Of a stretch of DNA of 64,000 nucleotides, positions 1 to 64,000 are shown in pieces. The DNA is from Pirellulales bacterium (lineage in GTDB: Bacteria; Planctomycetota; Planctomycetia; Pirellulales; JACPPG01), in NCBI GenBank assembly GCA_035546535.1, contig DASZWQ010000050.1, positions 124,001-188,000 on the forward strand. Reading direction: 5' to 3'. Under the pieces are notes generated by a model. The model was not told the origin of the DNA and searched no databases. It saw only the letters and a list, made by a program, of their open reading frames with translations. How positions within the stretch are numbered: position 1 is the stretch's first letter; every line of letters starts with the position of its first letter. The position numbers and the translations under genes are program-made.

Positions 1-2
1 AG

Positions 3-830
3 AAGCAGGACTCGTCCGCCTCGGCCCGCAAACGTGTCCAGGCAGCCCAGGAAAAAATGGAAGCGGCCCGACAAAAGCTGGAAAAAGCCCAGCGTGAAGG
101 GGCCACCGAAGAGCAAGAAGCCGCGATTCGCGAGCTGGAGCAAGCCAAGGCCGAGCTGGAAGAGATCCTCCGTCAGCTCCGCGAAGAAGAACTGGAACGG
201 ATGCTGGCCATGCTCGAAGGGCGCTTCCGTAAAATGCTGCAGGCCCAGGTCGAGGTTTACGAAGGAACCAAGCGCGTCGACCAGACGCCGCCAGCGGAAC
301 GCGATCGCGACGACGAAATCGAGGCCGGTCGCTTGAGCCGTAAGGAATCGCAAATCGTGCTCGAAGCCGAAGGCGCCCTGGCCATCTTGCGTGAGGACGG
401 TTCGGCCGTGGCCTTCCCCGAGGCAGTCGAGCAGATGCGCGAAGACATGGAGCTGATCGTCGGGCGACTCGCCAAGGGAGACGTCGGCGACCTCACCCAG
501 GGCATCGAGGAAGACGTGATCGCGGCGCTGGAGGAGACGATCGAATCGCTGCAAAAGGCCCAGCAGGACATGGAAAAGCAGAAGCAGCAACAGGCGCAGG
601 AGGGTGAGCCGCAGGAGCCGCCGCTGATCGACGGCCTGGCCGAGTTGAAAATGATCCGTTCGCTGCAAATGCGCATCAACCTGCGCACCAAGCGGCTGTC
701 GCGGTTGGTCGAAGGCGAGGTTGGCCAGGCCGACAAGCCCGAGTTGCTCGAACAACTCGAGCGCCTCGCCGAGCGCGAAGAAAGCGTGTTCCGCGTCACG
801 CGCGACATCGTTACAGGGAAGAACAAATGA
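3..830 (+). CDS. Coiled-coil protein, 5' end outside the window
   Basis: The frame is open from base 3 and stops at 830, so the gene begins upstream of the window; about 275 residues are visible. Most of the N-terminal third is Glu/Lys/Gln/Arg-rich with long helical heptads, predicting an extended coiled coil; a second Gln/Lys-rich helix lies near codons 180-200. I see no catalytic motif and no membrane segment in the visible part. The stop overlaps the next start in an ATGA arrangement (827-830), which implies translational coupling with the secreted protein downstream. It is therefore part of the envelope operon running to 8354. Function unknown; a structural or scaffolding role is inference from the coiled coil only. 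Confidence 0.8.
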   Translation, partial: KQDSSASARKRVQAAQEKMEAARQKLEKAQREGATEEQEAAIRELEQAKAELEEILRQLREEELERMLAMLEGRFRKMLQAQVEVYEGTKRVDQTPPAERDRDDEIEAGRLSRKESQIVLEAEGALAILREDGSAVAFPEAVEQMREDMELIVGRLAKGDVGDLTQGIEEDVIAALEETIESLQKAQQDMEKQKQQQAQEGEPQEPPLIDGLAELKMIRSLQMRINLRTKRLSRLVEGEVGQADKPELLEQLERLAEREESVFRVTRDIVTGKNK

Positions 831-1870
831 AGCGACGTGCAATATTGACACTGCTGCTGCTTGTGGTTGCGCGCGGTGCTGCACGCGCCGACTCGCACCC
901 CGACGCGCTTGGCCAGATTCCCGTGATCAAGGCCGCGACCAACGACGAGGTGCAGAAGCGCGCGCTGGCCTACCTGACCGAGCGCCAGGCGGCGCCGGAG
1001 GTCAACACGGCGGCCGCGGCGATTTGGGCCGGCGACACGAGCGCCGCGACGGCGCTCGATCGGCTCGTGGCCACGATCGCCCTGGTTGAACCGCGGGCCA
1101 AGGCGCTTTTGGAACTCTGCGCTCATCAGCGCGAAGCGCGGGCCCTGGCCGCCCAGGATTGGCTCACGGCCGACGACACGCCCGCCTGGGTGCGCAACAA
1201 TCTCCGCTTGTATTACGGGCGCTGGTTGTCGCAGCAACGACTCTACGACGAATCGCTCGAGCAACTGGCCGGACTCGAACCAACGGACGTCGTCGATCCC
1301 GCCGCACTCTTGTTCTATCAGAGCGTGGCGCATCATCGTCTGCTGAACAAAACTGATGGGCTGCGTACGATCGACCGGCTTTTGAGTCAGGTTGTCGAAG
1401 GGCCCTCGCGCTATGTGACCGTGGCTGGGTTGATGCGCGAAGACCTCAAGGGGCTCGAAGATGATTCGCTCGATCACATCGCGCGGCGCATGGACGACAT
1501 TCGTCGGCGGCTGGATTTGGGCCGAGCGGGCGAAAAAGTGCGCAAAGAAGAAGACGGCGTCATCGCCTCGCTCGACAAACTCATCGAAGAGATGGAAAAA
1601 CAGCAGCAGCAACAACAGCAAAAGAACGCCGGCGGCGGCACCGCTCCCCCGTCCCAGCCCATGCCCGACAGCCGCATCGCCGCGGCCAAGGGACCTGGCG
1701 AAGTCGATCGCAAGAAGCTCGGCAACACGGCCGGGTGGGGCGACCTGCCGGCCAAGGAACGTGAAGAGGCCCTACAGCAGATCGGCAAGGATTTTCCCTC
1801 GCATTATCGAGATGTTATCGAGCAATACTTCAAGAAGCTGGCCACCGAAAAGGAACCGTCTGGTAAGTAG
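827..1870 (+). CDS. Secreted protein with poly-Gln tract, function unknown
   Basis: 347 residues starting MKRRAILTLLLLVV, a clear Sec signal peptide ending near ARGAARA. The body is alpha-helical and Ala/Leu-rich. A run of seven Gln codons occurs near 1601-1622 after a charged helix, and a conserved-looking C-terminal segment ending FPSHYRDVIEQYFKKLA follows a low-complexity linker. I recall similar C-terminal segments in planctomycete proteins, but I cannot name a family. The start codon overlaps the upstream stop (ATGA), and the next gene follows after 68 bases. The protein probably acts outside the cytoplasmic membrane. No catalytic residues are recognisable. Confidence 0.8.
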   Translation: MKRRAILTLLLLVVARGAARADSHPDALGQIPVIKAATNDEVQKRALAYLTERQAAPEVNTAAAAIWAGDTSAATALDRLVATIALVEPRAKALLELCAHQREARALAAQDWLTADDTPAWVRNNLRLYYGRWLSQQRLYDESLEQLAGLEPTDVVDPAALLFYQSVAHHRLLNKTDGLRTIDRLLSQVVEGPSRYVTVAGLMREDLKGLEDDSLDHIARRMDDIRRRLDLGRAGEKVRKEEDGVIASLDKLIEEMEKQQQQQQQKNAGGGTAPPSQPMPDSRIAAAKGPGEVDRKKLGNTAGWGDLPAKEREEALQQIGKDFPSHYRDVIEQYFKKLATEKEPSGK

Positions 1871-1938
1871 CATTGGGCCCTGACGTGAAACATCGACCGG
1901 ACCGATAGTCCGCCAAAAAGTCGAAGGAATATTCGCGC

Positions 1939-3123
1939 GTGGATTTTTTGATCGTAACAGTGTTGTTGATGGCATCGCCCGGCGTCCAAGTGCAGACGCT
2001 GGCCGGCGGCTCGATCGAGGGGCGCATCACCGCGCTCATGGACGAGTCATTGACCGTTACGACCGACGCGGGCGAACAATCGCTGGCCCTCAAGAACGTG
2101 CAGTCGATCACTGTCGCGGCGCCCACTTCCGCACTCCCCGTCCCCGCGATACGGATCAAATTGGTCGACGAATCGCTGATCGTCGGCACTTCGTTCACCG
2201 TCAGCGGCGCCGAGGCTCACGTCATTCAAGCAGGCGGCACGGAGTTGCTGGTGCCGACGCGGCTGATCGAAAGCGTGCGGCTTCGCGAGCCGACAGGTCC
2301 CGCCGCGGCTCAATGGGATGAAATCGCGGCCGCCGAGCGCAGCGGCGATTTGCTCGTGACGCGCAAGAACGACGCTCTCGACTTTTTTACGGGCGTAATC
2401 CACGACGTAACGCATGAGGCCGTGAATTTCGAGCTCGACGGCGAGGCCTTAAAGGTCAAGCGGGCCAAGGTCGAGGGACTGCTCTATCACGAGGCGGGCG
2501 ACGCGCAACTGGCGCCGTCGCGCGGCGTCGTCAGCGACGCTGCCGGCTCGCAATTCCACGTCGCGCGGCTGAAAGTCGAAGGGGACCAGCTGCAAGTGCG
2601 GACGGCGGCTGGCCTGGAAGTCGCCTTCGCGCTGGATCGGCTTGCTCGCATCGATTTCGCCCAGGGCAACCTGCAATACCTGGGCGAGCTCAAACCTGAG
2701 TCGGCCGTTTGGACCCCCTACTTCGGCGATCCCAATTCCTCGCCCGCCACACGCGCCTTTTTCCAGCCGCACTTCGATCGGTCGATGGATGGCGGCCCCC
2801 TGCAACTGGGCGGCAAAGAATTCACCAAGGGTATCGCCGCGCACAGCCGCACCGAACTGGTCTATCGCTTGCCTGACAAGTTCCGCTCGTTTCAGGCACT
2901 TGTGGGCATCGACGATCGGTTGCGGCCCGGCGGTAACGTGCGTCTGACAATACTTGGCGACGATCGCACGCTCTTCGAGGACACTATTACGGGCAAGGAC
3001 GAGCCACGTTCGCTGGACGTCGACATCACCGGGGTAAACCGCTTGAAGCTTCTGGTCGATTTCGGCGAAATGACCGACGTGGGGGACGCGCTCGATTTCT
3101 GCGAAGCTAGGATTTTGAAATGA
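1939..3123 (+). CDS. Secreted NPCBM/NEW2-domain protein
   Basis: 394 residues with a GTG start at 1939 preceded by GAAGGA. A short hydrophobic N-terminus (MDFLIVTVLLMASPG) serves as signal peptide. Residues of roughly 25-240 form beta-rich repeats of unknown type. Residues of about 255-394 match the NPCBM (novel putative carbohydrate-binding module) pattern: a Gly-rich LGGKEFTKGIAAHSRTEL segment, then VGIDD, and a terminal strand with the DFCEARI ending. NPCBM domains are frequent in secreted planctomycete proteins and are thought to bind carbohydrate; binding here is inferred. The last codon overlaps the start of the serine protease gene (ATGA at 3120-3123), tying the two genes together. Confidence 0.85.
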   Translation: MDFLIVTVLLMASPGVQVQTLAGGSIEGRITALMDESLTVTTDAGEQSLALKNVQSITVAAPTSALPVPAIRIKLVDESLIVGTSFTVSGAEAHVIQAGGTELLVPTRLIESVRLREPTGPAAAQWDEIAAAERSGDLLVTRKNDALDFFTGVIHDVTHEAVNFELDGEALKVKRAKVEGLLYHEAGDAQLAPSRGVVSDAAGSQFHVARLKVEGDQLQVRTAAGLEVAFALDRLARIDFAQGNLQYLGELKPESAVWTPYFGDPNSSPATRAFFQPHFDRSMDGGPLQLGGKEFTKGIAAHSRTELVYRLPDKFRSFQALVGIDDRLRPGGNVRLTILGDDRTLFEDTITGKDEPRSLDVDITGVNRLKLLVDFGEMTDVGDALDFCEARILK

Positions 3124-4970
3124 GATTTGCGTGCGCTGTAACTCTGCTGCTGATGACTTTCCCTGCGCTCGCGCGCGCCGATGTCGATGAGGGCGTGCTG
3201 CGCGCCGAGGCCGAGCGGGTGGCCGTGGTCGCCAAGGCACAAACGGCCGCCGTGGCCATTTTCGCCGCTGACGGCCAAGGGGGCGGTTCGGGTGTTGTTA
3301 TCTCGCACGACGGCTACGCGCTGTCGAATTTCCATGTCACCAAGGGGTCGGGCGACGCCATGAAATGCGGCATGGCCGACGGCCGCCTGTACGACGCCGT
3401 GATCGTCGGCATCGATCCCGTGGGGGACGTGGCGCTCGTCAAGCTGCTCGGCCGCGATGATTTCCCCCACGCCGAGTTGGGCGATAGCGACCAGGTTCAA
3501 GTCGGCGATTGGGCCTTTGCGATCGGCAATCCCTTCCTGTTGGCCAATGACTTCACCCCGTCGGTCAGCTACGGCATCATCTCCGGCGTGCATCGTTATC
3601 AATATCCGGCGGGCACGCTATTGGAATACACCGACTGCCTGCAGACCGACGCGTCGATCAATCCTGGCAACTCGGGCGGTCCCTTGTTCGACAGCCGTGG
3701 ACAACTGATCGGCATCAACGGCCGCGGCAGCTTCGAGAAGCGCGGCCGCGTGAACGTCGGCGTCGGTTACGCGATCTCGATCAACCAGATCAAGAACTTT
3801 CTCGGCCATCTGAAGGCCGGGCGCATCGTCGATCACGCCACGCTCGGCGCCCGCGTCTCGACGCGGCCCGATGGCACCGTGGCGGTCGCCGATATTTTGG
3901 AAGACTCCGACGCCTTTCGCCGTGGCCTACGTTACGGAGACGAGGTCGCCCGTTTCGGCGGCCGCGCGATTCGCACCGTCAACGCGTTCAAGAACGTACT
4001 GGGCATCTTCCCCAAGGACTGGCGCGTGCCGCTGACGTATCGTCGCGAGGGAAAGACCTACGATGTGGCGGTCCGCCTGGAAGGTTTGCACAGCCCCGAG
4101 GAATTGATCTCGAAGGTGCAGGGGCGCGTGCCTTCACCGGAAAAGCCGACACCCGACCAACCAAAAGGTCGGCCGATTCCCAAGCCCGGCGAGCAACCGC
4201 CCGACGATGGGCCGGATGATCAACCGCGGCGGCCGCAGCGGGGCCACGCGCGCACGCCTCCCATGCCTGACGAAGTCAAGGCGTTGTTCGAGGCGCGACG
4301 CGGTTTTGCCAATTTCTACTTCAATAAGGTCGAACGCGCGCGGACCTGGAGCCGGGCCGTGGCTCGCGGTGATTTCCACGAGCAACTGGGCGAATGGACG
4401 CTGACCGGCGAGCTGGCCGGCGGTGGCGAAGCGCAGTTCGTCCTGTCTGAGAACCTGGTGGCTTGCACCATGCCGGGCGGCCATCTGGCTGTGCCCGTCG
4501 CCAACGACCTGGCGAACATCACCGACCCGCCGCGCAGTGGCGGCATGTTGGCCGCGCTGCATTTATGGCGCCGCCTGTTGGTGCTTGGGCCCGATCGTTT
4601 CGGCGATGTTCAATACCTGGGCACCGTCCCCTTGGTGACGAGCCAGGACCTGGTCGATCGCCGCGCGATCATGCTGTTGGGGCGCACCCGGGAAGCCGCC
4701 GCGACCGGCGTTCCGGCGCTGTGCGACTGCCTGGTCGGAACGTACGGTGGCGTCGAATGCCGGTTCATTTTCGATCCGAAGAGCGGCAACCTGGCCGCGC
4801 TCGAGATGTTCCGCGCGCCGGACGACGATCCGTGCGAACTGTACTTCACCGACTATGCCGAGATCGAGGGGCGCGTCTTCCCGCGGCAGATCGAATGCCG
4901 CTACGGCGACGAGACGTACGCCAGCGTCAAATTGCTCACCGTCAAGTTAAACAAACTGGGAGACCGCTAA
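3120..4970 (+). CDS. HtrA-like trypsin-fold serine protease, intact triad
   Basis: 616 residues with signal peptide MRFACAVTLLLMTFPALARA. The S1C (HtrA/Deg) protease domain spans about residues 35-235: His72 in SNFHVTKG, Asp103 in DPVGDVALVKL and Ser185 in INPGNSGGPLF, so the triad looks intact. A PDZ-like domain follows at about 240-325, then a Pro-rich charged linker (about 335-385). A C-terminal beta-rich domain of some 230 residues is unknown to me. It probably cleaves or surveys envelope proteins. Its start overlaps the NPCBM gene stop, and the next gene starts three bases after this stop. That neighbour and the one after it are paralogues of the protease domain without catalytic residues. 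Confidence 0.88.
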   Translation: MRFACAVTLLLMTFPALARADVDEGVLRAEAERVAVVAKAQTAAVAIFAADGQGGGSGVVISHDGYALSNFHVTKGSGDAMKCGMADGRLYDAVIVGIDPVGDVALVKLLGRDDFPHAELGDSDQVQVGDWAFAIGNPFLLANDFTPSVSYGIISGVHRYQYPAGTLLEYTDCLQTDASINPGNSGGPLFDSRGQLIGINGRGSFEKRGRVNVGVGYAISINQIKNFLGHLKAGRIVDHATLGARVSTRPDGTVAVADILEDSDAFRRGLRYGDEVARFGGRAIRTVNAFKNVLGIFPKDWRVPLTYRREGKTYDVAVRLEGLHSPEELISKVQGRVPSPEKPTPDQPKGRPIPKPGEQPPDDGPDDQPRRPQRGHARTPPMPDEVKALFEARRGFANFYFNKVERARTWSRAVARGDFHEQLGEWTLTGELAGGGEAQFVLSENLVACTMPGGHLAVPVANDLANITDPPRSGGMLAALHLWRRLLVLGPDRFGDVQYLGTVPLVTSQDLVDRRAIMLLGRTREAAATGVPALCDCLVGTYGGVECRFIFDPKSGNLAALEMFRAPDDDPCELYFTDYAEIEGRVFPRQIECRYGDETYASVKLLTVKLNKLGDR

Positions 4971-4972
4971 GC

Positions 4973-6022
4973 GTGGGCCAGGTTCGTCCCATCTGTCGTT
5001 TGCTGCCGGCGCTTTGGCTGCTGGCCATCTGTTGCTGCGCGATTGTGATGGCGCGCGCTGAAGAGCCGCGCGCCGCGGGCCTGATCGAAACGATTCGTAC
5101 GATCGAGCCGAAGATCGCCAAAATCTACGGCGCCGGCGGCTTCCAGGGGCTCGAGGCCTATCAAAGCGGCATCCTCATCTCCGCCGAAGGGCACATTCTG
5201 ACCGTGTGGAGCTATGTGCTCGACACCGACGAGATCCAGGCCACGCTCTCCGATGGCCGGCGGTTCAAGGCTGCGGTCCTCGGCGCCGATCCGCGTCTGG
5301 AACTGGCCGTGCTGAAGATCGAAGCCGCCGGGCTACCGCATTTCGAGCTGGCGGCCGCCGCCGCGGCCGAGCCGGGCACGCGCGTGCTGGCCTTCAGCAA
5401 TCTGTTCGGCATCGCCACGGGCGACGAACAAGCGAGCGTCCTGCACGGCATCGTGGCCGGCAAACCACGACTGGAAGCGCGCCGCGGCGTTTTCGAGACG
5501 ACCTACAAGGGGCCCGTTTACGTCGTCGATGCGATGGCGAACAACCCCGGCGCCGCCGGGGGCGCCTTGACCGATTACGACGGGCGGCTGTTGGGCATGC
5601 TCGGCAAGGAGCTGCGCAATTCGCTCTCGAACACCTGGCTTAACTACGCCATTCCGATCGATCAAATGACCGCAACGATCGACGAAATTCGCTCGGGTAA
5701 ATTCGTGCGCAAGCCGGCCGACGAGCCCAATCAAAAACCGCAAAAGGCGGTTACGCTCGACCTGTTGGGCCTGATCATGGTACCCGACGTTCTGGAGCGC
5801 ACGCCCCCCTTTATCGACGCGGTACGGTCGGGCTCGCCCGCCGCCGCCGCGGGCTTGCGCCCGGATGACCTGGTGCTGTTCGTCAACGATCGGCTGGTGC
5901 AGTCGTGCAAGGCGCTCGGCAACGAGCTCTCGTTCGTCGACCGCATCGACACCGTCAAGCTGACGATCATTCGCGATCAAGAGCTGGTCGAAGTGAAATT
6001 AACCGCCCCGAGCGAGCCCTGA
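4973..6022 (+). CDS. Trypsin-fold pseudoprotease with PDZ domain
   Basis: I chose the GTG at 4973 (Shine-Dalgarno GGGAGA at about 4958) because it gives a signal peptide, MGQVRPICRLLPALWLLAIC; the same frame stays open upstream inside the preceding gene. The 349-residue product aligns with HtrA proteases, but the triad is gone: the ILTNNHVV His position is Ser80 (ILTVWSYV), the DLAVLKI Asp is Glu110 (ELAVLKI), and the NPGNSGGPL Ser is Ala195 (NPGAAGGAL). A PDZ domain covers about residues 258-345. Fold motifs are kept while every catalytic residue is changed, so a regulatory or substrate-binding role is likelier than decay. It directly follows the active protease. Confidence 0.85.
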   Translation: MGQVRPICRLLPALWLLAICCCAIVMARAEEPRAAGLIETIRTIEPKIAKIYGAGGFQGLEAYQSGILISAEGHILTVWSYVLDTDEIQATLSDGRRFKAAVLGADPRLELAVLKIEAAGLPHFELAAAAAAEPGTRVLAFSNLFGIATGDEQASVLHGIVAGKPRLEARRGVFETTYKGPVYVVDAMANNPGAAGGALTDYDGRLLGMLGKELRNSLSNTWLNYAIPIDQMTATIDEIRSGKFVRKPADEPNQKPQKAVTLDLLGLIMVPDVLERTPPFIDAVRSGSPAAAAGLRPDDLVLFVNDRLVQSCKALGNELSFVDRIDTVKLTIIRDQELVEVKLTAPSEP

Positions 6023-6034
6023 ATCGGGCCAGCC

Positions 6035-8029
6035 ATGAGACGACACACGCTATTGTCGATGCCAATCCTCGTGCGCACGCTCGCTAGCGCCTGCGCGCTC
6101 GCTATCGGCTGGGCGGCGCCGCTACGGGCCGACGAGCAACTTTCGCAGTTGGAGCAGGCAGCCATCCAGGCCGCCGCGGCGCGCGTCGCTCCGTCGGTCG
6201 TCAGGATCGAAACCGTGGGGGGACTGGAGCGAATCGGCAATCTGCTGCTCAATACCGGTCCGACGACGGGCCTGGTGGTCTCGCCGGAGGGGCACATCAT
6301 TTCGAGCGCCTTTAACTTCATCGCGCGCCCCAGCTCGATCCTGGTGACTCTGCCCGATGGTACGCGCACGCCGGCAAAGCTCGTGGCGAACGATCGACAG
6401 CGAATGCTGGTGCTCTTGAAAATCGACGTCGAGGAAAAGCTGCCTGTTGCCGAGGCGGTGCCCGAAGGCGAGATGCGGGTGGGCCAATGGGCCATCGCGC
6501 TGGGGCGCACGCTGGACACGGCGCAGCCGAACCTTTCGGTCGGGATCGTCAGCGGTTTGAACCGCATCTGGGGCACCGCGCTGCAGACGGATGCGAAAAT
6601 TTCTCCCAGTAACTACGGCGGACCGCTCGTCGACATTCGCGGCCGGGTGTTCGGGGTGCTCGCCCCCCTCTCGCCCGAGAGCCACGAAGATGTTGCTGGC
6701 GTGGAATGGTACGACTCGGGCATCGGGTTCGCCGTTCCGCTGGCTCATATCTACAAGGTTCTGCCGCGGCTCAGCGAAGGGCACGATCTGAAGCCGGGTA
6801 TCCTGGGCGTGAGCTTGAACGGCCGCGACATTTACACCAAACCGGCCACGATCGTCGCCTGTCGCCCGAACTCCCCCGCCTATAAGGCGGGCTTGAAGCC
6901 GGGAGACAAAATCATCGAGATCGACGGTCGCCCCGTAGAACGCCAGGCGCAACTGCGCGAGCGCATGAATCGCCATTATGCGGGCGATTCGCTGAAGGTC
7001 GTCGTATTGCGCGGCGAAGAACGGGTGGAGCGCGACATCACGCTGGTCGACACGCTCGAGCCCTATGGCCGGCCCTTCCTGGGTCTTTTGCCGCTGCGCG
7101 ACGCGCCGGTGTCCGCCGGCGGCGTGCCGATCCGGTATGTCTATCCCGACAGCCCGGCTGCGAAAGCGGGCCTGCAGGCGGGGGACGTGCTCGTTTCCCT
7201 CGACGATCATCCCACGGCGACGCGCGAGGCGCTGGTTGAGCATACGGCCGCTCTTGAAATCGGCACGGTCGCGAAGATCGTCGCGCGGCGCGGGGCCGAG
7301 ACGCTGTCGCTCGATGTGACGCCGGTGGCCGAGCCGACGACGATTCCGGCGACGCTTCCGCCGGCGCGCGAGGCGGACGGACCGGCTGCCGAGGCCGGCG
7401 AGGGACGACCGCAGGTCGGTTCCTTTGCGGTGAAGCTCGCCGAGCACAAGAACGAATGCTCGGCCTATGTGCCCGAAAGCTACGACGCGCACACTTCGTA
7501 CGGCCTCGTAGTCTGGCTGCACCCGCCCGGAGGCACGAAGTACGAAGACCTTTTGGGCCGCTGGCGCGAGGCGTGCGATGCGCAGAAGCTGATCCTGCTG
7601 GCGCCGCGCGCGGCTGATCCGGCCCGCTGGATGCCGCCCGAAGTCGAATTTATCGCCAAGGCCATTGCCCAGATTCGCGAGCAGTACAACATCGACCCGC
7701 AACGCATCGTCGTTCACGGCCAGCAGGCGGGCGGATCACTGGCCTACATGGTGGCGCTATTGCATCGCAACGTGGTGCGCGGCGTGGCGGCGATCGACGC
7801 TCCCTTCATGGGGCGCAGCCCCGATAATGATCCGACCATGCGGCTGACCATTCTCACCACGACGGCGAAGAAGGCCAATTTCGCCGAACAGATCGCGGCC
7901 GGCATCGAGCAATTCCGCAAGCTGAAGTACACCGTGACGGTCGTCGACCAGGGCGAAACAGCCCGCAATCTGGATGCGAACGAATTCGCCGAGCTGGTGC
8001 GGTGGATTGATTCGCTGGACAAGTTCTGA
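6035..8029 (+). CDS. Pseudoprotease with two PDZ domains and degenerate alpha/beta-hydrolase domain
   Basis: 664 residues with a signal peptide ending near PLRADE. The trypsin-like domain (about 40-255) has Phe93 at the His position (IISSAFNFI), Met124 at the Asp position (MLVLLKI) and Tyr194 at the Ser position (SPSNYGGPL). Two PDZ domains follow (about 258-345 and 348-435), then an alpha/beta-hydrolase-like domain (about 465-664) resembling PHB-depolymerase or feruloyl-esterase folds. Its nucleophile elbow reads GQQAGG at 562-567 where GxSxG is expected, so Gln564 replaces Ser. Both enzyme domains therefore look non-catalytic. It lies 12 bases after the preceding pseudoprotease and is probably co-transcribed with it. 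Confidence 0.85.
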   Translation: MRRHTLLSMPILVRTLASACALAIGWAAPLRADEQLSQLEQAAIQAAAARVAPSVVRIETVGGLERIGNLLLNTGPTTGLVVSPEGHIISSAFNFIARPSSILVTLPDGTRTPAKLVANDRQRMLVLLKIDVEEKLPVAEAVPEGEMRVGQWAIALGRTLDTAQPNLSVGIVSGLNRIWGTALQTDAKISPSNYGGPLVDIRGRVFGVLAPLSPESHEDVAGVEWYDSGIGFAVPLAHIYKVLPRLSEGHDLKPGILGVSLNGRDIYTKPATIVACRPNSPAYKAGLKPGDKIIEIDGRPVERQAQLRERMNRHYAGDSLKVVVLRGEERVERDITLVDTLEPYGRPFLGLLPLRDAPVSAGGVPIRYVYPDSPAAKAGLQAGDVLVSLDDHPTATREALVEHTAALEIGTVAKIVARRGAETLSLDVTPVAEPTTIPATLPPAREADGPAAEAGEGRPQVGSFAVKLAEHKNECSAYVPESYDAHTSYGLVVWLHPPGGTKYEDLLGRWREACDAQKLILLAPRAADPARWMPPEVEFIAKAIAQIREQYNIDPQRIVVHGQQAGGSLAYMVALLHRNVVRGVAAIDAPFMGRSPDNDPTMRLTILTTTAKKANFAEQIAAGIEQFRKLKYTVTVVDQGETARNLDANEFAELVRWIDSLDKF

Positions 8030-8036
8030 GGCGGGA

Positions 8037-8354
8037 ATGCATCGCCCCACGGTCGGCATTCTTGCCTTGCTACTGCTCGCGGTCGGTGGCGTCGCGGTCT
8101 TGACGCCCGCCGGCCAACTGGCGCGGCCGGAGCTGGGCGCGGCGTGCCTGCGCATCGGCTTGATCTTGGGCGTGCTCTGGTTGGCTTTGCCGGATATAGC
8201 TCGCCCGGTGAACCGCTGGATTGCGCTGGGAGTGATCGCCGCCGTGATCCTGATCGCCCGGCAGCCAAAACTGGCCATTCTGGCCGCGGTGTTCCTGGTG
8301 GCGATCGCGATCTTACGGCCGCGGGTTAAGTCGTACGTCGCGCGAGGTAAATGA
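8037..8354 (+). CDS. Small hydrophobic membrane protein
   Basis: 105 residues from an ATG at 8037, seven bases after the preceding stop and preceded by GAGGCGGGA. Nearly the whole chain is hydrophobic, with three to four predicted membrane segments (about residues 5-25, 38-58, 62-78 and 80-95) and a short basic C-terminus (RPRVKSYVARGK). No family is recognised. As last gene of the envelope operon it could anchor or assist the proteases and pseudoproteases encoded upstream; that is inference from position alone. A palindromic repeat follows immediately and may end transcription of the operon. Confidence 0.7.
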   Translation: MHRPTVGILALLLLAVGGVAVLTPAGQLARPELGAACLRIGLILGVLWLALPDIARPVNRWIALGVIAAVILIARQPKLAILAAVFLVAIAILRPRVKSYVARGK

Positions 8355-8378
8355 CGCGGCAGTGAACAAACCAGAGGT

Positions 8379-8456
8379 ATCACTGGTGGCTTGCCCGGCT
8401 TGCGCATCAGTGTCGAACAGCGACTCGCCACGGGGTGGACGAGCCACCAGTGGCAC
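8379..8456. repeat. Dispersed palindromic repeat, copy 1
   Basis: Inverted repeat with arms CACTGGTGGCT (8381-8391) and AGCCACCAGTG (8442-8452) around a 50-base centre. The right edge, GTGGACGAGCCACCAGTGGC, is nearly identical to the right edge of a second copy at 33994-34064. It lies between two convergent genes, which fits a REP/MITE-like element or a bidirectional transcription end. Confidence 0.75.
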
Positions 8457-8494
8457 GCGATGGCAGAGAACAAGGCGCACGGCAGGAAGTCCGT

Positions 8495-10501
8495 CTACGC
8501 CCCGGCGGCGTCGAGATAAGGATCCTGGCCCAAGTGCTCGTGCATCTTGCGCCGTTCCTTTTCGTAGTACATGAGCACGCGGCGATCGCGAAAGTGCCTG
8601 CGCTCGATGCGCCGCTGGGCCTTGGGGAACAGCGACGCGTAGCTGTCCAGGCCCGTCGCCTGTTTCTCACCGAGTTCTTTCAACTGCTTCGAGCGTTTGG
8701 GGCCCAGGCCGGCGAGCAGAATATCGTCGTCCAGCCCCAGGTACTGCCGCCAGGTGCCGGGATCACCTTGCCGTCCGCAGCGGCCCAGCAATTGGCGGTC
8801 GATGCGGGCCGAATCGTGCATTTCGGTGCAGATGACGTGCAGGCCGCCAAGCTCCGCGACGCCGGGACCGAGCTTGATGTCCGTGCCGCGGCCAGCCATG
8901 TTCGTCGATACGGTCACTTTGCCAAGTTCGCCCGCGTGGGAAATTATCTCGGCCTCTTCGGCGATCTTGTTGGCGTTCAAGATGGCGTGCGGAATGCCGA
9001 CAACCTTGAGCATCTGCGACAAGATCTCGGATTTATCGATCGAGCGCGTGCCGATCAGGATCGGCCTTCCCGTGGCGTGTACCTGCATGACTTCTTCGAC
9101 GATCGCCTGCCATTTGGCGTCGGCGGTGCCGAACGTGGCGACGGGCAGCTTCTCGCGGATGGCTGGCCGATTCGTGGGAATCGGCACCACGCGCAGCTTG
9201 TAGATCCGGCTCAGCTCGCGCGCGGAGCTGCTGCCGGTGCCCGTCATGCCGGCCATGCGCGGATAACGGAGAAAGAAGTCTTGCACCGTGATGCGGGCCG
9301 CCTGGCCCGTGGCCACGGTAACTTCGACTTTCTCCTTCGCTTCGACGGCCTGGTGAATGCCGGCGCGCCATTTGCGCCCTTCGGCCAGTCGTCCCGTGAA
9401 TTCGTCGACAATAACGATTTCGCCTTTGTGCACGACGTAATGGCGGTCGCGCGTGTAGACGCGGTCGACCTTGATGGCCCGCTCGATGAATTCGTACATC
9501 GTGAACAGGCCGACCGAGTCGAGCGCGGCTGGCTTGGGGATGGTGCGAACGAGTTGCCGGCCGGCCGCGTTCAATTCCACGGATTGCTTGTCGTGATCGA
9601 ACTCGTAGTGCTCATCTTCCTTGAATTGTGCGACGGCGTCGGCGCTCCAGCGATGGCACTCGGCGGCGATCAATTCTTCTTCGGTCGGCAGGGCGCTAAT
9701 AATCAGCGGGGTGCGTGCCTCGTCGATCAGGATGCTGTCCGCCTCGTCGACCAGCACGAAATGCGACGCCCGCTGCACCGGCTCGTCACCGCCGGCGGCA
9801 TAATGCCCCAGCATGCCGCCGACCACGTCGGTCATGCCCTCGGCCACGCGGCGCAGAAGCAATCGATCGCGCAAAAAGTCGAAACCAAACTCCTTGCTCG
9901 TGCCGTACGTGACGTCGCAGGCATAGGCCTCGCGTCGGGCCGGAGTTTGCATCGGCGTTTCGATGACCCCCACCGAAATGCCCAGTGCCTGGTACAAGGG
10001 GCGCATCCAGTCGGCGTCGCGGCGAGCCAGGTAATCGTTGACCGTAGCCAGGTGGGCCCCCTTGCCGGCCAATGACTCGAGGTACATGCACAGCGTAGCC
10101 GTCAGCGTTTTGCCCTCGCCCGTCTGCATTTCCGCGATCGAGCGATTGTGCATGGCGATGCCGCCCAGCAACTGCACGTCGAAGTGCCGCATGTTGAGCG
10201 TCCTCCGGCCAGCCTCGCGAACCAGGGCAAAAGCCTCGGGGAGCAAATGCCCAAGAGGCTCGCGGCTACGTGCCCGATACTTGAGCGACAGGCTCCGCTT
10301 GCGCAGTTCCCCGTCGGAGAGCTCCATCAACTCGGGTTCCATGGCCCCGATGACCGGAATGAGCTTAGACCACTGCGCGAGGCGCATGCGGTTTGTGCCG
10401 CCCAGCGTAGCCAGGAATCGCGCCGACAGACTGGTGGGGAGAGAGGTCAAGAGCCTGGGTTCCGACGTGCGTAAAACGTGCGGCGGCCCAGACGGCCGCA
10501 C
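8495..10501 (-). CDS. secA: SecA-like preprotein translocase ATPase, short form
   Basis: 668 residues from a GTG start at 10501; an internal Met at residue 39 is an alternative, but the intervening residues look like a conserved SecA N-terminus. Nucleotide-binding motifs are intact: EMQTGEGKT (Walker A), VDEADSILIDEARTPLIIS, SSRELSRIY in the intermediate region and TNMAGRGTDIKLGPG near the C-terminal half. Typical SecA proteins have about 800-900 residues. This one ends shortly after the KAQRRIERRHFRDRR segment that begins the helical scaffold, so it lacks most of that scaffold, the helical wing and the zinc-binding tail. It may be an accessory SecA paralogue (SecA2-like) with a full-length copy elsewhere. 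A weak -10 (TATGAT, minus strand, 10523-10528) lies just upstream. Confidence 0.87.
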   Translation of the reverse strand: MRPSGPPHVLRTSEPRLLTSLPTSLSARFLATLGGTNRMRLAQWSKLIPVIGAMEPELMELSDGELRKRSLSLKYRARSREPLGHLLPEAFALVREAGRRTLNMRHFDVQLLGGIAMHNRSIAEMQTGEGKTLTATLCMYLESLAGKGAHLATVNDYLARRDADWMRPLYQALGISVGVIETPMQTPARREAYACDVTYGTSKEFGFDFLRDRLLLRRVAEGMTDVVGGMLGHYAAGGDEPVQRASHFVLVDEADSILIDEARTPLIISALPTEEELIAAECHRWSADAVAQFKEDEHYEFDHDKQSVELNAAGRQLVRTIPKPAALDSVGLFTMYEFIERAIKVDRVYTRDRHYVVHKGEIVIVDEFTGRLAEGRKWRAGIHQAVEAKEKVEVTVATGQAARITVQDFFLRYPRMAGMTGTGSSSARELSRIYKLRVVPIPTNRPAIREKLPVATFGTADAKWQAIVEEVMQVHATGRPILIGTRSIDKSEILSQMLKVVGIPHAILNANKIAEEAEIISHAGELGKVTVSTNMAGRGTDIKLGPGVAELGGLHVICTEMHDSARIDRQLLGRCGRQGDPGTWRQYLGLDDDILLAGLGPKRSKQLKELGEKQATGLDSYASLFPKAQRRIERRHFRDRRVLMYYEKERRKMHEHLGQDPYLDAAGA

Positions 10502-10605
10502 AGCATCAATTGAATCACCCTCATCATACCTTATGCGTCAGACGGGGCGATGGTTCGGCTTATGCCGGCCTTCAGGGCGCGGGCACAATGGCCAGCCACG
10601 GACTT

Positions 10606-11694
10606 TCAATCGGTCAAACGATCGGCCGCGCTCACCTGATACAGTGGCGCGTAGGAGCCTTGGTTTGGACTGGCGCCGGCGACTTTTCCTTTGACCGATA
10701 CGAAATCGCCGGCCCGGAAACCGGCGAGCGCCGGAGAGGGCGCCAAAACAACGCTGCCGCCGTACTTGTCCGTTGGTCCGCTCACGGGCACATAGCGCAG
10801 TTTCCACTGCTTGGTCGCATCGGAATACTCAAGCTGTCCTTGTAGCCAGGCGTAGTTGGAATCGTAGCCATAGGTCGCGCCTCGATCGGTCGGCCCTTTG
10901 CCCGCGACGACGGCCGTCGACGATGCCTGCCGCACCGTTCGATTCGAGGGCCCCACCGCGGCGTACGCGCCTTGAATGACGCGCGGCGGCGCGCCCTGCG
11001 GCATGTTGTAAGACGCCGGCTCGATCGCGCGTGTGTCCTGCGCGTCTTGCAAGGGGCTGGCCATGGGGGTCTTCGATAGTTTGTCGCCCGGGTCGAGCCC
11101 TTGTTCGCCGGGCGCGATTCCTGCGTCGCTGGGAATATCGTTGGCGGCAGCGCCGAGGACGCCGGCGCGCGTCGTCTCGCCCAGAGGACGCAATTCGCGC
11201 TGCATCGTTTCGCGGCTGTACATCGACGTCGTCGGTGGTCCGTTGACCGAGCTGGTGGGAGCCCAACCTCCGCCGGGCGGCGAGTAAGGAGGCGAGCCGG
11301 CGGGCGGTGGCGCCGAAGTCGGCATCGCGCCTGGCGTTTGATAGGTCGGCGTCGCGGGTGCCCCATAAGGCCCCGTGGGCGGAGCCGCGGCCGGTGGTGG
11401 CGGCGAACCGGGGAATGTCGACGAAGCGGGCGGCGCCGCGCCAGGGGGCGGCGTCACGGGCGTGAGTTGCCCACCGCCGTAACTAAAACTTCCGCCCGGC
11501 GGCGCGTAGCCTGGCGGAGGCGGCGCCGATGTGGCGACAGGCGCTCCATAGGCTCCGGTAGGAATGGGACCGACGTCCCCTGTTGCCGGCGGTGGAATGC
11601 GCGTGCGCACGAACGGATCCATGGCCTGCGGGCGCGATTGGCAGCCGATCGCAACCAGCGCAAGCGCCGGCAACAACCCGCGCAAGCCACGCAT
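10606..11694 (-). CDS. Pro/Gly-rich lipoprotein
   Basis: 362 residues. The start at 11694 is chosen because a strong GGAAAGGAG site lies seven bases upstream, although the frame extends further. The N-terminus MRGLRGLLPALALVAIGCQS has a lipobox (AIGC), so lipid attachment at Cys is expected. Residues of about 30-170 are dominated by Pro, Gly, Ala and Tyr/Ser low complexity, typical of a disordered periplasmic spacer. The last 90 residues form a beta-rich module beginning near YAWLQGQLEYSD and containing GDFVSVKGKVAG, which suggests a small OB-like or SH3-like fold. No enzyme motif is visible. It lies downstream of the next minus-strand gene and upstream of the SecA-like gene. Confidence 0.75.
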   Translation of the reverse strand: MRGLRGLLPALALVAIGCQSRPQAMDPFVRTRIPPPATGDVGPIPTGAYGAPVATSAPPPPGYAPPGGSFSYGGGQLTPVTPPPGAAPPASSTFPGSPPPPAAAPPTGPYGAPATPTYQTPGAMPTSAPPPAGSPPYSPPGGGWAPTSSVNGPPTTSMYSRETMQRELRPLGETTRAGVLGAAANDIPSDAGIAPGEQGLDPGDKLSKTPMASPLQDAQDTRAIEPASYNMPQGAPPRVIQGAYAAVGPSNRTVRQASSTAVVAGKGPTDRGATYGYDSNYAWLQGQLEYSDATKQWKLRYVPVSGPTDKYGGSVVLAPSPALAGFRAGDFVSVKGKVAGASPNQGSYAPLYQVSAADRLTD

Positions 11695-11891
11695 GGGTAG
11701 ACTCCTTTCCACCATGGCAAACTCACCGAACGGCTGTCATGACGCCGCAAGCGCGGCAACAAGTGTCTGCTGCGCGGGCGGCCAGAAATCCAACGACCCC
11801 AGAAGCAGGCGAAGAAGTGCAAATGCGGCCGGAGCCGTGAGAAAGGGGAGCGCTACGGGACCGGCCGGGCAGGTAGATTAGCGATTTCCGG

Positions 11892-12365
11892 CTACTTGTC
11901 TATATCGATTTGGCCTGTGCTAGCGGCGGCAACTTCCTGCGTGGTCACCGTCTGGGGCGCGGGGCGGCCGTCCGAGAGCCGGGAGGGTCTGTCGTCCTCA
12001 GGAAGCACGAACGGATTCTTGATGATCGGCCCCCAGGCGGTGTTGTTCGTAGCCGGAGCCGATCTGGCTTGCCGGCGCGGCGGCACATAAGGAGTCGACG
12101 GCATGCGAATCCGTTCCGGAGTCGGCATGAAGCCGGGATAAGCAAACGGGCTGAAGCCGTAAGGGCGCGGCGTCACGTGGCTGTAATAGACCGGAGGAAA
12201 GAGTGAGAAATACGGCGGTGGGTCGAGCGTATACGCCCCGTTGGCCCAACCCCAGCCACCCCAGCCGAACCCGCCACCAAAACCCCACTGGGCCTTGGCC
12301 GTCGAACCGCAGCTGACAAGCAGAACGCCAACAACCAATGCGGGGAGCAGGCGACGCAGACTCAT
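11892..12365 (-). CDS. Secreted Gly/Tyr/Pro-rich protein
   Basis: 157 residues with GAGGAA about eight bases before the ATG. Signal peptide MSLRRLLPALVVGVLLVSCG; the VSCG could also serve as a lipobox. The mature part begins with a Gly/Trp-rich block (GFGGGFGWGGWGW) and continues Pro/Tyr-rich. The region at 63726-64000 encodes a compositionally similar protein. Such short secreted proteins are common in planctomycete genomes, and I know of no function. It is oriented with the lipoprotein gene about 200 bases downstream. Confidence 0.7.
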   Translation of the reverse strand: MSLRRLLPALVVGVLLVSCGSTAKAQWGFGGGFGWGGWGWANGAYTLDPPPYFSLFPPVYYSHVTPRPYGFSPFAYPGFMPTPERIRMPSTPYVPPRRQARSAPATNNTAWGPIIKNPFVLPEDDRPSRLSDGRPAPQTVTTQEVAAASTGQIDIDK

Positions 12366-12624
12366 GTTTGATTCCTCGCAGAAAAAGCACTCGGTGCGCA
12401 GCCGCGCAGGACGCGCCCTACAATCTCCACGCTAACTGGGGTGTTTGCCGGATACAAGCATTCGCGGCAGTGCGTCTCCCCGGCGGGCGGTCCCGTTGGG
12501 CCCGAGCAGGTCCGATTATAACGCCCAATTTCCCGGCGGACGGCGGATATCGACAGGCTCGCCGAGCGGGCATACTTTGGGAACGTTCGAATTCCCCAAC
12601 GCCCCTTCGACGAGTCCCTGAGCG

Positions 12625-14523
12625 ATGCGCCACGAACTCTGGAAGCGAATTGCCGATATCCGGCTCCGCCGCGGTGCAGGCGTCATCGGCAGACGTATCG
12701 AAAGACCGGCCGCGATCCTCGGCGCGATCTTGCTGACGATAACCCCTGCCGCTTTAGCCGCCGAGGAGCCAGGTGATATTCGCCAGTTGAAGCTGCGCGA
12801 CTGGCAGCCACGATCAATGCTGGTCACGACCAGCCACGAGCCGCCGAAGCCCCGATTTCCAGCAATCGACGTACACAATCATTTGGGCGCCGGCAAGGAA
12901 CATCTCTCGCCGGAACGTGTCGCGAACTATCTCACCGAAATGAACGAAGCCGGCGTCCGCACGGTCGTCAACCTCGACGGCGGTTGGGGCGAACGGCTGG
13001 AAGAAACGCTTGCGGCGCTCGATCGCGCGCACCCGGATCGGTTTCTCACCTTCGCGCAGATTGATTTCAGCGGCATCGACGAACCCGGCTGGAGCGACCG
13101 GGAAACGGATCGTTTGGAGGAGAGCTTCCGCCGCGGCGCAAAGGGCCTGAAGATCCACAAATCGCTCGGGCTTGGTGTTCGTTATAAGGACGGACGCCTG
13201 ATGCCCGTCGACGATCCGAAACTCGACAAGCTGTGGGCGACCTGCGGTAAGCATCATCGACCCGTGATGATCCATACGGCGGACCCGGCGGCTTTCTTCA
13301 CGCCGCTTGACCGGTTCAACGAGCGCTGGCACGAGTTGAACGAGCACCCGCAGTGGCTGTTCTAGGGCGAGAAGTTTCCGCAGCGCGAGGAATTACTCGC
13401 GCAGTTCCTGCGCGTCGTCGGTCGGCATTCAGAAACCACCTTCATCGGGGCTCATTTCGGCAACAACGCCGAGGACCTGGCGGCGGTGGGCCGCGCGCTC
13501 GACGAGCACCCGAACCTGTACGTCGACATCGACGCGCGCATCTCGGAACTCGGCCGGGCCCCCTACTCGGCGCGACGGTTCTTCATCAAGTACCAGGACC
13601 GGATCATGTTCGGCACCGACACGACGCCGCGGCGCGACGCCTTTCGGATTTATTACCGGTTCCTGGAAACGGACGACGAGTACTTCGACTGCGCGGCCAG
13701 CCATCATTTGCAGGGCTTTTGGCGGATCTATGGGCTGTTTCTGCCGGACGAAGTGCTGGCCAAGATCTACACCAAGAACGCTGAACGCGTGCTCTTGGCG
13801 CAAGTAGAATCGTCGAACGCGGCCGCGGCTGAAGCAACCACCCAAAACAAACCTGATGCGGAACAAAAGCCGATGCCCGAGATGCACGTGCCGCGGACAG
13901 TGGATTTCCAGGTCACCGGCGACGGCAGCGATAAAGCGTGGGAAAAGGCCACCTGGACACCCCTCGTGCGGCGCGGCAAAACCGGCGCGGATTACACGAC
14001 CCGGGTCAAGGTCCTCTATTCCGAGAAGGGCTTGTACGTCCTCATGGACGCCACCGACAAGCTGCTGACCGCGACCATGAAAGAGGACTTCCTCGACCTG
14101 TGGAACGAAGACTGCTTCGAGTTCTTCGTGTGGCCTGACGAGCGGCAGACGATCTACTTCGAGTACGAGATTTCACCGCTCGGCTTCGAGTTGCCGATCC
14201 TGATCCCGAACGTCGACAATCGTTTCCTCGGCTGGCGTCCCTGGCATTACGAAGGAGAGCGCAAGATCCAAAAAGCCACGTCGATCACCGGCGGGCCGAA
14301 GGAGTCGGGCGCGCAAGTGACCGGCTGGCGGGCCGAGATCTTTACGCCGTTTGAGCTCTTGAAGCCGCTGGCCAATGTGCCGCCTCGCCCGGGCAGCCGG
14401 TGGCGGGCGAACTTCTATCGCATGGATTACGATCAAAAGCGCGAAACAAGCTGGGACTGGGCCCGCGTCGGGCTCAGCTTCCACGAGTTTCGCAAATTCG
14501 GCACGCTAGTCTTTGACGAGTAA
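12625..14523 (+). pseudogene. Secreted amidohydrolase-CBM9 fusion interrupted by in-frame TAG
   Basis: One reading frame runs from the ATG at 12625 to 14523 with a single TAG at 13363-13365. Part 1 (246 residues) has an N-terminal hydrophobic segment and the first half of an amidohydrolase_2 TIM barrel: DVHNHLG (HxH metal site), KGLKIHK and MIHTADP. Part 2 continues the same barrel with FIGAHFGNN and FGTDTTP, which carry the remaining metal ligands, then a CBM9-like carbohydrate-binding domain (about 13870-14520). The stop falls where related proteins usually continue without a gap, between WLF and GEKFP. Neither half alone holds the full metal site, so the gene is broken, is read through, or contains a sequencing error. 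Confidence 0.8.
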
Positions 14524-14561
14524 TACGATTCGATCCGCAGCGAAGCTTTTGCGACCGATCG

Positions 14562-15638
14562 CTACTTCTTCATAATCGCTGCTTCGTCAAATACGGCGTG
14601 ATTGATCACGCTGCGGGCTTGCGATGTGTAAACCAGGTGAATCTTGCCGTCTTTCCCTTGGATCACGTACGGATAACCGAACGAGTCCTTGCCGGTGGCG
14701 ATGTTGCGGCGGTACGGATACGTCTTGTCGACGTCGGTCGAGATGGCCACCGTCAAGGGCGTGCGGTCGTCCATGCTGTCGTTGAAGACCAGCAGCAGAT
14801 GTCCGTTGCGCAGCCGAAGAAAATCGACGGCGGCGTTGGGATTTGGGAATTGCGAGTCCTGCCCTTCGCTCCACGTGTGGCCGCCGTCGTGCGATTCGCT
14901 GCGCACGACGTAGCCATCCTTGATCGGCTCATAGCTGCCACCGCGACGGCAATACGCGATCAAGCGTTTGTCGTCGATCTGGGCCACGGCCGGCTGAATG
15001 TTGCCCATCCGTGAATGGATGCGGTTCGTCTCGCTCCACTTTTTGGTTTTCGGATCGAAGCGAAGAAACAGCGACGTGCTGTCGGCGCCGACCTTCTCCT
15101 GGTCGAAGCCGGTTTCGTGGTAGATGGGCAGCAAGTAATCGCCATCGGCCAACACGATCGGCCGGCCGCGGACCATCATTCCCTCTTCCAGGGCGACCAT
15201 GAACGAGTCGCTCCAGGTGTTCGCCCCGTCGTGCGATACCTTCCCCTTGATGCGAGACGTGCTCCACGTATCGCCGAAGCGGCACACATAGAAGAGCCAC
15301 ACCAACCCATCGGGCGCCTGCCAGATGACGGCGTTACCGTCGGAGTGAAACGGCGTATCGGCGATAATCTGCGGCGCCGACCATTTGGTCTCACCCGCCT
15401 TGCGCCGCATGCCGTAGCAGGCAGTCTGCTCGGCGTATTCCCCGTCGCCGCCGTAATAGGCGATGTACAAATCACCGTTCGCCAGCTCCTCGATCGAGGC
15501 GGGATGCTTGTACTTGCCAGGAAATTCGGGGCCGATCACGCGCTCGATGACTACGTCGTCGTCGGCCGCCCACGATGGGGCGGAAATCATAGACAAACCG
15601 ATGATGATCGCCACGGTGAAGCGCCAAAGAATTGTCAT
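14562..15638 (-). CDS. Secreted BNR-repeat sialidase-like protein
   Basis: 358 residues from the ATG at 15638, which gives a clean signal peptide ending APSWAADDD; the frame is open for 17 more codons upstream. The fold is a six-bladed sialidase-like propeller with Asp-box motifs, seen as SHDGANTWSD and SHDGGHTWSE, and blade-like segments such as SLFLRFDPKTKKWSE. Members act as exo-sialidases or on other sugars, and many planctomycete proteins of this class have unknown substrates, so sialic acid is not assured. It converges on the interrupted amidohydrolase gene, 38 bases away. Both are secreted and possibly part of polysaccharide use. Confidence 0.8.
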   Translation of the reverse strand: MTILWRFTVAIIIGLSMISAPSWAADDDVVIERVIGPEFPGKYKHPASIEELANGDLYIAYYGGDGEYAEQTACYGMRRKAGETKWSAPQIIADTPFHSDGNAVIWQAPDGLVWLFYVCRFGDTWSTSRIKGKVSHDGANTWSDSFMVALEEGMMVRGRPIVLADGDYLLPIYHETGFDQEKVGADSTSLFLRFDPKTKKWSETNRIHSRMGNIQPAVAQIDDKRLIAYCRRGGSYEPIKDGYVVRSESHDGGHTWSEGQDSQFPNPNAAVDFLRLRNGHLLLVFNDSMDDRTPLTVAISTDVDKTYPYRRNIATGKDSFGYPYVIQGKDGKIHLVYTSQARSVINHAVFDEAAIMKK

Positions 15639-15912
15639 GGGAAGGCTTTCGGAATGAGTTCGGGGGCGGGAATCGGGCGAGGGGCTCAAGAACGCTCCGC
15701 TCGCGGCAATGCTCCACGATTGTAATCCGCGTACGGGCCCACCGGCAGGCCCGTCGCCGCTGGCGGCTTTTCCCGCGCGCCCGGCGGTTAATCGTCTACA
15801 AACGCGCGAACCACGGCTGACCTTTCTGATTCACGAATCACTGGATACCTTAAGGCAACAAGCCCCCACTCGCCGGCTTGAACGGCGAACATTCTCGCAG
15901 CCCCCAGTCCCC

Positions 15913-17064
15913 ATGACCGACTTATTGCGACAAGAGATTGCCACCGCGGCCGATATCGTCGTGGTCAAGGTCGGCACGCGTGTTCTCACGACTTCCGAGG
16001 GCACACTGAACGAGGAGCGGATCGCGGCCCTGGCTGAGGAGATTCATCAACTGCTCGCCGGCGGCCGCAAGGTGGCCGTCGTCAGCTCGGGAGCCGTCGG
16101 GGCGGGCATGGGGCGCATCGGCATGCGCGAGCGCCCTCGCGATCTGGCGCAGCTGCAAGCCGTGGCCGCGATGGGCCAGAGCTACCTGGTGCAGGTTTAC
16201 GATCGATCGCTGCGCGCCCACGGGCGGCATGCGGCGCAGATCCTGCTCACGGCCAGCGACCTGGACGAGCGCACGCGGTACTTGAACGTGCGGAATACGA
16301 TCTTCACCCTTTTCGAGCTGGGCGCAGTGCCGATCATCAACGAGAACGACACGGTCAGCGTCGAGGAGTTGCAAACCACCTTCGGCGATAATGATCGGCT
16401 GGCGGCGATGGTCACTAACCTGATTCGCGCGCCACTCTTGGTGCTGCTCTCGGATGTTGACGGACTTTATGACGGCGATCCTCGCGAACCCGGCTCGAAA
16501 TTGATCTCGACCGTGACCCGGCTCGACGATTCCGTGCTGGCCCTGGTGCGCGACGTCAAGACGGGGCTGAGCAAGGGAGGCATGGCCAGCAAGCTGGCCG
16601 CCGCCCGTATCGCCACGGTCGCGGGCGAAAACGTCGTGATCGCCAACGGGCGCACGCCCGGCAACCTGGCGCGCATCCTGGCCGGCGAGGAAGTCGGCAC
16701 GCTGGTCGTCTCGCAAGGAAGCGTCATCACGTCACGCAAGCGCTGGATCGGCTTTACTGCCCAGCCGCGCGGGCACCTGGTCTTGGACGACGGCGCCCGT
16801 CGCGCGGTCGAGAAGCAAGGGCGCAGTCTGCTGGCGATCGGCGTCGTGGAAGCAGTCGGGAATTTCAAAAAAGGGGACGTGGTCTCGCTACGCGATCGGG
16901 CGGGCGCAGAATTCGCTCGCGGGCTGATCAATTACGCGGCGGACGAAGTCACGCGGATCAAAGGGCTCAAGACCGACGCCATCGCCGCGGCCCTGGGGCA
17001 TTGCCCTTATGAGGAGGTCGTACACCGCGATAATATGGCGGTGACGACTTCGGCGGCGCCCTAG
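15913..17064 (+). CDS. proB: Glutamate 5-kinase
   Basis: 383 residues from ATG 15913; upstream open frame is not conserved-looking. It phosphorylates L-glutamate to gamma-glutamyl phosphate, the first step of proline synthesis, in the cytoplasm. The amino-acid kinase domain fills about residues 12-265 (VVKVGTRVL, SSGAVGAGM, INENDTVS, DVDGLYDGDP, and KGGMASKLAAA). A PUA domain (about 285-370, beginning RKRWIGFTAQPRGH) is typical for bacterial ProB. Length matches the usual 370-380 residues. proA is not adjacent. Confidence 0.93.
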   Translation: MTDLLRQEIATAADIVVVKVGTRVLTTSEGTLNEERIAALAEEIHQLLAGGRKVAVVSSGAVGAGMGRIGMRERPRDLAQLQAVAAMGQSYLVQVYDRSLRAHGRHAAQILLTASDLDERTRYLNVRNTIFTLFELGAVPIINENDTVSVEELQTTFGDNDRLAAMVTNLIRAPLLVLLSDVDGLYDGDPREPGSKLISTVTRLDDSVLALVRDVKTGLSKGGMASKLAAARIATVAGENVVIANGRTPGNLARILAGEEVGTLVVSQGSVITSRKRWIGFTAQPRGHLVLDDGARRAVEKQGRSLLAIGVVEAVGNFKKGDVVSLRDRAGAEFARGLINYAADEVTRIKGLKTDAIAAALGHCPYEEVVHRDNMAVTTSAAP

Positions 17065-17214
17065 TTTCGCGGCATTCCCAGCCTGCGGGGCGGCCATTTG
17101 CGGTATCCGCCGAGGGCGATTTGCGTCATACTAGATGGTTCCGCCGAGCCCTTTTCAAAAGGTTTGACGGCCCGCCCCATTTTCACACTAGTTTTGCACC
17201 CTTCGCCGCTGTCG

Positions 17215-19113
17215 ATGGCTACTACGCTCCCCTTCAGTACGACCACGGGCGCCCGCCGGGTGCCTGGTGTGCAGATTCCCAGTTACGTCTTTGATTCGAA
17301 CCGCGAATTGGCCCGGCATGTGGCCCACACTATCGCCGGCGTGATTCGCGAGCGCAATTCCTTCGGCCAGATGGCCGTGCTGGGCTTGCCGACCGGCTCG
17401 ACGCCGCTGGGCATTTACCGCGAGCTGATCCGCCTGCACCGCGAAGAGGGGCTCGATTTTTCGGGCGTCGTGACGTTCAACCTCGACGAGTACTACGGTC
17501 TACAGCCCGATCAGTTGCAGAGCTACCACCGCTGGATGCACGATCACTTCCTGCGCGATGTGAACGTCGCGCCAGAGAACGTCCACATTCCCGACGGCAC
17601 CATTCCGCTGGACGACGTGGACGATTATTGCCGCCGCTATGAAGCCGCGATCGAGCGGGCCGGCGGGATCGACGTACAGCTGCTGGGAATCGGCCGCAAC
17701 GGGCACATCGGCTTTAACGAACCATTCAGCTTGCGCAACAGCCGCACGCGTCTTGCCACATTAGATCCGATCACACGGCGCGACGCGGCCAGTGATTTCT
17801 TCAGCGAAGACAACGTGCCTACACAGGCGCTGACGATGGGTTTGGGCACAATCCTCGACGCGCGGAAAATCCTGCTCATCGCGCTAGGCGAACATAAAGC
17901 CGGGATCATCCGCGAGGCCGTCGAAGGGCCACTGACCGACCGCGTGCCCGCGAGCCTGCTGCGCGATCATGCCGACGCCACGGTCCTGTTCGACGAAGCC
18001 GCGGCCGGCCAATTGACTGGCATTGCTACGCCTTGGCTCCTGGGCCCTGTGGAATGGACCGACGTGATGATCAAGCGGGCCGTGCTGTGGCTGGCGCAGC
18101 AAACCGGCAAGGCCCTGCTGAAGCTCGACGATCAGGATTATCGCGACCACAACCTGCACCGGCTATTGCGGCACCATGGTCCCGCGCCGAGCCTGTCGCA
18201 CCGCGTATTCCGCTGGATGATGGACACGATCGAGTACCATCCAGCCGGCAAGGAAACGAAGCGCGTCATCTGCTTCAGCCCGCACCCGGACGACGACGTG
18301 ATCAGCATGGGGGGCACGCTGATCCGGCTGGTCGAGGATCATCACGAAGTACACGTCGCGTACATGACCAGCGGCAACATTGCCGTGTTCGATCACGACG
18401 CGCAGCGGATTGCCGACCTGGTCGTGGAATTCAACCGCCGCTTCGGCATCGACGTCGAACGGTCGCTGGAACTCGAAACACAGGTCAACCAGGCCCTGGC
18501 GGCCAAGGCGCCGGGCGAGCCTGACATCGACGCGGTGTTGCGGATCAAGGCGCTGATTCGCTGGAGCGAGGCGAAAGCCGGCGCGTTCGTCTGCGGCTGC
18601 CGCGAAGACCGGCTGCACTTCCTCGATCTTCCCTTCTATCGCACGGGCACGATCGCCAAGAACCCCATGGGCGATGAGGACGTGCAGATCATTCGCGAGT
18701 TGCTCGACCGCGTGCAGCCGCACCAGGTGTACATCGCCGGCGACCTGTCGGATCCGCATGGCACGCACCGCGTGTGTGCCGAGGCCATCATCCGCACGCT
18801 CAAGCAGATCGAGGCCGACACGGGCAGCCGCCCCGAAGCGCTGCTCTACCGCGGGGCGTGGGAAGAATGGCCGCCGCATGAAATCGACATCGCGGTGCCA
18901 TTGAGTCCGCGCGATTTGAAACAGAAGAAAGCCGCGATCTTTCGCCATGAATCGCAAAAGGATTCAGCCCTGTTCCCAGGCCCTGACGCGCGCGAGTTCT
19001 GGCAGCGGGCCGAAGATCGGAATCGGCACACCTCGGACGTCTACAACCAGCTAGGCCTGCCCGAGTTCTATGCCCTGGAGGGCTTCGTTCGCTGGAATGG
19101 CGAGCCGCTCTAA
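17215..19113 (+). CDS. nagB: NagB-like glucosamine-6-phosphate deaminase fused to LmbE/PIG-L domain
   Basis: 632 residues from ATG 17215. Residues of about 20-285 are a NagB-like isomerase/deaminase domain: LPTGSTPLGIY, FNLDEYYGL (general base Asp) and GIGRNGHIGFNEP (catalytic His). Residues of about 355-632 are a PIG-L/LmbE-type deacetylase domain with SPHPDDDVISMGG (zinc ligands His-Pro-Asp-Asp) and DPHGTHRV supplying a later His. Classical NagB has about 265 residues, so this is a two-domain long form, which I also recall from Bacteroidetes and planctomycetes. One polypeptide may couple N-deacetylation with deamination of amino sugars; that coupling is inference. It follows proB by 150 bases. 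Confidence 0.88.
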   Translation: MATTLPFSTTTGARRVPGVQIPSYVFDSNRELARHVAHTIAGVIRERNSFGQMAVLGLPTGSTPLGIYRELIRLHREEGLDFSGVVTFNLDEYYGLQPDQLQSYHRWMHDHFLRDVNVAPENVHIPDGTIPLDDVDDYCRRYEAAIERAGGIDVQLLGIGRNGHIGFNEPFSLRNSRTRLATLDPITRRDAASDFFSEDNVPTQALTMGLGTILDARKILLIALGEHKAGIIREAVEGPLTDRVPASLLRDHADATVLFDEAAAGQLTGIATPWLLGPVEWTDVMIKRAVLWLAQQTGKALLKLDDQDYRDHNLHRLLRHHGPAPSLSHRVFRWMMDTIEYHPAGKETKRVICFSPHPDDDVISMGGTLIRLVEDHHEVHVAYMTSGNIAVFDHDAQRIADLVVEFNRRFGIDVERSLELETQVNQALAAKAPGEPDIDAVLRIKALIRWSEAKAGAFVCGCREDRLHFLDLPFYRTGTIAKNPMGDEDVQIIRELLDRVQPHQVYIAGDLSDPHGTHRVCAEAIIRTLKQIEADTGSRPEALLYRGAWEEWPPHEIDIAVPLSPRDLKQKKAAIFRHESQKDSALFPGPDAREFWQRAEDRNRHTSDVYNQLGLPEFYALEGFVRWNGEPL

Positions 19114-19175
19114 GCGATCCATCGGTTCGCATCTCTCGGCAACGCAGCTCAAGTCTGGCACCGCTCTCGGCCGAT

Positions 19176-19217
19176 GTGTACAGATGCTATTGACTCTGTA
19201 CACGCGTATATTATATT
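19176..19217 (+). promoter_or_regulatory. lexA promoter with overlapping inverted-repeat operator
   Basis: Inverted repeat GTGTACAG (19176-19183) and CTGTACAC (19196-19203) with a 12-base spacer. It overlaps a sigma70-type promoter: -35 TTGACT (19190-19195), 16-base spacer, -10 TATATT (19212-19217). Each arm contains the self-palindrome TGTACA, with centres 20 bases apart (about two helical turns). Position over the promoter of lexA makes it the natural candidate for the LexA operator, giving negative autoregulation. It differs from the classical E. coli and Bacillus SOS boxes. Confidence 0.7.
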
Positions 19218-19266
19218 CAATGGCGGCGGAAGCGGAGCATCCCCACCCCTTTAGGGTCCACCGGCC

Positions 19267-19872
19267 ATGGCCGATCTCGAACGACTGACGAAGCGACAAA
19301 AAGAAGTCTACCAGTTCATCCGGGACAAGATCCGGCACCGCGGCTACGGGCCGACGGTGCGCGAGATCGGTACGCAGTTCGAGATCAGCTCGCCCAATGG
19401 CGTCATGTGCCATCTCAAGGCTCTGGAAAAGAAGGGGCTGATCAATCGCGAGCCGAACATGTCGCGGGCCATCATGCTGGCCACGGAAACGCCCGAGGGG
19501 GGCGGCGGGTTGCCCCTGGCCGGACGTATCGCGGCCGGTCGCTTGCACGAGGCCGTTGCGCAAGAGGAGCGTATCGATTTCGGCGAGATGTTCAGCGCCG
19601 ACGATCAATTCGTGCTCGAAGTGCGCGGCGATTCGATGATCGAAGATCAGATCGCCGACGGCGATTACGTGGTCGTTCGCAAGCAGGATACGGCCCAGCG
19701 CGGCCAGATTGTCGTGGCGCTGACGGACGAGAACGAAGCCACGCTCAAACGCTGGTTCCCCGAAGCCAATCGCATCCGGCTCGAACCGGCCAATTCCAGC
19801 ATGGAGCCGATCTACGTGAAAAACGCCCGCGTCCTGGGCGTGGTGGTCGGCGTGGTGCGGAAAGTGGGCTGA
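19267..19872 (+). CDS. lexA: LexA repressor
   Basis: 201 residues. The N-terminal winged helix (about 1-70) begins LTKRQKEVYQFIRDKI and is the DNA-binding domain. The C-terminal S24 autoprotease domain has the scissile Ala90-Gly91 in GRIAAGRL, Ser123 in RGDSMIED and Lys161 in EATLKRWF, matching E. coli positions 84/85, 119 and 156. It represses SOS genes until RecA-stimulated self-cleavage. The promoter region upstream carries a perfect 8+8 inverted repeat, so autoregulation is likely. The DNA repair gene ogt lies about 500 bases away on the other strand. Confidence 0.95.
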   Translation: MADLERLTKRQKEVYQFIRDKIRHRGYGPTVREIGTQFEISSPNGVMCHLKALEKKGLINREPNMSRAIMLATETPEGGGGLPLAGRIAAGRLHEAVAQEERIDFGEMFSADDQFVLEVRGDSMIEDQIADGDYVVVRKQDTAQRGQIVVALTDENEATLKRWFPEANRIRLEPANSSMEPIYVKNARVLGVVVGVVRKVG

Positions 19873-19889
19873 GCGGACATCGCTTCTGT

Positions 19890-20312
19890 TCAAGAATCGA
19901 CTACCGGAACAATCGCGCCTAAGGATCGTCGGTCAGTAGTGGCCGACGGATTCAGATTGGTCACGACATTCACCTGGCTCTGCCAGTAGTCGTATTGCGG
20001 ATCGCCCGCGCGGAAGGAAAAGACGGCATCTGGCAGCCCCGCGCCATAAGCACCGGTCGATGGCACTCTGACCAGTACCACGCCATCGTCGCGGCGTTCG
20101 ACAAGCCAGTTGGGGGCGACAATCATCAAGCAAACTCCGGCGGAGCCGCGCCACAAGCGGCACAGGGGTGACTTGTCGGTGGGGGTGCGGATTTCGACTA
20201 TGGGCAGGAAGCTTTCCCTTGGAAAGCCTAGTGCATCTTCGCCGATTATGCCCGACGCTTCCAGCCCGGTATTGAGCATTTTATCGATGTTGCCAGACGG
20301 GACGGCTATCAC
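19890..20312 (-). CDS. Hypothetical protein, possible
   Basis: 140 residues from a GTG at 20312, 57 bases downstream of ogt on the same strand. No signal peptide, membrane segment or family is recognised. The segment NWLVERRDDGVVLVRVP and the following GDPQYDYWQSQ look like ordinary protein rather than antisense noise, and no better gene fills this interval. An internal ATG at codon 12 is an alternative start. It ends 17 bases from the convergent lexA stop. Confidence is limited because the protein is short and unrecognised. Confidence 0.45.
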   Translation of the reverse strand: MIAVPSGNIDKMLNTGLEASGIIGEDALGFPRESFLPIVEIRTPTDKSPLCRLWRGSAGVCLMIVAPNWLVERRDDGVVLVRVPSTGAYGAGLPDAVFSFRAGDPQYDYWQSQVNVVTNLNPSATTDRRSLGAIVPVVDS

Positions 20313-20369
20313 ACGACCAAAGCAGCAGTGACACGACTTCGTTGGGGGCGGACGTCTCCGTTGCGGCTC

Positions 20370-20996
20370 CTACCGTCGCTTGGCCGCGCGTCGCGGCCGC
20401 AGCGGGTTCTCGGCCTCCAGGGCCAACAAGCGTTTTTTCATCGCCAGGCCGAGGCGATTGGAATAGCCGCCCAGCCGGCCCCCCGCGGCGAGCACGCGAT
20501 GGCATGGCACGATCAGAGAAAACTGATTGTTGGCCATCACACTGCCAACGGCCCGCGCCGCGCGGGGATATCCTGCGGCCGCGGCCAATTCGCCATAGCT
20601 CATCGTGCGGCCATAAGGTATACGACGACATGCCTCGAGCACGCGCCGCTGGAACGTCGTGCAGGAACCAAGATCGACCGGCACGTCGCGGAAATCGTCC
20701 TTGCCGTGCTCGATGAAGGCCTGCAAGCGAGCGACAAGTCTTGGATTCCAAGCTCGTGAGTTTCGTGGCTCTAGAGCCCCCTCCTCAAGTGCGGTCATGG
20801 CCTGTTGCGGTGAATCGTGACCGAAGGTGACCCGCTGGACCACGTCACCCCGCCCCAAGATGGCAATCCACCCCAGCGCACTAGGAAATACCGCTGTCCC
20901 TCGGTCGGCCATCTCCTTGCCACGGCGCGAAGAGACAGGCCGACGGCCTCCTCGGGCTGCCTTGCGACGGGCGATGGGGGCCGTGGTGCGGGGCAT
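20370..20996 (-). CDS. ogt: Methylated-DNA--protein-cysteine methyltransferase
   Basis: 208 residues from ATG 20996, chosen for the strong AAGGAGG site just upstream; the frame is open further. The C-terminal DNA-binding/catalytic domain (about 110-195) has TFQRRVLEACRRIPYGRT, a helix-turn-helix with GYPRAARAVGSVMANN, and the acceptor motif IVPCHRV. It removes O6-alkyl groups from guanine by suicidal transfer to Cys. The N-terminal 30 residues and the last 15 are Arg/Lys-rich. A bidirectional intergenic region separates it from the plus-strand gene at 21119. Confidence 0.92.
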   Translation of the reverse strand: MPRTTAPIARRKAARGGRRPVSSRRGKEMADRGTAVFPSALGWIAILGRGDVVQRVTFGHDSPQQAMTALEEGALEPRNSRAWNPRLVARLQAFIEHGKDDFRDVPVDLGSCTTFQRRVLEACRRIPYGRTMSYGELAAAAGYPRAARAVGSVMANNQFSLIVPCHRVLAAGGRLGGYSNRLGLAMKKRLLALEAENPLRPRRAAKRR

Positions 20997-21007
20997 CGCC
21001 CCCTCCT

Positions 21008-21037
21008 TTGACAGTACAAACTGGGGCATTTTATACT
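21008..21037 (+). promoter_or_regulatory. Sigma70-type promoter for the gene at 21119
   Basis: -35 TTGACA (21008-21013), 18-base spacer, -10 TATACT (21032-21037). Both hexamers are close to consensus. It overlaps the 5' region of ogt on the other strand, so the two divergent genes share a short control region. Confidence 0.65.
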
Positions 21038-21118
21038 GCGTTCGTCGGGCAACAAGCTTCAATTGATCGACCCGCCGCCAAGTCGCGCCGCATATCAACC
21101 CGAGAAGGGCGTTCCTGC

Positions 21119-21862
21119 ATGAATCGATACAGCTCTCTGTGCGACGACTTCTATGTGAATATGAATCTCAGCACGGAGATGGAACTGCCGAACAATCGCG
21201 AGACGATTCTGCACTACTTCGAGCGCATCCAGAAGAACTATCCGACGATGCGCAATTTCTACTGCCGCGAGAAGGGAGACTTCGTCCTCGAGGAGGACAA
21301 GGACGGCGGCCGCTACCGCTGGTCGACCGTCGAGGCGCGGCGGCTCTGCTCGGGCCAGGTGAATCCTTCCTCGGTCGAGGACGTGCTCGCCCAACACGAA
21401 CTGGTGTTGGAACTGGCCCCCTACATGCTGTCGGTGAGCCCGCTGGACTGCGAGGCGCTGGACCTGCTGTTTGGCTTCGATTTCACCTTCCGGGGAAATC
21501 AGAATCAGCTCGTGGCCGAAGCCCTGGGCTTGAGCCCGGCCCTGGAGAAGTTCGGCGAAATTCCGGGCGCTACGCCGATCAACTTCGAGCCGTCGTTCAC
21601 GCTCGCGCTCGACGAAGATTGCCGCGTGCAGGCCCGCATCAGCATCGAGACGCGGACCAACGCCTACCAGGTGCGGACCGGCGATTATCCCGAAGAGCAG
21701 CTCAGCGTTTACCTCACGGCCCGGCAGTACGGCAGTTTAGGCCCGGGCGTGACATACGTCTCGGCCCTGTCTGAGTTGGGCCGCATCTGTCAGGAGATGG
21801 TCGACACCTACGTGATCGACAACGTGCTGCGGCCGCTGGCACGGACGATCGCCCTGAAGTAA
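21119..21862 (+). CDS. Conserved hypothetical protein
   Basis: 247 residues from ATG 21119 with GAGAAGGG nearby upstream. The N-terminus MNRYSSLCDDFYVNMNLSTE is cytoplasmic in character, with no signal peptide. The protein is acidic and mixed alpha/beta; a later stretch (LTLALDEDCRVQ-like, about residues 160-175) and ETRTNAYQVRTGDYPEE look like ordered domains. No catalytic motif is recognised. I believe similar proteins occur across planctomycetes but cannot name a function. A near-consensus promoter lies about 80 bases upstream, and the aminotransferase gene follows after 43 bases, so the pair may be an operon. Confidence 0.75.
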   Translation: MNRYSSLCDDFYVNMNLSTEMELPNNRETILHYFERIQKNYPTMRNFYCREKGDFVLEEDKDGGRYRWSTVEARRLCSGQVNPSSVEDVLAQHELVLELAPYMLSVSPLDCEALDLLFGFDFTFRGNQNQLVAEALGLSPALEKFGEIPGATPINFEPSFTLALDEDCRVQARISIETRTNAYQVRTGDYPEEQLSVYLTARQYGSLGPGVTYVSALSELGRICQEMVDTYVIDNVLRPLARTIALK

Positions 21863-21905
21863 TTCCTGCTGCGGCCCTTTCGACCGATTTGCCGATAGAG
21901 CTCCC

Positions 21906-23168
21906 ATGGCCGTCCGTTTCAGTGAGTTTGCGGCAAACGTTGGCATTGAATCCGCGTTCAGCGTGCTCGCCGTCGCGCGGCGGCTCAAGGCGTCGGGCAA
22001 GAGGGTCATCGAGCTCGAGATCGGCGACAGTCCCTTCCCTGCCACGCAATCGGCCAAGCGCGCCGCGATCGAAGCCATCCAGGCCGACCAGTCGCATTAC
22101 GGGCCGTCGATCGGCTTGGGCGAGCTGCGCGAGGCGGCGGCGGGCTACATCCGCGCGGAACATGGAGTCGCGGTGACCGCCGACAACGTCATCATCGGCG
22201 CCGGTGCCAAGATCTTCGAGCAATTGTTTTGCGAAGCGTTCCTGAATCCCGGCGATGGCGTGCTGGTTTTCAGTCCCTACTTTCCGACGTATCTGCCGAA
22301 CATCGCTCGGCGCGGTGCTCGGGCCTGGCTGGCGGATTTGCGGTCGGCGGATCGCTTCCGGCCGCGGATCGATGAAGTCGAACGGTTCCTGAAAACCGAT
22401 CCGCGTCCCAAGGCGATTTTTCTCAACAGCCCTCACAACCCCACGGGCGGCGTGGCCACGGCCGAGGACATGCGCGCCCTGGCCGACGTCGTGCGCGGTC
22501 GGGATGTGGCCATTTTCAGCGACGAGCCATACGACCAGATGGTGTGGCGCGGCAAGCACGTCACGCCGCTTTTTGAGCCCGGCATGCTCGAACAGTGCGT
22601 AGCCGCCTACACGTTCAGCAAGTCCTACAGCATGAGCGGCTACCGGTTGGGCTTCGCAGTCGCGGGAATGGCGATCATCGAACGGCTGGCGACGCTTTTG
22701 AACACGACGCTTTCCTGCGTGCCGCCGCTCGTGCAATTGGCGGGCACGGCGGCGCTTTTGCACGACGGCGAAGAGCGTGACCGGAATATGCAGCGTTTCG
22801 CCGAGCAGGTCCAGACCCTGGCCGAAGGTCTGGCATCGATCCCCGAAGTGCGCTGCCAGCCTCCCGACGGGACCTTCTACGTGTTTCCCGACGTCAAAAC
22901 GGTGTGCAACCGGCTCGGCCTCACCTCGCATGGGCTGGCGATGTTTCTGCTCGAAGCGGCCGATGAGAAAGTAGGACTCGCCTGTCTCGGCGGCGAGTGT
23001 TTCGGGGCCACCGGAGCAGGCTTCTTGCGATTTAGCTGCGCCGAGACGCCCGAGGTCATGCGCGAGGCCGTCGCGTTCTTTCGCGAGGCTATCACGCGGC
23101 AGGAGCGAGCCAGGCCATTCGCTGAGAAAAACCCGCACTTCGCGCTGCGACAGCCGTATAGCGGCTGA
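21906..23168 (+). CDS. PLP-dependent aminotransferase, class I/II
   Basis: 420 residues. Fold-type I aminotransferase: substrate/PLP motifs are NSPHNPTGG (Asn binding), SDEPYDQMVW (Asp and Tyr to the cofactor) and TFSKSYSMSGYRLG (Schiff-base Lys). The family transaminates aspartate, aromatic or other amino acids with 2-oxoglutarate; the exact substrate cannot be told from sequence. Length is normal. It follows the conserved hypothetical gene by 43 bases. Confidence 0.88.
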   Translation: MAVRFSEFAANVGIESAFSVLAVARRLKASGKRVIELEIGDSPFPATQSAKRAAIEAIQADQSHYGPSIGLGELREAAAGYIRAEHGVAVTADNVIIGAGAKIFEQLFCEAFLNPGDGVLVFSPYFPTYLPNIARRGARAWLADLRSADRFRPRIDEVERFLKTDPRPKAIFLNSPHNPTGGVATAEDMRALADVVRGRDVAIFSDEPYDQMVWRGKHVTPLFEPGMLEQCVAAYTFSKSYSMSGYRLGFAVAGMAIIERLATLLNTTLSCVPPLVQLAGTAALLHDGEERDRNMQRFAEQVQTLAEGLASIPEVRCQPPDGTFYVFPDVKTVCNRLGLTSHGLAMFLLEAADEKVGLACLGGECFGATGAGFLRFSCAETPEVMREAVAFFREAITRQERARPFAEKNPHFALRQPYSG

Positions 23169-23725
23169 TCCATACACGAGTGCCAAAGCCGCAGGGCGTG
23201 CGTGCGTTCTCGCAACTCACAGAATTGTCACGCCCATCGCAGAAAACCTACGCCGTCGCTGATCGGTCTCGGCTGCAACGCAGCCATGATGCGCTGGTGC
23301 ATCGCATGAGCGAGCGCGGCATTCGACATCAATCGCGATTCGCCTCAGCGCATCGATTCGACAAATCGTGACGAGCGCGCGCAGCCTTCGCGCGCAATGA
23401 GGTGATCCGTGCATCGCGCGCAAAAAAAGTCTTGCACGGTTTCGGCAAACTCCGTAGGATGAGCGAGGTGACACTTGCTGTCGCGCTTGCAAAGGGATGT
23501 TCAAGCAGGCGCGGCGCGATTTGATATCCTGCGTTTCTTTTAACTTACTTCGACGCGCCGTCCTGAGACGGAATGAATAGGCAACCAACAATCGGCGGTT
23601 CATGGATTTCGAGGTCGCCGATTTGCTGAGTTTTTCTGTTTCGCGGCGAGATGCCTTTCGGCCCCTTCCCAGCCTGGCGGCCGGATCAGCAGCTCGCCTT
23701 CCCACTCCCTTAAGGAGGACTTCTG
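23169..23725. other. Non-coding region upstream of the 23-residue peptide gene
   Basis: No convincing gene on either strand. GC-rich short inverted repeats occur near 23375-23396 (GCGCGC arms) just before the promoter at 23432-23460. From the predicted transcription start the leader of the peptide gene would be about 260 bases, long enough for a structured 5' UTR or small RNA; I see no known riboswitch motif. Confidence 0.5.
23432..23460 (+). promoter_or_regulatory. Promoter upstream of the basic peptide gene
   Basis: -35 TTGCAC (23432-23437), 17-base spacer, -10 TAGGAT (23455-23460). The -35 hexamer and spacing equal those of the dapA promoter at 30329-30357. Confidence 0.5.
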
Positions 23726-23797
23726 GTGGCCAAAAAGAAGGCAGCCAAGAAGAAGACCGCTAAGAAAGCGGCCAAGAAGAAGGCCAAGAAGAAGTAG
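23726..23797 (+). CDS. 23-residue Lys/Ala-rich basic peptide
   Basis: GTG start at 23726 with a near-perfect Shine-Dalgarno AAGGAGGA (23712-23719) seven bases upstream. The product has 23 residues: apart from the initiator and one Thr it consists only of Lys (14) and Ala (7), in KKKAA/KKKTA-like blocks, ending with TAG at 23797. A predicted promoter precedes it and an intrinsic terminator follows about 70 bases downstream, so it looks like a complete independent transcription unit. The composition equals the tails of bacterial histone-H1-like (HctA/AlgP-type) proteins, which bind nucleic acid through Lys/Ala repeats. Function as a nucleoid or RNA-binding peptide is inference. Too short for standard gene finders. 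Confidence 0.7.
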   Translation: MAKKKAAKKKTAKKAAKKKAKKK

Positions 23798-23865
23798 TGC
23801 GTCCCGGTCTTTGGACCGGTGAATAACGCGAAACTTCGCGGCAATTGCTACAACGAGAAAGGAAT

Positions 23866-23898
23866 GCCCGGCTAAGGTCACCCTTAGGCCGGGCGTTT
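23866..23898 (+). terminator. Intrinsic terminator after the basic peptide gene
   Basis: GC-rich hairpin GCCCGGCTAAGG (23866-23877) pairing with CCTTAGGCCGGGC (23882-23894), one bulged G, short loop, followed by a T-rich run. Confidence 0.7.
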
Positions 23899-23999
23899 CT
23901 ATTTCTGGACGGCCTTTTCTGGTAGAGCGGAGCAATCGCGGTTTTCGGACCGTTTCCGGAAGGGAAACCCGAGGCACTAACCGCAAAACCTCCCGCAAG

Positions 24000-24983
24000 T
24001 CAGCCGATGGCTGCCTCGTCAGCCAAAGCTTTCAGTCGGCGCAGCGCCTCGTTTCCGCCGTGCTTAAGCCGGGCGGAGAGAACCTCGGAGCCTGAAGCCT
24101 TGGCGTACTTCTGCATCAGGCCGCCGGCGAAATCCAGCGCGGCCTCCGACACGCGGCCGATCACGACCGCGCTGGGGCCGACGAAATCGTGCGGTACCAG
24201 TAGCGCCACCTCCGCGGCCGACGGCCGCGCGGCATGAAGCGCAAGCTGATCGTTCTCCTCGGCACGCCGACCCAGTACGACCTTGGTCGCGCTATCGAAG
24301 CGGACGTGCCGTCCGATCTTCAAAAGCTCGAATTGCCAGCGGTCCGCCTCGGCGTCGCTTCCCAAGAGGTCATGCACCTTGGCCGCAAAGCCAGGCTCGG
24401 TGAGCGCACAGCCGTTCGAGGGCTGCGGGATGCGCTCGAAGCCGAACTCGTGGGCCAGCGCAATCAAGCCAGTGCGGCCGCGGCCGGAAAACGCGTACAG
24501 CTCCTCGCGATTCACAAGGCCCGCGCGTTCCGGCGCCGTCACGGGCAACAAGCGCGCCGAGAGGGGTCGCAGCAAATCATCCGTCAGGCCGGCGCGGTGC
24601 GCGATGAGTGCCAGGTCGCGTTTCTTCTGGCTCATGGGGCGCTGGCCGACGACTTCGCCGCTGACGACCAGTGACGCCCCGTTCTCGCGCATCCACTGCC
24701 CCGCGATGCGGAACATGTAGATGCGGCAGTCCAGGCACGGATTGGCCCCGCGACCATAGCCATGGCGCGGGTGACGGACGATGTCGAGGTAATCGTCCTT
24801 CTCGGCGATGATCGAGAGCCGCACCCCGAGTTCCTGGGCCGCAAGCGCCGCCTGGTCCTGGCAGCAGGTAAAGGTCGTGCGGAACGTGAGCGCCTCGACC
24901 TCGATGCCCTGCCGCTGCAGGATGCGGATCGCCAGCATGCTATCCAGGCCGCCGGAAAGAAGTGCCACCGCGCGCACCGTCAA
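24000..24983 (-). CDS. PP-loop ATPase, predicted tRNA thiolation-like enzyme
   Basis: 327 residues. The N-terminal PP-loop ATP pyrophosphatase motif is LLSGGLDSMLA at residues 9-19, as in MnmA, ThiI and TtcA. Cysteines that could carry sulfur or a cluster occur in TFTCCQDQ and the CxxC of NPCLDCRIYMF. The C-terminal part contains VVLGRRAEENDQL, which recalls the NFACT-R RNA-binding motif. Together these suggest sulfur insertion into tRNA, though the target base is unknown. It starts 27 bases after the end of rnc on the same strand, so an RNA-processing/modification operon is likely. Confidence 0.75.
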   Translation of the reverse strand: MTVRAVALLSGGLDSMLAIRILQRQGIEVEALTFRTTFTCCQDQAALAAQELGVRLSIIAEKDDYLDIVRHPRHGYGRGANPCLDCRIYMFRIAGQWMRENGASLVVSGEVVGQRPMSQKKRDLALIAHRAGLTDDLLRPLSARLLPVTAPERAGLVNREELYAFSGRGRTGLIALAHEFGFERIPQPSNGCALTEPGFAAKVHDLLGSDAEADRWQFELLKIGRHVRFDSATKVVLGRRAEENDQLALHAARPSAAEVALLVPHDFVGPSAVVIGRVSEAALDFAGGLMQKYAKASGSEVLSARLKHGGNEALRRLKALADEAAIG

Positions 24984-25010
24984 GAGAACGCTCCTTCGTC
25001 GTGGCGGCGG

Positions 25011-25745
25011 TCAATCCGACGGAAAGGGGATGTCATCCCCGCGGATCTCGTTCAAGGCATTTTGCGCCGCCCGCTGCTCGGCTTCTTTCTTGTTGCGCCC
25101 CCAGGCCGGATGGTAACGGTCGCGGCCGATCTGGGCCGAGATCTTGAAGCACTTGCTATGATCCGGCCCTTTTTCATCGAGCAGTTGGTACGTGGGCGTG
25201 CTGCCGAATTCGCGCTGGGCAAACTGCTGCAGCTGCGACTTGAAGTTGCAACCGTTTTCGCCCGAGGCCGCCATCTCGATTTCAGGACCCAGGTGCAACT
25301 CGATGAACGAACGGGCCGCGGCGTCGCCCCCGTCGAGGTAAATCGCCGCGATCAGCGACTCGAATACATCGGACAAGAGCGAGGATGGCACCGTGGGATG
25401 GCAGGTCATACCCTTGCCGAGAATCAAGAATTCGTCGAGACGCAGGGCCTCGCTGATCTTGGCGCAGGTCTGGCGGCTGACGACCACCGACTTGATCTTG
25501 GTAAGCTCACCCTCGAGCAGATCGGGGTAATTGTGATAGAGAATCTCGCACACAATGAACCCGAGAATGGCGTCGCCAAGGAATTCCAGCCGCTCGTTCG
25601 AGGCCAGCCGGTGCTGGGCGCCCGAGGCATGAGTCACCGCCGACAAGAGGAGCGAAGCGTTGCCAAAACGGTAATTGATGCGTTCTTGGCAGCGTTCAAG
25701 CTTGTCGAGGATTTGTGTTCGGTCCGTTTCAACGATGTCGCTCAT
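25011..25745 (-). CDS. rnc: Ribonuclease III
   Basis: 244 residues from ATG 25745 (a TTG six codons upstream is a weaker alternative). It cleaves double-stranded RNA in rRNA maturation and mRNA turnover. The endonuclease domain has the signature NERLEFLGDAILGF and the second acidic site LSDVFESLIAAIYLDGG. The dsRNA-binding domain occupies about residues 165-240, with a basic KKEAEQRAAQNAL helix. Length is typical. The PP-loop gene follows 27 bases downstream. Confidence 0.94.
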   Translation of the reverse strand: MSDIVETDRTQILDKLERCQERINYRFGNASLLLSAVTHASGAQHRLASNERLEFLGDAILGFIVCEILYHNYPDLLEGELTKIKSVVVSRQTCAKISEALRLDEFLILGKGMTCHPTVPSSLLSDVFESLIAAIYLDGGDAAARSFIELHLGPEIEMAASGENGCNFKSQLQQFAQREFGSTPTYQLLDEKGPDHSKCFKISAQIGRDRYHPAWGRNKKEAEQRAAQNALNEIRGDDIPFPSD

Positions 25746-26068
25746 GCAATCTGCACAATACAACGGGGATGAACACGGAGGAGAGGCTTGAATTCCACCA
25801 TAACCCTAACTGCCATACCGAGTTTTGTCAATCGAACTTGGCTAATCTTACCGATTCTGCTATGACGTTTTTCGATTTCCGGCTGTTATGCACGCCCCTC
25901 GTGCAAGAACCAGTCGGCCCCTGGCAACTACCCGATAGCGAACCGACGAGCGCCCGTTTTCGTAGCCCAAAGTGTACCGGCTCGTTAATCGACAGCCTTC
26001 AAAGCACCTCGCCACCGCCGGTCGACGGAAGGCCCAGCACGTTCAGCATTCGTTAAGGAGGAGAGTGT
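25746..26068. other. Intergenic region between rnc and the DegP-like gene
   Basis: 323 bases between divergently transcribed genes with no supported gene. A weak plus-strand promoter is possible: TTGGCT (25838-25843), 17 bases, TATGAC (25861-25866), which would give a leader of about 200 bases for the protease gene. Relatively AT-rich compared with the surroundings. Confidence 0.4.
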
Positions 26069-27601
26069 ATGAGTTCCATGAATCAGCACGGCAGTACCCG
26101 ACTATGGGTAGTGGCCTTGGTAGCTGCCAGCGTATTGACCGGTGCCGCAGTATGGCATGCCCCCAGCGTTGCCGAAGACAAGACCACACCGCCTGTGCCG
26201 CCGACCATCGCGCACAAGGCGGAACAAAGTTTCGCGAAGGCGCTGTCCCATGCGTTCCGCTCGGCCGCCGACGCCGCCATGCCGAGCGTCGTGACGGTGA
26301 TGTCCGAGACGCGCACGCGGCAGGTTAAAGGCAACGGCCGCACGGGCGAGAACCCCTTCAAAGGGACGCCTTACGAAGATCTCTTCAAGGATTTTCAAGG
26401 GCGTGGGATTCCCTTCAGCATGCCGGCACCTGAGCGTCGCGCGGGCGTGGGCGCCGGCGTGATCATCGACAAGTCGGGGATCATTCTCACGAACAATCAC
26501 GTGGTCGAAGGGGCCACGGAAGTCACGGTACGTTTGTCCGATGGTCGCGAGTTCGAAGGTTACGACATCAAGACCGACAAGTCCTCGGACCTGGCCGTCG
26601 TTCGTATCAAGGGCGCAGGCGACCTGCCTGCTGCCACGCTCGGTGACTCGGACAACTTGTCGATCGGCGATTGGGTCATCGCTGTCGGCAATCCGTTCAA
26701 TCAAGAAATGACCGTCAGCGCGGGCATCATCAGCGGCAAGGGACGTACGCTCCCATCGGGCCAGCGCGCTCAGTACTTGCAGACGGATGCCGCGATCAAT
26801 CCGGGTAACTCCGGCGGACCGCTCGTGGATCTCGATGGCGAAGTGGTCGGCATCAATACGGCCATTGCCTCCAGCAGCGGTGGCTTCCAGGGTGTCGGTT
26901 TCGCGATACCGATCAACCAGGCCAAGTGGGTTGCCGATCAGCTCGTACACGGCGGGGCGGTAAAACGCGCTTACGTGGGCGTGGTTGTCGGCGAGATTTC
27001 CGGTGACCTGGCCGAGCAGTTCGGCGTGCATCGTCACGACGGTGTCTTCGTCAATGAAGTGATACCCAACTCGCCGGCCGCCAAGGCAGGCCTGCAGGAA
27101 GGCGACATCATCACCGAGTTCGGTGGCAAGCACGTCGGTACGCCCGGCCAGTTGCAACAACTCGTCGAGCGCACTCCGCTGTCGAGCAAGGAAGACCTGG
27201 CGGTCCTCCGCGATGGCAAACCGCTGGCCTTGCGGATCGGCGTGGAAGCCATGCCTGACGAACCGCAGATCCGCAACGTAGGAGGATCGCACGGCGATCA
27301 CGATCCGCGTTCCTTCACCAGCGACCAACTGGGGCTGGAAGTGGCGGACTTGAAACCCGAAGAGGCCGAGCAGCTCGGCTACAAGGATGTCAAGGGCGTC
27401 GTGATCACGAACGTCGATCCTGATGGCCTCGCGGCCGAACACGGCCTGGCCGACGGCATGCTCATCAAGAAAGTCGGTAAGAAGGAGGTCACTTCGGTCG
27501 AAGACTTCAAGAAGGCCATGGCCGACGAATCGACGGAAAAAGGCGTGTTACTGCTGGTGCGGACATCGGCGGGCAATCGCTTCGTCGTCCTGAAAAAGTA
27601 A
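26069..27601 (+). CDS. DegP/Do-like periplasmic serine protease
   Basis: 510 residues with TAAGGAGGAG just upstream of the ATG. An N-terminal signal anchor (RLWVVALVAASVLTGAAVW) exports the chain. The protease domain has intact catalytic motifs: ILTNNHVVEG (His), DKSSDLAVVRIKG (Asp) and INPGNSGGPLVD (Ser). Two PDZ domains follow (about residues 295-395 and 410-508). This is the classical Do architecture for degrading or refolding misfolded envelope proteins. Unlike the HtrA-like gene at 3120 it stands alone and ends at a strong terminator. Confidence 0.93.
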   Translation: MSSMNQHGSTRLWVVALVAASVLTGAAVWHAPSVAEDKTTPPVPPTIAHKAEQSFAKALSHAFRSAADAAMPSVVTVMSETRTRQVKGNGRTGENPFKGTPYEDLFKDFQGRGIPFSMPAPERRAGVGAGVIIDKSGIILTNNHVVEGATEVTVRLSDGREFEGYDIKTDKSSDLAVVRIKGAGDLPAATLGDSDNLSIGDWVIAVGNPFNQEMTVSAGIISGKGRTLPSGQRAQYLQTDAAINPGNSGGPLVDLDGEVVGINTAIASSSGGFQGVGFAIPINQAKWVADQLVHGGAVKRAYVGVVVGEISGDLAEQFGVHRHDGVFVNEVIPNSPAAKAGLQEGDIITEFGGKHVGTPGQLQQLVERTPLSSKEDLAVLRDGKPLALRIGVEAMPDEPQIRNVGGSHGDHDPRSFTSDQLGLEVADLKPEEAEQLGYKDVKGVVITNVDPDGLAAEHGLADGMLIKKVGKKEVTSVEDFKKAMADESTEKGVLLLVRTSAGNRFVVLKK

Positions 27602-27657
27602 AGCAAGCCCGAGCCTCGGCGAAACTCGGCAACTTTGCCAGAACCGCTATAGTCAGG

Positions 27658-27688
27658 CCGGTGCCCCCGCGGGCACCGGCCTTTTTTT
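27658..27688 (+). terminator. Intrinsic terminator of the DegP-like gene
   Basis: Perfect hairpin CCGGTGCCC (27658-27666) and GGGCACCGG (27671-27679) with a four-base loop, followed by a run of seven T. Confidence 0.85.
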
Positions 27689-27836
27689 ATTGACTCGTTA
27701 ACTTGGCACCCTAAGAATGCAGTAACAAAGAGGGGCACGGTCGGCGTCGGGCCTAGGCCCATATCCATCTGGCGCGCCCGACACGTCTTAACGTCAAGCA
27801 ACCATCGCTTCCCCGGATCGCGTGGAAACTTCCGGC

Positions 27837-29171
27837 ATGTCTCAATTGCCACGCCTAGCGATCGGATCCGTTCACCCGGGCGTCGACGCTCAGCCCCTGT
27901 GCTGGGCACTCTTGGCGCTGTGGTCCGCGCGGGGGCAGCAAGTTCAGCATTTTCATGCCACGGCGTCGTTCCCTCGCCTCGAAGGGGCGCGGGCAGCAAC
28001 GGGCACAAGCTCCCGGCATCTCGATAGCTGGCTGATGACGCCCGAGGCATGCCGCGAAACGTTTGCCCATGGCGCGGCCCAGGCGACGATGGCTGTCGTC
28101 GAGGGCCGCTTTGCACAAGCGAGCGAACAGCCGTACCGAGGCGGTTGGCTGGACGAGCTCTGCGATTGGCTCGATTTGCCGCGGGTGGCCGTCGTCGACG
28201 CTGCACAGATCGGCGATTGCCGTCTGCCACCGCGCCCGCGCCAGGTCGACGCGCTGCTGATCGACAATCTGCGCGGCCCGGCGCACTTTGCTCAACTGCA
28301 GACGACCTTGGAGGCCTTGTGGAAGCTCCCGGTGCTGGGCGGTATGGACGCGCAAACCTCCGTGCGTGAATCGCTCGCAGCGCTTCCGTCGGGCACCATG
28401 CCGCCGCAGGAATTATGCCGGCAACTCGCCACCGGATTGCAGCGTTACGTCCGGCTTGATCGGTTGCGTGCGTTGGCGGCGCGGCACTCGTTTCCCACCG
28501 TGCGTCCGTTTGTCTTCCACGCCGACGATCCACGGCGTTCTTCTCGGTTGACGGTCGCGGTGGCCTTCGACGAGGCGTTTCGCTGCTACTTCGCCGACGC
28601 GCTTGAGTTGCTCGAGATCTCGGGTGCGACGGTGATCGACTTCTCACCGCTACGCGACGAATCGTTGCCGGCCGACGTCGACCTGGTGTATCTCGGCTGC
28701 GGCCATCCGGAACGCCATGCGGCGGCGCTGGCCGAAAATCACTGTATGCGGCTGGCGCTGCGCGAGCATTTGTGCGCCGGGCGGCGCATCTACGCCGAAG
28801 GGGGAGGCCTGGCGTATCTTTGCGAGCATCTGGTCACGCCCTGTGGAGAGCGGTTGCCGATGGTGGGGGTCTTTCCAGCGGTGGCGGCAGCCAACCCGCG
28901 TCCGGAACCACCAATTCCCACCACCATGACACTCGGCCAGAAATGCTGGCTCGGTCGGCCTGGAACGAAAGTGCGCGGCTACCTCAGCGGCAACTGGCGC
29001 ATCGAATCGACGGGAAGAATCGAAAGCCTGGCCACGGAATCGGCTTATCGGCACGATCTTGTGAGTCGCTACCTGGCGATCGGCAGCCGGATGCACATCA
29101 ATTTCGTTCCGCAGCCGGAAATCCTGCATAGTTTCTTGCAGCCCACGCTTCAGCACCAGACATTGTGTTGA
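27837..29171 (+). CDS. CobB/CbiA-like protein with degenerate P-loop and amidotransferase sites
   Basis: 444 residues from ATG 27837 (a GTG at 27822 is an alternative). The overall layout matches cobyrinate a,c-diamide synthase: an N-terminal dethiobiotin-synthase-like domain and a C-terminal class I-like glutamine amidotransferase domain (about 230-440). However, the expected P-loop GxxGxGKT reads GSVHPGVDAQP, and the amidotransferase nucleophile motif AECGG reads AEGGG (RRIYAEGGGLAYL), so the Cys is Gly. A late His-containing segment (GSRMHINF) remains. With both active sites altered it is unlikely to make cobyrinate diamide, yet the frame is intact. No other cobalamin gene is nearby. Function unknown. 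Confidence 0.75.
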   Translation: MSQLPRLAIGSVHPGVDAQPLCWALLALWSARGQQVQHFHATASFPRLEGARAATGTSSRHLDSWLMTPEACRETFAHGAAQATMAVVEGRFAQASEQPYRGGWLDELCDWLDLPRVAVVDAAQIGDCRLPPRPRQVDALLIDNLRGPAHFAQLQTTLEALWKLPVLGGMDAQTSVRESLAALPSGTMPPQELCRQLATGLQRYVRLDRLRALAARHSFPTVRPFVFHADDPRRSSRLTVAVAFDEAFRCYFADALELLEISGATVIDFSPLRDESLPADVDLVYLGCGHPERHAAALAENHCMRLALREHLCAGRRIYAEGGGLAYLCEHLVTPCGERLPMVGVFPAVAAANPRPEPPIPTTMTLGQKCWLGRPGTKVRGYLSGNWRIESTGRIESLATESAYRHDLVSRYLAIGSRMHINFVPQPEILHSFLQPTLQHQTLC

Positions 29172-29268
29172 GTTGCGTTTGGCCCACACAATCTTCGACG
29201 GTGCGAGCTTTTGTGGGGGCAGCTTCGATCTGGCAGCTTCGGCCTGGCCGTGGCGCGATCTCGATTTC

Positions 29269-29457
29269 TCAGCTCACCAGGATTCCGGCGATCAAACTCA
29301 CGGCGATCACGGTTTCGACCAGCCCCATGACCTGCATCGTGCGCGGATCGGTTTGCACCAGGAATTCCTTGAACTGGGTGGGAAAGACGCTCAGTGTGAA
29401 CCCCTCCATCAGGAAAAGTGTCAACGCGATGAGGGTAATCCAGCGTGCGGCGTCCAT
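29269..29457 (-). CDS. Small DUF2065-like membrane protein
   Basis: 62 residues starting MDAARWITLIALTLFLMEGF with ATG at 29457. Two hydrophobic helices flank a short polar loop containing FPTQFKEFLVQTDPRTMQ, which matches the pattern of the DUF2065 (YjeT-like) family: membrane helix, Glu-Gly, Pro, polar helix, second membrane helix ending GLVE. The family has no known function; E. coli YjeT lies near hflC. It converges on the CobB-like gene. Confidence 0.6.
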   Translation of the reverse strand: MDAARWITLIALTLFLMEGFTLSVFPTQFKEFLVQTDPRTMQVMGLVETVIAVSLIAGILVS

Positions 29458-29585
29458 CGACAGGCCCTATTGATCGAGACGAGCGCGGGCCAACAATCGG
29501 CTCTTCCGCCCGGCATTCACCCAACTATAATCTTCGCTTCACCGACGGCAACGCCGCTCTCCCCCTGTAAGCAATCGTTCATGCC

Positions 29586-30299
29586 ATGGCCCAGTTAGGC
29601 GTCAATATCGACCACGTAGCGACGGTGCGGCAGGCACGGCGCACTTATGAGCCGGATCCCGTGTGGGCGGCGGCCGCCGCCGAACTCGGGGGCGCCGATG
29701 GCATCACGATCCATCTGCGCGAGGATCGCCGGCACATTCAGGATCGGGACCTTCGCATCCTGCGCGAGACGGTCACCGTGAAGCTGAATCTCGAGCTGGC
29801 CTGCGACAACGACGTGCTCGATCTCGCCTGCCAGGTGAAGCCCAATCAGGCCACGCTGGTGCCCGAGCGGCGCGAGGAAGTGACCACCGAAGGCGGTCTG
29901 GATGTTGCCGGTGCAGAAAAGAAGGTCGCCACCGCCATCAAGCGCCTGCACGACGCCGGTATCATCGTCAGCTTGTTTCTCGACCCCGACCCGCGCGCGA
30001 TCGAGCGCGCGCATCGCCTGCAGGCTGACGCCGTCGAGTTGCATACCGGCCAGTACGCGCTGGCGAAGGAGCAAGAGCAGGCCGCGGAGCTCAAGAAGCT
30101 GTCCGACGCCGCCCGGCTGATCGTCGAACGGGGGCTGACCCTGCACGCGGGCCACGGGCTGACCTATCGGAACGTCGTGCCGGTTGCCCGGCTGCCGCAG
30201 ATGTGCGAACTGAACATCGGGCACAGCATCGTCGCCCGGGCCCTGATGGTCGGCTTCCAGGCGGCGGTACGCGAGATGAAACAACTGGTTTCGACCTGA
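29586..30299 (+). CDS. pdxJ: Pyridoxine 5'-phosphate synthase
   Basis: 237 residues. It condenses 3-amino-2-oxopropyl phosphate with 1-deoxyxylulose 5-phosphate to form pyridoxine phosphate. Family signatures: [15 protein letters not shown] at the N-terminus, [32 protein letters not shown] and the phosphate-binding end [11 protein letters not shown]. Length equals typical PdxJ. It is alone on the plus strand, 124 bases upstream of dapA, which has its own promoter. Confidence 0.95.
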
Positions 30300-30328
30300 T
30301 CAACGGCAAGGGCCCTGCCCTGCCCCCT

Positions 30329-30357
30329 TTGCACGCAAAATCGTCCTGCTCTATGAT
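30329..30357 (+). promoter_or_regulatory. dapA promoter
   Basis: -35 TTGCAC (30329-30334), 17-base spacer, -10 TATGAT (30352-30357). Transcription would start near 30364, about 60 bases before the chosen dapA start. Confidence 0.6.
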
Positions 30358-30423
30358 GCGCGGACGTTAGCCATTCCTCATTCTATAAGGATGCGCGGCC
30401 GCGGACCGCGACGATTTGCGAAC

Positions 30424-31311
30424 ATGACGACCAAGGGTGAAGCGTTCGCCGGGCTGTCGGTGGCCATTACCACGCCGTTCAAGGACGGCGAAATCGATTT
30501 CCCGACCCTGCGCAAGCAGATCGATTTCCAGGTCGCGGCCGGCACTCATTGCATCTGCCCCGTCGGCACCACGGGCGAGTCCCCGACCCTCTCGCACGAC
30601 GAGCACGACCGCGTCATCGCGGAAGTCGTGCAGATGGCAGCCGGCCGCATCAAGGTGATGGCTGGCACCGGCTCGAACAGCACGCGCGAGGCCCTGCGGC
30701 TGACCAGGCACGCCGCCAAGTCCGGCGCCGACGCGGCGCTGGTCGTCGCCCCCTATTACAACAAGCCGACGCAGGAAGGGTTCTATCAACACTTCAAGGC
30801 CTTGGCCGAGGCCACGGACCTGCCGATCTGCGTCTACAACATCCCAGGCCGGACGGGCAAGAACATCGAGCCCGAGACCATCGCCCGGATGGCCGAGTTG
30901 AAGAACATCACGATGGTCAAAGAGGCCACCGGTTCGATGGACCAGGCCTCTCAGGTTCTTGCACTGACGAATCTCACCGTGCTCAGCGGCGACGACAGCC
31001 TGACGTTACCTTTGTTGGCGATCGGCGGGCGCGGCGTGATTTCGGTGGTGGGCAACATTGTCCCAGGCGACATGCTGGCGCTTCTGCGCAGTTTCGAGGC
31101 CGGCAAGTTGGCCGAAGCGCAGGCCTGGCACAAGAAGCTCTTCCCCTTGTGCCGCGACATGCTGGGACTGGCCACCAACCCGATCCCCATCAAGGCAGCC
31201 ATGCGACTGCTGGGTCGCGACAACGGCGAAATGCGCCTGCCGATGACGCCGCTCGGCCCGGCTGACGAAGCCAAGTTGCGCTCGACTCTGGCCGGCTACG
31301 GCCTGCTGTAG
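30424..31311 (+). CDS. dapA: 4-Hydroxy-tetrahydrodipicolinate synthase
   Basis: 295 residues from ATG 30424, chosen because it gives the family's usual length (about 292); another ATG lies 11 codons upstream. DapA condenses pyruvate and aspartate semialdehyde in lysine and peptidoglycan precursor synthesis. Seen motifs: [15 protein letters not shown] (active-site Thr pair), [12 protein letters not shown] (Tyr), VYNIPGRTG and TMVKEATGS (Schiff-base Lys). The glycosyltransferase gene follows after 60 bases. Confidence 0.94.
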
Positions 31312-31371
31312 TTTGCTCTCGCGGCATGGAACACGGCCAGCCGGTCGGAGCGAACGGAGGATTTCGCAGCA

Positions 31372-32508
31372 ATGCGCCGGGTGCTGCTTCTCTGCGAATA
31401 TCCAACGCTCAACGGTGGCGAGCAATCCCTGCTGGCACTTTTGCCGCTGCTGCGCACGACGGCCGATTTCCACTTCGCGGCGCTAGCGCCGCCGAGCGGG
31501 CCGCTGGCCGAAGCCTTTGCCGCACATGACGTCGAAGTGTTGCCGCTGGAGGTCAGCGCCGACGGCCAGCGCTCGCAAGCGGCGCTGCGTGCGCAAATCG
31601 TTCGCGCGATCCAGCAAACGAAGCCAGACGTGGTTCATGCCAATAGCCTGGCGATGGGCCGGTTGGCCGGTCCCGTGGCCGCAGCGCACGGCGTGCCGAG
31701 CATCGCGCACCTGCGCGATATTATCGGGCTGAGCGGCCAGGCCATTGTGGACCTGAATCAGAATACGCGACTACTCGCGGTCTCGGCCGCCACACGCACG
31801 CACCATATCTCGCAAGGCATCGACGCGGACAAGGCGTTCGTCGTCTACAACGGCGTTGACCTGGCCCGTTTTCATCCGCGACCGCACAGCGGCTGGCTGC
31901 ACCGCCAGTTGCAGCTACCACCAGATGCCATGCTCATCGGCACGATCGGCCAGTTGGTATTGCGCAAGGGGCATGACGTGCTGGCCGAAGCAGCGGCGTT
32001 GCTCGCGCGCCATTTTCCACGGGCCCATTACGTGATCGTGGGCGAACGGTATTCGACGAAAGATGAAGCCCGCAACCACGAAGAACATGTTCGCCAGCGG
32101 TTCGCACGCGGCGACCTGGCAGGGCGCGGCCATTTCCTTGGAGTTCGCCAGGACGTGCCGGAAATCCTGACCGAGTTGTGCCTGCTTGTGCATCCGGCCC
32201 GTCAAGAGCCGCTGGGACGCGTGCTGCTCGAAGCGGCAGCATCAGGCGTGCCTGTCGTCGCGACCGACGTGGGGGGAACGAGCGAGATATTCCCGCCGGG
32301 TACGGCGCTCTTGGTTCCGCCGAACGATCCGGTGGCGCTGGCCGAATCTATGAGCGCTATCCTGAATGATGGTGCGCTGCGGGAAAAGCTTGCCGCTTCG
32401 GCGCTCGACCGAGCGCGGCGTTGTTTCGATGCCGCGGTAGCCGCCGCGGAATTGGCGCGGCATTACCTGGCCGCCATCTCTCGGTCGGGGGCGCAGCGGA
32501 CGGGGTGA
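31372..32508 (+). CDS. Glycosyltransferase family 4
   Basis: 378 residues, GT-B fold. N-terminal domain begins MRRVLLLCEYPTLNGGEQS, where the Gly-Gly-Glu-Gln loop is typical of the acceptor side. The C-terminal donor-binding domain includes YNGVDLARFHP, GQLVLRKGHDVLAEA and the E-x7-E region VHPARQEPLGRVLLEAAAS. It transfers a nucleotide-activated sugar to an unknown acceptor, likely on the cytoplasmic face for lipid- or polysaccharide-linked glycans. No other glycan gene is adjacent. Confidence 0.85.
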   Translation: MRRVLLLCEYPTLNGGEQSLLALLPLLRTTADFHFAALAPPSGPLAEAFAAHDVEVLPLEVSADGQRSQAALRAQIVRAIQQTKPDVVHANSLAMGRLAGPVAAAHGVPSIAHLRDIIGLSGQAIVDLNQNTRLLAVSAATRTHHISQGIDADKAFVVYNGVDLARFHPRPHSGWLHRQLQLPPDAMLIGTIGQLVLRKGHDVLAEAAALLARHFPRAHYVIVGERYSTKDEARNHEEHVRQRFARGDLAGRGHFLGVRQDVPEILTELCLLVHPARQEPLGRVLLEAAASGVPVVATDVGGTSEIFPPGTALLVPPNDPVALAESMSAILNDGALREKLAASALDRARRCFDAAVAAAELARHYLAAISRSGAQRTG

Positions 32509-32576
32509 CAATCGCCTCGCGGCGCCGCTAGATTAAAGCCTGCAAATACACGCCGCACACCGCCCGAGAAGATCCG

Positions 32577-33950
32577 ATGAGTGACACGCATTCGCCCCTG
32601 ATCGACGCCTACTGCAAACGCACGCCGACGTCGGCGCGGCTTTATGGACGGGCCAAGGATATCTTTCCGAGTGGCGTGACGCACGACGGCCGGTTTCTCG
32701 AACCGCATCCGATTTACGTCGACCGCGCCGCCGGCTCGCGCAAATGGGATGTCGACGGTCATGAGTACGTCGACTACGCCGGCGGGCACGGGGCTTTGCT
32801 GCTCGGTCATAGCCACCCGACGGTCGTCGAGGCGATCGCGCGGCAATTGCCGCGGGGCACGCACCTCGGTTCTGGACACGAGTTGGAAATCCGCTGGGGC
32901 GAGTTGGTCCGCGAATTAGTACCCTCGGCGGAAATGGTGCGCTTTACCAATTCCGGCACCGAGGCCACGATGCTGGCCTTGCGATTGGCCAGGGCGTTTA
33001 CCGGGCGCCCGAAGATCCTGCGCTTCGCTGGGCATTTTCATGGCTGGCACGATCACATGGCCTTCGGCGTGGGATCACATTTCGACGGTACGCCCACGCC
33101 GGGCGTCCTGGAAGGCGTCGCCGATAACGTGGTCCTGGCGCCACCTGGCGATATCCAGGCCACGCGTGCCGTACTCGACAGTCATAAAGACATTGCCGCC
33201 GCGATCATCGAACCGACCGGCGCAAGCTGGGGGCAGGTGCCGATCTCGCCCGCGTTCATCGAGGCGCTCGTCGAGATGACGCGTGCCCGCGGCGTACTCT
33301 TGATCTTTGATGAAGTGATCAGCGGCTTCCGCTGCACGCCGGGGGGCGCGCAAGCGCATTATGGGGTGAAGCCCGACCTCACGACACTGGCCAAGATTCT
33401 CGCCGGCGGACTGCCGGGAGGCGCACTCGTGGGGCGACGCGACATCATGGAGTACCTCGATTTCACGAAATCCGTGGCGGCCGGCCGAGAAAAAATCTCG
33501 CATCATGGCACCTACAACGGCAACCCGTTGTCGGCCGCGGCGGGAATCGCCACGCTCGAGATCGTGCGCTCGACCGACGCTTGCCGTCGCGCCAACGACT
33601 ACGCGGCGCGGCTGCGCGACGCGGCCAATCAGGCGCTCCGCGACGAGAAACTGCCGTGGATCGTCTACGGATCGTTTTCCGGGTTCCACATTTTCACCGA
33701 TCCGACGGGCCTGCGCCCCTCGGCCGCGGACATCGAGGCGGGCAAGCTCGACTATCGCGTCTTCAAGACGCCGCCGGCGCGCTCGCTAGCCGTGAAACTG
33801 CGTTTGGGGATGTTGTTGCACGGCGTAGATATCTTTTCCTGGCCCGGTGGCCCCACGTCGGCCGCGCACACCGAGGACGATCTGGCGCAAACCGTTGAAG
33901 CCCTGCGGCGAACGGTGCGCATGCTGCGCGACGAAGGAGAGATTGCGTAA
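32577..33950 (+). CDS. Class III aminotransferase, HemL-like
   Basis: 457 residues. It resembles glutamate-1-semialdehyde 2,1-aminomutase: FTNSGTEATMLALRLARA, LRFAGHFHGWHDHMA, LLIFDEVISGFR, TLAKILAGGLPGGALVG (PLP Lys) and HHGTYNGNPLSAA. True HemL has about 430 residues and makes 5-aminolevulinate; this longer protein with an N-terminal extension could be a paralogue acting on another substrate. It follows the glycosyltransferase by 68 bases, and a palindromic repeat follows. Confidence 0.82.
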   Translation: MSDTHSPLIDAYCKRTPTSARLYGRAKDIFPSGVTHDGRFLEPHPIYVDRAAGSRKWDVDGHEYVDYAGGHGALLLGHSHPTVVEAIARQLPRGTHLGSGHELEIRWGELVRELVPSAEMVRFTNSGTEATMLALRLARAFTGRPKILRFAGHFHGWHDHMAFGVGSHFDGTPTPGVLEGVADNVVLAPPGDIQATRAVLDSHKDIAAAIIEPTGASWGQVPISPAFIEALVEMTRARGVLLIFDEVISGFRCTPGGAQAHYGVKPDLTTLAKILAGGLPGGALVGRRDIMEYLDFTKSVAAGREKISHHGTYNGNPLSAAAGIATLEIVRSTDACRRANDYAARLRDAANQALRDEKLPWIVYGSFSGFHIFTDPTGLRPSAADIEAGKLDYRVFKTPPARSLAVKLRLGMLLHGVDIFSWPGGPTSAAHTEDDLAQTVEALRRTVRMLRDEGEIA

Positions 33951-33993
33951 AGCGGCAAACGCAGGCGCTTTGCTATAGAAGACGTTGTAAAGG

Positions 33994-34064
33994 GTGCCAC
34001 TGGTGGCTCACCCACTAGTGCAGGATTAGGTGATTCACACTGGTGGACAAGCCACCAGTGGCAC
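33994..34064. repeat. Dispersed palindromic repeat, copy 2
   Basis: Perfect 15-base inverted arms GTGCCACTGGTGGCT (33994-34008) and AGCCACCAGTGGCAC (34050-34064) with a 41-base centre. It shares the edge sequence GTGGACRAGCCACCAGTGGC with copy 1 at 8379-8456. It sits between two plus-strand genes. Confidence 0.8.
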
Positions 34065-34105
34065 GCAGTGGATAGTCGTTCCACCCAGCACGGACATTTA
34101 AAATC

Positions 34106-34888
34106 ATGACGATTTGGGATTCCTTGAAGCTCGACGGCCGGAGGGCGCTCGTGACCGGCGGCAGCCGGGGTCTGGGGCTGGAAATGGCCCGCGCGCTGGG
34201 CGAGGCCGGCGCCGCGTTAGTCCTGGTCGGCCGCGACGCCCAGCAACTCGAAGCCGCCCAGCGCGAGTTAGCAGCCACGTGCAAGGCGCCGATCTCCCTG
34301 CTACCGGCCGATCTGTCGGCACCAGCAGAAGCCGAGAAGATGTGTCAGCAGGCGCTTGCGCAGTTCGATTCGATTGACATTCTGATCAATAACGTCGGCG
34401 GCCGGCGGATCAACGTTCCGACCGAAAGTCTGGAATTGGCCGATTGGCAGCGGATTGTCGATTTGAACCTCACCCAAGCGTTTCTATGTACCAAGCTGAT
34501 TGGTGGCGCGATGCTCCCGCGCGGGCGCGGACGCGTGATCAACGTGGCGTCGATCTCGGCGCTCGTGGCCGGCAAGCAGATGCGCGGCCGCACTTACGAA
34601 ACGACCAAAGCAGCACTGGCCATGTTCACCAAGGCCGTGGCCGCGGATTGGGCTCCGCATGGCGTCACGATCAATGCCATCGCGCCTGGCACATTTCTCA
34701 CCGACGCCAATCGTCGCTGGTTCGGCGAGCGACCCGAACTGCGACAAGAGATCGAGGCGACGATTCCCATGGGCCGCCTGGGCGAGCCGCGCGAAATCGG
34801 CGGCCTCGCGCTGTACCTGGCCAGCGATGCGGCCAGCTACGTCACCGGCTCGATGATCGTCGTCGACGGCGGTCGATTGCTGTGGTAG
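34106..34888 (+). CDS. Short-chain dehydrogenase/reductase
   Basis: 260 residues, classical SDR. Cofactor motif TGGSRGLGLEMA (TGxxxGxG), NNVGG in place of NNAG, NVASIS with the catalytic Ser, and the YETTK form of YxxxK in GRTYETTKAAL. The C-terminal ITINAIAPGTFLT and YVTGSMIVVDGG are typical. It oxidises or reduces an unknown alcohol/ketone with NAD(P)(H); many relatives act on sugar acids (gluconate 5-dehydrogenase type). The triad is intact, in contrast to the SDR at 38943. Confidence 0.88.
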   Translation: MTIWDSLKLDGRRALVTGGSRGLGLEMARALGEAGAALVLVGRDAQQLEAAQRELAATCKAPISLLPADLSAPAEAEKMCQQALAQFDSIDILINNVGGRRINVPTESLELADWQRIVDLNLTQAFLCTKLIGGAMLPRGRGRVINVASISALVAGKQMRGRTYETTKAALAMFTKAVAADWAPHGVTINAIAPGTFLTDANRRWFGERPELRQEIEATIPMGRLGEPREIGGLALYLASDAASYVTGSMIVVDGGRLLW

Positions 34889-34897
34889 CCGCGAACG

Positions 34898-35275
34898 CTA
34901 GTGCGACAGCCGACGCGAGATTTCCATAACGTCGGAAAAGTAAGTGTGACAGTGCGGGCAGAGCGTGTAGCAGACACGCACCTCGCGTTTGCACTTCGGA
35001 CAGATTTTCGTATCCCGCGCCGCCATGCTCGATTGAATGAGGCTCGAGCCCGAGCTGCCCGCCATGTCGTTTGACGGCGCCTCCTCGTGCACCGGACGAT
35101 CGTCGATCGCCGGCGGCGGCCCGATCAGGTCGGCGATGGCATCCTCGCTCAAGGGCTCGGGGAGCTTGGGAACGAGGACGCGGGCCTGACACTTCGGGCA
35201 AAGCCCGGTCTGGCCGGCGTACTTGTCCTTGACCTTCAACAAGTGCCCATTCGGGCACTGAAACTGAATCGACAT
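34898..35275 (-). CDS. Zinc-ribbon protein
   Basis: 125 residues from ATG 35275 with GGAGGGG upstream; the longer frame is not needed. The N-terminus MSIQFQCPNGHLLKVKDKYA with a following CPKC forms one zinc ribbon, and the C-terminus has a second with CPKCKREVRVCYTLCPHC. The middle (about residues 40-85) is polar and probably disordered. No enzymatic domain; a nucleic-acid- or protein-binding role is plausible. Such two-ribbon proteins recur in planctomycetes, but I know no function. Confidence 0.75.
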   Translation of the reverse strand: MSIQFQCPNGHLLKVKDKYAGQTGLCPKCQARVLVPKLPEPLSEDAIADLIGPPPAIDDRPVHEEAPSNDMAGSSGSSLIQSSMAARDTKICPKCKREVRVCYTLCPHCHTYFSDVMEISRRLSH

Positions 35276-35684
35276 CCGGCGACCCCTCCGGCTGCGCAGC
35301 AACCGAAACGTTTGTGTCGCGATGCCTCGCCGCGCCCGTCGCGGCGTCTCTATCCCCAGCCTTCGGCCACGCGCCAAAGGGTGTCCGTCAATGATTGAAG
35401 GAGCAAGCGCGGCTTCAGCGCGACTTGCTGACTAGGACACGACAGGGCCGGATGAAAAGAATGGATGAAACGGACTAGCGCCCCCGCCACGCCCGAGAGT
35501 CAGGCGCAACCGCGCGAGCCGCACATAAGAAGCCCCCGCGGCAACAACCCATCCCCCTGCTCGTACTGTACTCACAGCCTTACAGGAAATCCAGAGAAGT
35601 TGCTCCAAGCTGCCTTCCAGCTTGGCAGAGCACACACTCACACGCGACGCGGGAGAGGCCTGAAGGCGCCCGAGCGCGACCGGG
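35276..35684. other. Intergenic region without a gene
   Basis: 409 bases between two minus-strand genes. I see no open frame with a credible protein, no clear promoter and no terminator. A weak inverted repeat around 35403-35430 (GCAAGCGCGG ... CGCGACTTGC) is the only structure noticed. Confidence 0.5.
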
Positions 35685-36653
35685 TTACCCGTCGAGGACC
35701 TCGACGCGCGCCGGCTCGTTTAGGGCGCAAACGATCTGACTTGTAACATCGCGACCGAGAGGTCCCTCGCTAAGTTGCGTGCGCACCTGCCGGGCCGTTT
35801 CTTCGCTTGGCAATGCGGCGAAGATGGTCGGTCCCCAAGACGACTGTGCGACGCCGACAACGCCCAGGCGCCGCAACTCGTCGACCGTGGCCTCAGCCAG
35901 GCTCGTGGCGAAGACACCCCCTTGCTGCGGCGCAAAGCAGCGGCCTGCTTCCTGGCCGTAGCGATACAGCGCCTGACTGAAGAGATCGAAGCGCCCTTCC
36001 ATGGCCGCCGGCAGCAGGCCCAGCATCGCCTCTCGGCACATGCGTGCCGAGGCCTCAAGCGACACGGCAGGCAGGCCTTCAAATGCCCGACGCTCTGCCT
36101 CGCCCGAGAGCCCTTCGCAATTTGCCTGTCGCACGAGGAGGAACCGCCACTGTGTGGGAATGGGGACTCGACATAAAAGCGGTGCCACTTCGCTCTCGGC
36201 GCTTTTGCCCGCCTCGGCAATCAGCCCTCCGTGAAAAAACCCGTACAGGCCCACGGCCGAGCGCCGGCCTCGCCCAAGCGTTTGCGCCAAGGCAGCCGTC
36301 GCAGGTTCAGGCAAGTTAAAAAGCGCCGTCATGCCCTCCGCGACAGCCAGCGCCAATTGCGTGCCGCTTCCCAGGCCGACGTGCGCCGGGGGGGTTTCGA
36401 GGATTTCGATGCGGCAAAGCCCCGCGCGATTGAACCAATCGGCCTCGGCGACCCGTTCGGCATGGCGCAGCGCGATCTCAGCCGACGGTCCCTCGGTCGA
36501 GAGTCTGTCGGCTGCAGTCATCCTCAGCCGCACGGCCGGCGCGTCGACCATCGCCCCCACCCCGCCGAACTCGCGCGTTCCGGGCTGACCAAAGGCGAAC
36601 AAACCGAAGTGCAATCGGCTGCCCGTAGTGACAAGAACCGCGCGGCGAGACAT
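35685..36653 (-). CDS. RFAP synthase (beta-ribofuranosylaminobenzene 5'-phosphate synthase)-like, GHMP fold
   Basis: 322 residues. GHMP-kinase-like protein: N-terminal VTTGSRLHFGLFAF and the Gly-rich loop PPAHVGLGSGTQLALAVA. In archaea and H4MPT-using bacteria this family joins a 4-hydroxybenzoate-type acid with PRPP to build the methanopterin arylamine branch (EC 2.4.2.54); kinase activity is not expected. The context supports it: a DUF447 gene 8 bases upstream and a dihydropteroate-synthase-like gene further upstream in the same orientation. Inferred role: H4MPT biosynthesis for C1 transfer. Confidence 0.82.
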   Translation of the reverse strand: MSRRAVLVTTGSRLHFGLFAFGQPGTREFGGVGAMVDAPAVRLRMTAADRLSTEGPSAEIALRHAERVAEADWFNRAGLCRIEILETPPAHVGLGSGTQLALAVAEGMTALFNLPEPATAALAQTLGRGRRSAVGLYGFFHGGLIAEAGKSAESEVAPLLCRVPIPTQWRFLLVRQANCEGLSGEAERRAFEGLPAVSLEASARMCREAMLGLLPAAMEGRFDLFSQALYRYGQEAGRCFAPQQGGVFATSLAEATVDELRRLGVVGVAQSSWGPTIFAALPSEETARQVRTQLSEGPLGRDVTSQIVCALNEPARVEVLDG

Positions 36654-36661
36654 GCACTTCC

Positions 36662-37291
36662 TTACGGCGCGGAGGACGCGCCCGGGCGGGAGGGGTGAAA
36701 TTCAGGATCGGCCGCGTTTTCTCTCTGGTCATCGAGCGCGTGCCGAAGGAAATCTTCGAGAAACGCAAAGGCGCGATCTTCGGCAGGGCCGGCGGTTTTT
36801 TCCACCAGCACCGCCAGGCGACGCATCTCGGCCGTGATCGTCTCGGCCGGCAGAAAGTTGACGCGTGTGGCCAGGATCGCTGCCTCGACCACGGCGTGCT
36901 TGGCCCGATTGAAGCCCAAAAAATCGCGCAGCACGCCCCGTTCGACGACTTCGGCAATCAGGCAGGCCCGGGGCTCGCTAAGATCGATTTCTCGAACTTC
37001 GAAGGCGAACCAGCGGCAGGCATCAGCCAGGACCCAAATGTCCCTTCGCGAACCCGGAATGAGCCGCGGCAAGGTCTCGAGCCGGCCCACGGCGGCCCGC
37101 GCCAACAGCTCGACATCATCCGTGACGTGAAATACGCCCTGCCGGCTGCGCACCAGGTTTTTGAGCGTGGTTGAAGTCTGATACGGGCGCAACCTCAGCC
37201 GCGAGATTCCCTCGTCGACAATCGGGCCCATCGGTGCAATATGCACCGAACCGTCGTCGTTCGTGGTGGTAACGATGCCTTCGAGAATCAT
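36662..37291 (-). CDS. DUF447 family protein
   Basis: 209 residues from ATG 37291, at the conserved-looking MILEGIVTTTNDDGSVHIAPMGP. The family is flavin-reductase-like in fold (split barrel) and occurs in H4MPT gene clusters of methylotrophs and archaea; its biochemical role is not established to my knowledge. It lies 8 bases from the RFAP synthase start, so the two are coupled. About 180 bases separate it from the upstream DHPS-like gene. Confidence 0.8.
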   Translation of the reverse strand: MILEGIVTTTNDDGSVHIAPMGPIVDEGISRLRLRPYQTSTTLKNLVRSRQGVFHVTDDVELLARAAVGRLETLPRLIPGSRRDIWVLADACRWFAFEVREIDLSEPRACLIAEVVERGVLRDFLGFNRAKHAVVEAAILATRVNFLPAETITAEMRRLAVLVEKTAGPAEDRAFAFLEDFLRHALDDQRENAADPEFHPSRPGASSAP

Positions 37292-37468
37292 GTTGGCGGC
37301 AGGGGTAGTTAAAGGCCCGAACCTAAGCGGCCATTGGCGCACACCCGGGAAAAATCCAGCATACCGCCGCGCGGCTTCACGCTGAAGGACCGGCCGCGCG
37401 AAGGTAGTGGCCGCGAACTCCCTCTCCCTCCGGCCGCCGGGAGAGGGACCCGACCGCAAACGCCGTCC

Positions 37469-38887
37469 TTAAGATTTCTCATCCGACAGATCGCAAGGAG
37501 GGGAGTTTTTAACGCGCCGGCCCGCGTGGCTGTCCTCGGCCACGGTGAGCAGTCCCCAGTTGAGCGCTTCGTCCTGCCGATAGTCCTTGCCAAGCGTCAG
37601 GGCCGTGCGCGCTTTGGCCAGTTCGTAGCCAAGGTAAAAGGCGTGGCTTGCCTCGAGCGGACGCTTGCTTTCGTTCTGGATGCGCGCCAGTAGCTCGTAG
37701 GGATCGGTGCCCTGCAGGTGAAGTCCGGCGCTGATCACGTGCAATTGGCCCGAGTCTACGAAAACTCGATAATTCGGATCCTTGATCTCCCGCGCAAGTC
37801 GCTCGAGCTCCGCGGCCCCGCGCTCGTGAACACGCGCGTCTCGCAGCATCACCAGTCGCTCGTCGACGTGCTTCGGCAGAACCTTCTTCTCGACGGCATG
37901 AAACGCCAGGCGCCGCGCCACATCGCATTCCCGCACTGAGCTGCGCGCCCAGTTGATGACCTGCGTCGTCAGCACACTGTCGATGCGCAGCTCCTGACAG
38001 AAGCCGATCAGCATGGCATTGACGCCAGCCGAATCGACGTCGGTCAGCTCCGTGAGGTTACCGATCCCCATCATCATCGCCGTGTTGGGATAGCGGCGGC
38101 GCACGTCGAGGTACCGCCCCAGGCTGCGGGCAAAGCCGAAGCCGATCGGCTCGAGAATCGGGTCGAGGCGCACAGGCACGTTTGCGGCCTGCAATCGCGC
38201 AATCGTATCGTCGAGTCCAGCCAGCGATTCCGGGACGTCCGGCACGACGACGACCTCACATCCCCAATCGACGGCGCGCTGGACGTTTGTGGAATTCACC
38301 GACAGGACCAGCTCAGCCCCGGCCCGGACGGCGCGTTCGACCTCGTCGGGATTCATGCTGTCGATCGAGATACGCAACGACTCGTCGCGGAGCATGCGCA
38401 CGGCATCAGCAACGTCGGCCCAGTCCTCGCCGGGATTGCAGCCCAGGTCGATCACATCCGCGCCGTCAGCGGCCAAAGCACGGGCCTCGCGCAGCAGTTC
38501 CTCACGTGAGAGGCGCGGCGCATGATTGATTTCGGCCAGTATTTCCATCGAGTATTTGCCGTAATCGGTGTGCTGTGTCCCCTCGGCGCTAAACCACTCA
38601 GGCAGGTCGCGCAAATCCTTCGGTCCGCGATCGACGGGGACGCCCGCCGCCGTCTGCACGTCGTGCAAGTCGCCCAGGCAATAACCGGGCAGAACCACGC
38701 GCGTTGTGCCGGCAGGGAGCGCCAGTCGCTGCGCCACCCAGCGCGGGGTCATCAGCGCCGCGACCGATATGCCCAACACGCTCACCGAGTAATCGAAGTC
38801 GGCGCGCGGGGCCAGATCCGCCAGCACGTTGTGCAGGCTCTCCGCGGCCAATCGACCCGTGACGAAATGGACATGCTCTCGGTTCAT
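37469..38887 (-). CDS. Dihydropteroate synthase-like protein, H4MPT pathway
   Basis: 472 residues from ATG 38887; the frame is open far upstream but antisense-like. The TIM-barrel pterin-binding region (about 145-390) has DVIDLGCNPGEDWADV, RISIDSMNPDEVERA, ELVLSVNSTN and PVRLDPILEPIGFGFA. The long form, with N- and C-terminal extensions, resembles the archaeal methanopterin dihydropteroate-synthase-related family (MJ0107/TIGR00284 type) rather than FolP (about 280 residues). It would couple a dihydropterin to the arylamine made through RFAP synthase encoded downstream. It follows the SDR gene by 55 bases. Confidence 0.83.
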   Translation of the reverse strand: MNREHVHFVTGRLAAESLHNVLADLAPRADFDYSVSVLGISVAALMTPRWVAQRLALPAGTTRVVLPGYCLGDLHDVQTAAGVPVDRGPKDLRDLPEWFSAEGTQHTDYGKYSMEILAEINHAPRLSREELLREARALAADGADVIDLGCNPGEDWADVADAVRMLRDESLRISIDSMNPDEVERAVRAGAELVLSVNSTNVQRAVDWGCEVVVVPDVPESLAGLDDTIARLQAANVPVRLDPILEPIGFGFARSLGRYLDVRRRYPNTAMMMGIGNLTELTDVDSAGVNAMLIGFCQELRIDSVLTTQVINWARSSVRECDVARRLAFHAVEKKVLPKHVDERLVMLRDARVHERGAAELERLAREIKDPNYRVFVDSGQLHVISAGLHLQGTDPYELLARIQNESKRPLEASHAFYLGYELAKARTALTLGKDYRQDEALNWGLLTVAEDSHAGRRVKNSPPCDLSDEKS

Positions 38888-38942
38888 CGATCGATGGCGC
38901 GCCGTGCTGCCCGGCAGTTTGCAAATACCAAGGCGCGGGTCC

Positions 38943-39692
38943 TCAATGGCCTCCGTTAACGGCCACAATTTGCCCGGTGATGAACGCGGCCGCCGGCGAG
39001 GCAAGGAACGTTGCGGTGCGGGCCACATCCTCGGGCGTGCCCCAGCGGGCCAACAGCGCTTCGCGCACCGCGCGGTCTTGCCAATCCTGCGAGGCGTTTT
39101 CACCCCAGGAGGTTTTGATCCAGCCCGGCGCCAGGCAATTGACGCGCACGTGCGGGGCGAGCGAACGAGCAAGGCTTTTGGTAAAGGCCATGATCGCCCC
39201 CTTGGTGGTCGCGAACAGTTCGCCGCTGTCACCGGCCATGCCGCTTTCGGCCTGATCCCAACCGACGTTCAAAATCACGCCACGGCCGGCCGTTTTCATT
39301 CGCGCACCGGCGAGCCGCGAAAGCGCGATCGTTCCGCGTACATCGACCTGCCAAAGCGCGTCGAGTTTCTTTTCAAAGGGCCAACGTGCGGCTTCGCCCG
39401 TGAGCGTGTCGGCGCCGGCGTTGTTGACCCAAATATCGACCTTGCCGCGCCAGGCCCAGGCGCGGTCGACAAACTGTCGCGCTTGCGCCGGATCGGCAAT
39501 GTCGGCCATTTCCACGGCGGAGTCCGCTCCCTGCCGGCGCACGGTATCCGTCACCGCCCGGGCGGCCTCGCTCGAGCGCCGGCCGTGGACCAGCACCGCG
39601 GCGCCGGCGGCCGCAAATTCGAGCGCAATCGCGCGACCGATACCGCTGGTAGAGCCTGTGACGACCGCGGTTAGTCCCTGAAGCGAGGTCAT
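38943..39692 (-). CDS. SDR-fold protein lacking Ser and Tyr of the triad
   Basis: 249 residues from ATG 39692. The Rossmann motif TGSTSGIGRA and NNAG are intact, so NAD(P) binding is likely. The catalytic residues are altered: YxxxK reads FATTK (Phe160, Lys164), the usual Ser is replaced in LNVGWDQAES, and the Asn of the tetrad is Asp in QVDVRG. The C-terminal IVAVNGGH is normal. Position at the head of the H4MPT cluster suggests a pterin-related reductase or binding protein, but with these changes classical SDR chemistry is doubtful. Alternatively a different proton donor is used. Confidence 0.8.
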   Translation of the reverse strand: MTSLQGLTAVVTGSTSGIGRAIALEFAAAGAAVLVHGRRSSEAARAVTDTVRRQGADSAVEMADIADPAQARQFVDRAWAWRGKVDIWVNNAGADTLTGEAARWPFEKKLDALWQVDVRGTIALSRLAGARMKTAGRGVILNVGWDQAESGMAGDSGELFATTKGAIMAFTKSLARSLAPHVRVNCLAPGWIKTSWGENASQDWQDRAVREALLARWGTPEDVARTATFLASPAAAFITGQIVAVNGGH

Positions 39693-39966
39693 GAAGCTTA
39701 TTTGGAGAGTGAGCGATTGAGTTCGGATGAGCCGGTTTATACTTAACTTGTAGTCCCGGCCAGGGCCGCGGACAAGGAATGCCGCGTGGCGCTGCGGGCC
39801 TTCCTCCGCCCGCACTATCGAGCGCTCGAGGTGCACGCGCCACCGTTCGGTCAGGCGCGGCTCGCGTTAGCGGTTCGCGGCGTTACAATCTCTGCTTCTC
39901 GGCGATTTGTTTTCCACTCACGCGTCCTCTCTCGATCCGCCCGCGGAGCCCCGATTCCTGAGCGAC

Positions 39967-41130
39967 ATGGACAATCCCATCCGTGCAGAACTGATCCGCG
40001 ACCGGCTGGCGACGACCGCCTTTGCATTCCGCGGGTACAACAACACCAACTTGGGGCGGACGGCCGAGCTGCTCGAACATCGAGTCTACGGGCCCGTCGT
40101 CGAGCGGTATCTGCGCGAAGACTCGGAAGCCTGCTCCGAGGCGACGGGCCGCAAGTTCGATCTGGTGAGCCGCGTGCGATCGCGGCGCGAAAGTTCGCTG
40201 GACACCTTCGCCGAAGACATTCCGCTGATCGTGGCCGTAGAGCGCGCCCAAATCGCGCTCTTGAAAGAATTCTTCGACATCGACTATCGCCGGTCGCGAC
40301 TGGCGCTGGGCTACAGCATCGGCGAGATCGCGGCCCTGGTGTGCAGCGGTGTCTACGAAATGCCCGACCTGCTGAGACCGCTTCTGTATTTGTCGGATGA
40401 TTGCGTCGAGTTGGCGAAAACCGTGACCATGGGGGTCGTCTTCTCGCGCGGGCCGGCGCTCGACCTGGACGCCATTCTCCGCCTGTGTACCAAGATCACG
40501 GCCGAAGCGCACGGCATCATCGATATGTCGAGCCATCTGGCCCCTAATACCGTGCTGCTGCTGGGGCAGAACGCAACGATCGACCGCTTCAAGGAGCTCA
40601 TGCCCGAGGCGCTGGGAAAGCAGGTCCACCTGCGGAAGAATTCCTACAAATGGCCGCCGTTGCACACGTCGATCTTGTGGAGCAAGAATCTTTCGAACCG
40701 GGCGGCTGCCACCATGCAAACGGTGCGCGGCGGTTTTATCGCGCCGGTGCCCCCCATACTTTCGATGGTAAACGGTAAGGTCGCGTACAACGACTACAAC
40801 AGCCGCAACCTGATGAACCGCTGGGTCGATCAGCCGCAGCGAATGTGGGATTCGATCAACGAGCTTTTGACGATGGGAATCGATCTGATTCTGCACGTCG
40901 GCCCCGAGCCGAATCTGCTTCCGGCGACGTTCCAGCGCATCAGCGATAACGTCAACGCCCAGGTGAATCGCTGGTCCTTAAAGAGCAGCCTGGGCCGGCG
41001 CGCCGTGATGGGCATTGTGCGACGCCCGTGGCTGGCGAAGGTGATCACCTCGCGGGCGGCGATTCTACGTACGCCGTTCGTCGCGCATGTGGTTGTCGAG
41101 GACTGGCTGCTGGCACAAGAAGTGCGATAG
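39967..41130 (+). CDS. Stand-alone acyltransferase, FabD-like
   Basis: 387 residues from ATG 39967 (another ATG lies 20 codons upstream). The malonyl/acyl-transferase fold is recognised from LGYSIGEIAALVCSG with Ser in GxSxG, and a later His in WPPLHTS. The N-terminal FPGQG oxyanion motif is replaced by FRGYNNTNLG. The Arg that binds the malonyl carboxylate in FabD is not found in the following helix (LLYLSDDCVELA). The protein is longer than FabD (about 310). So it is likely an acyltransferase for a non-malonyl substrate. It diverges from the H4MPT cluster and converges on a propeller gene. Confidence 0.7.
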   Translation: MDNPIRAELIRDRLATTAFAFRGYNNTNLGRTAELLEHRVYGPVVERYLREDSEACSEATGRKFDLVSRVRSRRESSLDTFAEDIPLIVAVERAQIALLKEFFDIDYRRSRLALGYSIGEIAALVCSGVYEMPDLLRPLLYLSDDCVELAKTVTMGVVFSRGPALDLDAILRLCTKITAEAHGIIDMSSHLAPNTVLLLGQNATIDRFKELMPEALGKQVHLRKNSYKWPPLHTSILWSKNLSNRAAATMQTVRGGFIAPVPPILSMVNGKVAYNDYNSRNLMNRWVDQPQRMWDSINELLTMGIDLILHVGPEPNLLPATFQRISDNVNAQVNRWSLKSSLGRRAVMGIVRRPWLAKVITSRAAILRTPFVAHVVVEDWLLAQEVR

Positions 41131-41150
41131 CACGGAGTCCGGCGAGAAAG

Positions 41151-42782
41151 TTACTTTTCGGCGGACGGTTCGGCCGCATCCGCCAGCGGCAGTTCGTAGC
41201 ACACGGCTTCCTCGTGATTCCGCACAAGTAGCTTGTTGCCGGAAATCGCCGGATTGTTCCATGTCTTAGCCGTCAGCGCCGTGATGCGCCCCAGCTCGAC
41301 GAAGGATTTTGGCTGCGGGTCGACCAGGGCCAGTTCGCCCGCTTCCCCTTGCACCAGCAGCAAATCACCGACCAGCAGCAGTTGCCCGTGCTGGTAGCGA
41401 CCGCCGCGCCAGCGGCGCTTCCCGGTCTCGGCTTCGACGCAGCACAGGACACCGTCGTCCAGTGCGTAGACGAAGTTGTCGAGAAGAACCATGTCGGCAA
41501 ACTTCGATTTCAGATTGCGCAGATTCCGATCGGCCCACAACTGCTCAGCGGTGAATATTCCATCGCTACCAGGCACGATGCGCAACAGCGCGCTACCGAT
41601 TCCGTAGCCGGCCGAAACCAGCACCGTGTCGTCGCCGGTGACCAGCGGTTCGGCACACTTGGGATTCGGTTCTGGCCAGTCAAAGGTCCACAAGATCCGA
41701 CCGTCGGCCGGGTCATGCCCGGCAACATTCGGCCGATTGATGATCACGATCTGCCGCCGCCCGGCGAGCGTGGCCAAGAGAGGCGAACTGTAGCTGGAGG
41801 CCGCGCTGCCGGCGTGCCATAGTTCGTCGCCCGTCCGCTTGTCGTAAGCGACCAGCGAATGCCCGTCCGGCCCGCCGGCCGAGACGACTACCGCGTCGTC
41901 GACGATGAGCGGCGAGCAACTCTTACCCCATTGGGGCTGAAGCTCCGGCGTGTCGGCGCCGTTTTCCTTGGCCACGTCGTGCGACCAGAGTCGCTTTCCC
42001 GTCGCCCCGTCGAGGCAATTCAAAAGGCCCCGCGCCCCCATCGTGTAGACGCGTCCCTCATCGATCGTCGGCGTGGAGCGTGGGCCGACGCCGGCCAGGA
42101 CCTCTTCGAACCGGGTCTTGTCGGCGTGATACCAGACGGGCTTACCGGTCGCCAGTTCGTAACAGACCACCAGCTCGTTTTCGCCGCGCTGCTCTTGCGT
42201 GACGGCGTAATTACCGACGATGGCAAACGAGCTCCAGGCCGCGCCGATCGGGCGGCGCCACAGCTCGCGCGGTGGGTGGCTCGACCAGTCCCGCGACAGC
42301 CGTGGCTCCGACACGCGACCGCTGCGATCCTTTCCCAGGAATTGGGGCGAATCGTCAGGCGTCGTCGTGCTCAGGTCGGCGGTGCCCCCCACGAGATCGG
42401 CAAATTCGCCGGCCAAGGCGACATCGTGCTTGGGCGTCCAACGCCAGGCGAGCTTGGGAACGACGTCCCCGGATGTTTCGTCGATGCGCACCAGGAGCAT
42501 GCCGATGCCGACCAGGCCCCCAAACGCGGCAAGCGTCCTCAGCCGCCCGCCCCACGACCAGGGCGCGGTGACCACCAGCCAGCCGAAGATTCCCAATGCC
42601 GTGCCGGCGATGGTCGAGGCCGACGTCAGGAAGGCAACCTGGTGATCCTTGTTTTCGCCGATCTGCGCCCATGCGCAGACGGCGCCAGCCGCCACGATCG
42701 CCAACGCGACCAATCCCCACCGCAGCGCGGGGGCGGGGCTCGCGTTTCCCTGCGGCCAACGTCGCGCCATCTCGGCCATCAT
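41151..42782 (-). CDS. Membrane-anchored PQQ-like beta-propeller protein
   Basis: 543 residues. Three hydrophobic segments lie at about 20-41, 50-77 and 82-100. The rest forms an eight-bladed PQQ-binding-like propeller with repeated blades such as YELATGKPVWYH, LDGATGKRLWSH, YDKRTGDELWHA and VEAETGKRRWRG. The repeats resemble BamB or quinoprotein dehydrogenases, but no PQQ-ligating Cys pair or metal site is apparent, so enzyme activity is doubtful. Planctomycetes encode many such proteins. It begins 6 bases after the end of ppiC on the same strand. Confidence 0.8.
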   Translation of the reverse strand: MMAEMARRWPQGNASPAPALRWGLVALAIVAAGAVCAWAQIGENKDHQVAFLTSASTIAGTALGIFGWLVVTAPWSWGGRLRTLAAFGGLVGIGMLLVRIDETSGDVVPKLAWRWTPKHDVALAGEFADLVGGTADLSTTTPDDSPQFLGKDRSGRVSEPRLSRDWSSHPPRELWRRPIGAAWSSFAIVGNYAVTQEQRGENELVVCYELATGKPVWYHADKTRFEEVLAGVGPRSTPTIDEGRVYTMGARGLLNCLDGATGKRLWSHDVAKENGADTPELQPQWGKSCSPLIVDDAVVVSAGGPDGHSLVAYDKRTGDELWHAGSAASSYSSPLLATLAGRRQIVIINRPNVAGHDPADGRILWTFDWPEPNPKCAEPLVTGDDTVLVSAGYGIGSALLRIVPGSDGIFTAEQLWADRNLRNLKSKFADMVLLDNFVYALDDGVLCCVEAETGKRRWRGGRYQHGQLLLVGDLLLVQGEAGELALVDPQPKSFVELGRITALTAKTWNNPAISGNKLLVRNHEEAVCYELPLADAAEPSAEK

Positions 42783-42788
42783 GGTCGG

Positions 42789-43073
42789 CTATTCCGTGCG
42801 ACTGGTGACTTCCAACAGGTGCCAGCCGAATTGCGTGCGCACGGGCCCTTGCACCTGGCCGACCGGCGCGCTGAACACGACTTTGTCGAATTCCGGCACC
42901 ATCCGGCCGGGCGCAAATTCGCCGAGATCACCCCCTTGCTGGCCCGACGGGCATTGCGAATGCTTCTTCGCCAGGTCGGCGAAATCAGCGCCCGCTTCGA
43001 TCTGCGTTTTCAGGCTTTCGCAGGTTTCCTTGGAAGGGACCAGAATGTGACGTGCTTTGGCTTTCTTCGCCAT
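42789..43073 (-). CDS. ppiC: Parvulin-type peptidyl-prolyl isomerase
   Basis: 94 residues from ATG 43073 with GGAGG upstream. It is a single-domain parvulin: the start KKAKARHILVPS and the conserved SQCPSGQQGGDLGEF plus MVPEFDKVVFS and TQFGWHLLEV are diagnostic. Length equals E. coli PpiC (93). There is no signal peptide, so it acts in the cytoplasm. The propeller gene follows 6 bases downstream and is probably co-transcribed. Confidence 0.9.
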   Translation of the reverse strand: MAKKAKARHILVPSKETCESLKTQIEAGADFADLAKKHSQCPSGQQGGDLGEFAPGRMVPEFDKVVFSAPVGQVQGPVRTQFGWHLLEVTSRTE

Positions 43074-43210
43074 CGATTTGCCTCCACGGTTGGCAGAAAA
43101 CTGACCCCTGGTGTTGTTATCGAGCTGAGCATGCGCCGGCACGCGGGCTGGCCCAGCGCACGCTCGTGCAGCATGACCACCATGCGGCTGATCGACGCTC
43201 TAGTCCGCAG

Positions 43211-43372
43211 CTACGGGCGCGGCTGTCCCGGGTTCTCTTGCGTTCCGCCCGGCGGCGGCGAATCGACATTTTCCGACGGTGGCGGCGGAGTATAGTCTTT
43301 GTCCGATTTGCCACAGCCGGCACAGATTAAAGACGAGAGCACCACGAACGTGGAGAAAAGCCTGAACTTCAC
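43211..43372 (-). CDS. Small lipoprotein
   Basis: 53 residues from a GTG at 43372 with AAGGA about 10 bases upstream. MKFRLFSTFVVLSSLICAGC is a lipoprotein signal (Cys20), and the mature peptide is Lys/Asp- then Pro-rich (DYTPPPPSEN). Function unknown. It resembles the many short Pro-rich lipoproteins of this group. Confidence 0.65.
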   Translation of the reverse strand: MKFRLFSTFVVLSSLICAGCGKSDKDYTPPPPSENVDSPPPGGTQENPGQPRP

Positions 43373-43456
43373 GGGTAACGTCCTTGTGATTGATGATCCT
43401 GTCATTTGACGCGCAACGAACTTCGTCGCGCCATCATTATCCTTGTCAGCAAAGTC

Positions 43457-43491
43457 GACCGCGCCCGCCACGCGCCGCGGGGGGCGCGGTC
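43457..43491 (-). terminator. Possible terminator of sodC
   Basis: Hairpin with 10-base arms GACCGCGCCC (43457-43466) and GGGCGCGGTC (43482-43491) directly beyond the sodC stop on the minus strand. Only three T follow, so intrinsic termination is weakly supported. Confidence 0.4.
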
Positions 43492-43501
43492 GCCAATGCG
43501 T

Positions 43502-44050
43502 CTACTTCTTCGGAGGCGATGCGATGCCGATCGCGCCTACCGCGACGCGGCCGCCGGCGTCGCCGACGGGCTGCGTGAACTTATCAGGATTCGCGTGTAC
43601 GACCAGCCCACGCCCCAGGATCGAATGCGGTCCTTCGAGCTCGAGCATGCTGTCCTTGATGTCGATCTTCGCGACGCCGTCTGCGCCGGCCGTGATATTT
43701 CCCAGGTCGCCGACGTGACGTTCCTTGTCACCGGGCTTGCCGTGCATCTTGTTTTCCGGATTGAAGTGGCCTCCGGCGGACATCCCGTCGGTGCTGGTCA
43801 CGTCGCCGAACTGATGGACGTGGAAGCCGTGTTCACCCGGCTTCAGACCGGTAACCGTGCCCGAGACGTGAACCGACTTGCCCTCTTTGGTGAAATACAC
43901 CACTCCGGTCACGCCACTATCGCCCATGGGGATAAGGACGGAGACGGCACGGTCGGGACCGGCGGCCTCGCCTGCCGGCGCCTTGGCGTGCTGCCCCGTA
44001 ACAACCGCGACGCACGCGAGCACGAAAGTGAGGGAAAGTAGAACACGCAT
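43502..44050 (-). CDS. sodC: Cu,Zn superoxide dismutase, cysteine-free
   Basis: 182 residues from ATG 44050, with a signal peptide ending near VVTGQH. It converts superoxide to H2O2 and O2 outside the cytoplasmic membrane. Metal ligands are complete: EHGFHVHQFGD, GGHFNPE, KMHGKP, RHVGDLGN and VVHANPDK; the active-site Arg is in GGRVAVG. Both cysteines of the conserved intrasubunit disulfide are absent (TDGMSAG and AVGAIGIA), and the mature protein has no Cys at all. A promoter is predicted just upstream. Neighbours are two protein isomerases and a lipoprotein. Confidence 0.9.
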   Translation of the reverse strand: MRVLLSLTFVLACVAVVTGQHAKAPAGEAAGPDRAVSVLIPMGDSGVTGVVYFTKEGKSVHVSGTVTGLKPGEHGFHVHQFGDVTSTDGMSAGGHFNPENKMHGKPGDKERHVGDLGNITAGADGVAKIDIKDSMLELEGPHSILGRGLVVHANPDKFTQPVGDAGGRVAVGAIGIASPPKK

Positions 44051-44372
44051 GGGATCAAGTCTCCTCGGAATGGGAATCTCGGTGATGGACGAGCAGATGC
44101 GGCGCTCAGCGTGCAAAATTAGGGGTTAAACAGTGCTCACGCAAGCCTTCGCGCCCCTCTTTTCGCAGGGCGGGTAACCCTTGGGGGCCCGAACGGGTCG
44201 GAGCGCACCCTGTTAGAAATCGAAACGGGGCGATAGGATGGCGGCGTTCCCTCCCGCGCTGTGTGCTGATGAATGCCTCTTCGTGGGGGAGGCATGGCCG
44301 TGTCGTTCATTCCCTGGCCGCCTGCCCGCCGCGCGTTAAATGCCCGCCCTTCGGTTAACAAGGAATTTCACG
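44051..44372. other. Divergent intergenic region sodC / FKBP
   Basis: 322 bases without a supported gene. It holds the sodC promoter at 44116-44144. For the FKBP gene only the AAGGAA ribosome site is clear. Confidence 0.5.
44116..44144 (-). promoter_or_regulatory. sodC promoter
   Basis: On the minus strand: -35 TTGCGT (44144-44139), 17-base spacer, -10 TAATTT (44121-44116). Confidence 0.5.
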
Positions 44373-45089
44373 ATGCGAATGCTTGCTTTGCTCTCACTGG
44401 CCATTACGTGTTGCTCATCCCCAGCGGTCTTCGCCCAGGGACAGGGAAAGAAGCTGACGCCGATTCCCCGGCCTGGCGCAGCCGCCGCGCCGACCAAGGT
44501 AAATACCGCCGACGCGAGTTACGCGATGGGCTACAAAATGGGAACCAGCATCAAGCGCGGCAAGGTGCCCGTCGACACCGCGGCGCTGCTCAAGGGAATT
44601 CAAGAGGGAGTCACGGGCGCCAAGAGTGCCATGAGCGAAGAGGACATGGTCGCGACCTTAAAAGCGTTCGAGCAGGAAATCGTCGCGAGGATCCCCGAAC
44701 AGAATAAACAAGAGGGTGAAGCTTTCCTGGCGGCCAATGCCAAGGCCGAAGGCGTGAAGACGACGAAGTCCGGACTGCAGTACAAGGTCGTGAAGGAAGG
44801 GACCGGCAAGGCGCCGACGAAGAACGATCAGGTCACGGTCCACTACCGAGGGACGTTGGTCGACGGTACGCCTTTTGACAGCTCATACGATCGCGGGGAG
44901 CCGGCGAAGTTTCCCGTGGCCGGCGTTATCCCTGGCTGGACCGAGGCGCTGCAGCTTATGAAGCTCGGCTCGAAGTACATGCTCTACATTCCCGCGGACC
45001 TGGCCTACGGACCTGTGGGTAGCCCGCCCGTGATCGGCCCGAACTCGACGCTCGTTTTCGAAGTCGAGTTGCTGGGAATTGGGGAATAG
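44373..45089 (+). CDS. FKBP-type peptidyl-prolyl isomerase, secreted
   Basis: 238 residues from ATG 44373 with AAGGAA upstream. Signal peptide ends near AVFAQGQ. Residues of about 45-120 form the helical dimerisation domain (DASYAMGYKMGTSIK) of FkpA/Mip proteins. Residues of about 128-238 are the FKBP domain with VTVHYRGTLVDGTPFDSSYDR, GVIPGWTEALQLMKLGS and IPADLAYG. It speeds prolyl isomerisation and acts as a chaperone in the periplasm. Its stop overlaps a possible GTG of the next frame. Confidence 0.92.
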   Translation: MRMLALLSLAITCCSSPAVFAQGQGKKLTPIPRPGAAAAPTKVNTADASYAMGYKMGTSIKRGKVPVDTAALLKGIQEGVTGAKSAMSEEDMVATLKAFEQEIVARIPEQNKQEGEAFLAANAKAEGVKTTKSGLQYKVVKEGTGKAPTKNDQVTVHYRGTLVDGTPFDSSYDRGEPAKFPVAGVIPGWTEALQLMKLGSKYMLYIPADLAYGPVGSPPVIGPNSTLVFEVELLGIGE

Positions 45090-45151
45090 TGCGTCAGAGC
45101 CTCTTCCTCGGTCTAGCCTGCGTCCTCTTCGAGCTCAAAGGGATAACAACC

Positions 45152-45460
45152 GTGATTCACGTCATCGCCTCGATTCGCGTTGCCGCCGGGCGGCGCGCCG
45201 AGTTTCTCAAGGAGTTTCATGCGCTGGTGCCGGCGGTAAAGGCCGAGGCCGGCTGTATCGACTACGGCCCCACGGTCGACGTCGCTAGCGGTATCCCGGT
45301 GCAGGGTGCCTTGCGTGACGACGTGGTTACGGTCGTTGAGCGCTGGAAGGACCTCGACGCCTTGAAGGCCCACCTGGTCGCGCCGCACATGCAAACGTAC
45401 CGCGAGAAGGTCAAAGGGCTGGTGCTCGGCATGGAACTCCAGGTGCTCGAACCGGCCTAA
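45152..45460 (+). CDS. ABM-domain protein (YgiN-like)
   Basis: 102 residues from GTG 45152, with CAAAGGGA about ten bases upstream; a GTG at 45089, overlapping the FKBP stop, is an alternative but adds a non-conserved segment. The dimeric ferredoxin-like antibiotic-biosynthesis-monooxygenase fold is indicated by IASIRVAAGRRAEFLKEF, EAGCIDYGP and VVTVVERWKDLDALKAHL. Members oxidise small quinol-like compounds or have unknown roles. Follows the FKBP gene by 62 bases. Confidence 0.75.
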   Translation: MIHVIASIRVAAGRRAEFLKEFHALVPAVKAEAGCIDYGPTVDVASGIPVQGALRDDVVTVVERWKDLDALKAHLVAPHMQTYREKVKGLVLGMELQVLEPA

Positions 45461-45613
45461 CCGCGGTTCCCGGTGCGTAAGGATTGGCAGCCTTCGAGCG
45501 TTCGAAACATGAGTTGCCCGCGTGCCTACGCCTGACTAGGCTGACGGCGAGTGCCTGCATTGCTTCGCGCGGGCGCTACGCGACCCCATAGATGCTTCGC
45601 GCCCGCGGCCTCG

Positions 45614-45619
45614 TATAAT
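45614..45619 (+). promoter_or_regulatory. -10 element upstream of xdhC
   Basis: Perfect TATAAT 43 bases before the xdhC start. No good -35 is seen at the right distance. Confidence 0.4.
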
Positions 45620-45661
45620 GCAGACAGACCCTCTCGGTACTTGTCCGTCAGCCGACTTTCC

Positions 45662-46750
45662 ATGATGCGAGAACTGCTCCAGCGGCTGCTTGACGACCTG
45701 GCCGCCGATCGGGCGACCGCTTATTGCCGCCTGGTCGAGACGCGCGGGTCGACGCCACAAAAAGCCGGCGCTGCCATGCTCGTGTTTGCTGACGGCTCAC
45801 AGGCCGGCACCCTCGGCGGCGGCTGCGTCGAGGCCGAGGTCAAACGGCGGGCTCTGGCGGTGCTCGACGGGCACCGGCCCGAGATCTGCTCGTTCCAACT
45901 CGACAGCGATTACGGCTGGGACGATGGGCTGATCTGCGGGGGCCGCATGTTGGTGCTGGTCGAACCAATCGCGGCGCTCGGCGAAGCCGACTATTTCGTT
46001 CGCCTGCGGCAGGCTCTCGACCGAGGACAGGGATGCATCGAAGCGATCGTCTTCGACGCCGAGAAAAGCGGTCTGCCGGCCGCGGCCTCGTTCCTGGTAA
46101 GTCCAGACGGATCCTTGATCGCCAGCCGCCATACCGGCACAACGCAAACGCTGCCGGCCGTGGTAGCGGAAGGCCTCGCTGAAGCCGCTTCTCGCCCCCG
46201 CGCTCAAACCAAATCCGGAATCGCTTATTTACCGCAGCGCGCCCGCGCGAGGCTCTTGATCGTTGGCGGCGGACACGTTGGCCAGGCCGTTGCGAATTTG
46301 GCCGTGGATCTGGATTTCGACGTGTGGGTACTGGATGACCGGGCTGAGTACGTCGAGCCATCGCGATTCCCGCGCGCTCAGCGGCTGATTCACGGCGACG
46401 TCGGCGTTATGCTCGCGCAGCTCGACATTACGACTGACACGTATGCCCTGATCGTGACGCGCGGGCATAATCACGACGAGGAGGCTCTCTATCATTTGGT
46501 CGATCGCGGCGCGCGCTACGTCGGCATGATCGGCAGCCGGCGGAAGATCCGCCTGATCTTCGACGATCTCGAGGCGCAAGGCGTATCGCCCGAGTCCTTG
46601 GCCAAGGTCTTCGCTCCCGTGGGGATCGAGATCGGTTCGCAAACCGTTCCGGAAATCGCGGTGAGCATTCTGGCCGAGCTCGTGGCGCATCGAAACTGCG
46701 GCGGCCAGGTTCCGGGGCGCCCCACAGCAATCCACGCGTGCGACCCGTGA
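45662..46750 (+). CDS. xdhC: XdhC/CoxF family protein
   Basis: 362 residues from ATG 45662 (the next codon is also ATG). The N-terminal XdhC domain has TRGSTPQKAGAAMLV and GTLGGGCVEAEVKRRAL. The C-terminal Rossmann domain has LLIVGGGHVGQAVANLA and an acidic DD at the end of the second strand (VWVLDDRAE). XdhC proteins insert sulfurated molybdenum cofactor into xanthine dehydrogenase-type enzymes. The mocA-like gene overlaps its end. No xanthine dehydrogenase genes are in the window. Confidence 0.88.
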   Translation: MMRELLQRLLDDLAADRATAYCRLVETRGSTPQKAGAAMLVFADGSQAGTLGGGCVEAEVKRRALAVLDGHRPEICSFQLDSDYGWDDGLICGGRMLVLVEPIAALGEADYFVRLRQALDRGQGCIEAIVFDAEKSGLPAAASFLVSPDGSLIASRHTGTTQTLPAVVAEGLAEAASRPRAQTKSGIAYLPQRARARLLIVGGGHVGQAVANLAVDLDFDVWVLDDRAEYVEPSRFPRAQRLIHGDVGVMLAQLDITTDTYALIVTRGHNHDEEALYHLVDRGARYVGMIGSRRKIRLIFDDLEAQGVSPESLAKVFAPVGIEIGSQTVPEIAVSILAELVAHRNCGGQVPGRPTAIHACDP

Positions 46751-47385
46751 ACGGCGCCTCGGCACGAGCGACCACTGGGCAGCCGCGTTACTTTGCCATT
46801 GTTCCCGCCGCCGGACGCAGCGCCCGGATGGGACAGCCGAAACTGCTGCTTCCCTGGCGCGGGAGCACCGTGATCGAGCACGTTCTGTCGGCATGGAAAG
46901 CCAGCCGCGCCGCCCGGGTCGTGGTCGTCGTCCATGCTGCCGATCAAGCGCTGGCCGAGGTGTGCCGGCGGGCGGGCGCCGAGGTCGTGGTACCCGCCGT
47001 GCCGCCGGAAGACATGAAAGCGAGCGTCGGCCACGCGCTTCGCTGGCTCACGGATCATGCGGCGCCTGGGGCCTTCGATGCGTGGCTCGTCGCGCCGGCC
47101 GACATGCCGCGCTTGTCGGCCGCGCTGATCGATGCCGTTATTGCGGCGCATGGCCCTGACGAAGCATCCATCCTGCGGCCGGTCAGTAATGGCCGGCGCG
47201 GACATCCGGTTCTTTTCCCGTGGACCTTGGCGTCGGCGGTCGAAAAACTGTCCGCGGACGAAGGGCTCGACGCACTTGTCCGGCGCAACCCGGTCCGAGA
47301 AATCGCCTGGACCGACGCGGGCACCTTCGAGGATCTGGACCTGCCGGCGGACTACGAGCGGTTGCAACGTGAAGAGAATCCGTGA
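46738..47385 (+). CDS. mocA: MocA/MobA-like molybdenum cofactor nucleotidyltransferase
   Basis: 215 residues from GTG 46738, overlapping the xdhC end by 13 bases. The nucleotidyltransferase signature is VPAAGRSARMGQPKLLLPW, and the catalytic Asp is in APADMPRLS. MocA transfers CMP from CTP to molybdopterin, forming MCD for xanthine dehydrogenase-type enzymes. With XdhC next to it this assignment is favoured over MobA (GMP). The RGHPVLF motif fits MocA. Length is typical. Confidence 0.85.
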   Translation: MRPVNGASARATTGQPRYFAIVPAAGRSARMGQPKLLLPWRGSTVIEHVLSAWKASRAARVVVVVHAADQALAEVCRRAGAEVVVPAVPPEDMKASVGHALRWLTDHAAPGAFDAWLVAPADMPRLSAALIDAVIAAHGPDEASILRPVSNGRRGHPVLFPWTLASAVEKLSADEGLDALVRRNPVREIAWTDAGTFEDLDLPADYERLQREENP

Positions 47386-47575
47386 CGGCGGGCTATCCGT
47401 CCGGGGTGTGTGGCGCGAAAAGCGCGGCTTTTACGGCGTCCGGCCGTCCTTTACACTCGACTATGGGCACCCCGTCACTGACTGAACACCACGAAATTCC
47501 AGATCCTGGGCGGGCAAATCGGCTGGCAATCGGCCACGCGCAAGCCCCGCAATCTTTAGCCGCGATCTTTCAGCC

Positions 47576-50212
47576 ATGGATGAATCCTCCACTGCCGGTG
47601 ATGCGGGGCCGGGCGAGCCGTCTCCGGCCGCCGCCGCGCAAGCAGTTGGCGGGGGGAACAAGGCTGCGTTCTTGCGCAAACGTTGGAAGCCGCTTTTACT
47701 CGTGGCCGCCGTGTTGGCGGCCTTGGCCGGCTTGATCGTGCAGCGCATCCGGCAGGACGCCGCGAACGTGGCACGGATCGCCGCGGAGGAAGCTGCGGAC
47801 GAAGACAAAAAGGTCTCGCGCCCTATCGACCCTTTCCTGTTCGGCGCCTTCACGCTACGCCCCAGCGAGACCGACCGGGTGGAATCGGGCATCAAGCCGG
47901 GGCATTGGACGATGGCGACGTTGGAAGTGCGCGCCAATTTCGATGATTTTCGCGGCGACCTGGTTTCCGAAATGGTCCCGTTCGGCGTTGAGCTCGCCAA
48001 TCTGAGCAACCGTGGCCCGAGTCTGCTTTCGTCCCGCCCGGCCATTCTGCCCAAGATGCAAAAGAAGCTGCTCGACGTGGCATTGTTTACACCGGTTCAT
48101 GGCCCGCAGCGTCAGGTAGCTTCCCGCTTGCTATCTTCCGGCGGGCGTGACGTGTGGAACGCTCGCGAGCTTTTGACGCTGCTCCCCGCCGAACAGTTCT
48201 TTCTGACCGTACTGACGCCCGAGATCGAGGACTATCGATATTTGCAGAAGCTCGATTCCATCCGCGCGCCCCGGGGCAGCCTGGACGACCGCGGGGCGCA
48301 AGCGCATTACCGCGTGTTGCTGCCGAAAATCACCGCGGCGGCGCCTCTGCCGGATCATGCCCTGTTCTGGACCAATACGGCTGTCGTGCTGTGGGACGGA
48401 TTTGATCCCAAGCTCCTGAGTTCGGCGCAGCAGCAGGCCATGCTCGATTGGCTGCACTGGGGAGGTCAATTGATCGTCAGTGGGCCAGGCTCTTTGGAAT
48501 TGCTGCGCGGCAGCTTTTTGGATGGCGCTCTGCCGGCCGCGGCGGGCGATAGCTGGGAGATGCACGACAAGACGCTCGCTCCCTTGGCGCGCGTCTCGCC
48601 CGATGCCTCGCGCACGCTCACGCTCGTGCACCCCTGGACCGGGCAACATCTGGATATCGCGGGGCGTGGCGCTTTGGTGCTTGTCGAAACCGACGAGCAC
48701 GAGCCCCTCATTGTCGAGCGACAGGTCGGCCGAGGTCGCGCCGTGATGACTGCCTTTCGTCTGACGCAGCGTGGGCTGGTCGATTGGGCAAATTACGATG
48801 CACTTTTCAATTCGGTGCTGCTGCGCCGTGCATCGCGGCGCTTTGTGCGCAGTTGGGAGAATCGTGTCGGAGTCGCCTGGGCCGACGGTGTCGTCGAAGA
48901 TTCGGCGCGCGTCTCGCAATTGCGTTTCTTCAGCCGTGATGCCGGTCGTGCGGCCGTTGAGCCACCGTCGGAGGACAGGTCTCCCTGGAAAAACGGCTTG
49001 CCGCCGCGCCGGTATACAACGACCACCACAGATTCGAGTATGCACCCCTGGGACGCCGAGTCACAACCGCCGCAGTGGGCGGGCGTGGCGACCTGGGACG
49101 ACCAAAGCCAGGTTTCGCAAGCGGCGCGCGAATCGCTCCGGGACGCCGCCAGCATCTCCGTCCCGCGCGCGACTTTCGTGCTGTATATGTTGGGCGCCTA
49201 CGTGCTGGTGCTCGTCCCCCTGAATTGGCTGATTTGTCGAGTGCTGGGACGCGTGGAAATTGCGTGGCTCACGGCGCCCGCCATCGCGCTGGTCTTCGGC
49301 GTGCTCGTGGTCCGTCTGGCGCAATTGAATATCGGCTTTGACAGCTCGGCCACGGAAATCGATATCGTCGAGGTGCAGGGTGACTACCCGCGGGCCCATT
49401 TGACGCGCTACTCGCTTCTGTACACGTCGCTCTCGACCGATTACGCGATCGAATTGGCGAACCCGTCGGCGGTCGCGCTACCGTTCGCCACGGCCCCGAG
49501 TCCGGGTGCGCGGCCAAGCCGGGAGGCGTCCACGTTGCGTCAGGAGTCGGGCACCGGCGCGTCGACGGTTGCACCGGTACAACTGCGAGATCTGGCGGTC
49601 TCGTCCAATGCGACTGGCATGATTCATACCGAAGAGATGTATGCGCTCGCCGGCCCACTCACATTGACACGCACGACGGGCTCCGGAACCTGCCAGCTTC
49701 ACAACGGCACCGGGCTGCGCTTACATGATGCGATGATCGTCGAGCGCAACGAACGTCGCGCGACGCTGGGAACGCTCGAACCGGGGGCCGAAACAACGTT
49801 TTCGCTGCCGGTAGCAGGAAAGTGGAGCGATATCGCCGGCCGAGAGAAGCCAGCGCCGGCTGCCCCGCAGACCGCCTCGCGAACGATCGAACTTTCGGAA
49901 CTCGATAATCTGGCACGACGCAGTATCGGCGCCGAGGAGCTTTGCCTCATCGCTTGGACCGACGACGACTTGCCCGGCCTGAATGTCAAACCGGCGGCGA
50001 CGCAATCGCGGCATGCCGCGATCATCGTCGCACATCTGTCCTACGGACCGCCACCGCCGATTCAGATCGATTTCAACTCGCGCGCCCAGGTGGCCGACGG
50101 CGCTGAGGATGAGGACGAAGTCTCGAGCGGCGTTAGCGCTCTCGACCAAGCGCCGGTCGAGGAAACGCATGAAGCGAACCCACACGACCCGCACCCTGCC
50201 GGGCAACCATGA
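47576..50212 (+). CDS. Large membrane protein of an ABC-2 system
   Basis: 878 residues. A cytoplasmic N-terminus is followed by a membrane helix at about 40-57 (LLLVAAVLAALAGLIV). A large extracytoplasmic region then follows, including a Rossmann-like part resembling the GATase-like domain of GldG proteins (WLHWGGQLIVSGPGSLEL). A second pair of helices lies at about 530-580 (FVLYMLGAYVLVLVPLNWLI), then a beta-rich end. The stop overlaps the ATP-binding gene start (ATGA at 50209-50212). It is likely an auxiliary or substrate-handling subunit; what is moved is unknown. Confidence 0.75.
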   Translation: MDESSTAGDAGPGEPSPAAAAQAVGGGNKAAFLRKRWKPLLLVAAVLAALAGLIVQRIRQDAANVARIAAEEAADEDKKVSRPIDPFLFGAFTLRPSETDRVESGIKPGHWTMATLEVRANFDDFRGDLVSEMVPFGVELANLSNRGPSLLSSRPAILPKMQKKLLDVALFTPVHGPQRQVASRLLSSGGRDVWNARELLTLLPAEQFFLTVLTPEIEDYRYLQKLDSIRAPRGSLDDRGAQAHYRVLLPKITAAAPLPDHALFWTNTAVVLWDGFDPKLLSSAQQQAMLDWLHWGGQLIVSGPGSLELLRGSFLDGALPAAAGDSWEMHDKTLAPLARVSPDASRTLTLVHPWTGQHLDIAGRGALVLVETDEHEPLIVERQVGRGRAVMTAFRLTQRGLVDWANYDALFNSVLLRRASRRFVRSWENRVGVAWADGVVEDSARVSQLRFFSRDAGRAAVEPPSEDRSPWKNGLPPRRYTTTTTDSSMHPWDAESQPPQWAGVATWDDQSQVSQAARESLRDAASISVPRATFVLYMLGAYVLVLVPLNWLICRVLGRVEIAWLTAPAIALVFGVLVVRLAQLNIGFDSSATEIDIVEVQGDYPRAHLTRYSLLYTSLSTDYAIELANPSAVALPFATAPSPGARPSREASTLRQESGTGASTVAPVQLRDLAVSSNATGMIHTEEMYALAGPLTLTRTTGSGTCQLHNGTGLRLHDAMIVERNERRATLGTLEPGAETTFSLPVAGKWSDIAGREKPAPAAPQTASRTIELSELDNLARRSIGAEELCLIAWTDDDLPGLNVKPAATQSRHAAIIVAHLSYGPPPPIQIDFNSRAQVADGAEDEDEVSSGVSALDQAPVEETHEANPHDPHPAGQP

Positions 50213-51135
50213 TCGAGCTCATTGATTTCGGCAAGACCTACGGCGAGTACGTCGCCGTCGAGGGCCTGAACCTGAAGATCGAGGCCGGCGAGCTGTTCGG
50301 CTTCATCGGGCCCAACGGCGCGGGAAAAAGCACGACGATCCGCTTTCTCGCAACGCTCTTGAACGCGACGAAAGGCGAAGGAATCGTCAACGGGCACAGC
50401 GTCACGCGCGACCCGTTGGCCGTGCGGCGCAGCGTTGGCTACATGCCCGACAACTTCGGCGTTTACGACGGGATGAAGGTGTGGGAGTTCCTTGATTTCT
50501 TTGCCGTCGCCTATCAATTACCCCGCTCGCGGCGCAAGCAGGTTATCGGCGACGTGCTGGAACTGTTGGACCTGACCCACAAGCGCGATGATTTCGTGAA
50601 CGGCCTTTCGCGCGGCATGAAGCAGCGGTTGTGTTTGGCCAAGACGCTGGTACACGATCCGCCGGTCCTGATCCTGGACGAGCCCTCCAGCGGACTCGAC
50701 CCGCGCGCCCGGCTGGAAGTGAAGGCCTTGCTGCGCGAACTGCGGCGGATGGGCAAGACAATCTTGATTTCCAGCCATATCCTCACGGAACTGGCCGATT
50801 GCTGCACGTCGATCGGCATCATCGAGCGCGGACAACTGCTGATGCACGGACCGATCGACGACGTCTATCGACGCATCCGCACGAATCGCGTGCTGGAGAT
50901 TCGTTTTCTCGAGCGTATGGAGGCCGGATTGTCGATCATTCGCAGCCGGCCCGAGACGCTCGACGTACACATCGACGGCACGCGGGCGCGCATCGAGATC
51001 GCCGGCGACGATGCTTGCCTGGCGGCTCTGCTGGAAGAGATGATCGCCGCCGGAGTGCGCATGCACTCGTTCGCCGAGCGCGATCCGTCGCTCGAAGACG
51101 TGTTCATGCTGGTGACCAAGGGGCTGGTGGCTTGA
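50209..51135 (+). CDS. ABC transporter ATP-binding protein
   Basis: 308 residues. Walker A GFIGPNGAGKSTT, signature LSRGMKQRLCLAKTL, Walker B VLILDEPSSGLDP and the H-loop ISSHILTEL are intact. The C-terminal 80 residues are the extra domain common in ABC-2 type ATPases (NatA/GldA-like). It drives the permease encoded at 51240. Its start overlaps the preceding stop. Confidence 0.93.
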   Translation: MIELIDFGKTYGEYVAVEGLNLKIEAGELFGFIGPNGAGKSTTIRFLATLLNATKGEGIVNGHSVTRDPLAVRRSVGYMPDNFGVYDGMKVWEFLDFFAVAYQLPRSRRKQVIGDVLELLDLTHKRDDFVNGLSRGMKQRLCLAKTLVHDPPVLILDEPSSGLDPRARLEVKALLRELRRMGKTILISSHILTELADCCTSIGIIERGQLLMHGPIDDVYRRIRTNRVLEIRFLERMEAGLSIIRSRPETLDVHIDGTRARIEIAGDDACLAALLEEMIAAGVRMHSFAERDPSLEDVFMLVTKGLVA

Positions 51136-51239
51136 TCGTCGGACGACGGCGTGGGATAGACCGGAGAGCGTGCGTGGCGGGACAGTAGCATGCCGCACAC
51201 TTCAATTGCGGCTGACAATCGTGGAAGTGTCGAGGCAGT

Positions 51240-52856
51240 ATGTATCTGCGCGAAAATCCCGTTCTGCAGCGCGAGTTGCTCGTCAACCTGCGCATGCACC
51301 GCGCTTTTCTGCTGCTCTTGACGTATGTCACGCTCTTGAGCGCGGTGGTCCTGTTCGCCTGGCCCTCGGCGCAGCGGATGGACATGAGCGCAAACCCCGA
51401 GGAAGGGAAAACGCTTGTCAATTTGATTTTCCTCGAGCAGTATTTGCTCGCCTCGCTCATGGCGCCCAGCTTCGCCGCCGGCGCCATCACGGGCGAAAAA
51501 GAGCGCAAAAGCTACGAGATGCTGCTGGCCAGCCCGCTGCGCCCGGGAGCGATCGTATTGGGCAAGCTGCTGGCCTCGCTGACGCACCTGGCGGTGCTGA
51601 TATTTTGCAGCCTGCCGATCGTGATGTTGTGCCTGCCCCTGGGGGGCGTGTCGCTCTACGAAGTGCTGGCCGTTTATCTGGCCGTGATCCTCTCGACAAT
51701 CACGTTCGGCATGATCAGCCTGGCGGCCAGCAGTTACTTTCGCCGCACGTCGTCGTCGTTGGTCGTTTCGTACTTGCTGGTGCTGCCATTGGCGCTGGCG
51801 GGGCTGTTCTTTTGGCAGGCCCTGGCCAGTCGGCCCACGGTACGATTGCTGGCCTGCGTCACGGTCCTGCCCGCGACGACGATCGCGATTTGCGGTCCGC
51901 TGTTCATCGCCACCAGCCGGCGGCTTTTGCACCCGCCCGACGTGGGCAGCGAGGGGAAGGAAGTGGTCGACGAGGAAACCGAGCAGCGGGAGGCAGTGGG
52001 CCTGATCATCCAGCGCGATCGATTTCCCGACAATCTTTTTGCGCCGGCCAAGCGCGACGATTTGCTCGCCGATGGCGCGAACCCGATCTTCGACAAGGAG
52101 ATGCGCAGCGAAATCTTCGCCCAGGGGACGCTGATGCTGCGCGTCGTGATCATGGTCAGCATGGCGCTGGCGGTGCCGATGATGGCCGGCTTCTTGTTCT
52201 TCTGGCCTGACCAGGCTCCCTGGTACGTCAGCTATACGATCCTCTTCAATATGCTAGTGGGACCTGTATTCTCGGCCGGCAGTGTCACCAGCGAGCGCGA
52301 ACGCGAGACACTCGACTTGCTTTTGGTCACCTTGCTGTCGCCGTGGCAGATCTTGTGGGGAAAGCTGGTTTCGGCCCTGCGCGTGGCGACGGTGCTCACT
52401 TGCTTTCTGTTGTGGCCGCTCGTGCTCGCTTGCGGACTGGTGTCGACCTATTGGCCCAATTGGCCGTCGATCTTGGGCTACGTGGCGACGGTGCTGTTGA
52501 CGTCGGTGACGACTTCGACGCTGGCCCTGTTCTGTTCGGTCGTTTTCCGCAAGACGTCGGTTGCGATGATGATGTCGTATTTGCTGATGGCGATATTATT
52601 CTTGACGCCGATTGCGGTGGTCGAATTCGGGCGCGGAGTTCTTTCCGACGTGCCGTGGCTAGACCGCATTTCCTTTCTGAGTCCCTTTGGCGCGGTATTC
52701 AGCCTACCGCTTAACCATCGCATCCTGGGCGACCACGTACGCGTCGGCGACCCGATGATCTGGTATTCATTCGTGGCTTTTGACTTGACGCTGATCGTGG
52801 CCCTGATCGTCGTCATGTTGTGGCTGTTCAAAGTGCGGTGGCGCGTCGCGTCGTAG
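51240..52856 (+). CDS. ABC-2 type permease
   Basis: 538 residues with about 12 hydrophobic segments in two halves (about 20-260 and 300-535), each of which looks like an ABC-2 membrane domain, for example ITGEKERKSYEMLLASPL in the first half and VTSERERETLDLLLVTLLSP in the second. These two matching cytoplasmic loops are typical coupling segments. The duplication implies that one chain forms the whole permease. It is last of three genes, 104 bases after the ATPase. Confidence 0.87.
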   Translation: MYLRENPVLQRELLVNLRMHRAFLLLLTYVTLLSAVVLFAWPSAQRMDMSANPEEGKTLVNLIFLEQYLLASLMAPSFAAGAITGEKERKSYEMLLASPLRPGAIVLGKLLASLTHLAVLIFCSLPIVMLCLPLGGVSLYEVLAVYLAVILSTITFGMISLAASSYFRRTSSSLVVSYLLVLPLALAGLFFWQALASRPTVRLLACVTVLPATTIAICGPLFIATSRRLLHPPDVGSEGKEVVDEETEQREAVGLIIQRDRFPDNLFAPAKRDDLLADGANPIFDKEMRSEIFAQGTLMLRVVIMVSMALAVPMMAGFLFFWPDQAPWYVSYTILFNMLVGPVFSAGSVTSERERETLDLLLVTLLSPWQILWGKLVSALRVATVLTCFLLWPLVLACGLVSTYWPNWPSILGYVATVLLTSVTTSTLALFCSVVFRKTSVAMMMSYLLMAILFLTPIAVVEFGRGVLSDVPWLDRISFLSPFGAVFSLPLNHRILGDHVRVGDPMIWYSFVAFDLTLIVALIVVMLWLFKVRWRVAS

Positions 52857-52887
52857 GAGAGAAATCTGACTTGATCGGAGGTCCGCA

Positions 52888-53814
<927 letters not shown>

Positions 53815-53862
53815 TCTAACATCGCAGCCGCCGCGGCCGATCACGGCCGACGAGCACTTTGC

Positions 53863-53890
53863 TTGCAGCCCTGCACGTGAGTGTTAAAAT
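53863..53890 (+). promoter_or_regulatory. pyrB promoter
   Basis: -35 TTGCAG (53863-53868), 16-base spacer, -10 TAAAAT (53885-53890), about 60 bases before the pyrB start. Confidence 0.5.
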
Positions 53891-53949
53891 CTGACGCGAC
53901 AGTCGATTGTGGCACGATGCCGCACGAGCGCCCTGGGGGAGACCACAGA

Positions 53950-54906
53950 ATGAGCACCAAGGTCGGTGGAATCAGCGTTGCGCCGGCGGCCTGGACTCGG
54001 CGGCACCTCTTGGGCCTGGAAGACCTTACGGCCGAAGAAATCCGGCTGATTCTGGATACGGCCTGTTCGTTCAAAGAGGCCACCGACGGCTGCAAGAAAA
54101 AGCTCCCGTCACTCACGGGGCGGACGTGCGCCAACCTGTTCTTCGAGGCGTCGACCCGCACGCGCACCAGCTTCTCGCTCGCCGCGCGACGGCTGGGGGC
54201 CGACACGGTCGATTTCTCGGCCTCGGGCAGCAGCCTTTCCAAGGGCGAAACCTTTATCGATACGGCCAAGAACATCGAGGCCATGGGAATCGACCTCGTG
54301 GTCGTGCGGCATCGCACGCCGGGCACCCCGCATCTGTTGGCCCAGAACCTGTCGTGCGCCGTGGTAAACGCCGGCGACGGCCCGCACGAACATCCCACGC
54401 AAGGGCTGCTCGATATCATGACCATTCGCGAGCAGCTCGGCCGCATCGAGGGGCTGACCGTCGCCCTGGTCGGTGACATCGCCCATAGTCGCACGGCGCG
54501 TTCGAATATCTGGGGCCTCAAGAAACTTGGCGCGCATGTGATCGTGTGCGGCCCTTCGACACTCGTTTCGCCCCTGTGGCAAGAAATCGGCGTGGAAGTA
54601 TCTCACGATTTGGACAAGATCCTGCCGCGTTGCGACGTGCTGAACCTGCTGCGCATCCAGTTCGAACGGCAGACGACACGTCCCTTCCCCTCAGTACGCG
54701 AATACGCCCTGCTGTACGCCATGAACGGCGAGCGGCTCGCAAAAGCCAAGGACGATATCCTGATCCTCGCCCCAGGACCGATCAACCGCGGTGTCGAACT
54801 GACGCCGGACGTGGCCGACGGACCACATTCGGTAATTCTCGAGCAAGTCACCAACGGCCTGGCGGTGCGCATGGCAGTGCTGTGGTTGATCTGCGGTGCC
54901 CTGTGA
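53950..54906 (+). CDS. pyrB: Aspartate carbamoyltransferase catalytic subunit
   Basis: 318 residues from ATG 53950 with GGGGGAGA upstream. It joins carbamoyl phosphate and aspartate in pyrimidine synthesis. The carbamoyl-phosphate loop [44 protein letters not shown] and the substrate loop LLRIQFERQ are all present. Length is typical of the catalytic chain; no regulatory PyrI gene is adjacent. pyrC follows 85 bases downstream, so the two probably form an operon, as often in bacteria. Confidence 0.95.
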
Positions 54907-54991
54907 GCCACGTGCCGACACGCAGTGCAGTGGCGCGGCTGCGTGAATACCGAAAAAAGAACTCTGAACATCACAGCCGGAAAACCATTCC

Positions 54992-56275
54992 ATGTCACGC
55001 ATCTTGATCCAAGGAGGCCGCGTCATCGATCCCAGCCAGCAGGTGGATCGCGTGACCAACCTGTTGATCGAGAATGGCCGCATCGCCGGATATGATGTGC
55101 ACGCCAACGGGCAGGACCTGATCCTCGACGCGCGCGGCAAGATCGTCTCGCCCGGGTTGATCGACATGCACGTCCACCTGCGCGAGCCCGGCCGCGAAGA
55201 GGATGAAACGATCGCTACCGGCACCGCCGCGGCGCTGGCGGGCGGGTTTACGTCGATCGCCTGCATGCCGAACACCGAGCCGCCGCTCGACACGCAGGCG
55301 CAGGTCGAATTCGTCCATCATCAAGCCACGCTGGCGGACAATTGCAACGTCTATGTGATCGCCTGCGTCAGCAAGAATCGCGAGGGCAAGGAGCTGGCCG
55401 AGATCGGCCAATTGGTGCAGGCCGGAGCCGTCGGTTTCACCGATGACGGCACGCCCGTATTCGACGCGGAACTGATGCGCCGTGCCTTCGAATACTCGTC
55501 GATGTTCGACAAGCCGATCCTGAATCATGCCGAGGTGCGCGAGCTGACCAGCGGCGGCGTCATGCACGAGGGGCTGGTGTCGCTGCTCCTGGGTCTGCCC
55601 GGCATGCCGGCCGCCGCCGAAGACGCCATGGTGGCGCGCGACATCTTGCTGGCCGAGGCGACCGGCGGGCGAATCCACATCATGCACATCTCGACGCAAG
55701 GAAGCGTCGAGCTGGTGCGCCGGGCCAAGCGCCGCAATGTGCATGTCACTACGGAAATCTGCCCGCACCACTTCACGCTGACCGATGACCGCCTGAAGAC
55801 GTTCGACTCGAACTGCAAGATGAGCCCGCCGCTGCGGGCCGCGCGCGACGTGGCCGGCTGCATTGCCGGGCTGGTCGATGGCACGATCGACGTGATCTGC
55901 ACCGATCACGCACCGCACGCGCTGGAAAAGAAAATGCAGGAGCTCGATCGAGCGCCGTTCGGCATCGTCGGCCTGGAAACGGCGCTGGGACTGGTCGTGA
56001 CGCGCTTGATTGAACCGGGCCATCTGACCTGGCCGCAGGCGATTGAGAAAATGACGATCAATCCCGCGCGCGTCTTGGGGCTGAAGAAGGGAACGCTGGC
56101 CGTGGGAGCCGACGCCGACGTAACGATCATCGACCCGCAACGGAAATGGGAAGTCGACCCCACGAAATTCGCCTCGAAGAGCAGCAATTCGCCGTTCGCC
56201 GGCTGGACGCTGACCGGCCGGGCCGAAACCGTCATCGTGGGCGGGCGAGTCAAATACGAGGCGCCGGCGAATTAG
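54992..56275 (+). CDS. pyrC: Dihydroorotase
   Basis: 427 residues. It cyclises carbamoyl-aspartate. Type I (longer) dihydroorotase with zinc motif GLIDMHVHLREPG, CMPNTEP, HAEV, HISTQGSVELV, ICPHHF and the Asp of CTDHAPHA; TINPARVLGL is also typical. In many bacteria this class forms a complex with PyrB; the gene pairing here supports that. Ends 12 bases from the convergent helicase stop. Confidence 0.95.
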   Translation: MSRILIQGGRVIDPSQQVDRVTNLLIENGRIAGYDVHANGQDLILDARGKIVSPGLIDMHVHLREPGREEDETIATGTAAALAGGFTSIACMPNTEPPLDTQAQVEFVHHQATLADNCNVYVIACVSKNREGKELAEIGQLVQAGAVGFTDDGTPVFDAELMRRAFEYSSMFDKPILNHAEVRELTSGGVMHEGLVSLLLGLPGMPAAAEDAMVARDILLAEATGGRIHIMHISTQGSVELVRRAKRRNVHVTTEICPHHFTLTDDRLKTFDSNCKMSPPLRAARDVAGCIAGLVDGTIDVICTDHAPHALEKKMQELDRAPFGIVGLETALGLVVTRLIEPGHLTWPQAIEKMTINPARVLGLKKGTLAVGADADVTIIDPQRKWEVDPTKFASKSSNSPFAGWTLTGRAETVIVGGRVKYEAPAN

Positions 56276-56287
56276 CCGGCAGCTGGT

Positions 56288-58714
56288 TCACGTGGCTTTT
56301 GCCGGACGCAACGGGCTTTGACTGAGGACGAATTTCTTTTGTCCAGCCCCCGCCAGAAACGCCACCGTAGCGGTGCGTCGCGGACCGCTGCCCGATAGGG
56401 CAACGACCTTGCCCAATCCGTATTCTGGGTGTCGCACGACCATTCCCTGGAAGAAGGAATCTGGCGCCACGCCCGAGGGCGCCGGAGCCGTCGAGGCAAA
56501 CAGCTCGGCCGCGGTCTGTAACGACTTGCCATGCCAGGCCGGTCCCACCGGACGCGCAGCGACCGTGCTGGCCGGCGCGCTGGATCGTGGCAATGTATTT
56601 TCTTCAGCGCTGGTTTCCTCTTCCAGCGCCCCAAAGGCAAACGAAACATCGTCCTCGTCGTCTGGATGCACCTGGCTCGACTCGTCGACGTCGCTCGCCG
56701 GAGTCGCCATCGTCGACAGCGGGTCCATCCACGCTTCTTCGGTTTGCTCGATTTCATCGAGCGGCAGCTCGAACAGGAACATGCTGGGAATGCTCATCCG
56801 GCGCAGGCCGCGAAATTCGCGACTTTGCGCCAAGCTGAGGTGCAGCTCCTCCTGAGCGCGTGTGATCCCGACGAACAAGAGCCGCCGCTCTTCCTCGAGA
56901 TCGTCGGCTTCGTTGCGGCTGCGCTCGTGCGGAATCAGGCCGTCCTCGACCGCCGCGATGAAGACGACCGGGAATTCGAGCCCCTTCGACGCGTGCAGCG
57001 TCATCAGCGTGACACGATCTTCGGTCGCGTCCCAGGCGTCGGTATCGGCGGTCAGGCTGGACTCTTCGAGAAAATCCGCCAGGCCCGAGTCGCCGGCATT
57101 CCGCTCGTCGAATTGCCGGGCGGCGGTGAGCAATTCCTCGATGTTCGCCAGCCGCTCCTGGTCCTCTTCCAACTCGGAATTGGCGAGAAACTCGCGGTAA
57201 CCCGTTTCCGCCAGGACATGCCCCAGGATTTCTTCGACCGAACCGCCGGCCAGCGCCACCAGCCGATCGATCATGGCCACGAAGCGGGCCACGACGATCG
57301 CGGTGTTCTTCTTCAATCCTTCGACCATGCCACTTTCGCGGGCCGCTTCCAGCAGTGTCAAGCGATACTGATTCGCATGCCGCGCCAGACGCTCGAGCGT
57401 GGTCTTGCCGATGCCGCGAGCCGGCGTATTAACCACGCGCAGGAACGCGACGTCGTCGCGCGGATTGTTGATCAACAGCAGGTACGCCAGGACATCCTTG
57501 ATTTCCTTGCGCTGAAAGAACTCCAAACCGTTGACGATCTGATAAGGAAGCCCCTGCTCGCGCAGGGCAAATTCCAAGGCCCGCGAGAGAGCGTTCACCC
57601 GATAGAACACGGCGAAATCGCGCGGCCGCCGGCGCCCGGCGCGCACCTCGTCGGCAATGCGAGCGGCGATCGTGTCGGCCTCGGTGCGCTGCGTCGCATA
57701 ACGGACGAACCGCACCGGCGCGCCTTCCTGATTGTCGGTGAACAGATCCTTGTGTTTGCGCCGTTTATTATTGCTGATCAGGCGCGCGGCCACGCTCAGA
57801 ATGCGCTTCGTGCTGCGATAGTTCTGTTCCAACCGCACGATGTGGACATCCGGAAAATCTCTTTCGAACTCCAGGATGTTGCTCAGATTCGCGCCGCGCC
57901 AGCCATAGATCGACTGATCGGGATCGCCCGTCACGGCCAGGTTGGGATAATCGACCGACAAGGCGCGCACGATCTTGTACTGGGCCAGGTTCGTGTCCTG
58001 GTACTCGTCGACCATGATGTAGCGATAGCGGGCGTCGAGCTCGGCGCGGATTTCGGGGTGCTCGTGCAGCAAGGTCACGGTGTGTACGAGCAAATCGTCG
58101 AAGTCGACCGCGCTCGAAGCCAGCAACCGCGCCTGATACGCCGGATAGACGCGGGCCACGATGCTGGCCAGCGGATTACCGGGCCGGGCCGCGTACTGTT
58201 CGGCCGTGACCAGGCGATTCTTGGCATGCGAGATCACGGCCGCGATCTGCTGCGGCGTATAGTGCGTCGCGTCGACTTGCTGCTCGTCGATCGACCGGCG
58301 TAGCGCCTGCAGGCTGTCGGACGTGTCGTAGATCGTGTAATTCTCGCGCAGCCCAATGAGCGACGCGAACTCGCGCAGCAGCCGCGCGCAAAAGCGGTGA
58401 AACGTGCTCAACTGCACCGGTTGCCCGGGAGCCAAGAGATCGACGCGGTTGCGCATCTCTTCGGCGGCTTTGTTGGTGAAAGTCAGCGCGAGAATGCTGC
58501 GCGGGGGGACGCCCTGCCGCAGCATGTTGGCGATGCGGTGCGTGATGACGCGCGTCTTACCGCTGCCCGGTCCGGCGAGAATCAACAGCGGTCCATCGAT
58601 GTGCTCGACCGCGTCGCGCTGCGCCGACGTCAGGCCGTGAAACAAATCCTTCAACGATATTCCCCGCGTGACGACCAAACCAGAAAAACGCGCGATGGCA
58701 TGTGCCACCGCCAT
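56288..58714 (-). CDS. UvrD/PcrA-family DNA helicase
   Basis: 808 residues from ATG 58714. The frame is open for 230 more codons, but those look like antisense sequence. A TTG at 58654, with GGGGA upstream, is an alternative start and would begin right before the conserved LTSAQRDAV. SF1A motifs: GPGSGKTRVITHRI, DEYQDTNLAQYK, GDPDQSIYGWRGA, QNYRSTKRIL, TLHASKGLEFPVVF and RRLLFVGITRAQEEL. The C-terminus has the PcrA-like tail VVRHPEYGLGKVVALSG. It unwinds DNA in excision and mismatch repair and removes RecA or stalled RNA polymerase. Confidence 0.92.
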   Translation of the reverse strand: MAVAHAIARFSGLVVTRGISLKDLFHGLTSAQRDAVEHIDGPLLILAGPGSGKTRVITHRIANMLRQGVPPRSILALTFTNKAAEEMRNRVDLLAPGQPVQLSTFHRFCARLLREFASLIGLRENYTIYDTSDSLQALRRSIDEQQVDATHYTPQQIAAVISHAKNRLVTAEQYAARPGNPLASIVARVYPAYQARLLASSAVDFDDLLVHTVTLLHEHPEIRAELDARYRYIMVDEYQDTNLAQYKIVRALSVDYPNLAVTGDPDQSIYGWRGANLSNILEFERDFPDVHIVRLEQNYRSTKRILSVAARLISNNKRRKHKDLFTDNQEGAPVRFVRYATQRTEADTIAARIADEVRAGRRRPRDFAVFYRVNALSRALEFALREQGLPYQIVNGLEFFQRKEIKDVLAYLLLINNPRDDVAFLRVVNTPARGIGKTTLERLARHANQYRLTLLEAARESGMVEGLKKNTAIVVARFVAMIDRLVALAGGSVEEILGHVLAETGYREFLANSELEEDQERLANIEELLTAARQFDERNAGDSGLADFLEESSLTADTDAWDATEDRVTLMTLHASKGLEFPVVFIAAVEDGLIPHERSRNEADDLEEERRLLFVGITRAQEELHLSLAQSREFRGLRRMSIPSMFLFELPLDEIEQTEEAWMDPLSTMATPASDVDESSQVHPDDEDDVSFAFGALEEETSAEENTLPRSSAPASTVAARPVGPAWHGKSLQTAAELFASTAPAPSGVAPDSFFQGMVVRHPEYGLGKVVALSGSGPRRTATVAFLAGAGQKKFVLSQSPLRPAKAT

Positions 58715-59110
58715 CGTGGAATTATAGGCATTTTCGAGAGTTTTGTAGTGAGACCCGGCTGCATTCCTGGCGTCGCTCGCCGCTCGGCGGTACACGAATT
58801 TCCCGAGCGAGAGGCACAAATGAATGCGGCGGCGGCGCGGCGCCCACTCGTCGGGAAACGCCGTCAAGGGACGCGCCGCGTCGGGCCGCATGAATCCGCA
58901 AACTCGTCCTGCGTGCTGCGGTAGCGCCTTCGCGTGCGCTGCGTCTCTCACTGCCCTGCTAGCATCGCGATCGCGCGACACCGAAAAAAATACTAGGCGA
59001 AAATCGCATCGAGTCGTTATACTCACGCTCGGTTCGAGTAGCCGGTGACGGCCTCTGGCATGGATGCCGCCGCCTGAGACGTTTTCAGATACATTCCATG
59101 GAGGGAAACC
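58715..59110. other. Divergent intergenic region of helicase and alpha-CTD genes
   Basis: 396 bases with no supported gene. It holds the minus-strand TATAAT at 58721-58726 and a plus-strand TATACT at 59018-59023 (no good -35 seen) that may serve the alpha-CTD gene about 90 bases away. Confidence 0.5.
58721..58726 (-). promoter_or_regulatory. -10 element touching the helicase start
   Basis: Perfect TATAAT on the minus strand ending six bases before the ATG at 58714. Transcription from it would start at or within a base or two of that ATG, giving a leaderless mRNA, or the true start is the TTG at 58654. Confidence 0.4.
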
Positions 59111-59386
59111 ATGACGCGCATCCCGCTGAGCGCTGTCGACGAGAAGGCCAAGGAACTGACCGAACGACTCGAAATGAGCACCGCCGAAATCGGCCTCTCG
59201 GTGCGCACGACCAATTGCCTCGAAGAGCGCGGCATCTTTACCGTGCACGATCTGCTGCAGTGCACGCGCGAAGATTTGCTCAGCATCTCGAACTTCGGCG
59301 AAAAGACGCTCGACGAGGTTTACAAGGCCCTGGCCAGCATCGGCTTCTCGCGCCGCAGCGGCAGAGCACAGGCCGTGCACGCGTAG
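59111..59386 (+). CDS. Stand-alone RNA polymerase alpha-CTD-like protein
   Basis: 91 residues with GGAGGGAAA before the ATG. Residues of about 25-85 match the C-terminal domain of RpoA: LSVRTTNCLEERGIFTVHDL and TREDLLSISNFGEKTLDEVY (helix-hairpin-helix with the conserved NFG). No N-terminal assembly domain is present. In RpoA this domain binds UP-element DNA and activators, so a separate copy could bind DNA or act as a decoy or adaptor for sigma and activators. A terminator follows, so it is an independent transcription unit. Confidence 0.88.
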   Translation: MTRIPLSAVDEKAKELTERLEMSTAEIGLSVRTTNCLEERGIFTVHDLLQCTREDLLSISNFGEKTLDEVYKALASIGFSRRSGRAQAVHA

Positions 59387-59439
59387 AATCGCCGCGCGGG
59401 CCAACTATCAGAAAGTCCGGTCCCATCAGAAAGTACAAG

Positions 59440-59486
59440 CCGGCGGAGCCACGGCCAGCGTGCGCCGTCTCCGCCGGTTTTGTTTT
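59440..59486 (+). terminator. Terminator of the alpha-CTD gene
   Basis: Hairpin CCGGCGGAG (59440-59448) pairing with CTCCGCCGG (59469-59477), 20-base loop, followed by TTTTGTTTT. Confidence 0.75.
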
Positions 59487-59522
59487 GGTACCCGGCGGCG
59501 GTGCGCTTCGGGATCAGCGGCC

Positions 59523-60866
59523 TCACGGCCTGACTTCAAAACAGGCCAGCCCCTGCGCGCTGCGCACGAAGAGTCGATTGCCGACGATCGCCGGCATCGT
59601 CCACGTTTCGCTCTTTGCCAGTTGGCTCGCGCCGAGTTCCTTGTACGACGAAGGGTCGGCGGCCAGCACCTGCAGCAGGCCGCGCTCGTTCAGGGCCAAG
59701 AGCCGGCGGTCGATGATGATCGGCGACGAGTAGTAGCCCTGATTGCCGCCCGTCCACATGACCTTGCCGTCGCGCAGCCGCAGGCAGGAGAACTCGCCTC
59801 CGTCGTTCATGCCGTAGACGTACTCCCCGCCAACGACCATGCTCGACAGATAGCTCGAAAGGATCTCGCTGGTCCAGGCAACTTGCTTCGACCACTTGCG
59901 CCCATCGCGCGTGATGCGTAGCGCCGTAAGCGGCTTGCCGGTGGCCGTCACCAAGACCATGTCCGCGCTGACGGCGGGCGTGCTGATGCTCTCGTCGTAC
60001 TGAATCTGAAACGGATGGCTCCAGAGCAGCGTGCCATCGGCGGCTGACAAACCGACGACGCGCGGCCCGGTCATGACGACAATCTGTTGCACGCCACCAA
60101 GCTCCGCGACGACCGGCGAAGAATACGAGACATGCTCGTCCAGGGCTTTCCAGGCGACGCGCCCCGAGTTTTTATCGAAGGCCATGATTGTGCCGCCGCG
60201 CCGTCCGCCGACCGACGTCACCAGTCGCTCGCCACACAGCGTCGGCGAGCCGGTATAGCCGAACAACGGCACCGGCGCCCCCTGTCCTTTGCCGATCGGC
60301 ACGATCACGTCCGTCGTGCCATTGACAAATGCCTTGCCGCTCGCGAGCGGACGATGCTCTCCGAACGCGTCGGGGTAATTCACTTCCCACACCACGTTGC
60401 CGTCCGCGGCGCTCAAGCATTGCAGCCGCCCCGCGATGCCGACCGCGTATACTTTGCCATCGCTCACCAGCGGCGTCGCCTTGGGACCGTTACCGTGTTG
60501 CCGGCCGACAGCGTGGGGATCGAAATCAACGTCGTGGGCCTTGCTCCAGACTTCGCGCCCCGTTTCGGCGTCGAACGCCAAGATGCGCTCTTGCCCCTCG
60601 ACGCGATCGGTGATGAAAACCCGGCCATCGGCCACAACCGGACTTGACCAACCGGCGCCCAGACGCGCCTGCCAAACGGCTTTCGGCAATTGTGGGGGCC
60701 AGGGCTGCGGAAAACCGTCGGTCGCCAGCCGAGCGCGACCGCCTGGCCCGCGCCATTGAGGCCAATCGCCACGCGTCGGAGTCGAATCCGCCTCACCGGC
60801 CACAGCCGGAAGACCGGAAGCATAACTCAAACCAAAGACACAGCCCACAAAGACGGCCAACCCCAT
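59523..60866 (-). CDS. Secreted PQQ-like beta-propeller protein
   Basis: 447 residues from ATG 60866, chosen because MGLAVFVGCVFGLSYASGLP is a good signal peptide; the frame is open 32 codons further, to 60962. The mature part begins with WPQWRGPGG, a hallmark of planctomycete PQQ-like repeat proteins. Repeats include FDAETGREVWSKA, LSAADGNVVWEV and LSAADGTLLWSH. No cofactor site is visible; it may be a protein-protein scaffold or an oxidoreductase-like protein. A related but membrane-anchored gene is at 41151. Confidence 0.8.
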   Translation of the reverse strand: MGLAVFVGCVFGLSYASGLPAVAGEADSTPTRGDWPQWRGPGGRARLATDGFPQPWPPQLPKAVWQARLGAGWSSPVVADGRVFITDRVEGQERILAFDAETGREVWSKAHDVDFDPHAVGRQHGNGPKATPLVSDGKVYAVGIAGRLQCLSAADGNVVWEVNYPDAFGEHRPLASGKAFVNGTTDVIVPIGKGQGAPVPLFGYTGSPTLCGERLVTSVGGRRGGTIMAFDKNSGRVAWKALDEHVSYSSPVVAELGGVQQIVVMTGPRVVGLSAADGTLLWSHPFQIQYDESISTPAVSADMVLVTATGKPLTALRITRDGRKWSKQVAWTSEILSSYLSSMVVGGEYVYGMNDGGEFSCLRLRDGKVMWTGGNQGYYSSPIIIDRRLLALNERGLLQVLAADPSSYKELGASQLAKSETWTMPAIVGNRLFVRSAQGLACFEVRP

Positions 60867-61096
60867 AACCCGAGGCGCAATGCGACCGTCGTAACTGGCC
60901 AGGATGATCGCTGCACGGTTCGGAAGCATCGGCACGGACATCGTCGTGGGCGCAAGCTGCAAAACAGGCAGCAGACCAAGTGCGGTCCGCTTCGCGACGC
61001 ATTATAGTGATCAAGCGAGGATCGTGGCATAGCGCGGCGTGGCCCGCCGGCTGGCCTGTTGATGAAAACCTGGCGTGCCTTTGCGGAGCGATTGCC

Positions 61097-62401
61097 TTGG
61101 CGCGGTGGTCCTTCTTATTCTCCAACTTCTTCGCCAAGAAACGTGGCGAGCGGCGCACGGGCTCGAGCGCCGTCGGCCGCGCTGCGCTAGGGCTGTTTGC
61201 GGCGATTTTCTTCACCGCAGGCATGATCGCTCTGGCTTTTATCCTGCTGAAAATCTCGATTCCTGAATGGCGCGTCAATCACCAGTTTGTCGAGACGACT
61301 TGTAAAGTCGTTTCCACGCAAGTCGCAACCGATGATGCCGGTTTAAAACGGCCCGAGTTCGAGGTCGCGTACAAGGCCGAGGGACAGCCGGTGATTGCCT
61401 GGAGCCGGTATGACATTGCCGGCACGTATCAAGCCGAAGAAACCGCCGACAAACTGCTGGCCGACTTCGCCCCGGGCACCGAATGCGATTGCTGGTACGA
61501 TCCACGCGACCCGCAGACCGTCGTGCTCGCGCGCGGGTATACGCTGTCCGCCTGGCTCACGCCCCTGTTGCCGGCCGCGTTTATTTTCCTGGGGGGCGGC
61601 GGGTTAATCTTTGCCATTCTCACCTGGGGAAAGTCAACCGAACGCATCGCCGCGACGACCCCCAGCACTGCGGGGCTCGACTTTATCTTGCCGGCGCAGC
61701 ACGGAGCGTCGACCATATTTCCGTCGGTGCCCGATTTCCAGGATTTGAACGACAGCCCAGGCACCTTCTTGCGATACCGATTGACGCCCGGGTCCGGAGA
61801 CTGGGTTACGATCGCGATCGCCGTCGTTTGCGCGTTTTGGAACGTGGCGCTGATCGTGTTCGCGCGGATGGCAGTGCAGAGCTTCGCGCGCGGCGAGCGC
61901 GATTGGTGGTTGGCGATCTTCGTCGTCTTGCTCTTGGCCGTCGGCATTTTCTCGTTGGTGCTGTTCCTGCGCCGATTGTTGATCACGGCCAGCGTCGGGC
62001 CCACGCTGGTCGAAATCTCGGCGCACCCGCTGGTGCCCGGCGCCGCCTACGAGGTTTACGTCTCTCAGGCCGGGCGCATGGCGGTGGAAAAGCTCAGCGT
62101 CGCCCTGGTGTGCGAGGAAGTTGCCGTCTATCGCCAGGGCACGAACACGCGGAAGACGACGCGCCGCGTCTTCGAGCAACCGCTGGTCACGCGCGAATCG
62201 TTCACGATCGGCCATGGGGCGATGTTCGAAGCGCGCACGCGGCTGCAAGTGCCTTATGACGCCATGCACTCGTTCAAGTCGGCACATAACCGTATCGACT
62301 GGAAGCTGGTCGTCGCCGGCACGGTGAAGCGGTGGCCCGATTTCGAGCGAGGATTTCCGGTCGTGATCCGCCCGCGTCAGCCGCAGGGAGCGACTTCGTG
62401 A
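61097..62401 (+). CDS. DUF3592 membrane protein
   Basis: 434 residues from a TTG at 61097, chosen for GGAG eight bases upstream and the sensible beginning ARWSFLFSNFFAKKRGE; the frame opens at 60980. Membrane helices lie at about 25-50, 150-172, 235-255 and 270-290. The DUF3592 region (about 55-170) has a beta domain with YDPRDPQTVVLARGY. The C-terminal 130 residues are beta-rich and resemble an arrestin-like module (SAHPLVPGAAYEVYVSQAG). The next gene starts inside this stop (GTGA, 62398-62401). Function unknown. Confidence 0.75.
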   Translation: MARWSFLFSNFFAKKRGERRTGSSAVGRAALGLFAAIFFTAGMIALAFILLKISIPEWRVNHQFVETTCKVVSTQVATDDAGLKRPEFEVAYKAEGQPVIAWSRYDIAGTYQAEETADKLLADFAPGTECDCWYDPRDPQTVVLARGYTLSAWLTPLLPAAFIFLGGGGLIFAILTWGKSTERIAATTPSTAGLDFILPAQHGASTIFPSVPDFQDLNDSPGTFLRYRLTPGSGDWVTIAIAVVCAFWNVALIVFARMAVQSFARGERDWWLAIFVVLLLAVGIFSLVLFLRRLLITASVGPTLVEISAHPLVPGAAYEVYVSQAGRMAVEKLSVALVCEEVAVYRQGTNTRKTTRRVFEQPLVTRESFTIGHGAMFEARTRLQVPYDAMHSFKSAHNRIDWKLVVAGTVKRWPDFERGFPVVIRPRQPQGATS

Positions 62402-62802
62402 CCACCGCCGCGCTGAACCTCCTGATTCTTCCCGACGGCCGCGTCGATTTCGCGCCGGGCGAGACGCTGTCCCTCGAATACACGCTCGATCCCGCCTGCG
62501 CCGACGACATCGAGGCGCTGGAAATCTCGGTCCTCTGGTACACCGAGGGGAAGGGGGACGAGGACATGGCGGTGCATTTCTTCGAGCGCATTGAGCGCGA
62601 AGCTGTCGGGTTCGTCGACTTTCGTCAGCCGCGACGGTTCGACACGATTCTGCCCAACTCGCCGCTGAGCTACGAGGGCGTGATCGTGAAGATTCACTGG
62701 TGCGTGCGGGCCCGCGCGTTTTTGGCCCGCGGAAAGCAACTGGTCGAGGAGCGCCCGTTTCGGTTGGGTAATATTCCGCCCGCCCGCGCCGTCCTGCCAT
62801 GA
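62398..62802 (+). CDS. Arrestin-like small protein
   Basis: 134 residues from a GTG at 62398 overlapping the previous stop. A beta-rich chain with LPDGRVDFAPGETLSLEYTL and IVKIHWCVRARAFLARGK recalls the N-terminal arrestin fold (as in Spo0M-like or vacuolar-sorting proteins). No signal peptide or membrane segment. Its stop overlaps the next start (ATGA, 62799-62802). Function unknown; its fold repeats that of the preceding protein's C-terminus, suggesting that they interact. Confidence 0.7.
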   Translation: MTTAALNLLILPDGRVDFAPGETLSLEYTLDPACADDIEALEISVLWYTEGKGDEDMAVHFFERIEREAVGFVDFRQPRRFDTILPNSPLSYEGVIVKIHWCVRARAFLARGKQLVEERPFRLGNIPPARAVLP

Positions 62803-63470
62803 GCGACAGTGCCGATCCGCGGCGTAAGACGGCGGGCGACGCCGAACAAACGGCCGCCGAGTCGCTGGACCACCAGCGGTCCGACCCCGCGAATCCCTTC
62901 TCCACCCGACGCACGCGGCCGGGTGCGATCGCTTTCATCTTTCGTGCTGGCGAAAGTCCTGCGGCCTTGGTTAAGCGACTCGAAGAAAACGGTTGGCGAG
63001 GCGAGATCGTCGGCCCGCACGGCAGCGGCAAATCGACACTCCTATGTGCCCTGCTACCGGCAATCAAATCGACCGGGCGAGAGCCGATCGTTGTTACCTT
63101 GCACGACGGCGAGCGTTCGCTGACCACTCACTGGGACGCGCTGACCGCGACCGGCGCGAAGACGTTGCTCGTAATCGACGGTTACGAGCAGCTATCACGA
63201 TGGAGCCGCTGGCGGCTGCGACGTTTCTGCAAGAGCCGCGGTTGCGGCTTATTGGTCACGGCACACGTTTCCGTCGGCTTGCCGGCACTGGCGAGTACGA
63301 CCGCGGACTTTGAAACCGCGCTCGCCGTCGTGCGCGCGCTTGGGAGCGATTGTGCGGCCCTTGACCGCGCGACCATCGAGCGGTCGTGGCACGCGCATTG
63401 CGGGAATCTACGCGAGGTCTTGTTTGACCTGTATGACTTGCACGAGTTGCGCAGATTGGAGCGGCGCTGA
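62799..63470 (+). CDS. P-loop ATPase, small
   Basis: 223 residues. Walker A is EIVGPHGSGKSTLLCALL (about residues 68-85); Walker B is KTLLVIDGYEQLS (about 122-134). The region between resembles STAND or AAA+ ATPases that load chains, but the protein is shorter than such enzymes and has no obvious sensor domain. A disordered polar N-terminus (about 1-45) precedes the domain. It is translationally coupled to the arrestin-like gene, forming a three-gene unit with the DUF3592 protein. Confidence 0.78.
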   Translation: MSDSADPRRKTAGDAEQTAAESLDHQRSDPANPFSTRRTRPGAIAFIFRAGESPAALVKRLEENGWRGEIVGPHGSGKSTLLCALLPAIKSTGREPIVVTLHDGERSLTTHWDALTATGAKTLLVIDGYEQLSRWSRWRLRRFCKSRGCGLLVTAHVSVGLPALASTTADFETALAVVRALGSDCAALDRATIERSWHAHCGNLREVLFDLYDLHELRRLERR

Positions 63471-63654
63471 AAATCGTCGGCCTGTCGACTTGCATGACCT
63501 AAGCTTAGTCAAACTTCGTATGGCCAGAGAGGCAAAAGAGGCTGCGCAGGTTGCGGACGATTGGTTCGCTGGCAGCCGCTACAAGCGTTGCAAGCGGCAA
63601 GGTTTCGCTGATCGAAAAGTACAACCAATTAGTGCGTTTGCCCTGCCCAACTGC

Positions 63655-63683
63655 TTGACAGTTACAAACGGAATATTTCTAAC
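63655..63683 (+). promoter_or_regulatory. Promoter of the gene at 63726
   Basis: -35 TTGACA (63655-63660), 17-base spacer, -10 TCTAAC (63678-63683). Confidence 0.45.
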
Positions 63684-63725
63684 CAACTAATGCGGATTAC
63701 TCCACTGCGTCGGGGGTGCTTGAAC

Positions 63726-64000
63726 ATGATACCAATGAAGCTGCGTCACGCGTTGATGGCCACGGCCTTCGCCGGGCTTTCGATCATTCAACCGAGCGAG
63801 AGCAAGGCGATCTTTCATTGGTGCAACAAGTGCGCGCCGGCACCGGTCGCCGCGCCCGCTCCTGCATACGTAGCGCCACCAGCGGTCAGCTACTACGCTC
63901 CGTGCGCGCCGCCGACGGTGGTGAACTACGTGCCGCAGACGTACTATCGGCCGGTCGTCGTGAACACACCGGTGACTTCCTATCAACCGGTGACCAGTTG
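63726..64000 (+). CDS. Secreted Pro/Tyr-rich protein, 3' end outside the window
   Basis: The frame is open from ATG 63726 to the window edge (91 codons seen). Signal peptide MIPMKLRHALMATAFAGLS ends near SKAIFHW; a second ATG at 63735 is an alternative. The mature part has two Cys (HWCNKCAPAP), then Pro/Ala/Tyr/Val low complexity (APAPAYVAPPAVSYYAP). It resembles the secreted protein at 11892. Such proteins are frequent in planctomycetes; no function known. Confidence 0.75.
   Translation, partial: MIPMKLRHALMATAFAGLSIIQPSESKAIFHWCNKCAPAPVAAPAPAYVAPPAVSYYAPCAPPTVVNYVPQTYYRPVVVNTPVTSYQPVTS

Follow-up and report, generated by a model that had tools for sequence, protein, structure and literature searches.

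A conserved planctomycete gene set joins one active-type HtrA protease to two HtrA-derived pseudoproteases

In a 64,000-nt stretch of a Pirellulales genome (contig DASZWQ010000050.1, positions 124,001 to 188,000; the window), three consecutive genes encode HtrA-related proteins that we refer to as P1, P2, and P3. Judged by its sequence, P1 is an active-type member of the HtrA/Deg family with a trypsin fold, a catalytic triad, and a PDZ domain, and P2 and P3 are predicted to be HtrA-derived pseudoproteases without an intact triad. The triads of P2 and P3 appear to have been lost once each, early, and to have stayed lost under purifying selection. We consider it probable, by a modest measure, that the three proteins form, or work as obligate partners in, one hetero-oligomeric envelope protease, in which P1 is the catalytic subunit and the pseudoproteases P2 and P3 are regulatory.

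Results

Gene layout of the locus

The features of the locus, in window coordinates, are as follows.

1 to 830, plus strand: 3′ part of UP2, a coiled-coil, charged repeat-rich protein whose gene starts upstream of the window
827 to 1870, plus strand: UP1, a conserved protein of 347 aa, fold unknown, with a 4-nt overlap with UP2
1939 to 3123, plus strand: NPCBM protein, predicted secreted, with a C-terminal NPCBM domain at residues 267-392 (Pfam PF08305, E 5.7e-31)
3120 to 4970, plus strand: P1, active-type HtrA protease with His72-Asp103-Ser185 and one PDZ domain (Trypsin_2 5e-32, PDZ_2)
4323 to 4967, plus strand: C-terminal LolA/LolB-fold domain of P1, as modeled, residues about 402-616
4973 to 6022, plus strand: P2, predicted HtrA pseudoprotease of 349 aa with Ser80-Glu110-Ala195 and one PDZ domain
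5555 to 5557, plus strand: P2 Ala195 codon, at the catalytic Ser position by alignment
6035 to 8029, plus strand: P3, predicted HtrA pseudoprotease with Phe93-Met124-Tyr194, two PDZ domains, and a C-terminal pseudo-esterase
6614 to 6616, plus strand: P3 Tyr194 codon, at the catalytic Ser position
7373 to 8026, plus strand: predicted alpha/beta-hydrolase domain of P3, related to PHB depolymerase and feruloyl esterase
7724 to 7726, plus strand: P3 Gln564 codon, at the GxSxG nucleophile position, which reads GQQAG
8037 to 8354, plus strand: small membrane protein, probable start ATG 8037; the longest ORF runs from 7974

The plus-strand genes from UP1 (827-1870) to P3 (6035-8029) either overlap or lie a few to about 70 nt apart, and P2 starts with a GTG at 4973, 2 nt past the P1 stop. 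The ORFs and residue changes match the claim, made in a first-pass annotation of this DNA, of three consecutive trypsin-fold genes in one run. The UP2 reading frame was traced upstream into locus L229, from 18439. An equivalent of UP2 is present at the same position in most relatives, and UP1 is conserved upstream of the NPCBM gene in most loci. Downstream of P3 lie the small membrane protein gene and then a convergent SecA-like gene. The small membrane protein had been counted as the downstream end of the unit; it is present, but its start is more likely at 8037 and it is recognizable in a minority of loci.

We note that the two PDZ domains and the alpha/beta-hydrolase domain of P3, the PDZ and LolA-like domains of P1, and the part of the operon upstream of the window had been overlooked at first pass.

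Catalytic residues and fold

Alignment to DegP/DegQ chains places an intact triad in P1 (H72, D103, S185) and, at the same positions, S80, E110, and A195 in P2 and F93, M124, and Y194 in P3, which upholds against HtrA structures the initial reading of P1 as intact, P2 as Ser-Glu-Ala, and P3 as Phe-Met-Tyr. All three proteins match Pfam Trypsin_2 (P1 5e-32, P2 2e-20, P3 3e-20). The surrounding fold motifs, described at first as kept, are found in P3 (GGPL, LLKI, and QTD) but only partly in P2, which reads GGAL, VLKI, and VDA. The trypsin and PDZ architecture of P2 comes from sequence profile matches (Trypsin_2 and PDZ_2, both above the Pfam cut-off). For P3, an AlphaFold2 model (pLDDT 91.1) gives Z 27.8 to DegQ 4ynn over 364 residues, spanning residues 38-429.

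Among the Trypsin_2 relatives in the same genome with a readable triad region, only P2 and P3 were seen without the Ser, and both stand side by side behind P1; all others retain the Ser and a His motif. This pattern, with P2 and P3 as the sole losers among the readable relatives and both next to P1, is more than chance.

Conservation within the order

A search of 147 genomes of the order found P3 relatives in 125 and P2 relatives in 134, and 80 order loci, mostly one per genus, were fetched. P1 and P2 are adjacent and co-oriented in 78 of these loci, as are P2 and P3 (78) and the NPCBM gene and P1 (71); the NPCBM gene, already proposed as the upstream neighbor of P1, is confirmed by its PF08305 match. 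The shortfall in these counts mostly reflects contig ends or fusions, and one apparent separation of P2 from P3 (genome G125) is explained by a contig break at the P2 end. Spacing within the P1-P2 and P2-P3 pairs is mostly by overlapping frames or gaps of at most 60 nt, and gaps above 200 nt are limited to one P1-P2 and three P2-P3 cases. The order NPCBM-P1-P2-P3 recurs in about 80 genera, usually with UP2 and UP1 upstream. Because about 80 genera share these substitutions, and named GTDB assemblies have them too, a sequencing artefact is ruled out.

The His, Asp, and Ser of P1 are kept in every sequence that covers them, whether from the order, other orders, or other classes. Within the order, Ser stands at the His position of P2 in 76 of 79 sequences, Ala at its Ser position in 64 of 79, and Glu at its Asp position in 62 of 79. 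In P3, the Ser position is occupied by Tyr in 79 of 80 sequences and the His position by Phe or Tyr in 70 of 80.

Conservation beyond the order

An alignment search across the whole class, this order among its members, detected P3 in 148 of 199 genomes. Twenty loci were examined in other orders of the class, and in 18 of them P1, P2, and P3 stand in order with the same upstream genes. There, all 21 P3 sequences examined (one second-copy locus included) carry the Tyr; the P2 His is absent in every P2 sequence examined, and the Ser that replaces it in our order is itself replaced by Asn, Thr, Gly, or Ala. Among fetched loci from other classes, 19 of 20 contain a triad-intact P1 together with P3-like genes, and the Tyr, in an SPxNYGG-type motif, is present in 18 of those 19.

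For the order and the other orders of the class taken together, 100 of 101 P3 sequences carry Tyr where the Ser would be, and this column ranks 17th in conservation among 644; P2 lacks the His in 99 of 99 and the Ser in 96 of 99. The Asp position is variable in both P2 and P3. The residues that replace the P2 triad drift in distant lineages, so the dead site of P2 itself is unconstrained there. In a phylum-wide draw, 42 of 246 genomes match at a strict threshold, and the set is therefore widespread but non-universal. A search of planctomycete genomes for this gene order had been suggested in the first-pass annotation; both the order and the triad loss proved to be conserved through these genera, other orders, and other classes.

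Origin and selection

We built a tree of 107 trypsin-PDZ sequences by a quick method, with the three catalytic columns removed; it contains several long end branches. P1, P2, and P3 each form one clade, on a branch with 100% SH-aLRT support in this tree, so each triad loss would be single and old and never repeated. Within the genus, dN/dS (NG86) is 0.12-0.21 for P1, 0.13-0.21 for P2, and 0.12-0.26 for P3, values that are rough, with dS near or above 1. The ORFs of P2 and P3 are intact in the congeners checked and, with rare exceptions, their frames are intact elsewhere.

Additional domains of P1 and P3

The C-terminus of P1 is predicted, from an AlphaFold2 model (pLDDT 88.5), to have a half-barrel LolA-type fold of the LolA/LolB superfamily. 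Foldseek matches the model to this superfamily with E 1.3e-5. The comparison with LolA-like 3bk5 gives VIA Z 12.3 (rmsd 4.2, 179 residues) and that with LolB 8cm1 VIA Z 10.7; RseB and MucB are weaker (Z 5-6). DUF4292 matches 5 of 44 relatives of the domain.

The C-terminus of P3 belongs, by profile similarity, to the PHB depolymerase/feruloyl esterase group of alpha/beta-hydrolases. NCBIfam NF050058 matches 28 of 28 P3 C-terminal members, below the curated NCBIfam cut-offs, and PDB profile matches include LC-Est1C (2e-13) and a feruloyl esterase (8e-11). We draw the hydrolase fold from such profiles because the PDB comparison of the P3 model extends to about residue 429. At the GxSxG nucleophile position, P3 has Gln, Glu, Gly, Lys, or another residue, and Ser in 0 of 65 order loci; a partly overlapping set of about 79 includes one Ser (L206). 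Having lost both the protease triad and the hydrolase nucleophile, P3 is therefore a putative double pseudoenzyme. The hydrolase domain is missing in about 15 fetched order loci from several families, suggesting that this arm is dispensable.

Fusions and joint absence

In four genomes (L130, L232, L233, and L234), all of the same genus, a single reading frame encodes P1 and P2 fused together; the P2 signal peptide is gone there, and the P2 core follows directly after the LolA-like domain of P1. Fusions are also found in L235, L350, L355, and L359, from four other families, where the P1 profile covers the protease-PDZ part. The fusion can safely be assigned at least two origins and may have had as many as five.

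With positive controls run, the P1-specific C-terminal domain, P2, and P3 were jointly absent from 14 genomes in four families (f7, f18, f21, and f25). The exception is genome G159 (L363), which keeps the NPCBM gene and P2 with no P1 or P3 nearby. The fusions and the joint absence support one envelope complex. Synteny and fusion show a functional link, and regulation of P1 catalysis by P2 and P3 would be a step beyond it.

The upstream MoxR cluster

In the same genome, upstream of the window, genes for a PQQ-like repeat protein, a squalene-cyclase-like protein, MoxR, DUF58, BatA, VWA, and a large membrane protein precede UP2, UP1, NPCBM, P1, P2, and P3, in that order. The MoxR-DUF58-BatA-VWA tandem was confirmed by Pfam AAA_3, DUF58, BatA, and VWA_2. 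The upstream stretch was fetched for 14 genomes, of which nine contain the cluster, starting at the PQQ-like protein gene or at MoxR, and one its 3′ part; it is absent from the fetched stretch in four (L240, L246, L248, and L249). As P1, P2, and P3 are still together in these four loci, the trio is a separate module that is linked to the MoxR cluster in most cases.

Discussion

HtrA proteins assemble as trimers and cages, and we infer that P1, P2, and P3 physically associate in one complex. Such a machine would be secreted and would have P1 as its sole catalytic site; the LolA/LolB-fold domain of P1, as modeled, probably binds lipid, lipoprotein, or another hydrophobic ligand. P2 and P3, which are predicted to retain the HtrA fold and PDZ domains and to be unable to cut, most likely enter hetero-oligomers with P1 or dock on it, where they may bind substrate or ligand and set P1 activity. 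P2 could act as a near-stoichiometric regulator, since several lineages have it fused to P1. P3 may serve as a recognition arm through its two PDZ domains and its non-catalytic esterase-fold domain. Where the catalytic Ser would sit, the invariant Tyr of P3 probably occupies the oxyanion/S1 region and locks the domain into a single state. A role in the same envelope pathway is also probable for the NPCBM protein and for the MoxR-DUF58-BatA-VWA genes. A broader picture, of a planctomycete heteromeric HtrA machine on the envelope with a LolA/RseB-like lipid sensor on its catalytic subunit, two ancient obligate pseudoproteases, and a MoxR/VWA AAA+ partner, is one we put forward tentatively, as somewhat short of an even prospect.

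The loss of the triad from both P2 and P3, and the lack of the entire P1-P2-P3 set in some families, could also be expected if P2 and P3 were decaying duplicates heading for loss. This view is at odds with the single ancient origin of each, with frames intact across the phylum, with a P3 Tyr that is 99% conserved, and with low dN/dS; moreover, absence of P2 and P3 mostly coincides with absence of P1. Random pseudoprotease sequences and frequent frameshifts in relatives, named in the first-pass annotation as the marks of decay, were looked for, and the frames of P2 and P3 are intact with rare exceptions. The conservation counts, dN/dS, and single clades together rule out simple decay, to which we give a negligible probability. 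The proposed selection for the fold without catalysis stands, on the conserved loss, the single clades, and dN/dS values about as low as those of P1.

P2 and P3 might instead work beside P1 as periplasmic binding or holdase proteins that capture peptides, lipids, or polymers, with P1 as a separate enzyme in the same pathway. It is well established that HtrA proteins can serve as chaperones. The two PDZ domains and retained non-catalytic esterase fold of P3 would suit such a role, as would a P2 with no P1 nearby in G159, and the protease domain of MamO has been repurposed to bind metal (PMC4794232). However, both the P1-P2 fusions in several families and the joint absence suggest that P2 and P3 work on or with P1, and we regard separate binding proteins as unlikely, if worth keeping in view. 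A third possibility, that P2 and P3 remain enzymes using different catalytic residues, draws on the Ser conserved at the P2 His position within the order (76 of 79) and on the near-invariant Tyr of P3. Yet other orders replace that Ser with Asn, Thr, Gly, or Ala, neither protein has a constant residue at the Asp position, and no alternative triad is evident. A catalytic role for P2 Ser80, lost outside the order, is unlikely, and we hold the possibility as a whole to be very improbable.

The closest known analogue of the heteromeric protease that we favor appears to be MamE/MamO, where a single gene cluster likewise encodes an active HtrA and a catalytically dead HtrA paralogue. MamE-dependent proteolysis requires the dead MamO, and no physical interaction of the two was detected (PMC4794232). 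MamE/MamO has one dead paralogue, with other substitutions, a TauE-like transporter on MamO, and a distribution restricted to magnetotactic species, whereas here there are two dead paralogues and no magnetosome cluster, the extra domains are a LolA-like one on P1 and a dead hydrolase on P3, and the set is spread through a phylum. Membership in the MamE/MamO family was rejected on NCBIfam scores of 29-122 bits against a cut-off of 800.

P1, P2, and P3 share the trypsin-plus-PDZ architecture of DegP, DegQ, and DegS, but P2 and P3 lack the triad, and the LolA-like and hydrolase C-termini of P1 and P3 are foreign to those proteins. In DegS-RseB and AlgW-MucB, an HtrA protease is paired with a LolA-fold partner in envelope stress sensing. 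P1 unites the two in one chain (Z about 6 to RseB), although its domain is closer to LolA/LolB than to RseB, and neither an RseA-like partner nor a sigma-factor gene was identified. ClpP/ClpR-type rings likewise keep inactive paralogues with active subunits, an analogy only, as these differ in being of an unrelated fold, cytosolic or plastid, and ATP-driven. Our literature search on planctomycete HtrA operons, MoxR-linked planctomycete proteases, and HtrA pseudoproteases returned MamE/MamO alone. A survey of PDZ domains reports their expansion in planctomycetes, and a search of it for the terms inactive and catalytic gave no match (PMC6411480).

New here are the P3 hydrolase domain with its lost nucleophile, the LolA/LolB-fold domain of P1, and the usual place of the module as the tail of a MoxR-DUF58-BatA-VWA cluster. 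We know of no mixed active/inactive HtrA assembly described so far, and most reports of pseudoproteases, to our knowledge, concern isolated cases confined to particular lineages. In the planctomycetes, a fixed trio of one live and two dead HtrA paralogues has persisted since early in the history of the phylum. P1-P2-P3 offers a natural test of the control of proteolysis by non-catalytic HtrA subunits and a lead into the biology of the planctomycete envelope, where quality control is poorly known.

Genomic surroundings of the P1-P2-P3 operon

The genes for the active HtrA-type protease (P1) and its two pseudoprotease relatives (P2 and P3) are preceded by an extended conserved gene cluster (PQQ-like, squalene-cyclase-like, MoxR, DUF58, BatA, VWA, membrane protein, UP2, UP1 and the secreted NPCBM protein).

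Window 1-3123 plus L229 (G000:C50:104500-124400, just upstream of the window): PQQ-like-to-NPCBM cluster
Window 8495-10501, (-) strand: SecA-like gene, 668 aa, convergent to the P1-P2-P3 operon

Among the loci of relatives compared, this cluster is also present in distant families of the same order. The SecA-like product is small for a SecA protein, and its gene occupies the same position in several relatives (L069, L102, L107, L112 and L120).

Variant sets and the P3 C-terminal domain

In some genomes there is an additional P1-P2-P3 set that has diverged further and has a short P3 (L078 in G012, L094 in G029, L235 in G049); in L235, P1 and P2 are fused. Locus L363 (G159:C196:9000-18005) reads UP2-UP1-NPCBM-P2, with neither P1 nor P3 nearby, and its P2 has Thr-Gln-Phe at the triad positions. 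A further HtrA relative, L318 (G021:C1:2628867-2629697), has a degenerate Gln-Asp-Asn triad, in a genome without P1, P2 and P3.

Residues 447-664 of P3 (gene at window 6035-8029) form an esterase-fold domain without a nucleophile. The residue at that lost site varies freely, whereas the Tyr in the trypsin part of P3 is near-invariant.

Follow-up and report, generated by a model that had tools for sequence, protein, structure and literature searches.

A secreted double pseudoenzyme encoded with one live and one further dead HtrA paralogue in Planctomycetota

Introduction

What does a secreted protein do that carries two enzyme folds and no known catalytic residue in either of them? The question is raised by C, the last gene of a conserved cluster in a planctomycete genome of 6.36 Mb; its relatives carry the labels Pirellulales or other Planctomycetota. 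In the window (the whole stretch of DNA analysed, 64,000 nucleotides), C follows two further HtrA-type genes in the order A, B, C (Table 1). The original prediction had described C as a four-domain chain devoid of catalytic residues and proposed that it is a binding scaffold. The absence of known catalytic residues from both enzyme domains holds, which implies that C binds rather than catalyses. The view of C as a stand-alone protein is incomplete: because a conserved live HtrA (A) and a second dead HtrA (B) are adjacent, co-occur with C and are sometimes fused, the data point to C as a protease subunit or partner that is itself non-catalytic, rather than a lone scaffold. A pseudoprotease beside a live paralogue is a known kind of thing. 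As far as this analysis shows, both the set of two dead and one live HtrA and the double pseudoenzyme are undescribed, and a literature search of open-licence papers returned no paper on the planctomycete A-B-C gene set.

Results

Pfam recognizes in C a Trypsin_2 domain (residues 78-208), two PDZ domains and, weakly, an alpha/beta-hydrolase, and AlphaFold predicts the whole chain with a mean pLDDT of 87. The succession of an HtrA fold and PDZ domains is that of the HtrA/DegP family, and the protease-PDZ part matches the folds of DegQ, PepD (Rv0983) and plant Deg1 (Z 27-28); the score against TIGR02037 is 176 bits (cut-off 416). Since full-chain fold searches with C listed HtrA matches alone and no hydrolase, the hydrolase domain was predicted and searched separately.

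Table 1. Positions of the features discussed, in window coordinates unless a locus is named.
Feature	Position	Strand	Basis or remark
P1, coiled-coil-rich; ORF starts upstream of window	1..830	+	locus comparison
P2, conserved protein of unknown function	827..1870	+	Pfam, locus comparison
NPCBM-domain protein, conserved in cluster	1939..3123	+	Pfam, locus comparison
A, HtrA with intact triad His72, Asp103, Ser185 and uncharacterised C-terminal region	3120..4970	+	Pfam, alignment
B, second pseudo-HtrA, one PDZ domain	about 4982..6022 (start codon uncertain)	+	Ser, Glu, Ala at triad positions; Pfam
C, double pseudoenzyme, 664 aa	6035..8029	+	ORF listing, Pfam, residue check, AlphaFold
C, signal sequence, residues 1-33	6035..6133	+	hydrophobic N-terminus in sequence; low-confidence helix in model
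C, HtrA-type pseudoprotease domain, residues 38-250	6146..6784	+	Pfam, fold search
C, Phe93, catalytic His position	6311..6313	+	alignment with live neighbour A
C, Met124, catalytic Asp position	6404..6406	+	alignment with live neighbour A
C, Tyr194, catalytic Ser position	6614..6616	+	kept in 145/146 rows
C, PDZ domain 1, about residues 256-338	6800..7048	+	Pfam
C, PDZ domain 2, about residues 345-430	7067..7324	+	Pfam, AlphaFold model
C, dead esterase-fold (alpha/beta-hydrolase) domain, residues 460-664	7412..8026	+	domain model, fold search
C, Gln564, nucleophile position	7724..7726	+	residue check, profile alignment to 3wyd, 137 rows
A-B fusion, live and dead HtrA domain in one frame	L222:4945-8814	-	
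A-B fusion, live and dead HtrA domain in one frame	L232:1754-4888	+	
Gene with two dead HtrA domains	L237:2846-6607	+	beside live HtrA at 3417-4598

In the protease domain, the three triad positions are occupied by Phe, Met and Tyr, bearing out the predicted lack of His, Asp and Ser, and the triad is absent from the homologues of C as well, with the Tyr near-invariant among them. None of the best 30 orthologues contains an internal stop. Within the genus, dN (0.11-0.26) lies well under dS (0.64-2.0) in every domain of C, a comparison used for its direction alone as several dS values are near saturation.

The hydrolase domain, predicted alone, reaches a mean pLDDT of 95. Among solved structures, the C-terminal esterase domain of LC-Est1 comes closest (3wyd; Z 22.2, 2.1 Å over 181 residues); feruloyl esterases and PHB depolymerases, the families with which the original prediction had suggested an alignment, match as well. 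NCBIfam likewise reports PHA/PHB-depolymerase-type esterase matches on C: the short-chain PHA-depolymerase model NF050058 matches 29/29 members tested, and the window's own domain reaches 54.7 bits where the cut-off is 150. What this fold lacks in C is the GxSxG nucleophile with its Asp and His. Residues 562-567 read GQQAGG, and in the profile alignment the nucleophile Ser of 3wyd (GHSMGG) falls on residue 564, as had been proposed. Among 137 hydrolase-bearing rows, this position is Gln in 44, Glu in 32, Gly in 25, Lys in 10, Arg in 8, Asp in 8, Ala in 5, Thr in 3 and Ser in 2, i.e., non-Ser in 135/137. One of the two Ser-bearing homologues (L041) has no His, leaving a single plausible full triad (L163), and the original prediction, for which Ser at 564 in orthologues was the critical observation, is not refuted by it. 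The exception, L163:7893-9953 (+), carries AYSSGG, GDKDD and RAHAYAP, with Ser, Asp and His where an esterase triad would have them; its hydrolase is possibly the only live one among the rows examined and may be an active relic, in which case the domain would descend from a working esterase.

Taken together, the near-invariant Tyr194, the non-Ser residues at 564, the lack of stops and the excess of dS over dN indicate that both losses in C are family traits beyond chance or decay. Besides the loss in its protease domain, the chain has undergone another, separate inactivation in its esterase fold. The hydrolase domain is attached to C in most Planctomycetia and in one genome of another class (G181), and is absent from the remaining other-class genomes checked and from some Pirellulales lineages. 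It is an optional addition, not essential to the C family, and probably a binding module. As Tyr194 is present in members with and without the hydrolase, the inactivation of the protease probably predates the gain or loss of that domain.

Two alternatives bear on these domains. It is very unlikely that the esterase fold retains some unusual activity with another nucleophile. The conserved columns offer Cys514 alone as a candidate, kept in 116/137 rows alongside conserved Trp532, Asp554 and Arg557, and L163 attests to a homologue with the expected residues; Cys514, however, lies in a predicted helix (503-517) off the nucleophile elbow, there is wide variation at positions 564, 612-615 and 641-645, and the last 65 residues of the 137 rows contain no conserved His column. 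That C is a redundant paralogue drifting like a pseudogene under relaxed constraint seems scarcely credible: conservation is lower in the hydrolase and PDZ2 (mean major-residue share 0.49) than in the protease domain (0.69), and the hydrolase is missing in some lineages, yet the Tyr194 column, dN well under dS in every domain and stop-free best orthologues all speak of constraint.

The triad of A is intact in every homologue scorable there, whereas B and C lack theirs. Toward its C terminus (about residues 330-616; 4107-4967, +), A has no Pfam match, yet the A profile extends over this region in Planctomycetia. Farther upstream, beyond P1, the cluster comprises genes for a DUF4175-like membrane protein (named by resemblance, without a Pfam match), a VWA protein, BatA, a DUF58 protein, a MoxR AAA ATPase, an SQHop-cyclase-like protein and a PQQ-repeat protein. 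Gene order between MoxR or BatA and P1 is shared by 7/7 relatives examined, and most loci with sufficient sequence show it between P1 and C; in a more distant genome (L211), MoxR and DUF58 stand directly upstream of A-B-C. This suggests that the HtrA set is linked to the MoxR/Bat system, a context that in turn suggests an envelope machine. According to a paper on Leptospira, no specific function had been demonstrated for Bat proteins (PMC3557215). At L091:5976-16828 (+), upstream of the window, the cluster can be followed into MoxR-DUF58-BatA-VWA genes. On the other side, a SecA-type protein of 668 aa (8495-10501, -) is convergent with C; a standard SecA has about 900 aa, and this one is perhaps an accessory SecA.

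We compared 173 distinct loci gathered by search with C itself, so that the counts show what accompanies C. By text match, 131/173 read live-dead-dead. Four scored dead-dead-dead: in L226 and L228 an insert in A splits the His and Ser motifs and A is live, and in L134 and L035 A is cut at the contig end. With L226 and L228, the live-dead-dead total is 133, which covers all distinct clusters open to judgement. One more live-dead-dead locus (L046) carries an insert that made C count twice; the remaining loci are incomplete (short flanks or contig ends), controls or divergent sets. Nearly all of the best 80 loci listed in the contig scan are labelled planctomycete.

Across a sample of 196 genomes of the phylum, A-type matches (E < 1e-99) occurred in 34 genomes, C-type matches (E < 1e-69) in the same 34 and B-type matches (E < 1e-57, followed by a gap to 1e-39) in 33/34, an agreement at thresholds chosen after viewing the lists and inflated by common descent and linkage. 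In the sole genome without a B-type match (G213), the contig ends at C. Joint absence of A, B and C from four genomes (G021, G094, G081 and G072) carries little weight as a sign of co-loss, since the genes are usually adjacent and one deletion or assembly gap suffices. A better test is provided by unlinked genes: the single-contig genome G188 retains all three, with A near 4.06 Mb, B near 3.73 Mb and C near 6.61 Mb, and the similar G173 keeps them at three unlinked loci (B at L240 and L239, respectively). The two genomes belong to the same genus and therefore probably represent one event.

A maximum-likelihood tree built from 103 protease domains separates A, B and C into three clades, each with members from several classes of the phylum, by which measure both HtrA inactivations are old. 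Other lineages carry divergent sets (L234-L236) that run dead-dead-live. Their live members fall on the A side and their second dead members on the C side of the tree (support 99), and the first dead members have no firm placement. All dead members of these sets lack the His and most also lack the Ser; the second dead member of G101 has kept NSGG and lost the His. On such phylogenetic grounds, the live/dead HtrA set as a whole is likewise old. In two genomes, A and B are fused in a single open frame (G130, 1290 aa; G136, 1045 aa). A third genome (G236), divergent and with long branches in the tree, encodes a live HtrA and then a single gene for a pair of dead HtrA domains, of which the second lies on the C side; it is the one genome with such a gene. 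All three genomes are drafts, although stops lost by error in separate lineages are unlikely.

Discussion

Starting from the observed missing catalytic residues, conservation, gene order, separate ancient clades, co-occurrence and fusions, we infer physical association, stoichiometry and domain roles for the three proteins. C would be a secreted, non-catalytic HtrA paralogue that acts, jointly with dead B, as partner or subunit of live protease A. The assembly would be a hetero-oligomeric HtrA set within a MoxR/Bat envelope operon, at its simplest an A:B:C trimer in which a single subunit is active. The PDZ domains and dead esterase fold of C might bind substrate tails, envelope ligands or MoxR/VWA proteins, and thereby recruit, gate or switch A. 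A 2024 review describes every HtrA protein characterised to date as a homo-oligomer with the trimer as its basic unit (PMC11642142). What favours a hetero-oligomer is the trimeric construction of HtrA proteases together with the content of the cluster, in which precisely one protease domain is live and two are dead. Residue 160 of C corresponds to an aromatic residue that we take to be part of the trimer contact of HtrA2; as a weak test, this position is aromatic in A (57/57), B (69/69) and C (61/71), with the window's C among the exceptions (Leu160). The differing C-terminal parts of A, B and C count against a mixed trimer. Overall, we hold with about even confidence that B and C are non-catalytic subunits or direct partners of A, most likely in a hetero-oligomeric HtrA. 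More tentative, and below even in our estimation, is the stricter proposal of an obligate heterotrimer of one active subunit and two dead, specialised ones, found in several Planctomycetota classes, tied to MoxR/Bat and using the dead esterase as receptor.

Clustering and co-occurrence fit a shared pathway without contact as well, and a serious possibility, though one to which we give less than even weight, is that B and C form homotrimers of their own or serve as lone PDZ-based receptors or adaptors in the envelope pathway of A, outside the A trimer. C retains the complete HtrA-PDZ-PDZ architecture of DegP/DegQ, the three genes are able to lie apart in the genome, and in magnetotactic bacteria MamO promotes MamE-dependent proteolysis non-catalytically with no MamO-MamE binding detected (PMC4794232). 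Separate assemblies would make less expected both the A-B fusions (two genomes) and the strict composition of one live and two dead members. Non-catalytic subunits are favoured over separate adaptors because one live and two dead paralogues are retained together and sometimes fused, as a heterotrimer would leave them. Mixtures of live and dead paralogues have precedents in ClpP/ClpR, in CspC:CspA and, inside the HtrA family, in the activation of MamE by MamO. Four domains without a catalytic residue would also suit a binding scaffold that stands alone, unconnected to A; the near-perfect co-occurrence of C with A and B, even when unlinked, and their common HtrA ancestry make this improbable.

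An A-B-C set co-inherited across the phylum and sometimes fused renders the concept of a hetero-oligomeric HtrA with dedicated non-catalytic subunits, comparable to ClpP/ClpR, directly testable. It suggests that an HtrA machine can combine one subunit that cuts with two that do not and, if true, would assign a role to many planctomycete proteins annotated as protease-like yet unable to cut.

Among known systems, the canonical HtrA proteases of the Do family (DegP, DegQ and DegS) share with C the protease-PDZ arrangement and fold (Z up to 27.9), whereas C lacks the catalytic triad and has the extra esterase-fold domain. The latter (460-664) has the fold of the C-terminal LC-Est1 esterase and of PHB-depolymerase-type esterases (3wyd, TIGR01840, NF050058); in C, however, nucleophile, acid and His are unconserved and the window's domain scores under the curated cut-offs. 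The Csp proteins of Clostridioides difficile are likewise a paralogous protease set with two pseudoproteases, CspC and CspA, but are subtilisin-like, act in spore germination and belong to an unrelated fold and phylum. CspB is live and fused to CspA. CspC and CspA act as a heterodimer (PMC12880746). In MamE/MamO, as here, a dead HtrA paralogue stands beside a live one in the cell envelope, with one dead paralogue there and two here. MamO differs further in its TauE-like transporter domain and metal site and has no esterase fold; C is, like MamO, a degenerate HtrA encoded with a live one, yet scores far under the cut-offs of the NCBIfam MamE and MamO models (MamO model NF040961, 28.8 bits, cut-off 800). 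The chloroplast ClpP/ClpR core, an ATPase-driven tetradecamer of another fold, offers a parallel in composition: catalytic and non-catalytic paralogous subunits are combined in a fixed mixture within one protease (PMC6508832).

Follow-up and report, generated by a model that had tools for sequence, protein, structure and literature searches.

A 23-codon Lys/Ala micropeptide gene in a Pirellulales bacterium, with two RNA elements of its own and relatives across one planctomycete order

Among described proteins, the C-terminal KPAA tails of Pseudomonas AlgP (AlgR3) and PhaF are Lys/Ala-rich, predicted to be disordered polycations, and in these respects similar to the micropeptide considered here. 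Fragments of the AlgP KPAA tail bind DNA, the tail resembles histone H1, and AlgP was found localised on polyphosphate granules (PMC9239181). AlgP and PhaF carry the tail behind an N-terminal domain, with a repeat region of 154 aa (PMC9239181), whereas the copy in the window (the whole 64,000-nucleotide stretch of DNA that was analysed) is a free 23-codon micropeptide without proline and with its own conserved UTR elements; the ORF does not display the N-terminal folded domain followed by KPAA repeats that defines those two proteins. Hc2, the chlamydial and burkholderial histone H1-like protein (PF07382, NF038052, NF038053), is also Lys/Ala-rich, of low complexity and variable in length, but its members are longer proteins and VAKKKAAKKKTAKKAAKKKAKKK gave no match to any of the three models. 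The longest homologues of VAKKKAAKKKTAKKAAKKKAKKK matched Hc2 weakly over their length, at 18 bits. With curated cut-offs of 40, 135 and 80 bits for PF07382, NF038052 and NF038053, respectively, the best homologue scored 18.0 bits against the cut-off of 40 and 18.3 bits against that of 80, values that reflect composition, and the micropeptide is not a member of HC2. Mycobacterial HupB/MDP1 and eukaryotic histone H1 also have Lys-rich tails, which the micropeptide resembles in composition only (PMC5676037), and it differs from both proteins in having no folded domain. A known protein family could be dismissed for VAKKKAAKKKTAKKAAKKKAKKK, since comparison with Pfam and NCBIfam gave no match. The freely accessible literature that we searched contains no description of the family, and its long members may well be annotated in databases as hypothetical or histone-like proteins.

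The analysed genome comprises 6.36 Mb, with the window on its contig C50. The micropeptide ORF is there preceded by an aminotransferase gene (21906–23168, + strand) and followed by a ThiI-like gene with an NFACT-R_2 domain on the opposite strand (24000–24983, − strand); a Planctomycetia MAG (L003) showed 72% identity in the gene adjoining the micropeptide locus. The ThiI-like gene joins a ThiI/MnmA-like domain to the RNA-binding NFACT-R_2 domain and has its relatives in Nitrospirae and Omnitrophota. The features of the locus are listed here, with the RNA models R1 and R2 being described below.

23432..23460, + strand: promoter TTGCAC-N17-TAGGAT (from sequence; kept in three genus relatives)
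23645..23698, + strand: 5' leader hairpin, outer stem GGCGAG/CUCGCC, inner stem with CCCAGCC loop (from fold, compensatory changes and model R2)
23712..23719, + strand: Shine-Dalgarno (SD) sequence AAGGAGGA (from sequence; kept in relatives)
23726..23797, + strand: micropeptide ORF VAKKKAAKKKTAKKAAKKKAKKK (from frame, conservation and codon selection)
23850..23862, + strand: conserved 3' motif ACAACGAGAAAGG (from recurrence in the family and model R1)
23860..23900, + strand: terminator hairpin with covarying stem, U-rich tail to about 23908 (from fold and covariation)

An earlier note on this DNA had described a 23-codon GTG frame with 14 Lys and 7 Ala, and its coordinates and composition were as claimed: VAKKKAAKKKTAKKAAKKKAKKK starts with the GTG at 23726, ends with a stop codon at 23795–23797 and encodes 23 residues, while upstream of its start the frame has no open extension beyond GGLL. 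The SD sequence that had been placed seven bases before the GTG is present as AAGGAGGA, but the spacing is six bases because AAGGAGGA occupies 23712–23719. The proposed promoter was likewise found (TTGCAC at 23432–23437, TAGGAT at 23455–23460) and is kept in the three genus relatives as TCTTGCAY..CGTA(G/C)GATNANCGA, but its hexamers agree with the sigma-70 consensus at only 7 of 12 positions, a weak agreement, and a promoter scan at the micropeptide gene returned none above threshold. The strong hairpin terminator was borne out by folding of 23850–23906 (−32.8 kcal/mol, z −7.3), and a simple terminator scan did not pick up the hairpin at 23860–23900. The picture of a gene with its own signals stood, but the paralogs and the two RNA elements (3' motif and 5' hairpin) had been absent from it. 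Judged by its sequence, the locus is one monocistronic gene that stands alone and encodes a predicted short polycationic peptide.

The earlier note had also proposed searching relatives for an SD sequence followed by a Lys/Ala frame, and had counted a lack of frame conservation there among the grounds for giving up the gene. When 40 related genomes were searched, three further members of the genus had the locus, at 75–79% identity across roughly 200–290 bases, with the frame conserved and the gene at the same genomic place in all of them (synteny over four genomes including its own). The peptides differed within the genus by in-frame changes only. Four blocks were conserved in the genus alignment. 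The first is the promoter, in which 17 bases separate TCTTGCAC from TAGGATGAGCGA; the others are a stretch of roughly 100 bases ahead of the start, the ORF itself, and the motif with the terminator. Between the promoter and position −110 the sequence was not conserved. The genome itself carries three micropeptide genes, the second copy being VAKKKAAKKGAKKKAAKKKTAKKK on contig C201 (L002), which is common to the genus, and the third MAKKTKKKIVKSPKAKPSHKKTAKKAKKSLKKTGK on C84 (L100, 1366–1473), having 35 aa and an ATG start. The neighbours differ at each copy and are unrelated; that on C84 lies upstream of a DEAD-box helicase-like ORF.

For the order as a whole we used a pattern consisting of GGAGG, 4–10 bases, RTG and codons for Ala-Lys-Lys-Lys-Ala-Ala-Lys-Lys. 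It matched in 30 of 296 order genomes (23 of 121 genera), while the same pattern reversed, as a control, gave no match in the 296, in line with the claim that chance coding is unlikely. Every match that we fetched was a stand-alone ORF of 21–86 aa with a GTG start. From all loci together, 95 distinct family ORFs of 18–112 aa were collected, with 75 GTG and 20 ATG starts behind SD sequences, containing 2270 Lys, 1132 Ala, 293 Thr, 226 Val, 123 Pro and 89 Arg residues but only two acidic residues in total (2 Glu, 0 Asp) and two Asn. The 2272 AAN codons of these ORFs were 310 AAA, 1960 AAG, 2 AAC and 0 AAT, i.e. 2270 AAR versus 2 AAY. These counts are to be read with the collection filter in mind (Lys content above one third), under which Asn-rich frames had less chance of being seen, and they are not independent, some of the ORFs being closely related. 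All four Ala codons were used (141, 569, 158 and 264). Because the third base of AAN is a purine in all but two cases while all four Ala codons are in use, the codon pattern clearly points to selection acting on the peptide, beyond a mere DNA repeat. Such selection, as read from these ORFs, is for Lys/Ala composition rather than for exact sequence or length (18–112 aa). Conservation in relatives and codon-level selection strongly support the claim that this Lys/Ala micropeptide gene is translated and has signals of its own. The window ORF has the features by which we recognise the family, a stand-alone Lys/Ala ORF behind a strong SD sequence, usually with a GTG start, and a 3' ACRACGAGAAAG motif joined to the terminator (R1), and on sequence evidence we regard it as a member of a family, not yet named, whose very short peptides consist almost purely of Lys and Ala and which is spread over one planctomycete order. 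Stand-alone Lys/Ala ORFs of 21–124 aa also occur in other planctomycetes outside the order, mostly with ATG starts and without the R1 element.

The motif ACRACGAGAAAG recurs 3' of the family stop codons, joined to the terminator stem, and its exact form has two occurrences only in the own genome, both at family genes. In an ORF-independent test, ACGAGARAG-N16-44-TCTATTT was sought in 196 genomes, a strong hairpin being one below −20 kcal/mol. Among the 27 matches, all 15 with a strong hairpin lay behind a Lys-rich ORF and none of the 12 without one did so. An alignment of 30 elements showed compensatory changes in 10 of the 12 pairs of the terminator stem, and from the same 30 elements the covariance model R1 was built. 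R1 matched the window gene at 56.6 bits (E 8.6e-9, whole genome), the window being among the training sequences, with the pattern searches made without the model in agreement. Its three matches at E<0.01 in the own genome were exactly the three peptide genes, including the C201 copy from outside the training set. Within the order, 147 of 246 genomes, from 82 of 114 genera, had R1 matches, usually one to three each, and about 40% of the sampled order genomes were without a match, the filters used losing weak ones. Across the phylum (sample of 246 genomes), good matches were confined to order members, and the four weak matches outside the order (E 7e-4 to 3e-3) had no Lys-rich ORF. When 69 order matches over a wide score range were inspected, 66 lay behind a Lys-rich ORF (65 before one hand check). 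Good R1 matches with no Lys-rich ORF nearby were seen in L194 (827–879), L206 (594–649) and L210 (110–154), and may be decayed copies or elements used by other genes. R1 elements also accompany copies that resemble the C84 gene in genomes G003 and G001 (L195, L196).

The second RNA element, the hairpin at 23645–23698, lies just upstream of the SD sequence and folds at −29.9 kcal/mol (z −2.5). In the four genus members 95.6% of its cells pair and four pairs are changed on both sides, as reached by 2 of 500 shuffles. When 13 sequences drawn from several families were compared, 89.7% of the outer stem was paired and there were again four double-sided changes, a result that no shuffle equalled; the structure having been derived from some of the tested sequences, these shuffle controls favour it somewhat. 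RNAalifold on a poor MAFFT alignment of the 5' region gave no structure with compensatory changes, whereas hand-trimmed hairpins did. The model R2, made of this hairpin from four training sequences, is too genus-specific for order-wide use. It did give matches, mostly weak, in other families (L059, L122, L123, L114, L156, L094, L075 and G008:C246), where the hairpin has the same place ahead of the start, and unrelated weak ones in L218, L220 and L221 and once each in L002 and L076. Known RNA families were dismissed for both elements, as Rfam 15 gave no match above gathering score for the RNA elements of the transcript, only sub-threshold chance matches. We consider the family, its coding nature and both RNA elements to be well supported by comparison of sequences.

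As for function, we propose, with a probability of roughly 60% and by analogy, that the peptide is a disordered polycation like a free histone-H1 or AlgP tail, which binds and condenses nucleic acid, is expressed under control of RNA elements and belongs to an order-wide family. It would bind DNA and/or RNA electrostatically and help to compact or condense it, while the amount of peptide or the stability of the mRNA would be set by the leader hairpin and by ACRACGAGAAAG. As the former adjoins the ribosome site and the latter the terminator, translation and the 3' end of the mRNA may be the controlled steps. Since the Lys/Ala family is order-wide and nearly always found on an mRNA with its own RNA tags, a DNA- or RNA-binding 'loose histone tail' is our best guess for the peptide's job, and it probably acts in the manner of a histone-H1-type tail. 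The nucleoid, RNA or polyanion binding put forward in the earlier note would agree with the composition. In planctomycetes the nucleoid is strikingly condensed, with no known histones (PMC3440768) and by factors still to be identified (PMC3440768; PMC10632474), and free polycationic micropeptides make a direct, testable candidate for this condensation. At 23 residues, the peptide may lack the length needed to bind stably or to persist in the cell. The tight tie between RNA element and Lys-rich ORF also leaves room for the peptide binding its own mRNA. An order-wide peptide-RNA system, in which either the peptide or a dedicated factor binds ACRACGAGAAAG or the leader hairpin, with nucleoid or RNA condensation feeding back on synthesis, is a tentative extension that we would not bet on.

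Lys/Ala composition cannot tell DNA, RNA, polyphosphate, ribosome or membrane apart as the target, and being so generic it would also fit a polyanion other than the chromosome, such as polyphosphate, RNA granules or the ribosome, with the peptide neutralising charge or seeding condensates. The granule localisation of AlgP, with its Lys-rich tail, agrees with such a role (PMC9239181), but the neighbours of the micropeptide gene, an aminotransferase and a ThiI-like gene, include no polyphosphate or ribosome-assembly gene, and each paralog has different neighbours. That argument is weak, because a stand-alone gene need not adjoin the gene of its partner, and we judge this reading as rather unlikely. 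If instead the transcript were the main product, a dual-function or regulatory RNA acting on other mRNAs or sequestering a protein through its 5' hairpin and ACRACGAGAAAG, with the peptide secondary, the little-changed occurrence of the 3' motif across the order and the covariation of the 5' hairpin would be explained. The extreme codon-level selection for Lys, the keeping of SD sequence, start and frame, and the presence of the motif with a Lys-rich ORF in 66 of 69 cases make that improbable.

Two further readings seem hardly tenable. A Lys-rich frame adjoining a terminator might recall a leader peptide or lysine attenuator for a downstream gene, but the next gene 3' (24000–24983) is on the opposite strand, so that with no co-oriented downstream gene at the locus this was rejected; the paralogs, moreover, have unrelated neighbours and homologues reach 112 aa. 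Equally far-fetched is an ORF arisen by chance in an AAG/GCC repeat of low complexity, or a hydrophobic peptide read from the antisense strand. The sequence is indeed of low complexity and an antisense ORF exists (23710–23844), but the purine third positions of all but 2 of 2272 codons and the empty reversed-pattern control in 296 genomes rejected the chance ORF, while the antisense peptide is not favoured, every conserved signal being on the + strand. The preferred reading of a free nucleic acid-binding tail also bears on detection, such peptides being missed by gene callers because of their length and by trypsin-based proteomics because of a Lys at every one to two residues, a proteomics bias also reported in the AlgP study (PMC9239181). 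Through the two RNA elements, every member could be traced and the control of a micropeptide studied.

Some variants deserve mention in their own right. Five Lys-rich members end in cysteine clusters that are possibly metal-binding or redox-active, namely L095 (KNCMCRCK), L144 (KKSCKKKC), L186 (CKKCCKK), L199 (CKRGCCKK) and L211 (GCCCK). Peptides of family f8 (L174–L183) start with ATG and often have KKKKGHG or GHK at the end, and their terminator stem-loop is nearly invariant over several genera. In another planctomycete family, the ORFs of L226 (from 1512) and L227 (from 1513; genomes G451 and G436) encode proteins of 73–75 aa that open with the same MAKKKAAKK and run on into an apparent histone fold, with weak, below cut-off matches to CBFD_NFYB_HMF/Histone; they look like possible bacterial histones to which a Lys/Ala tail has been joined.
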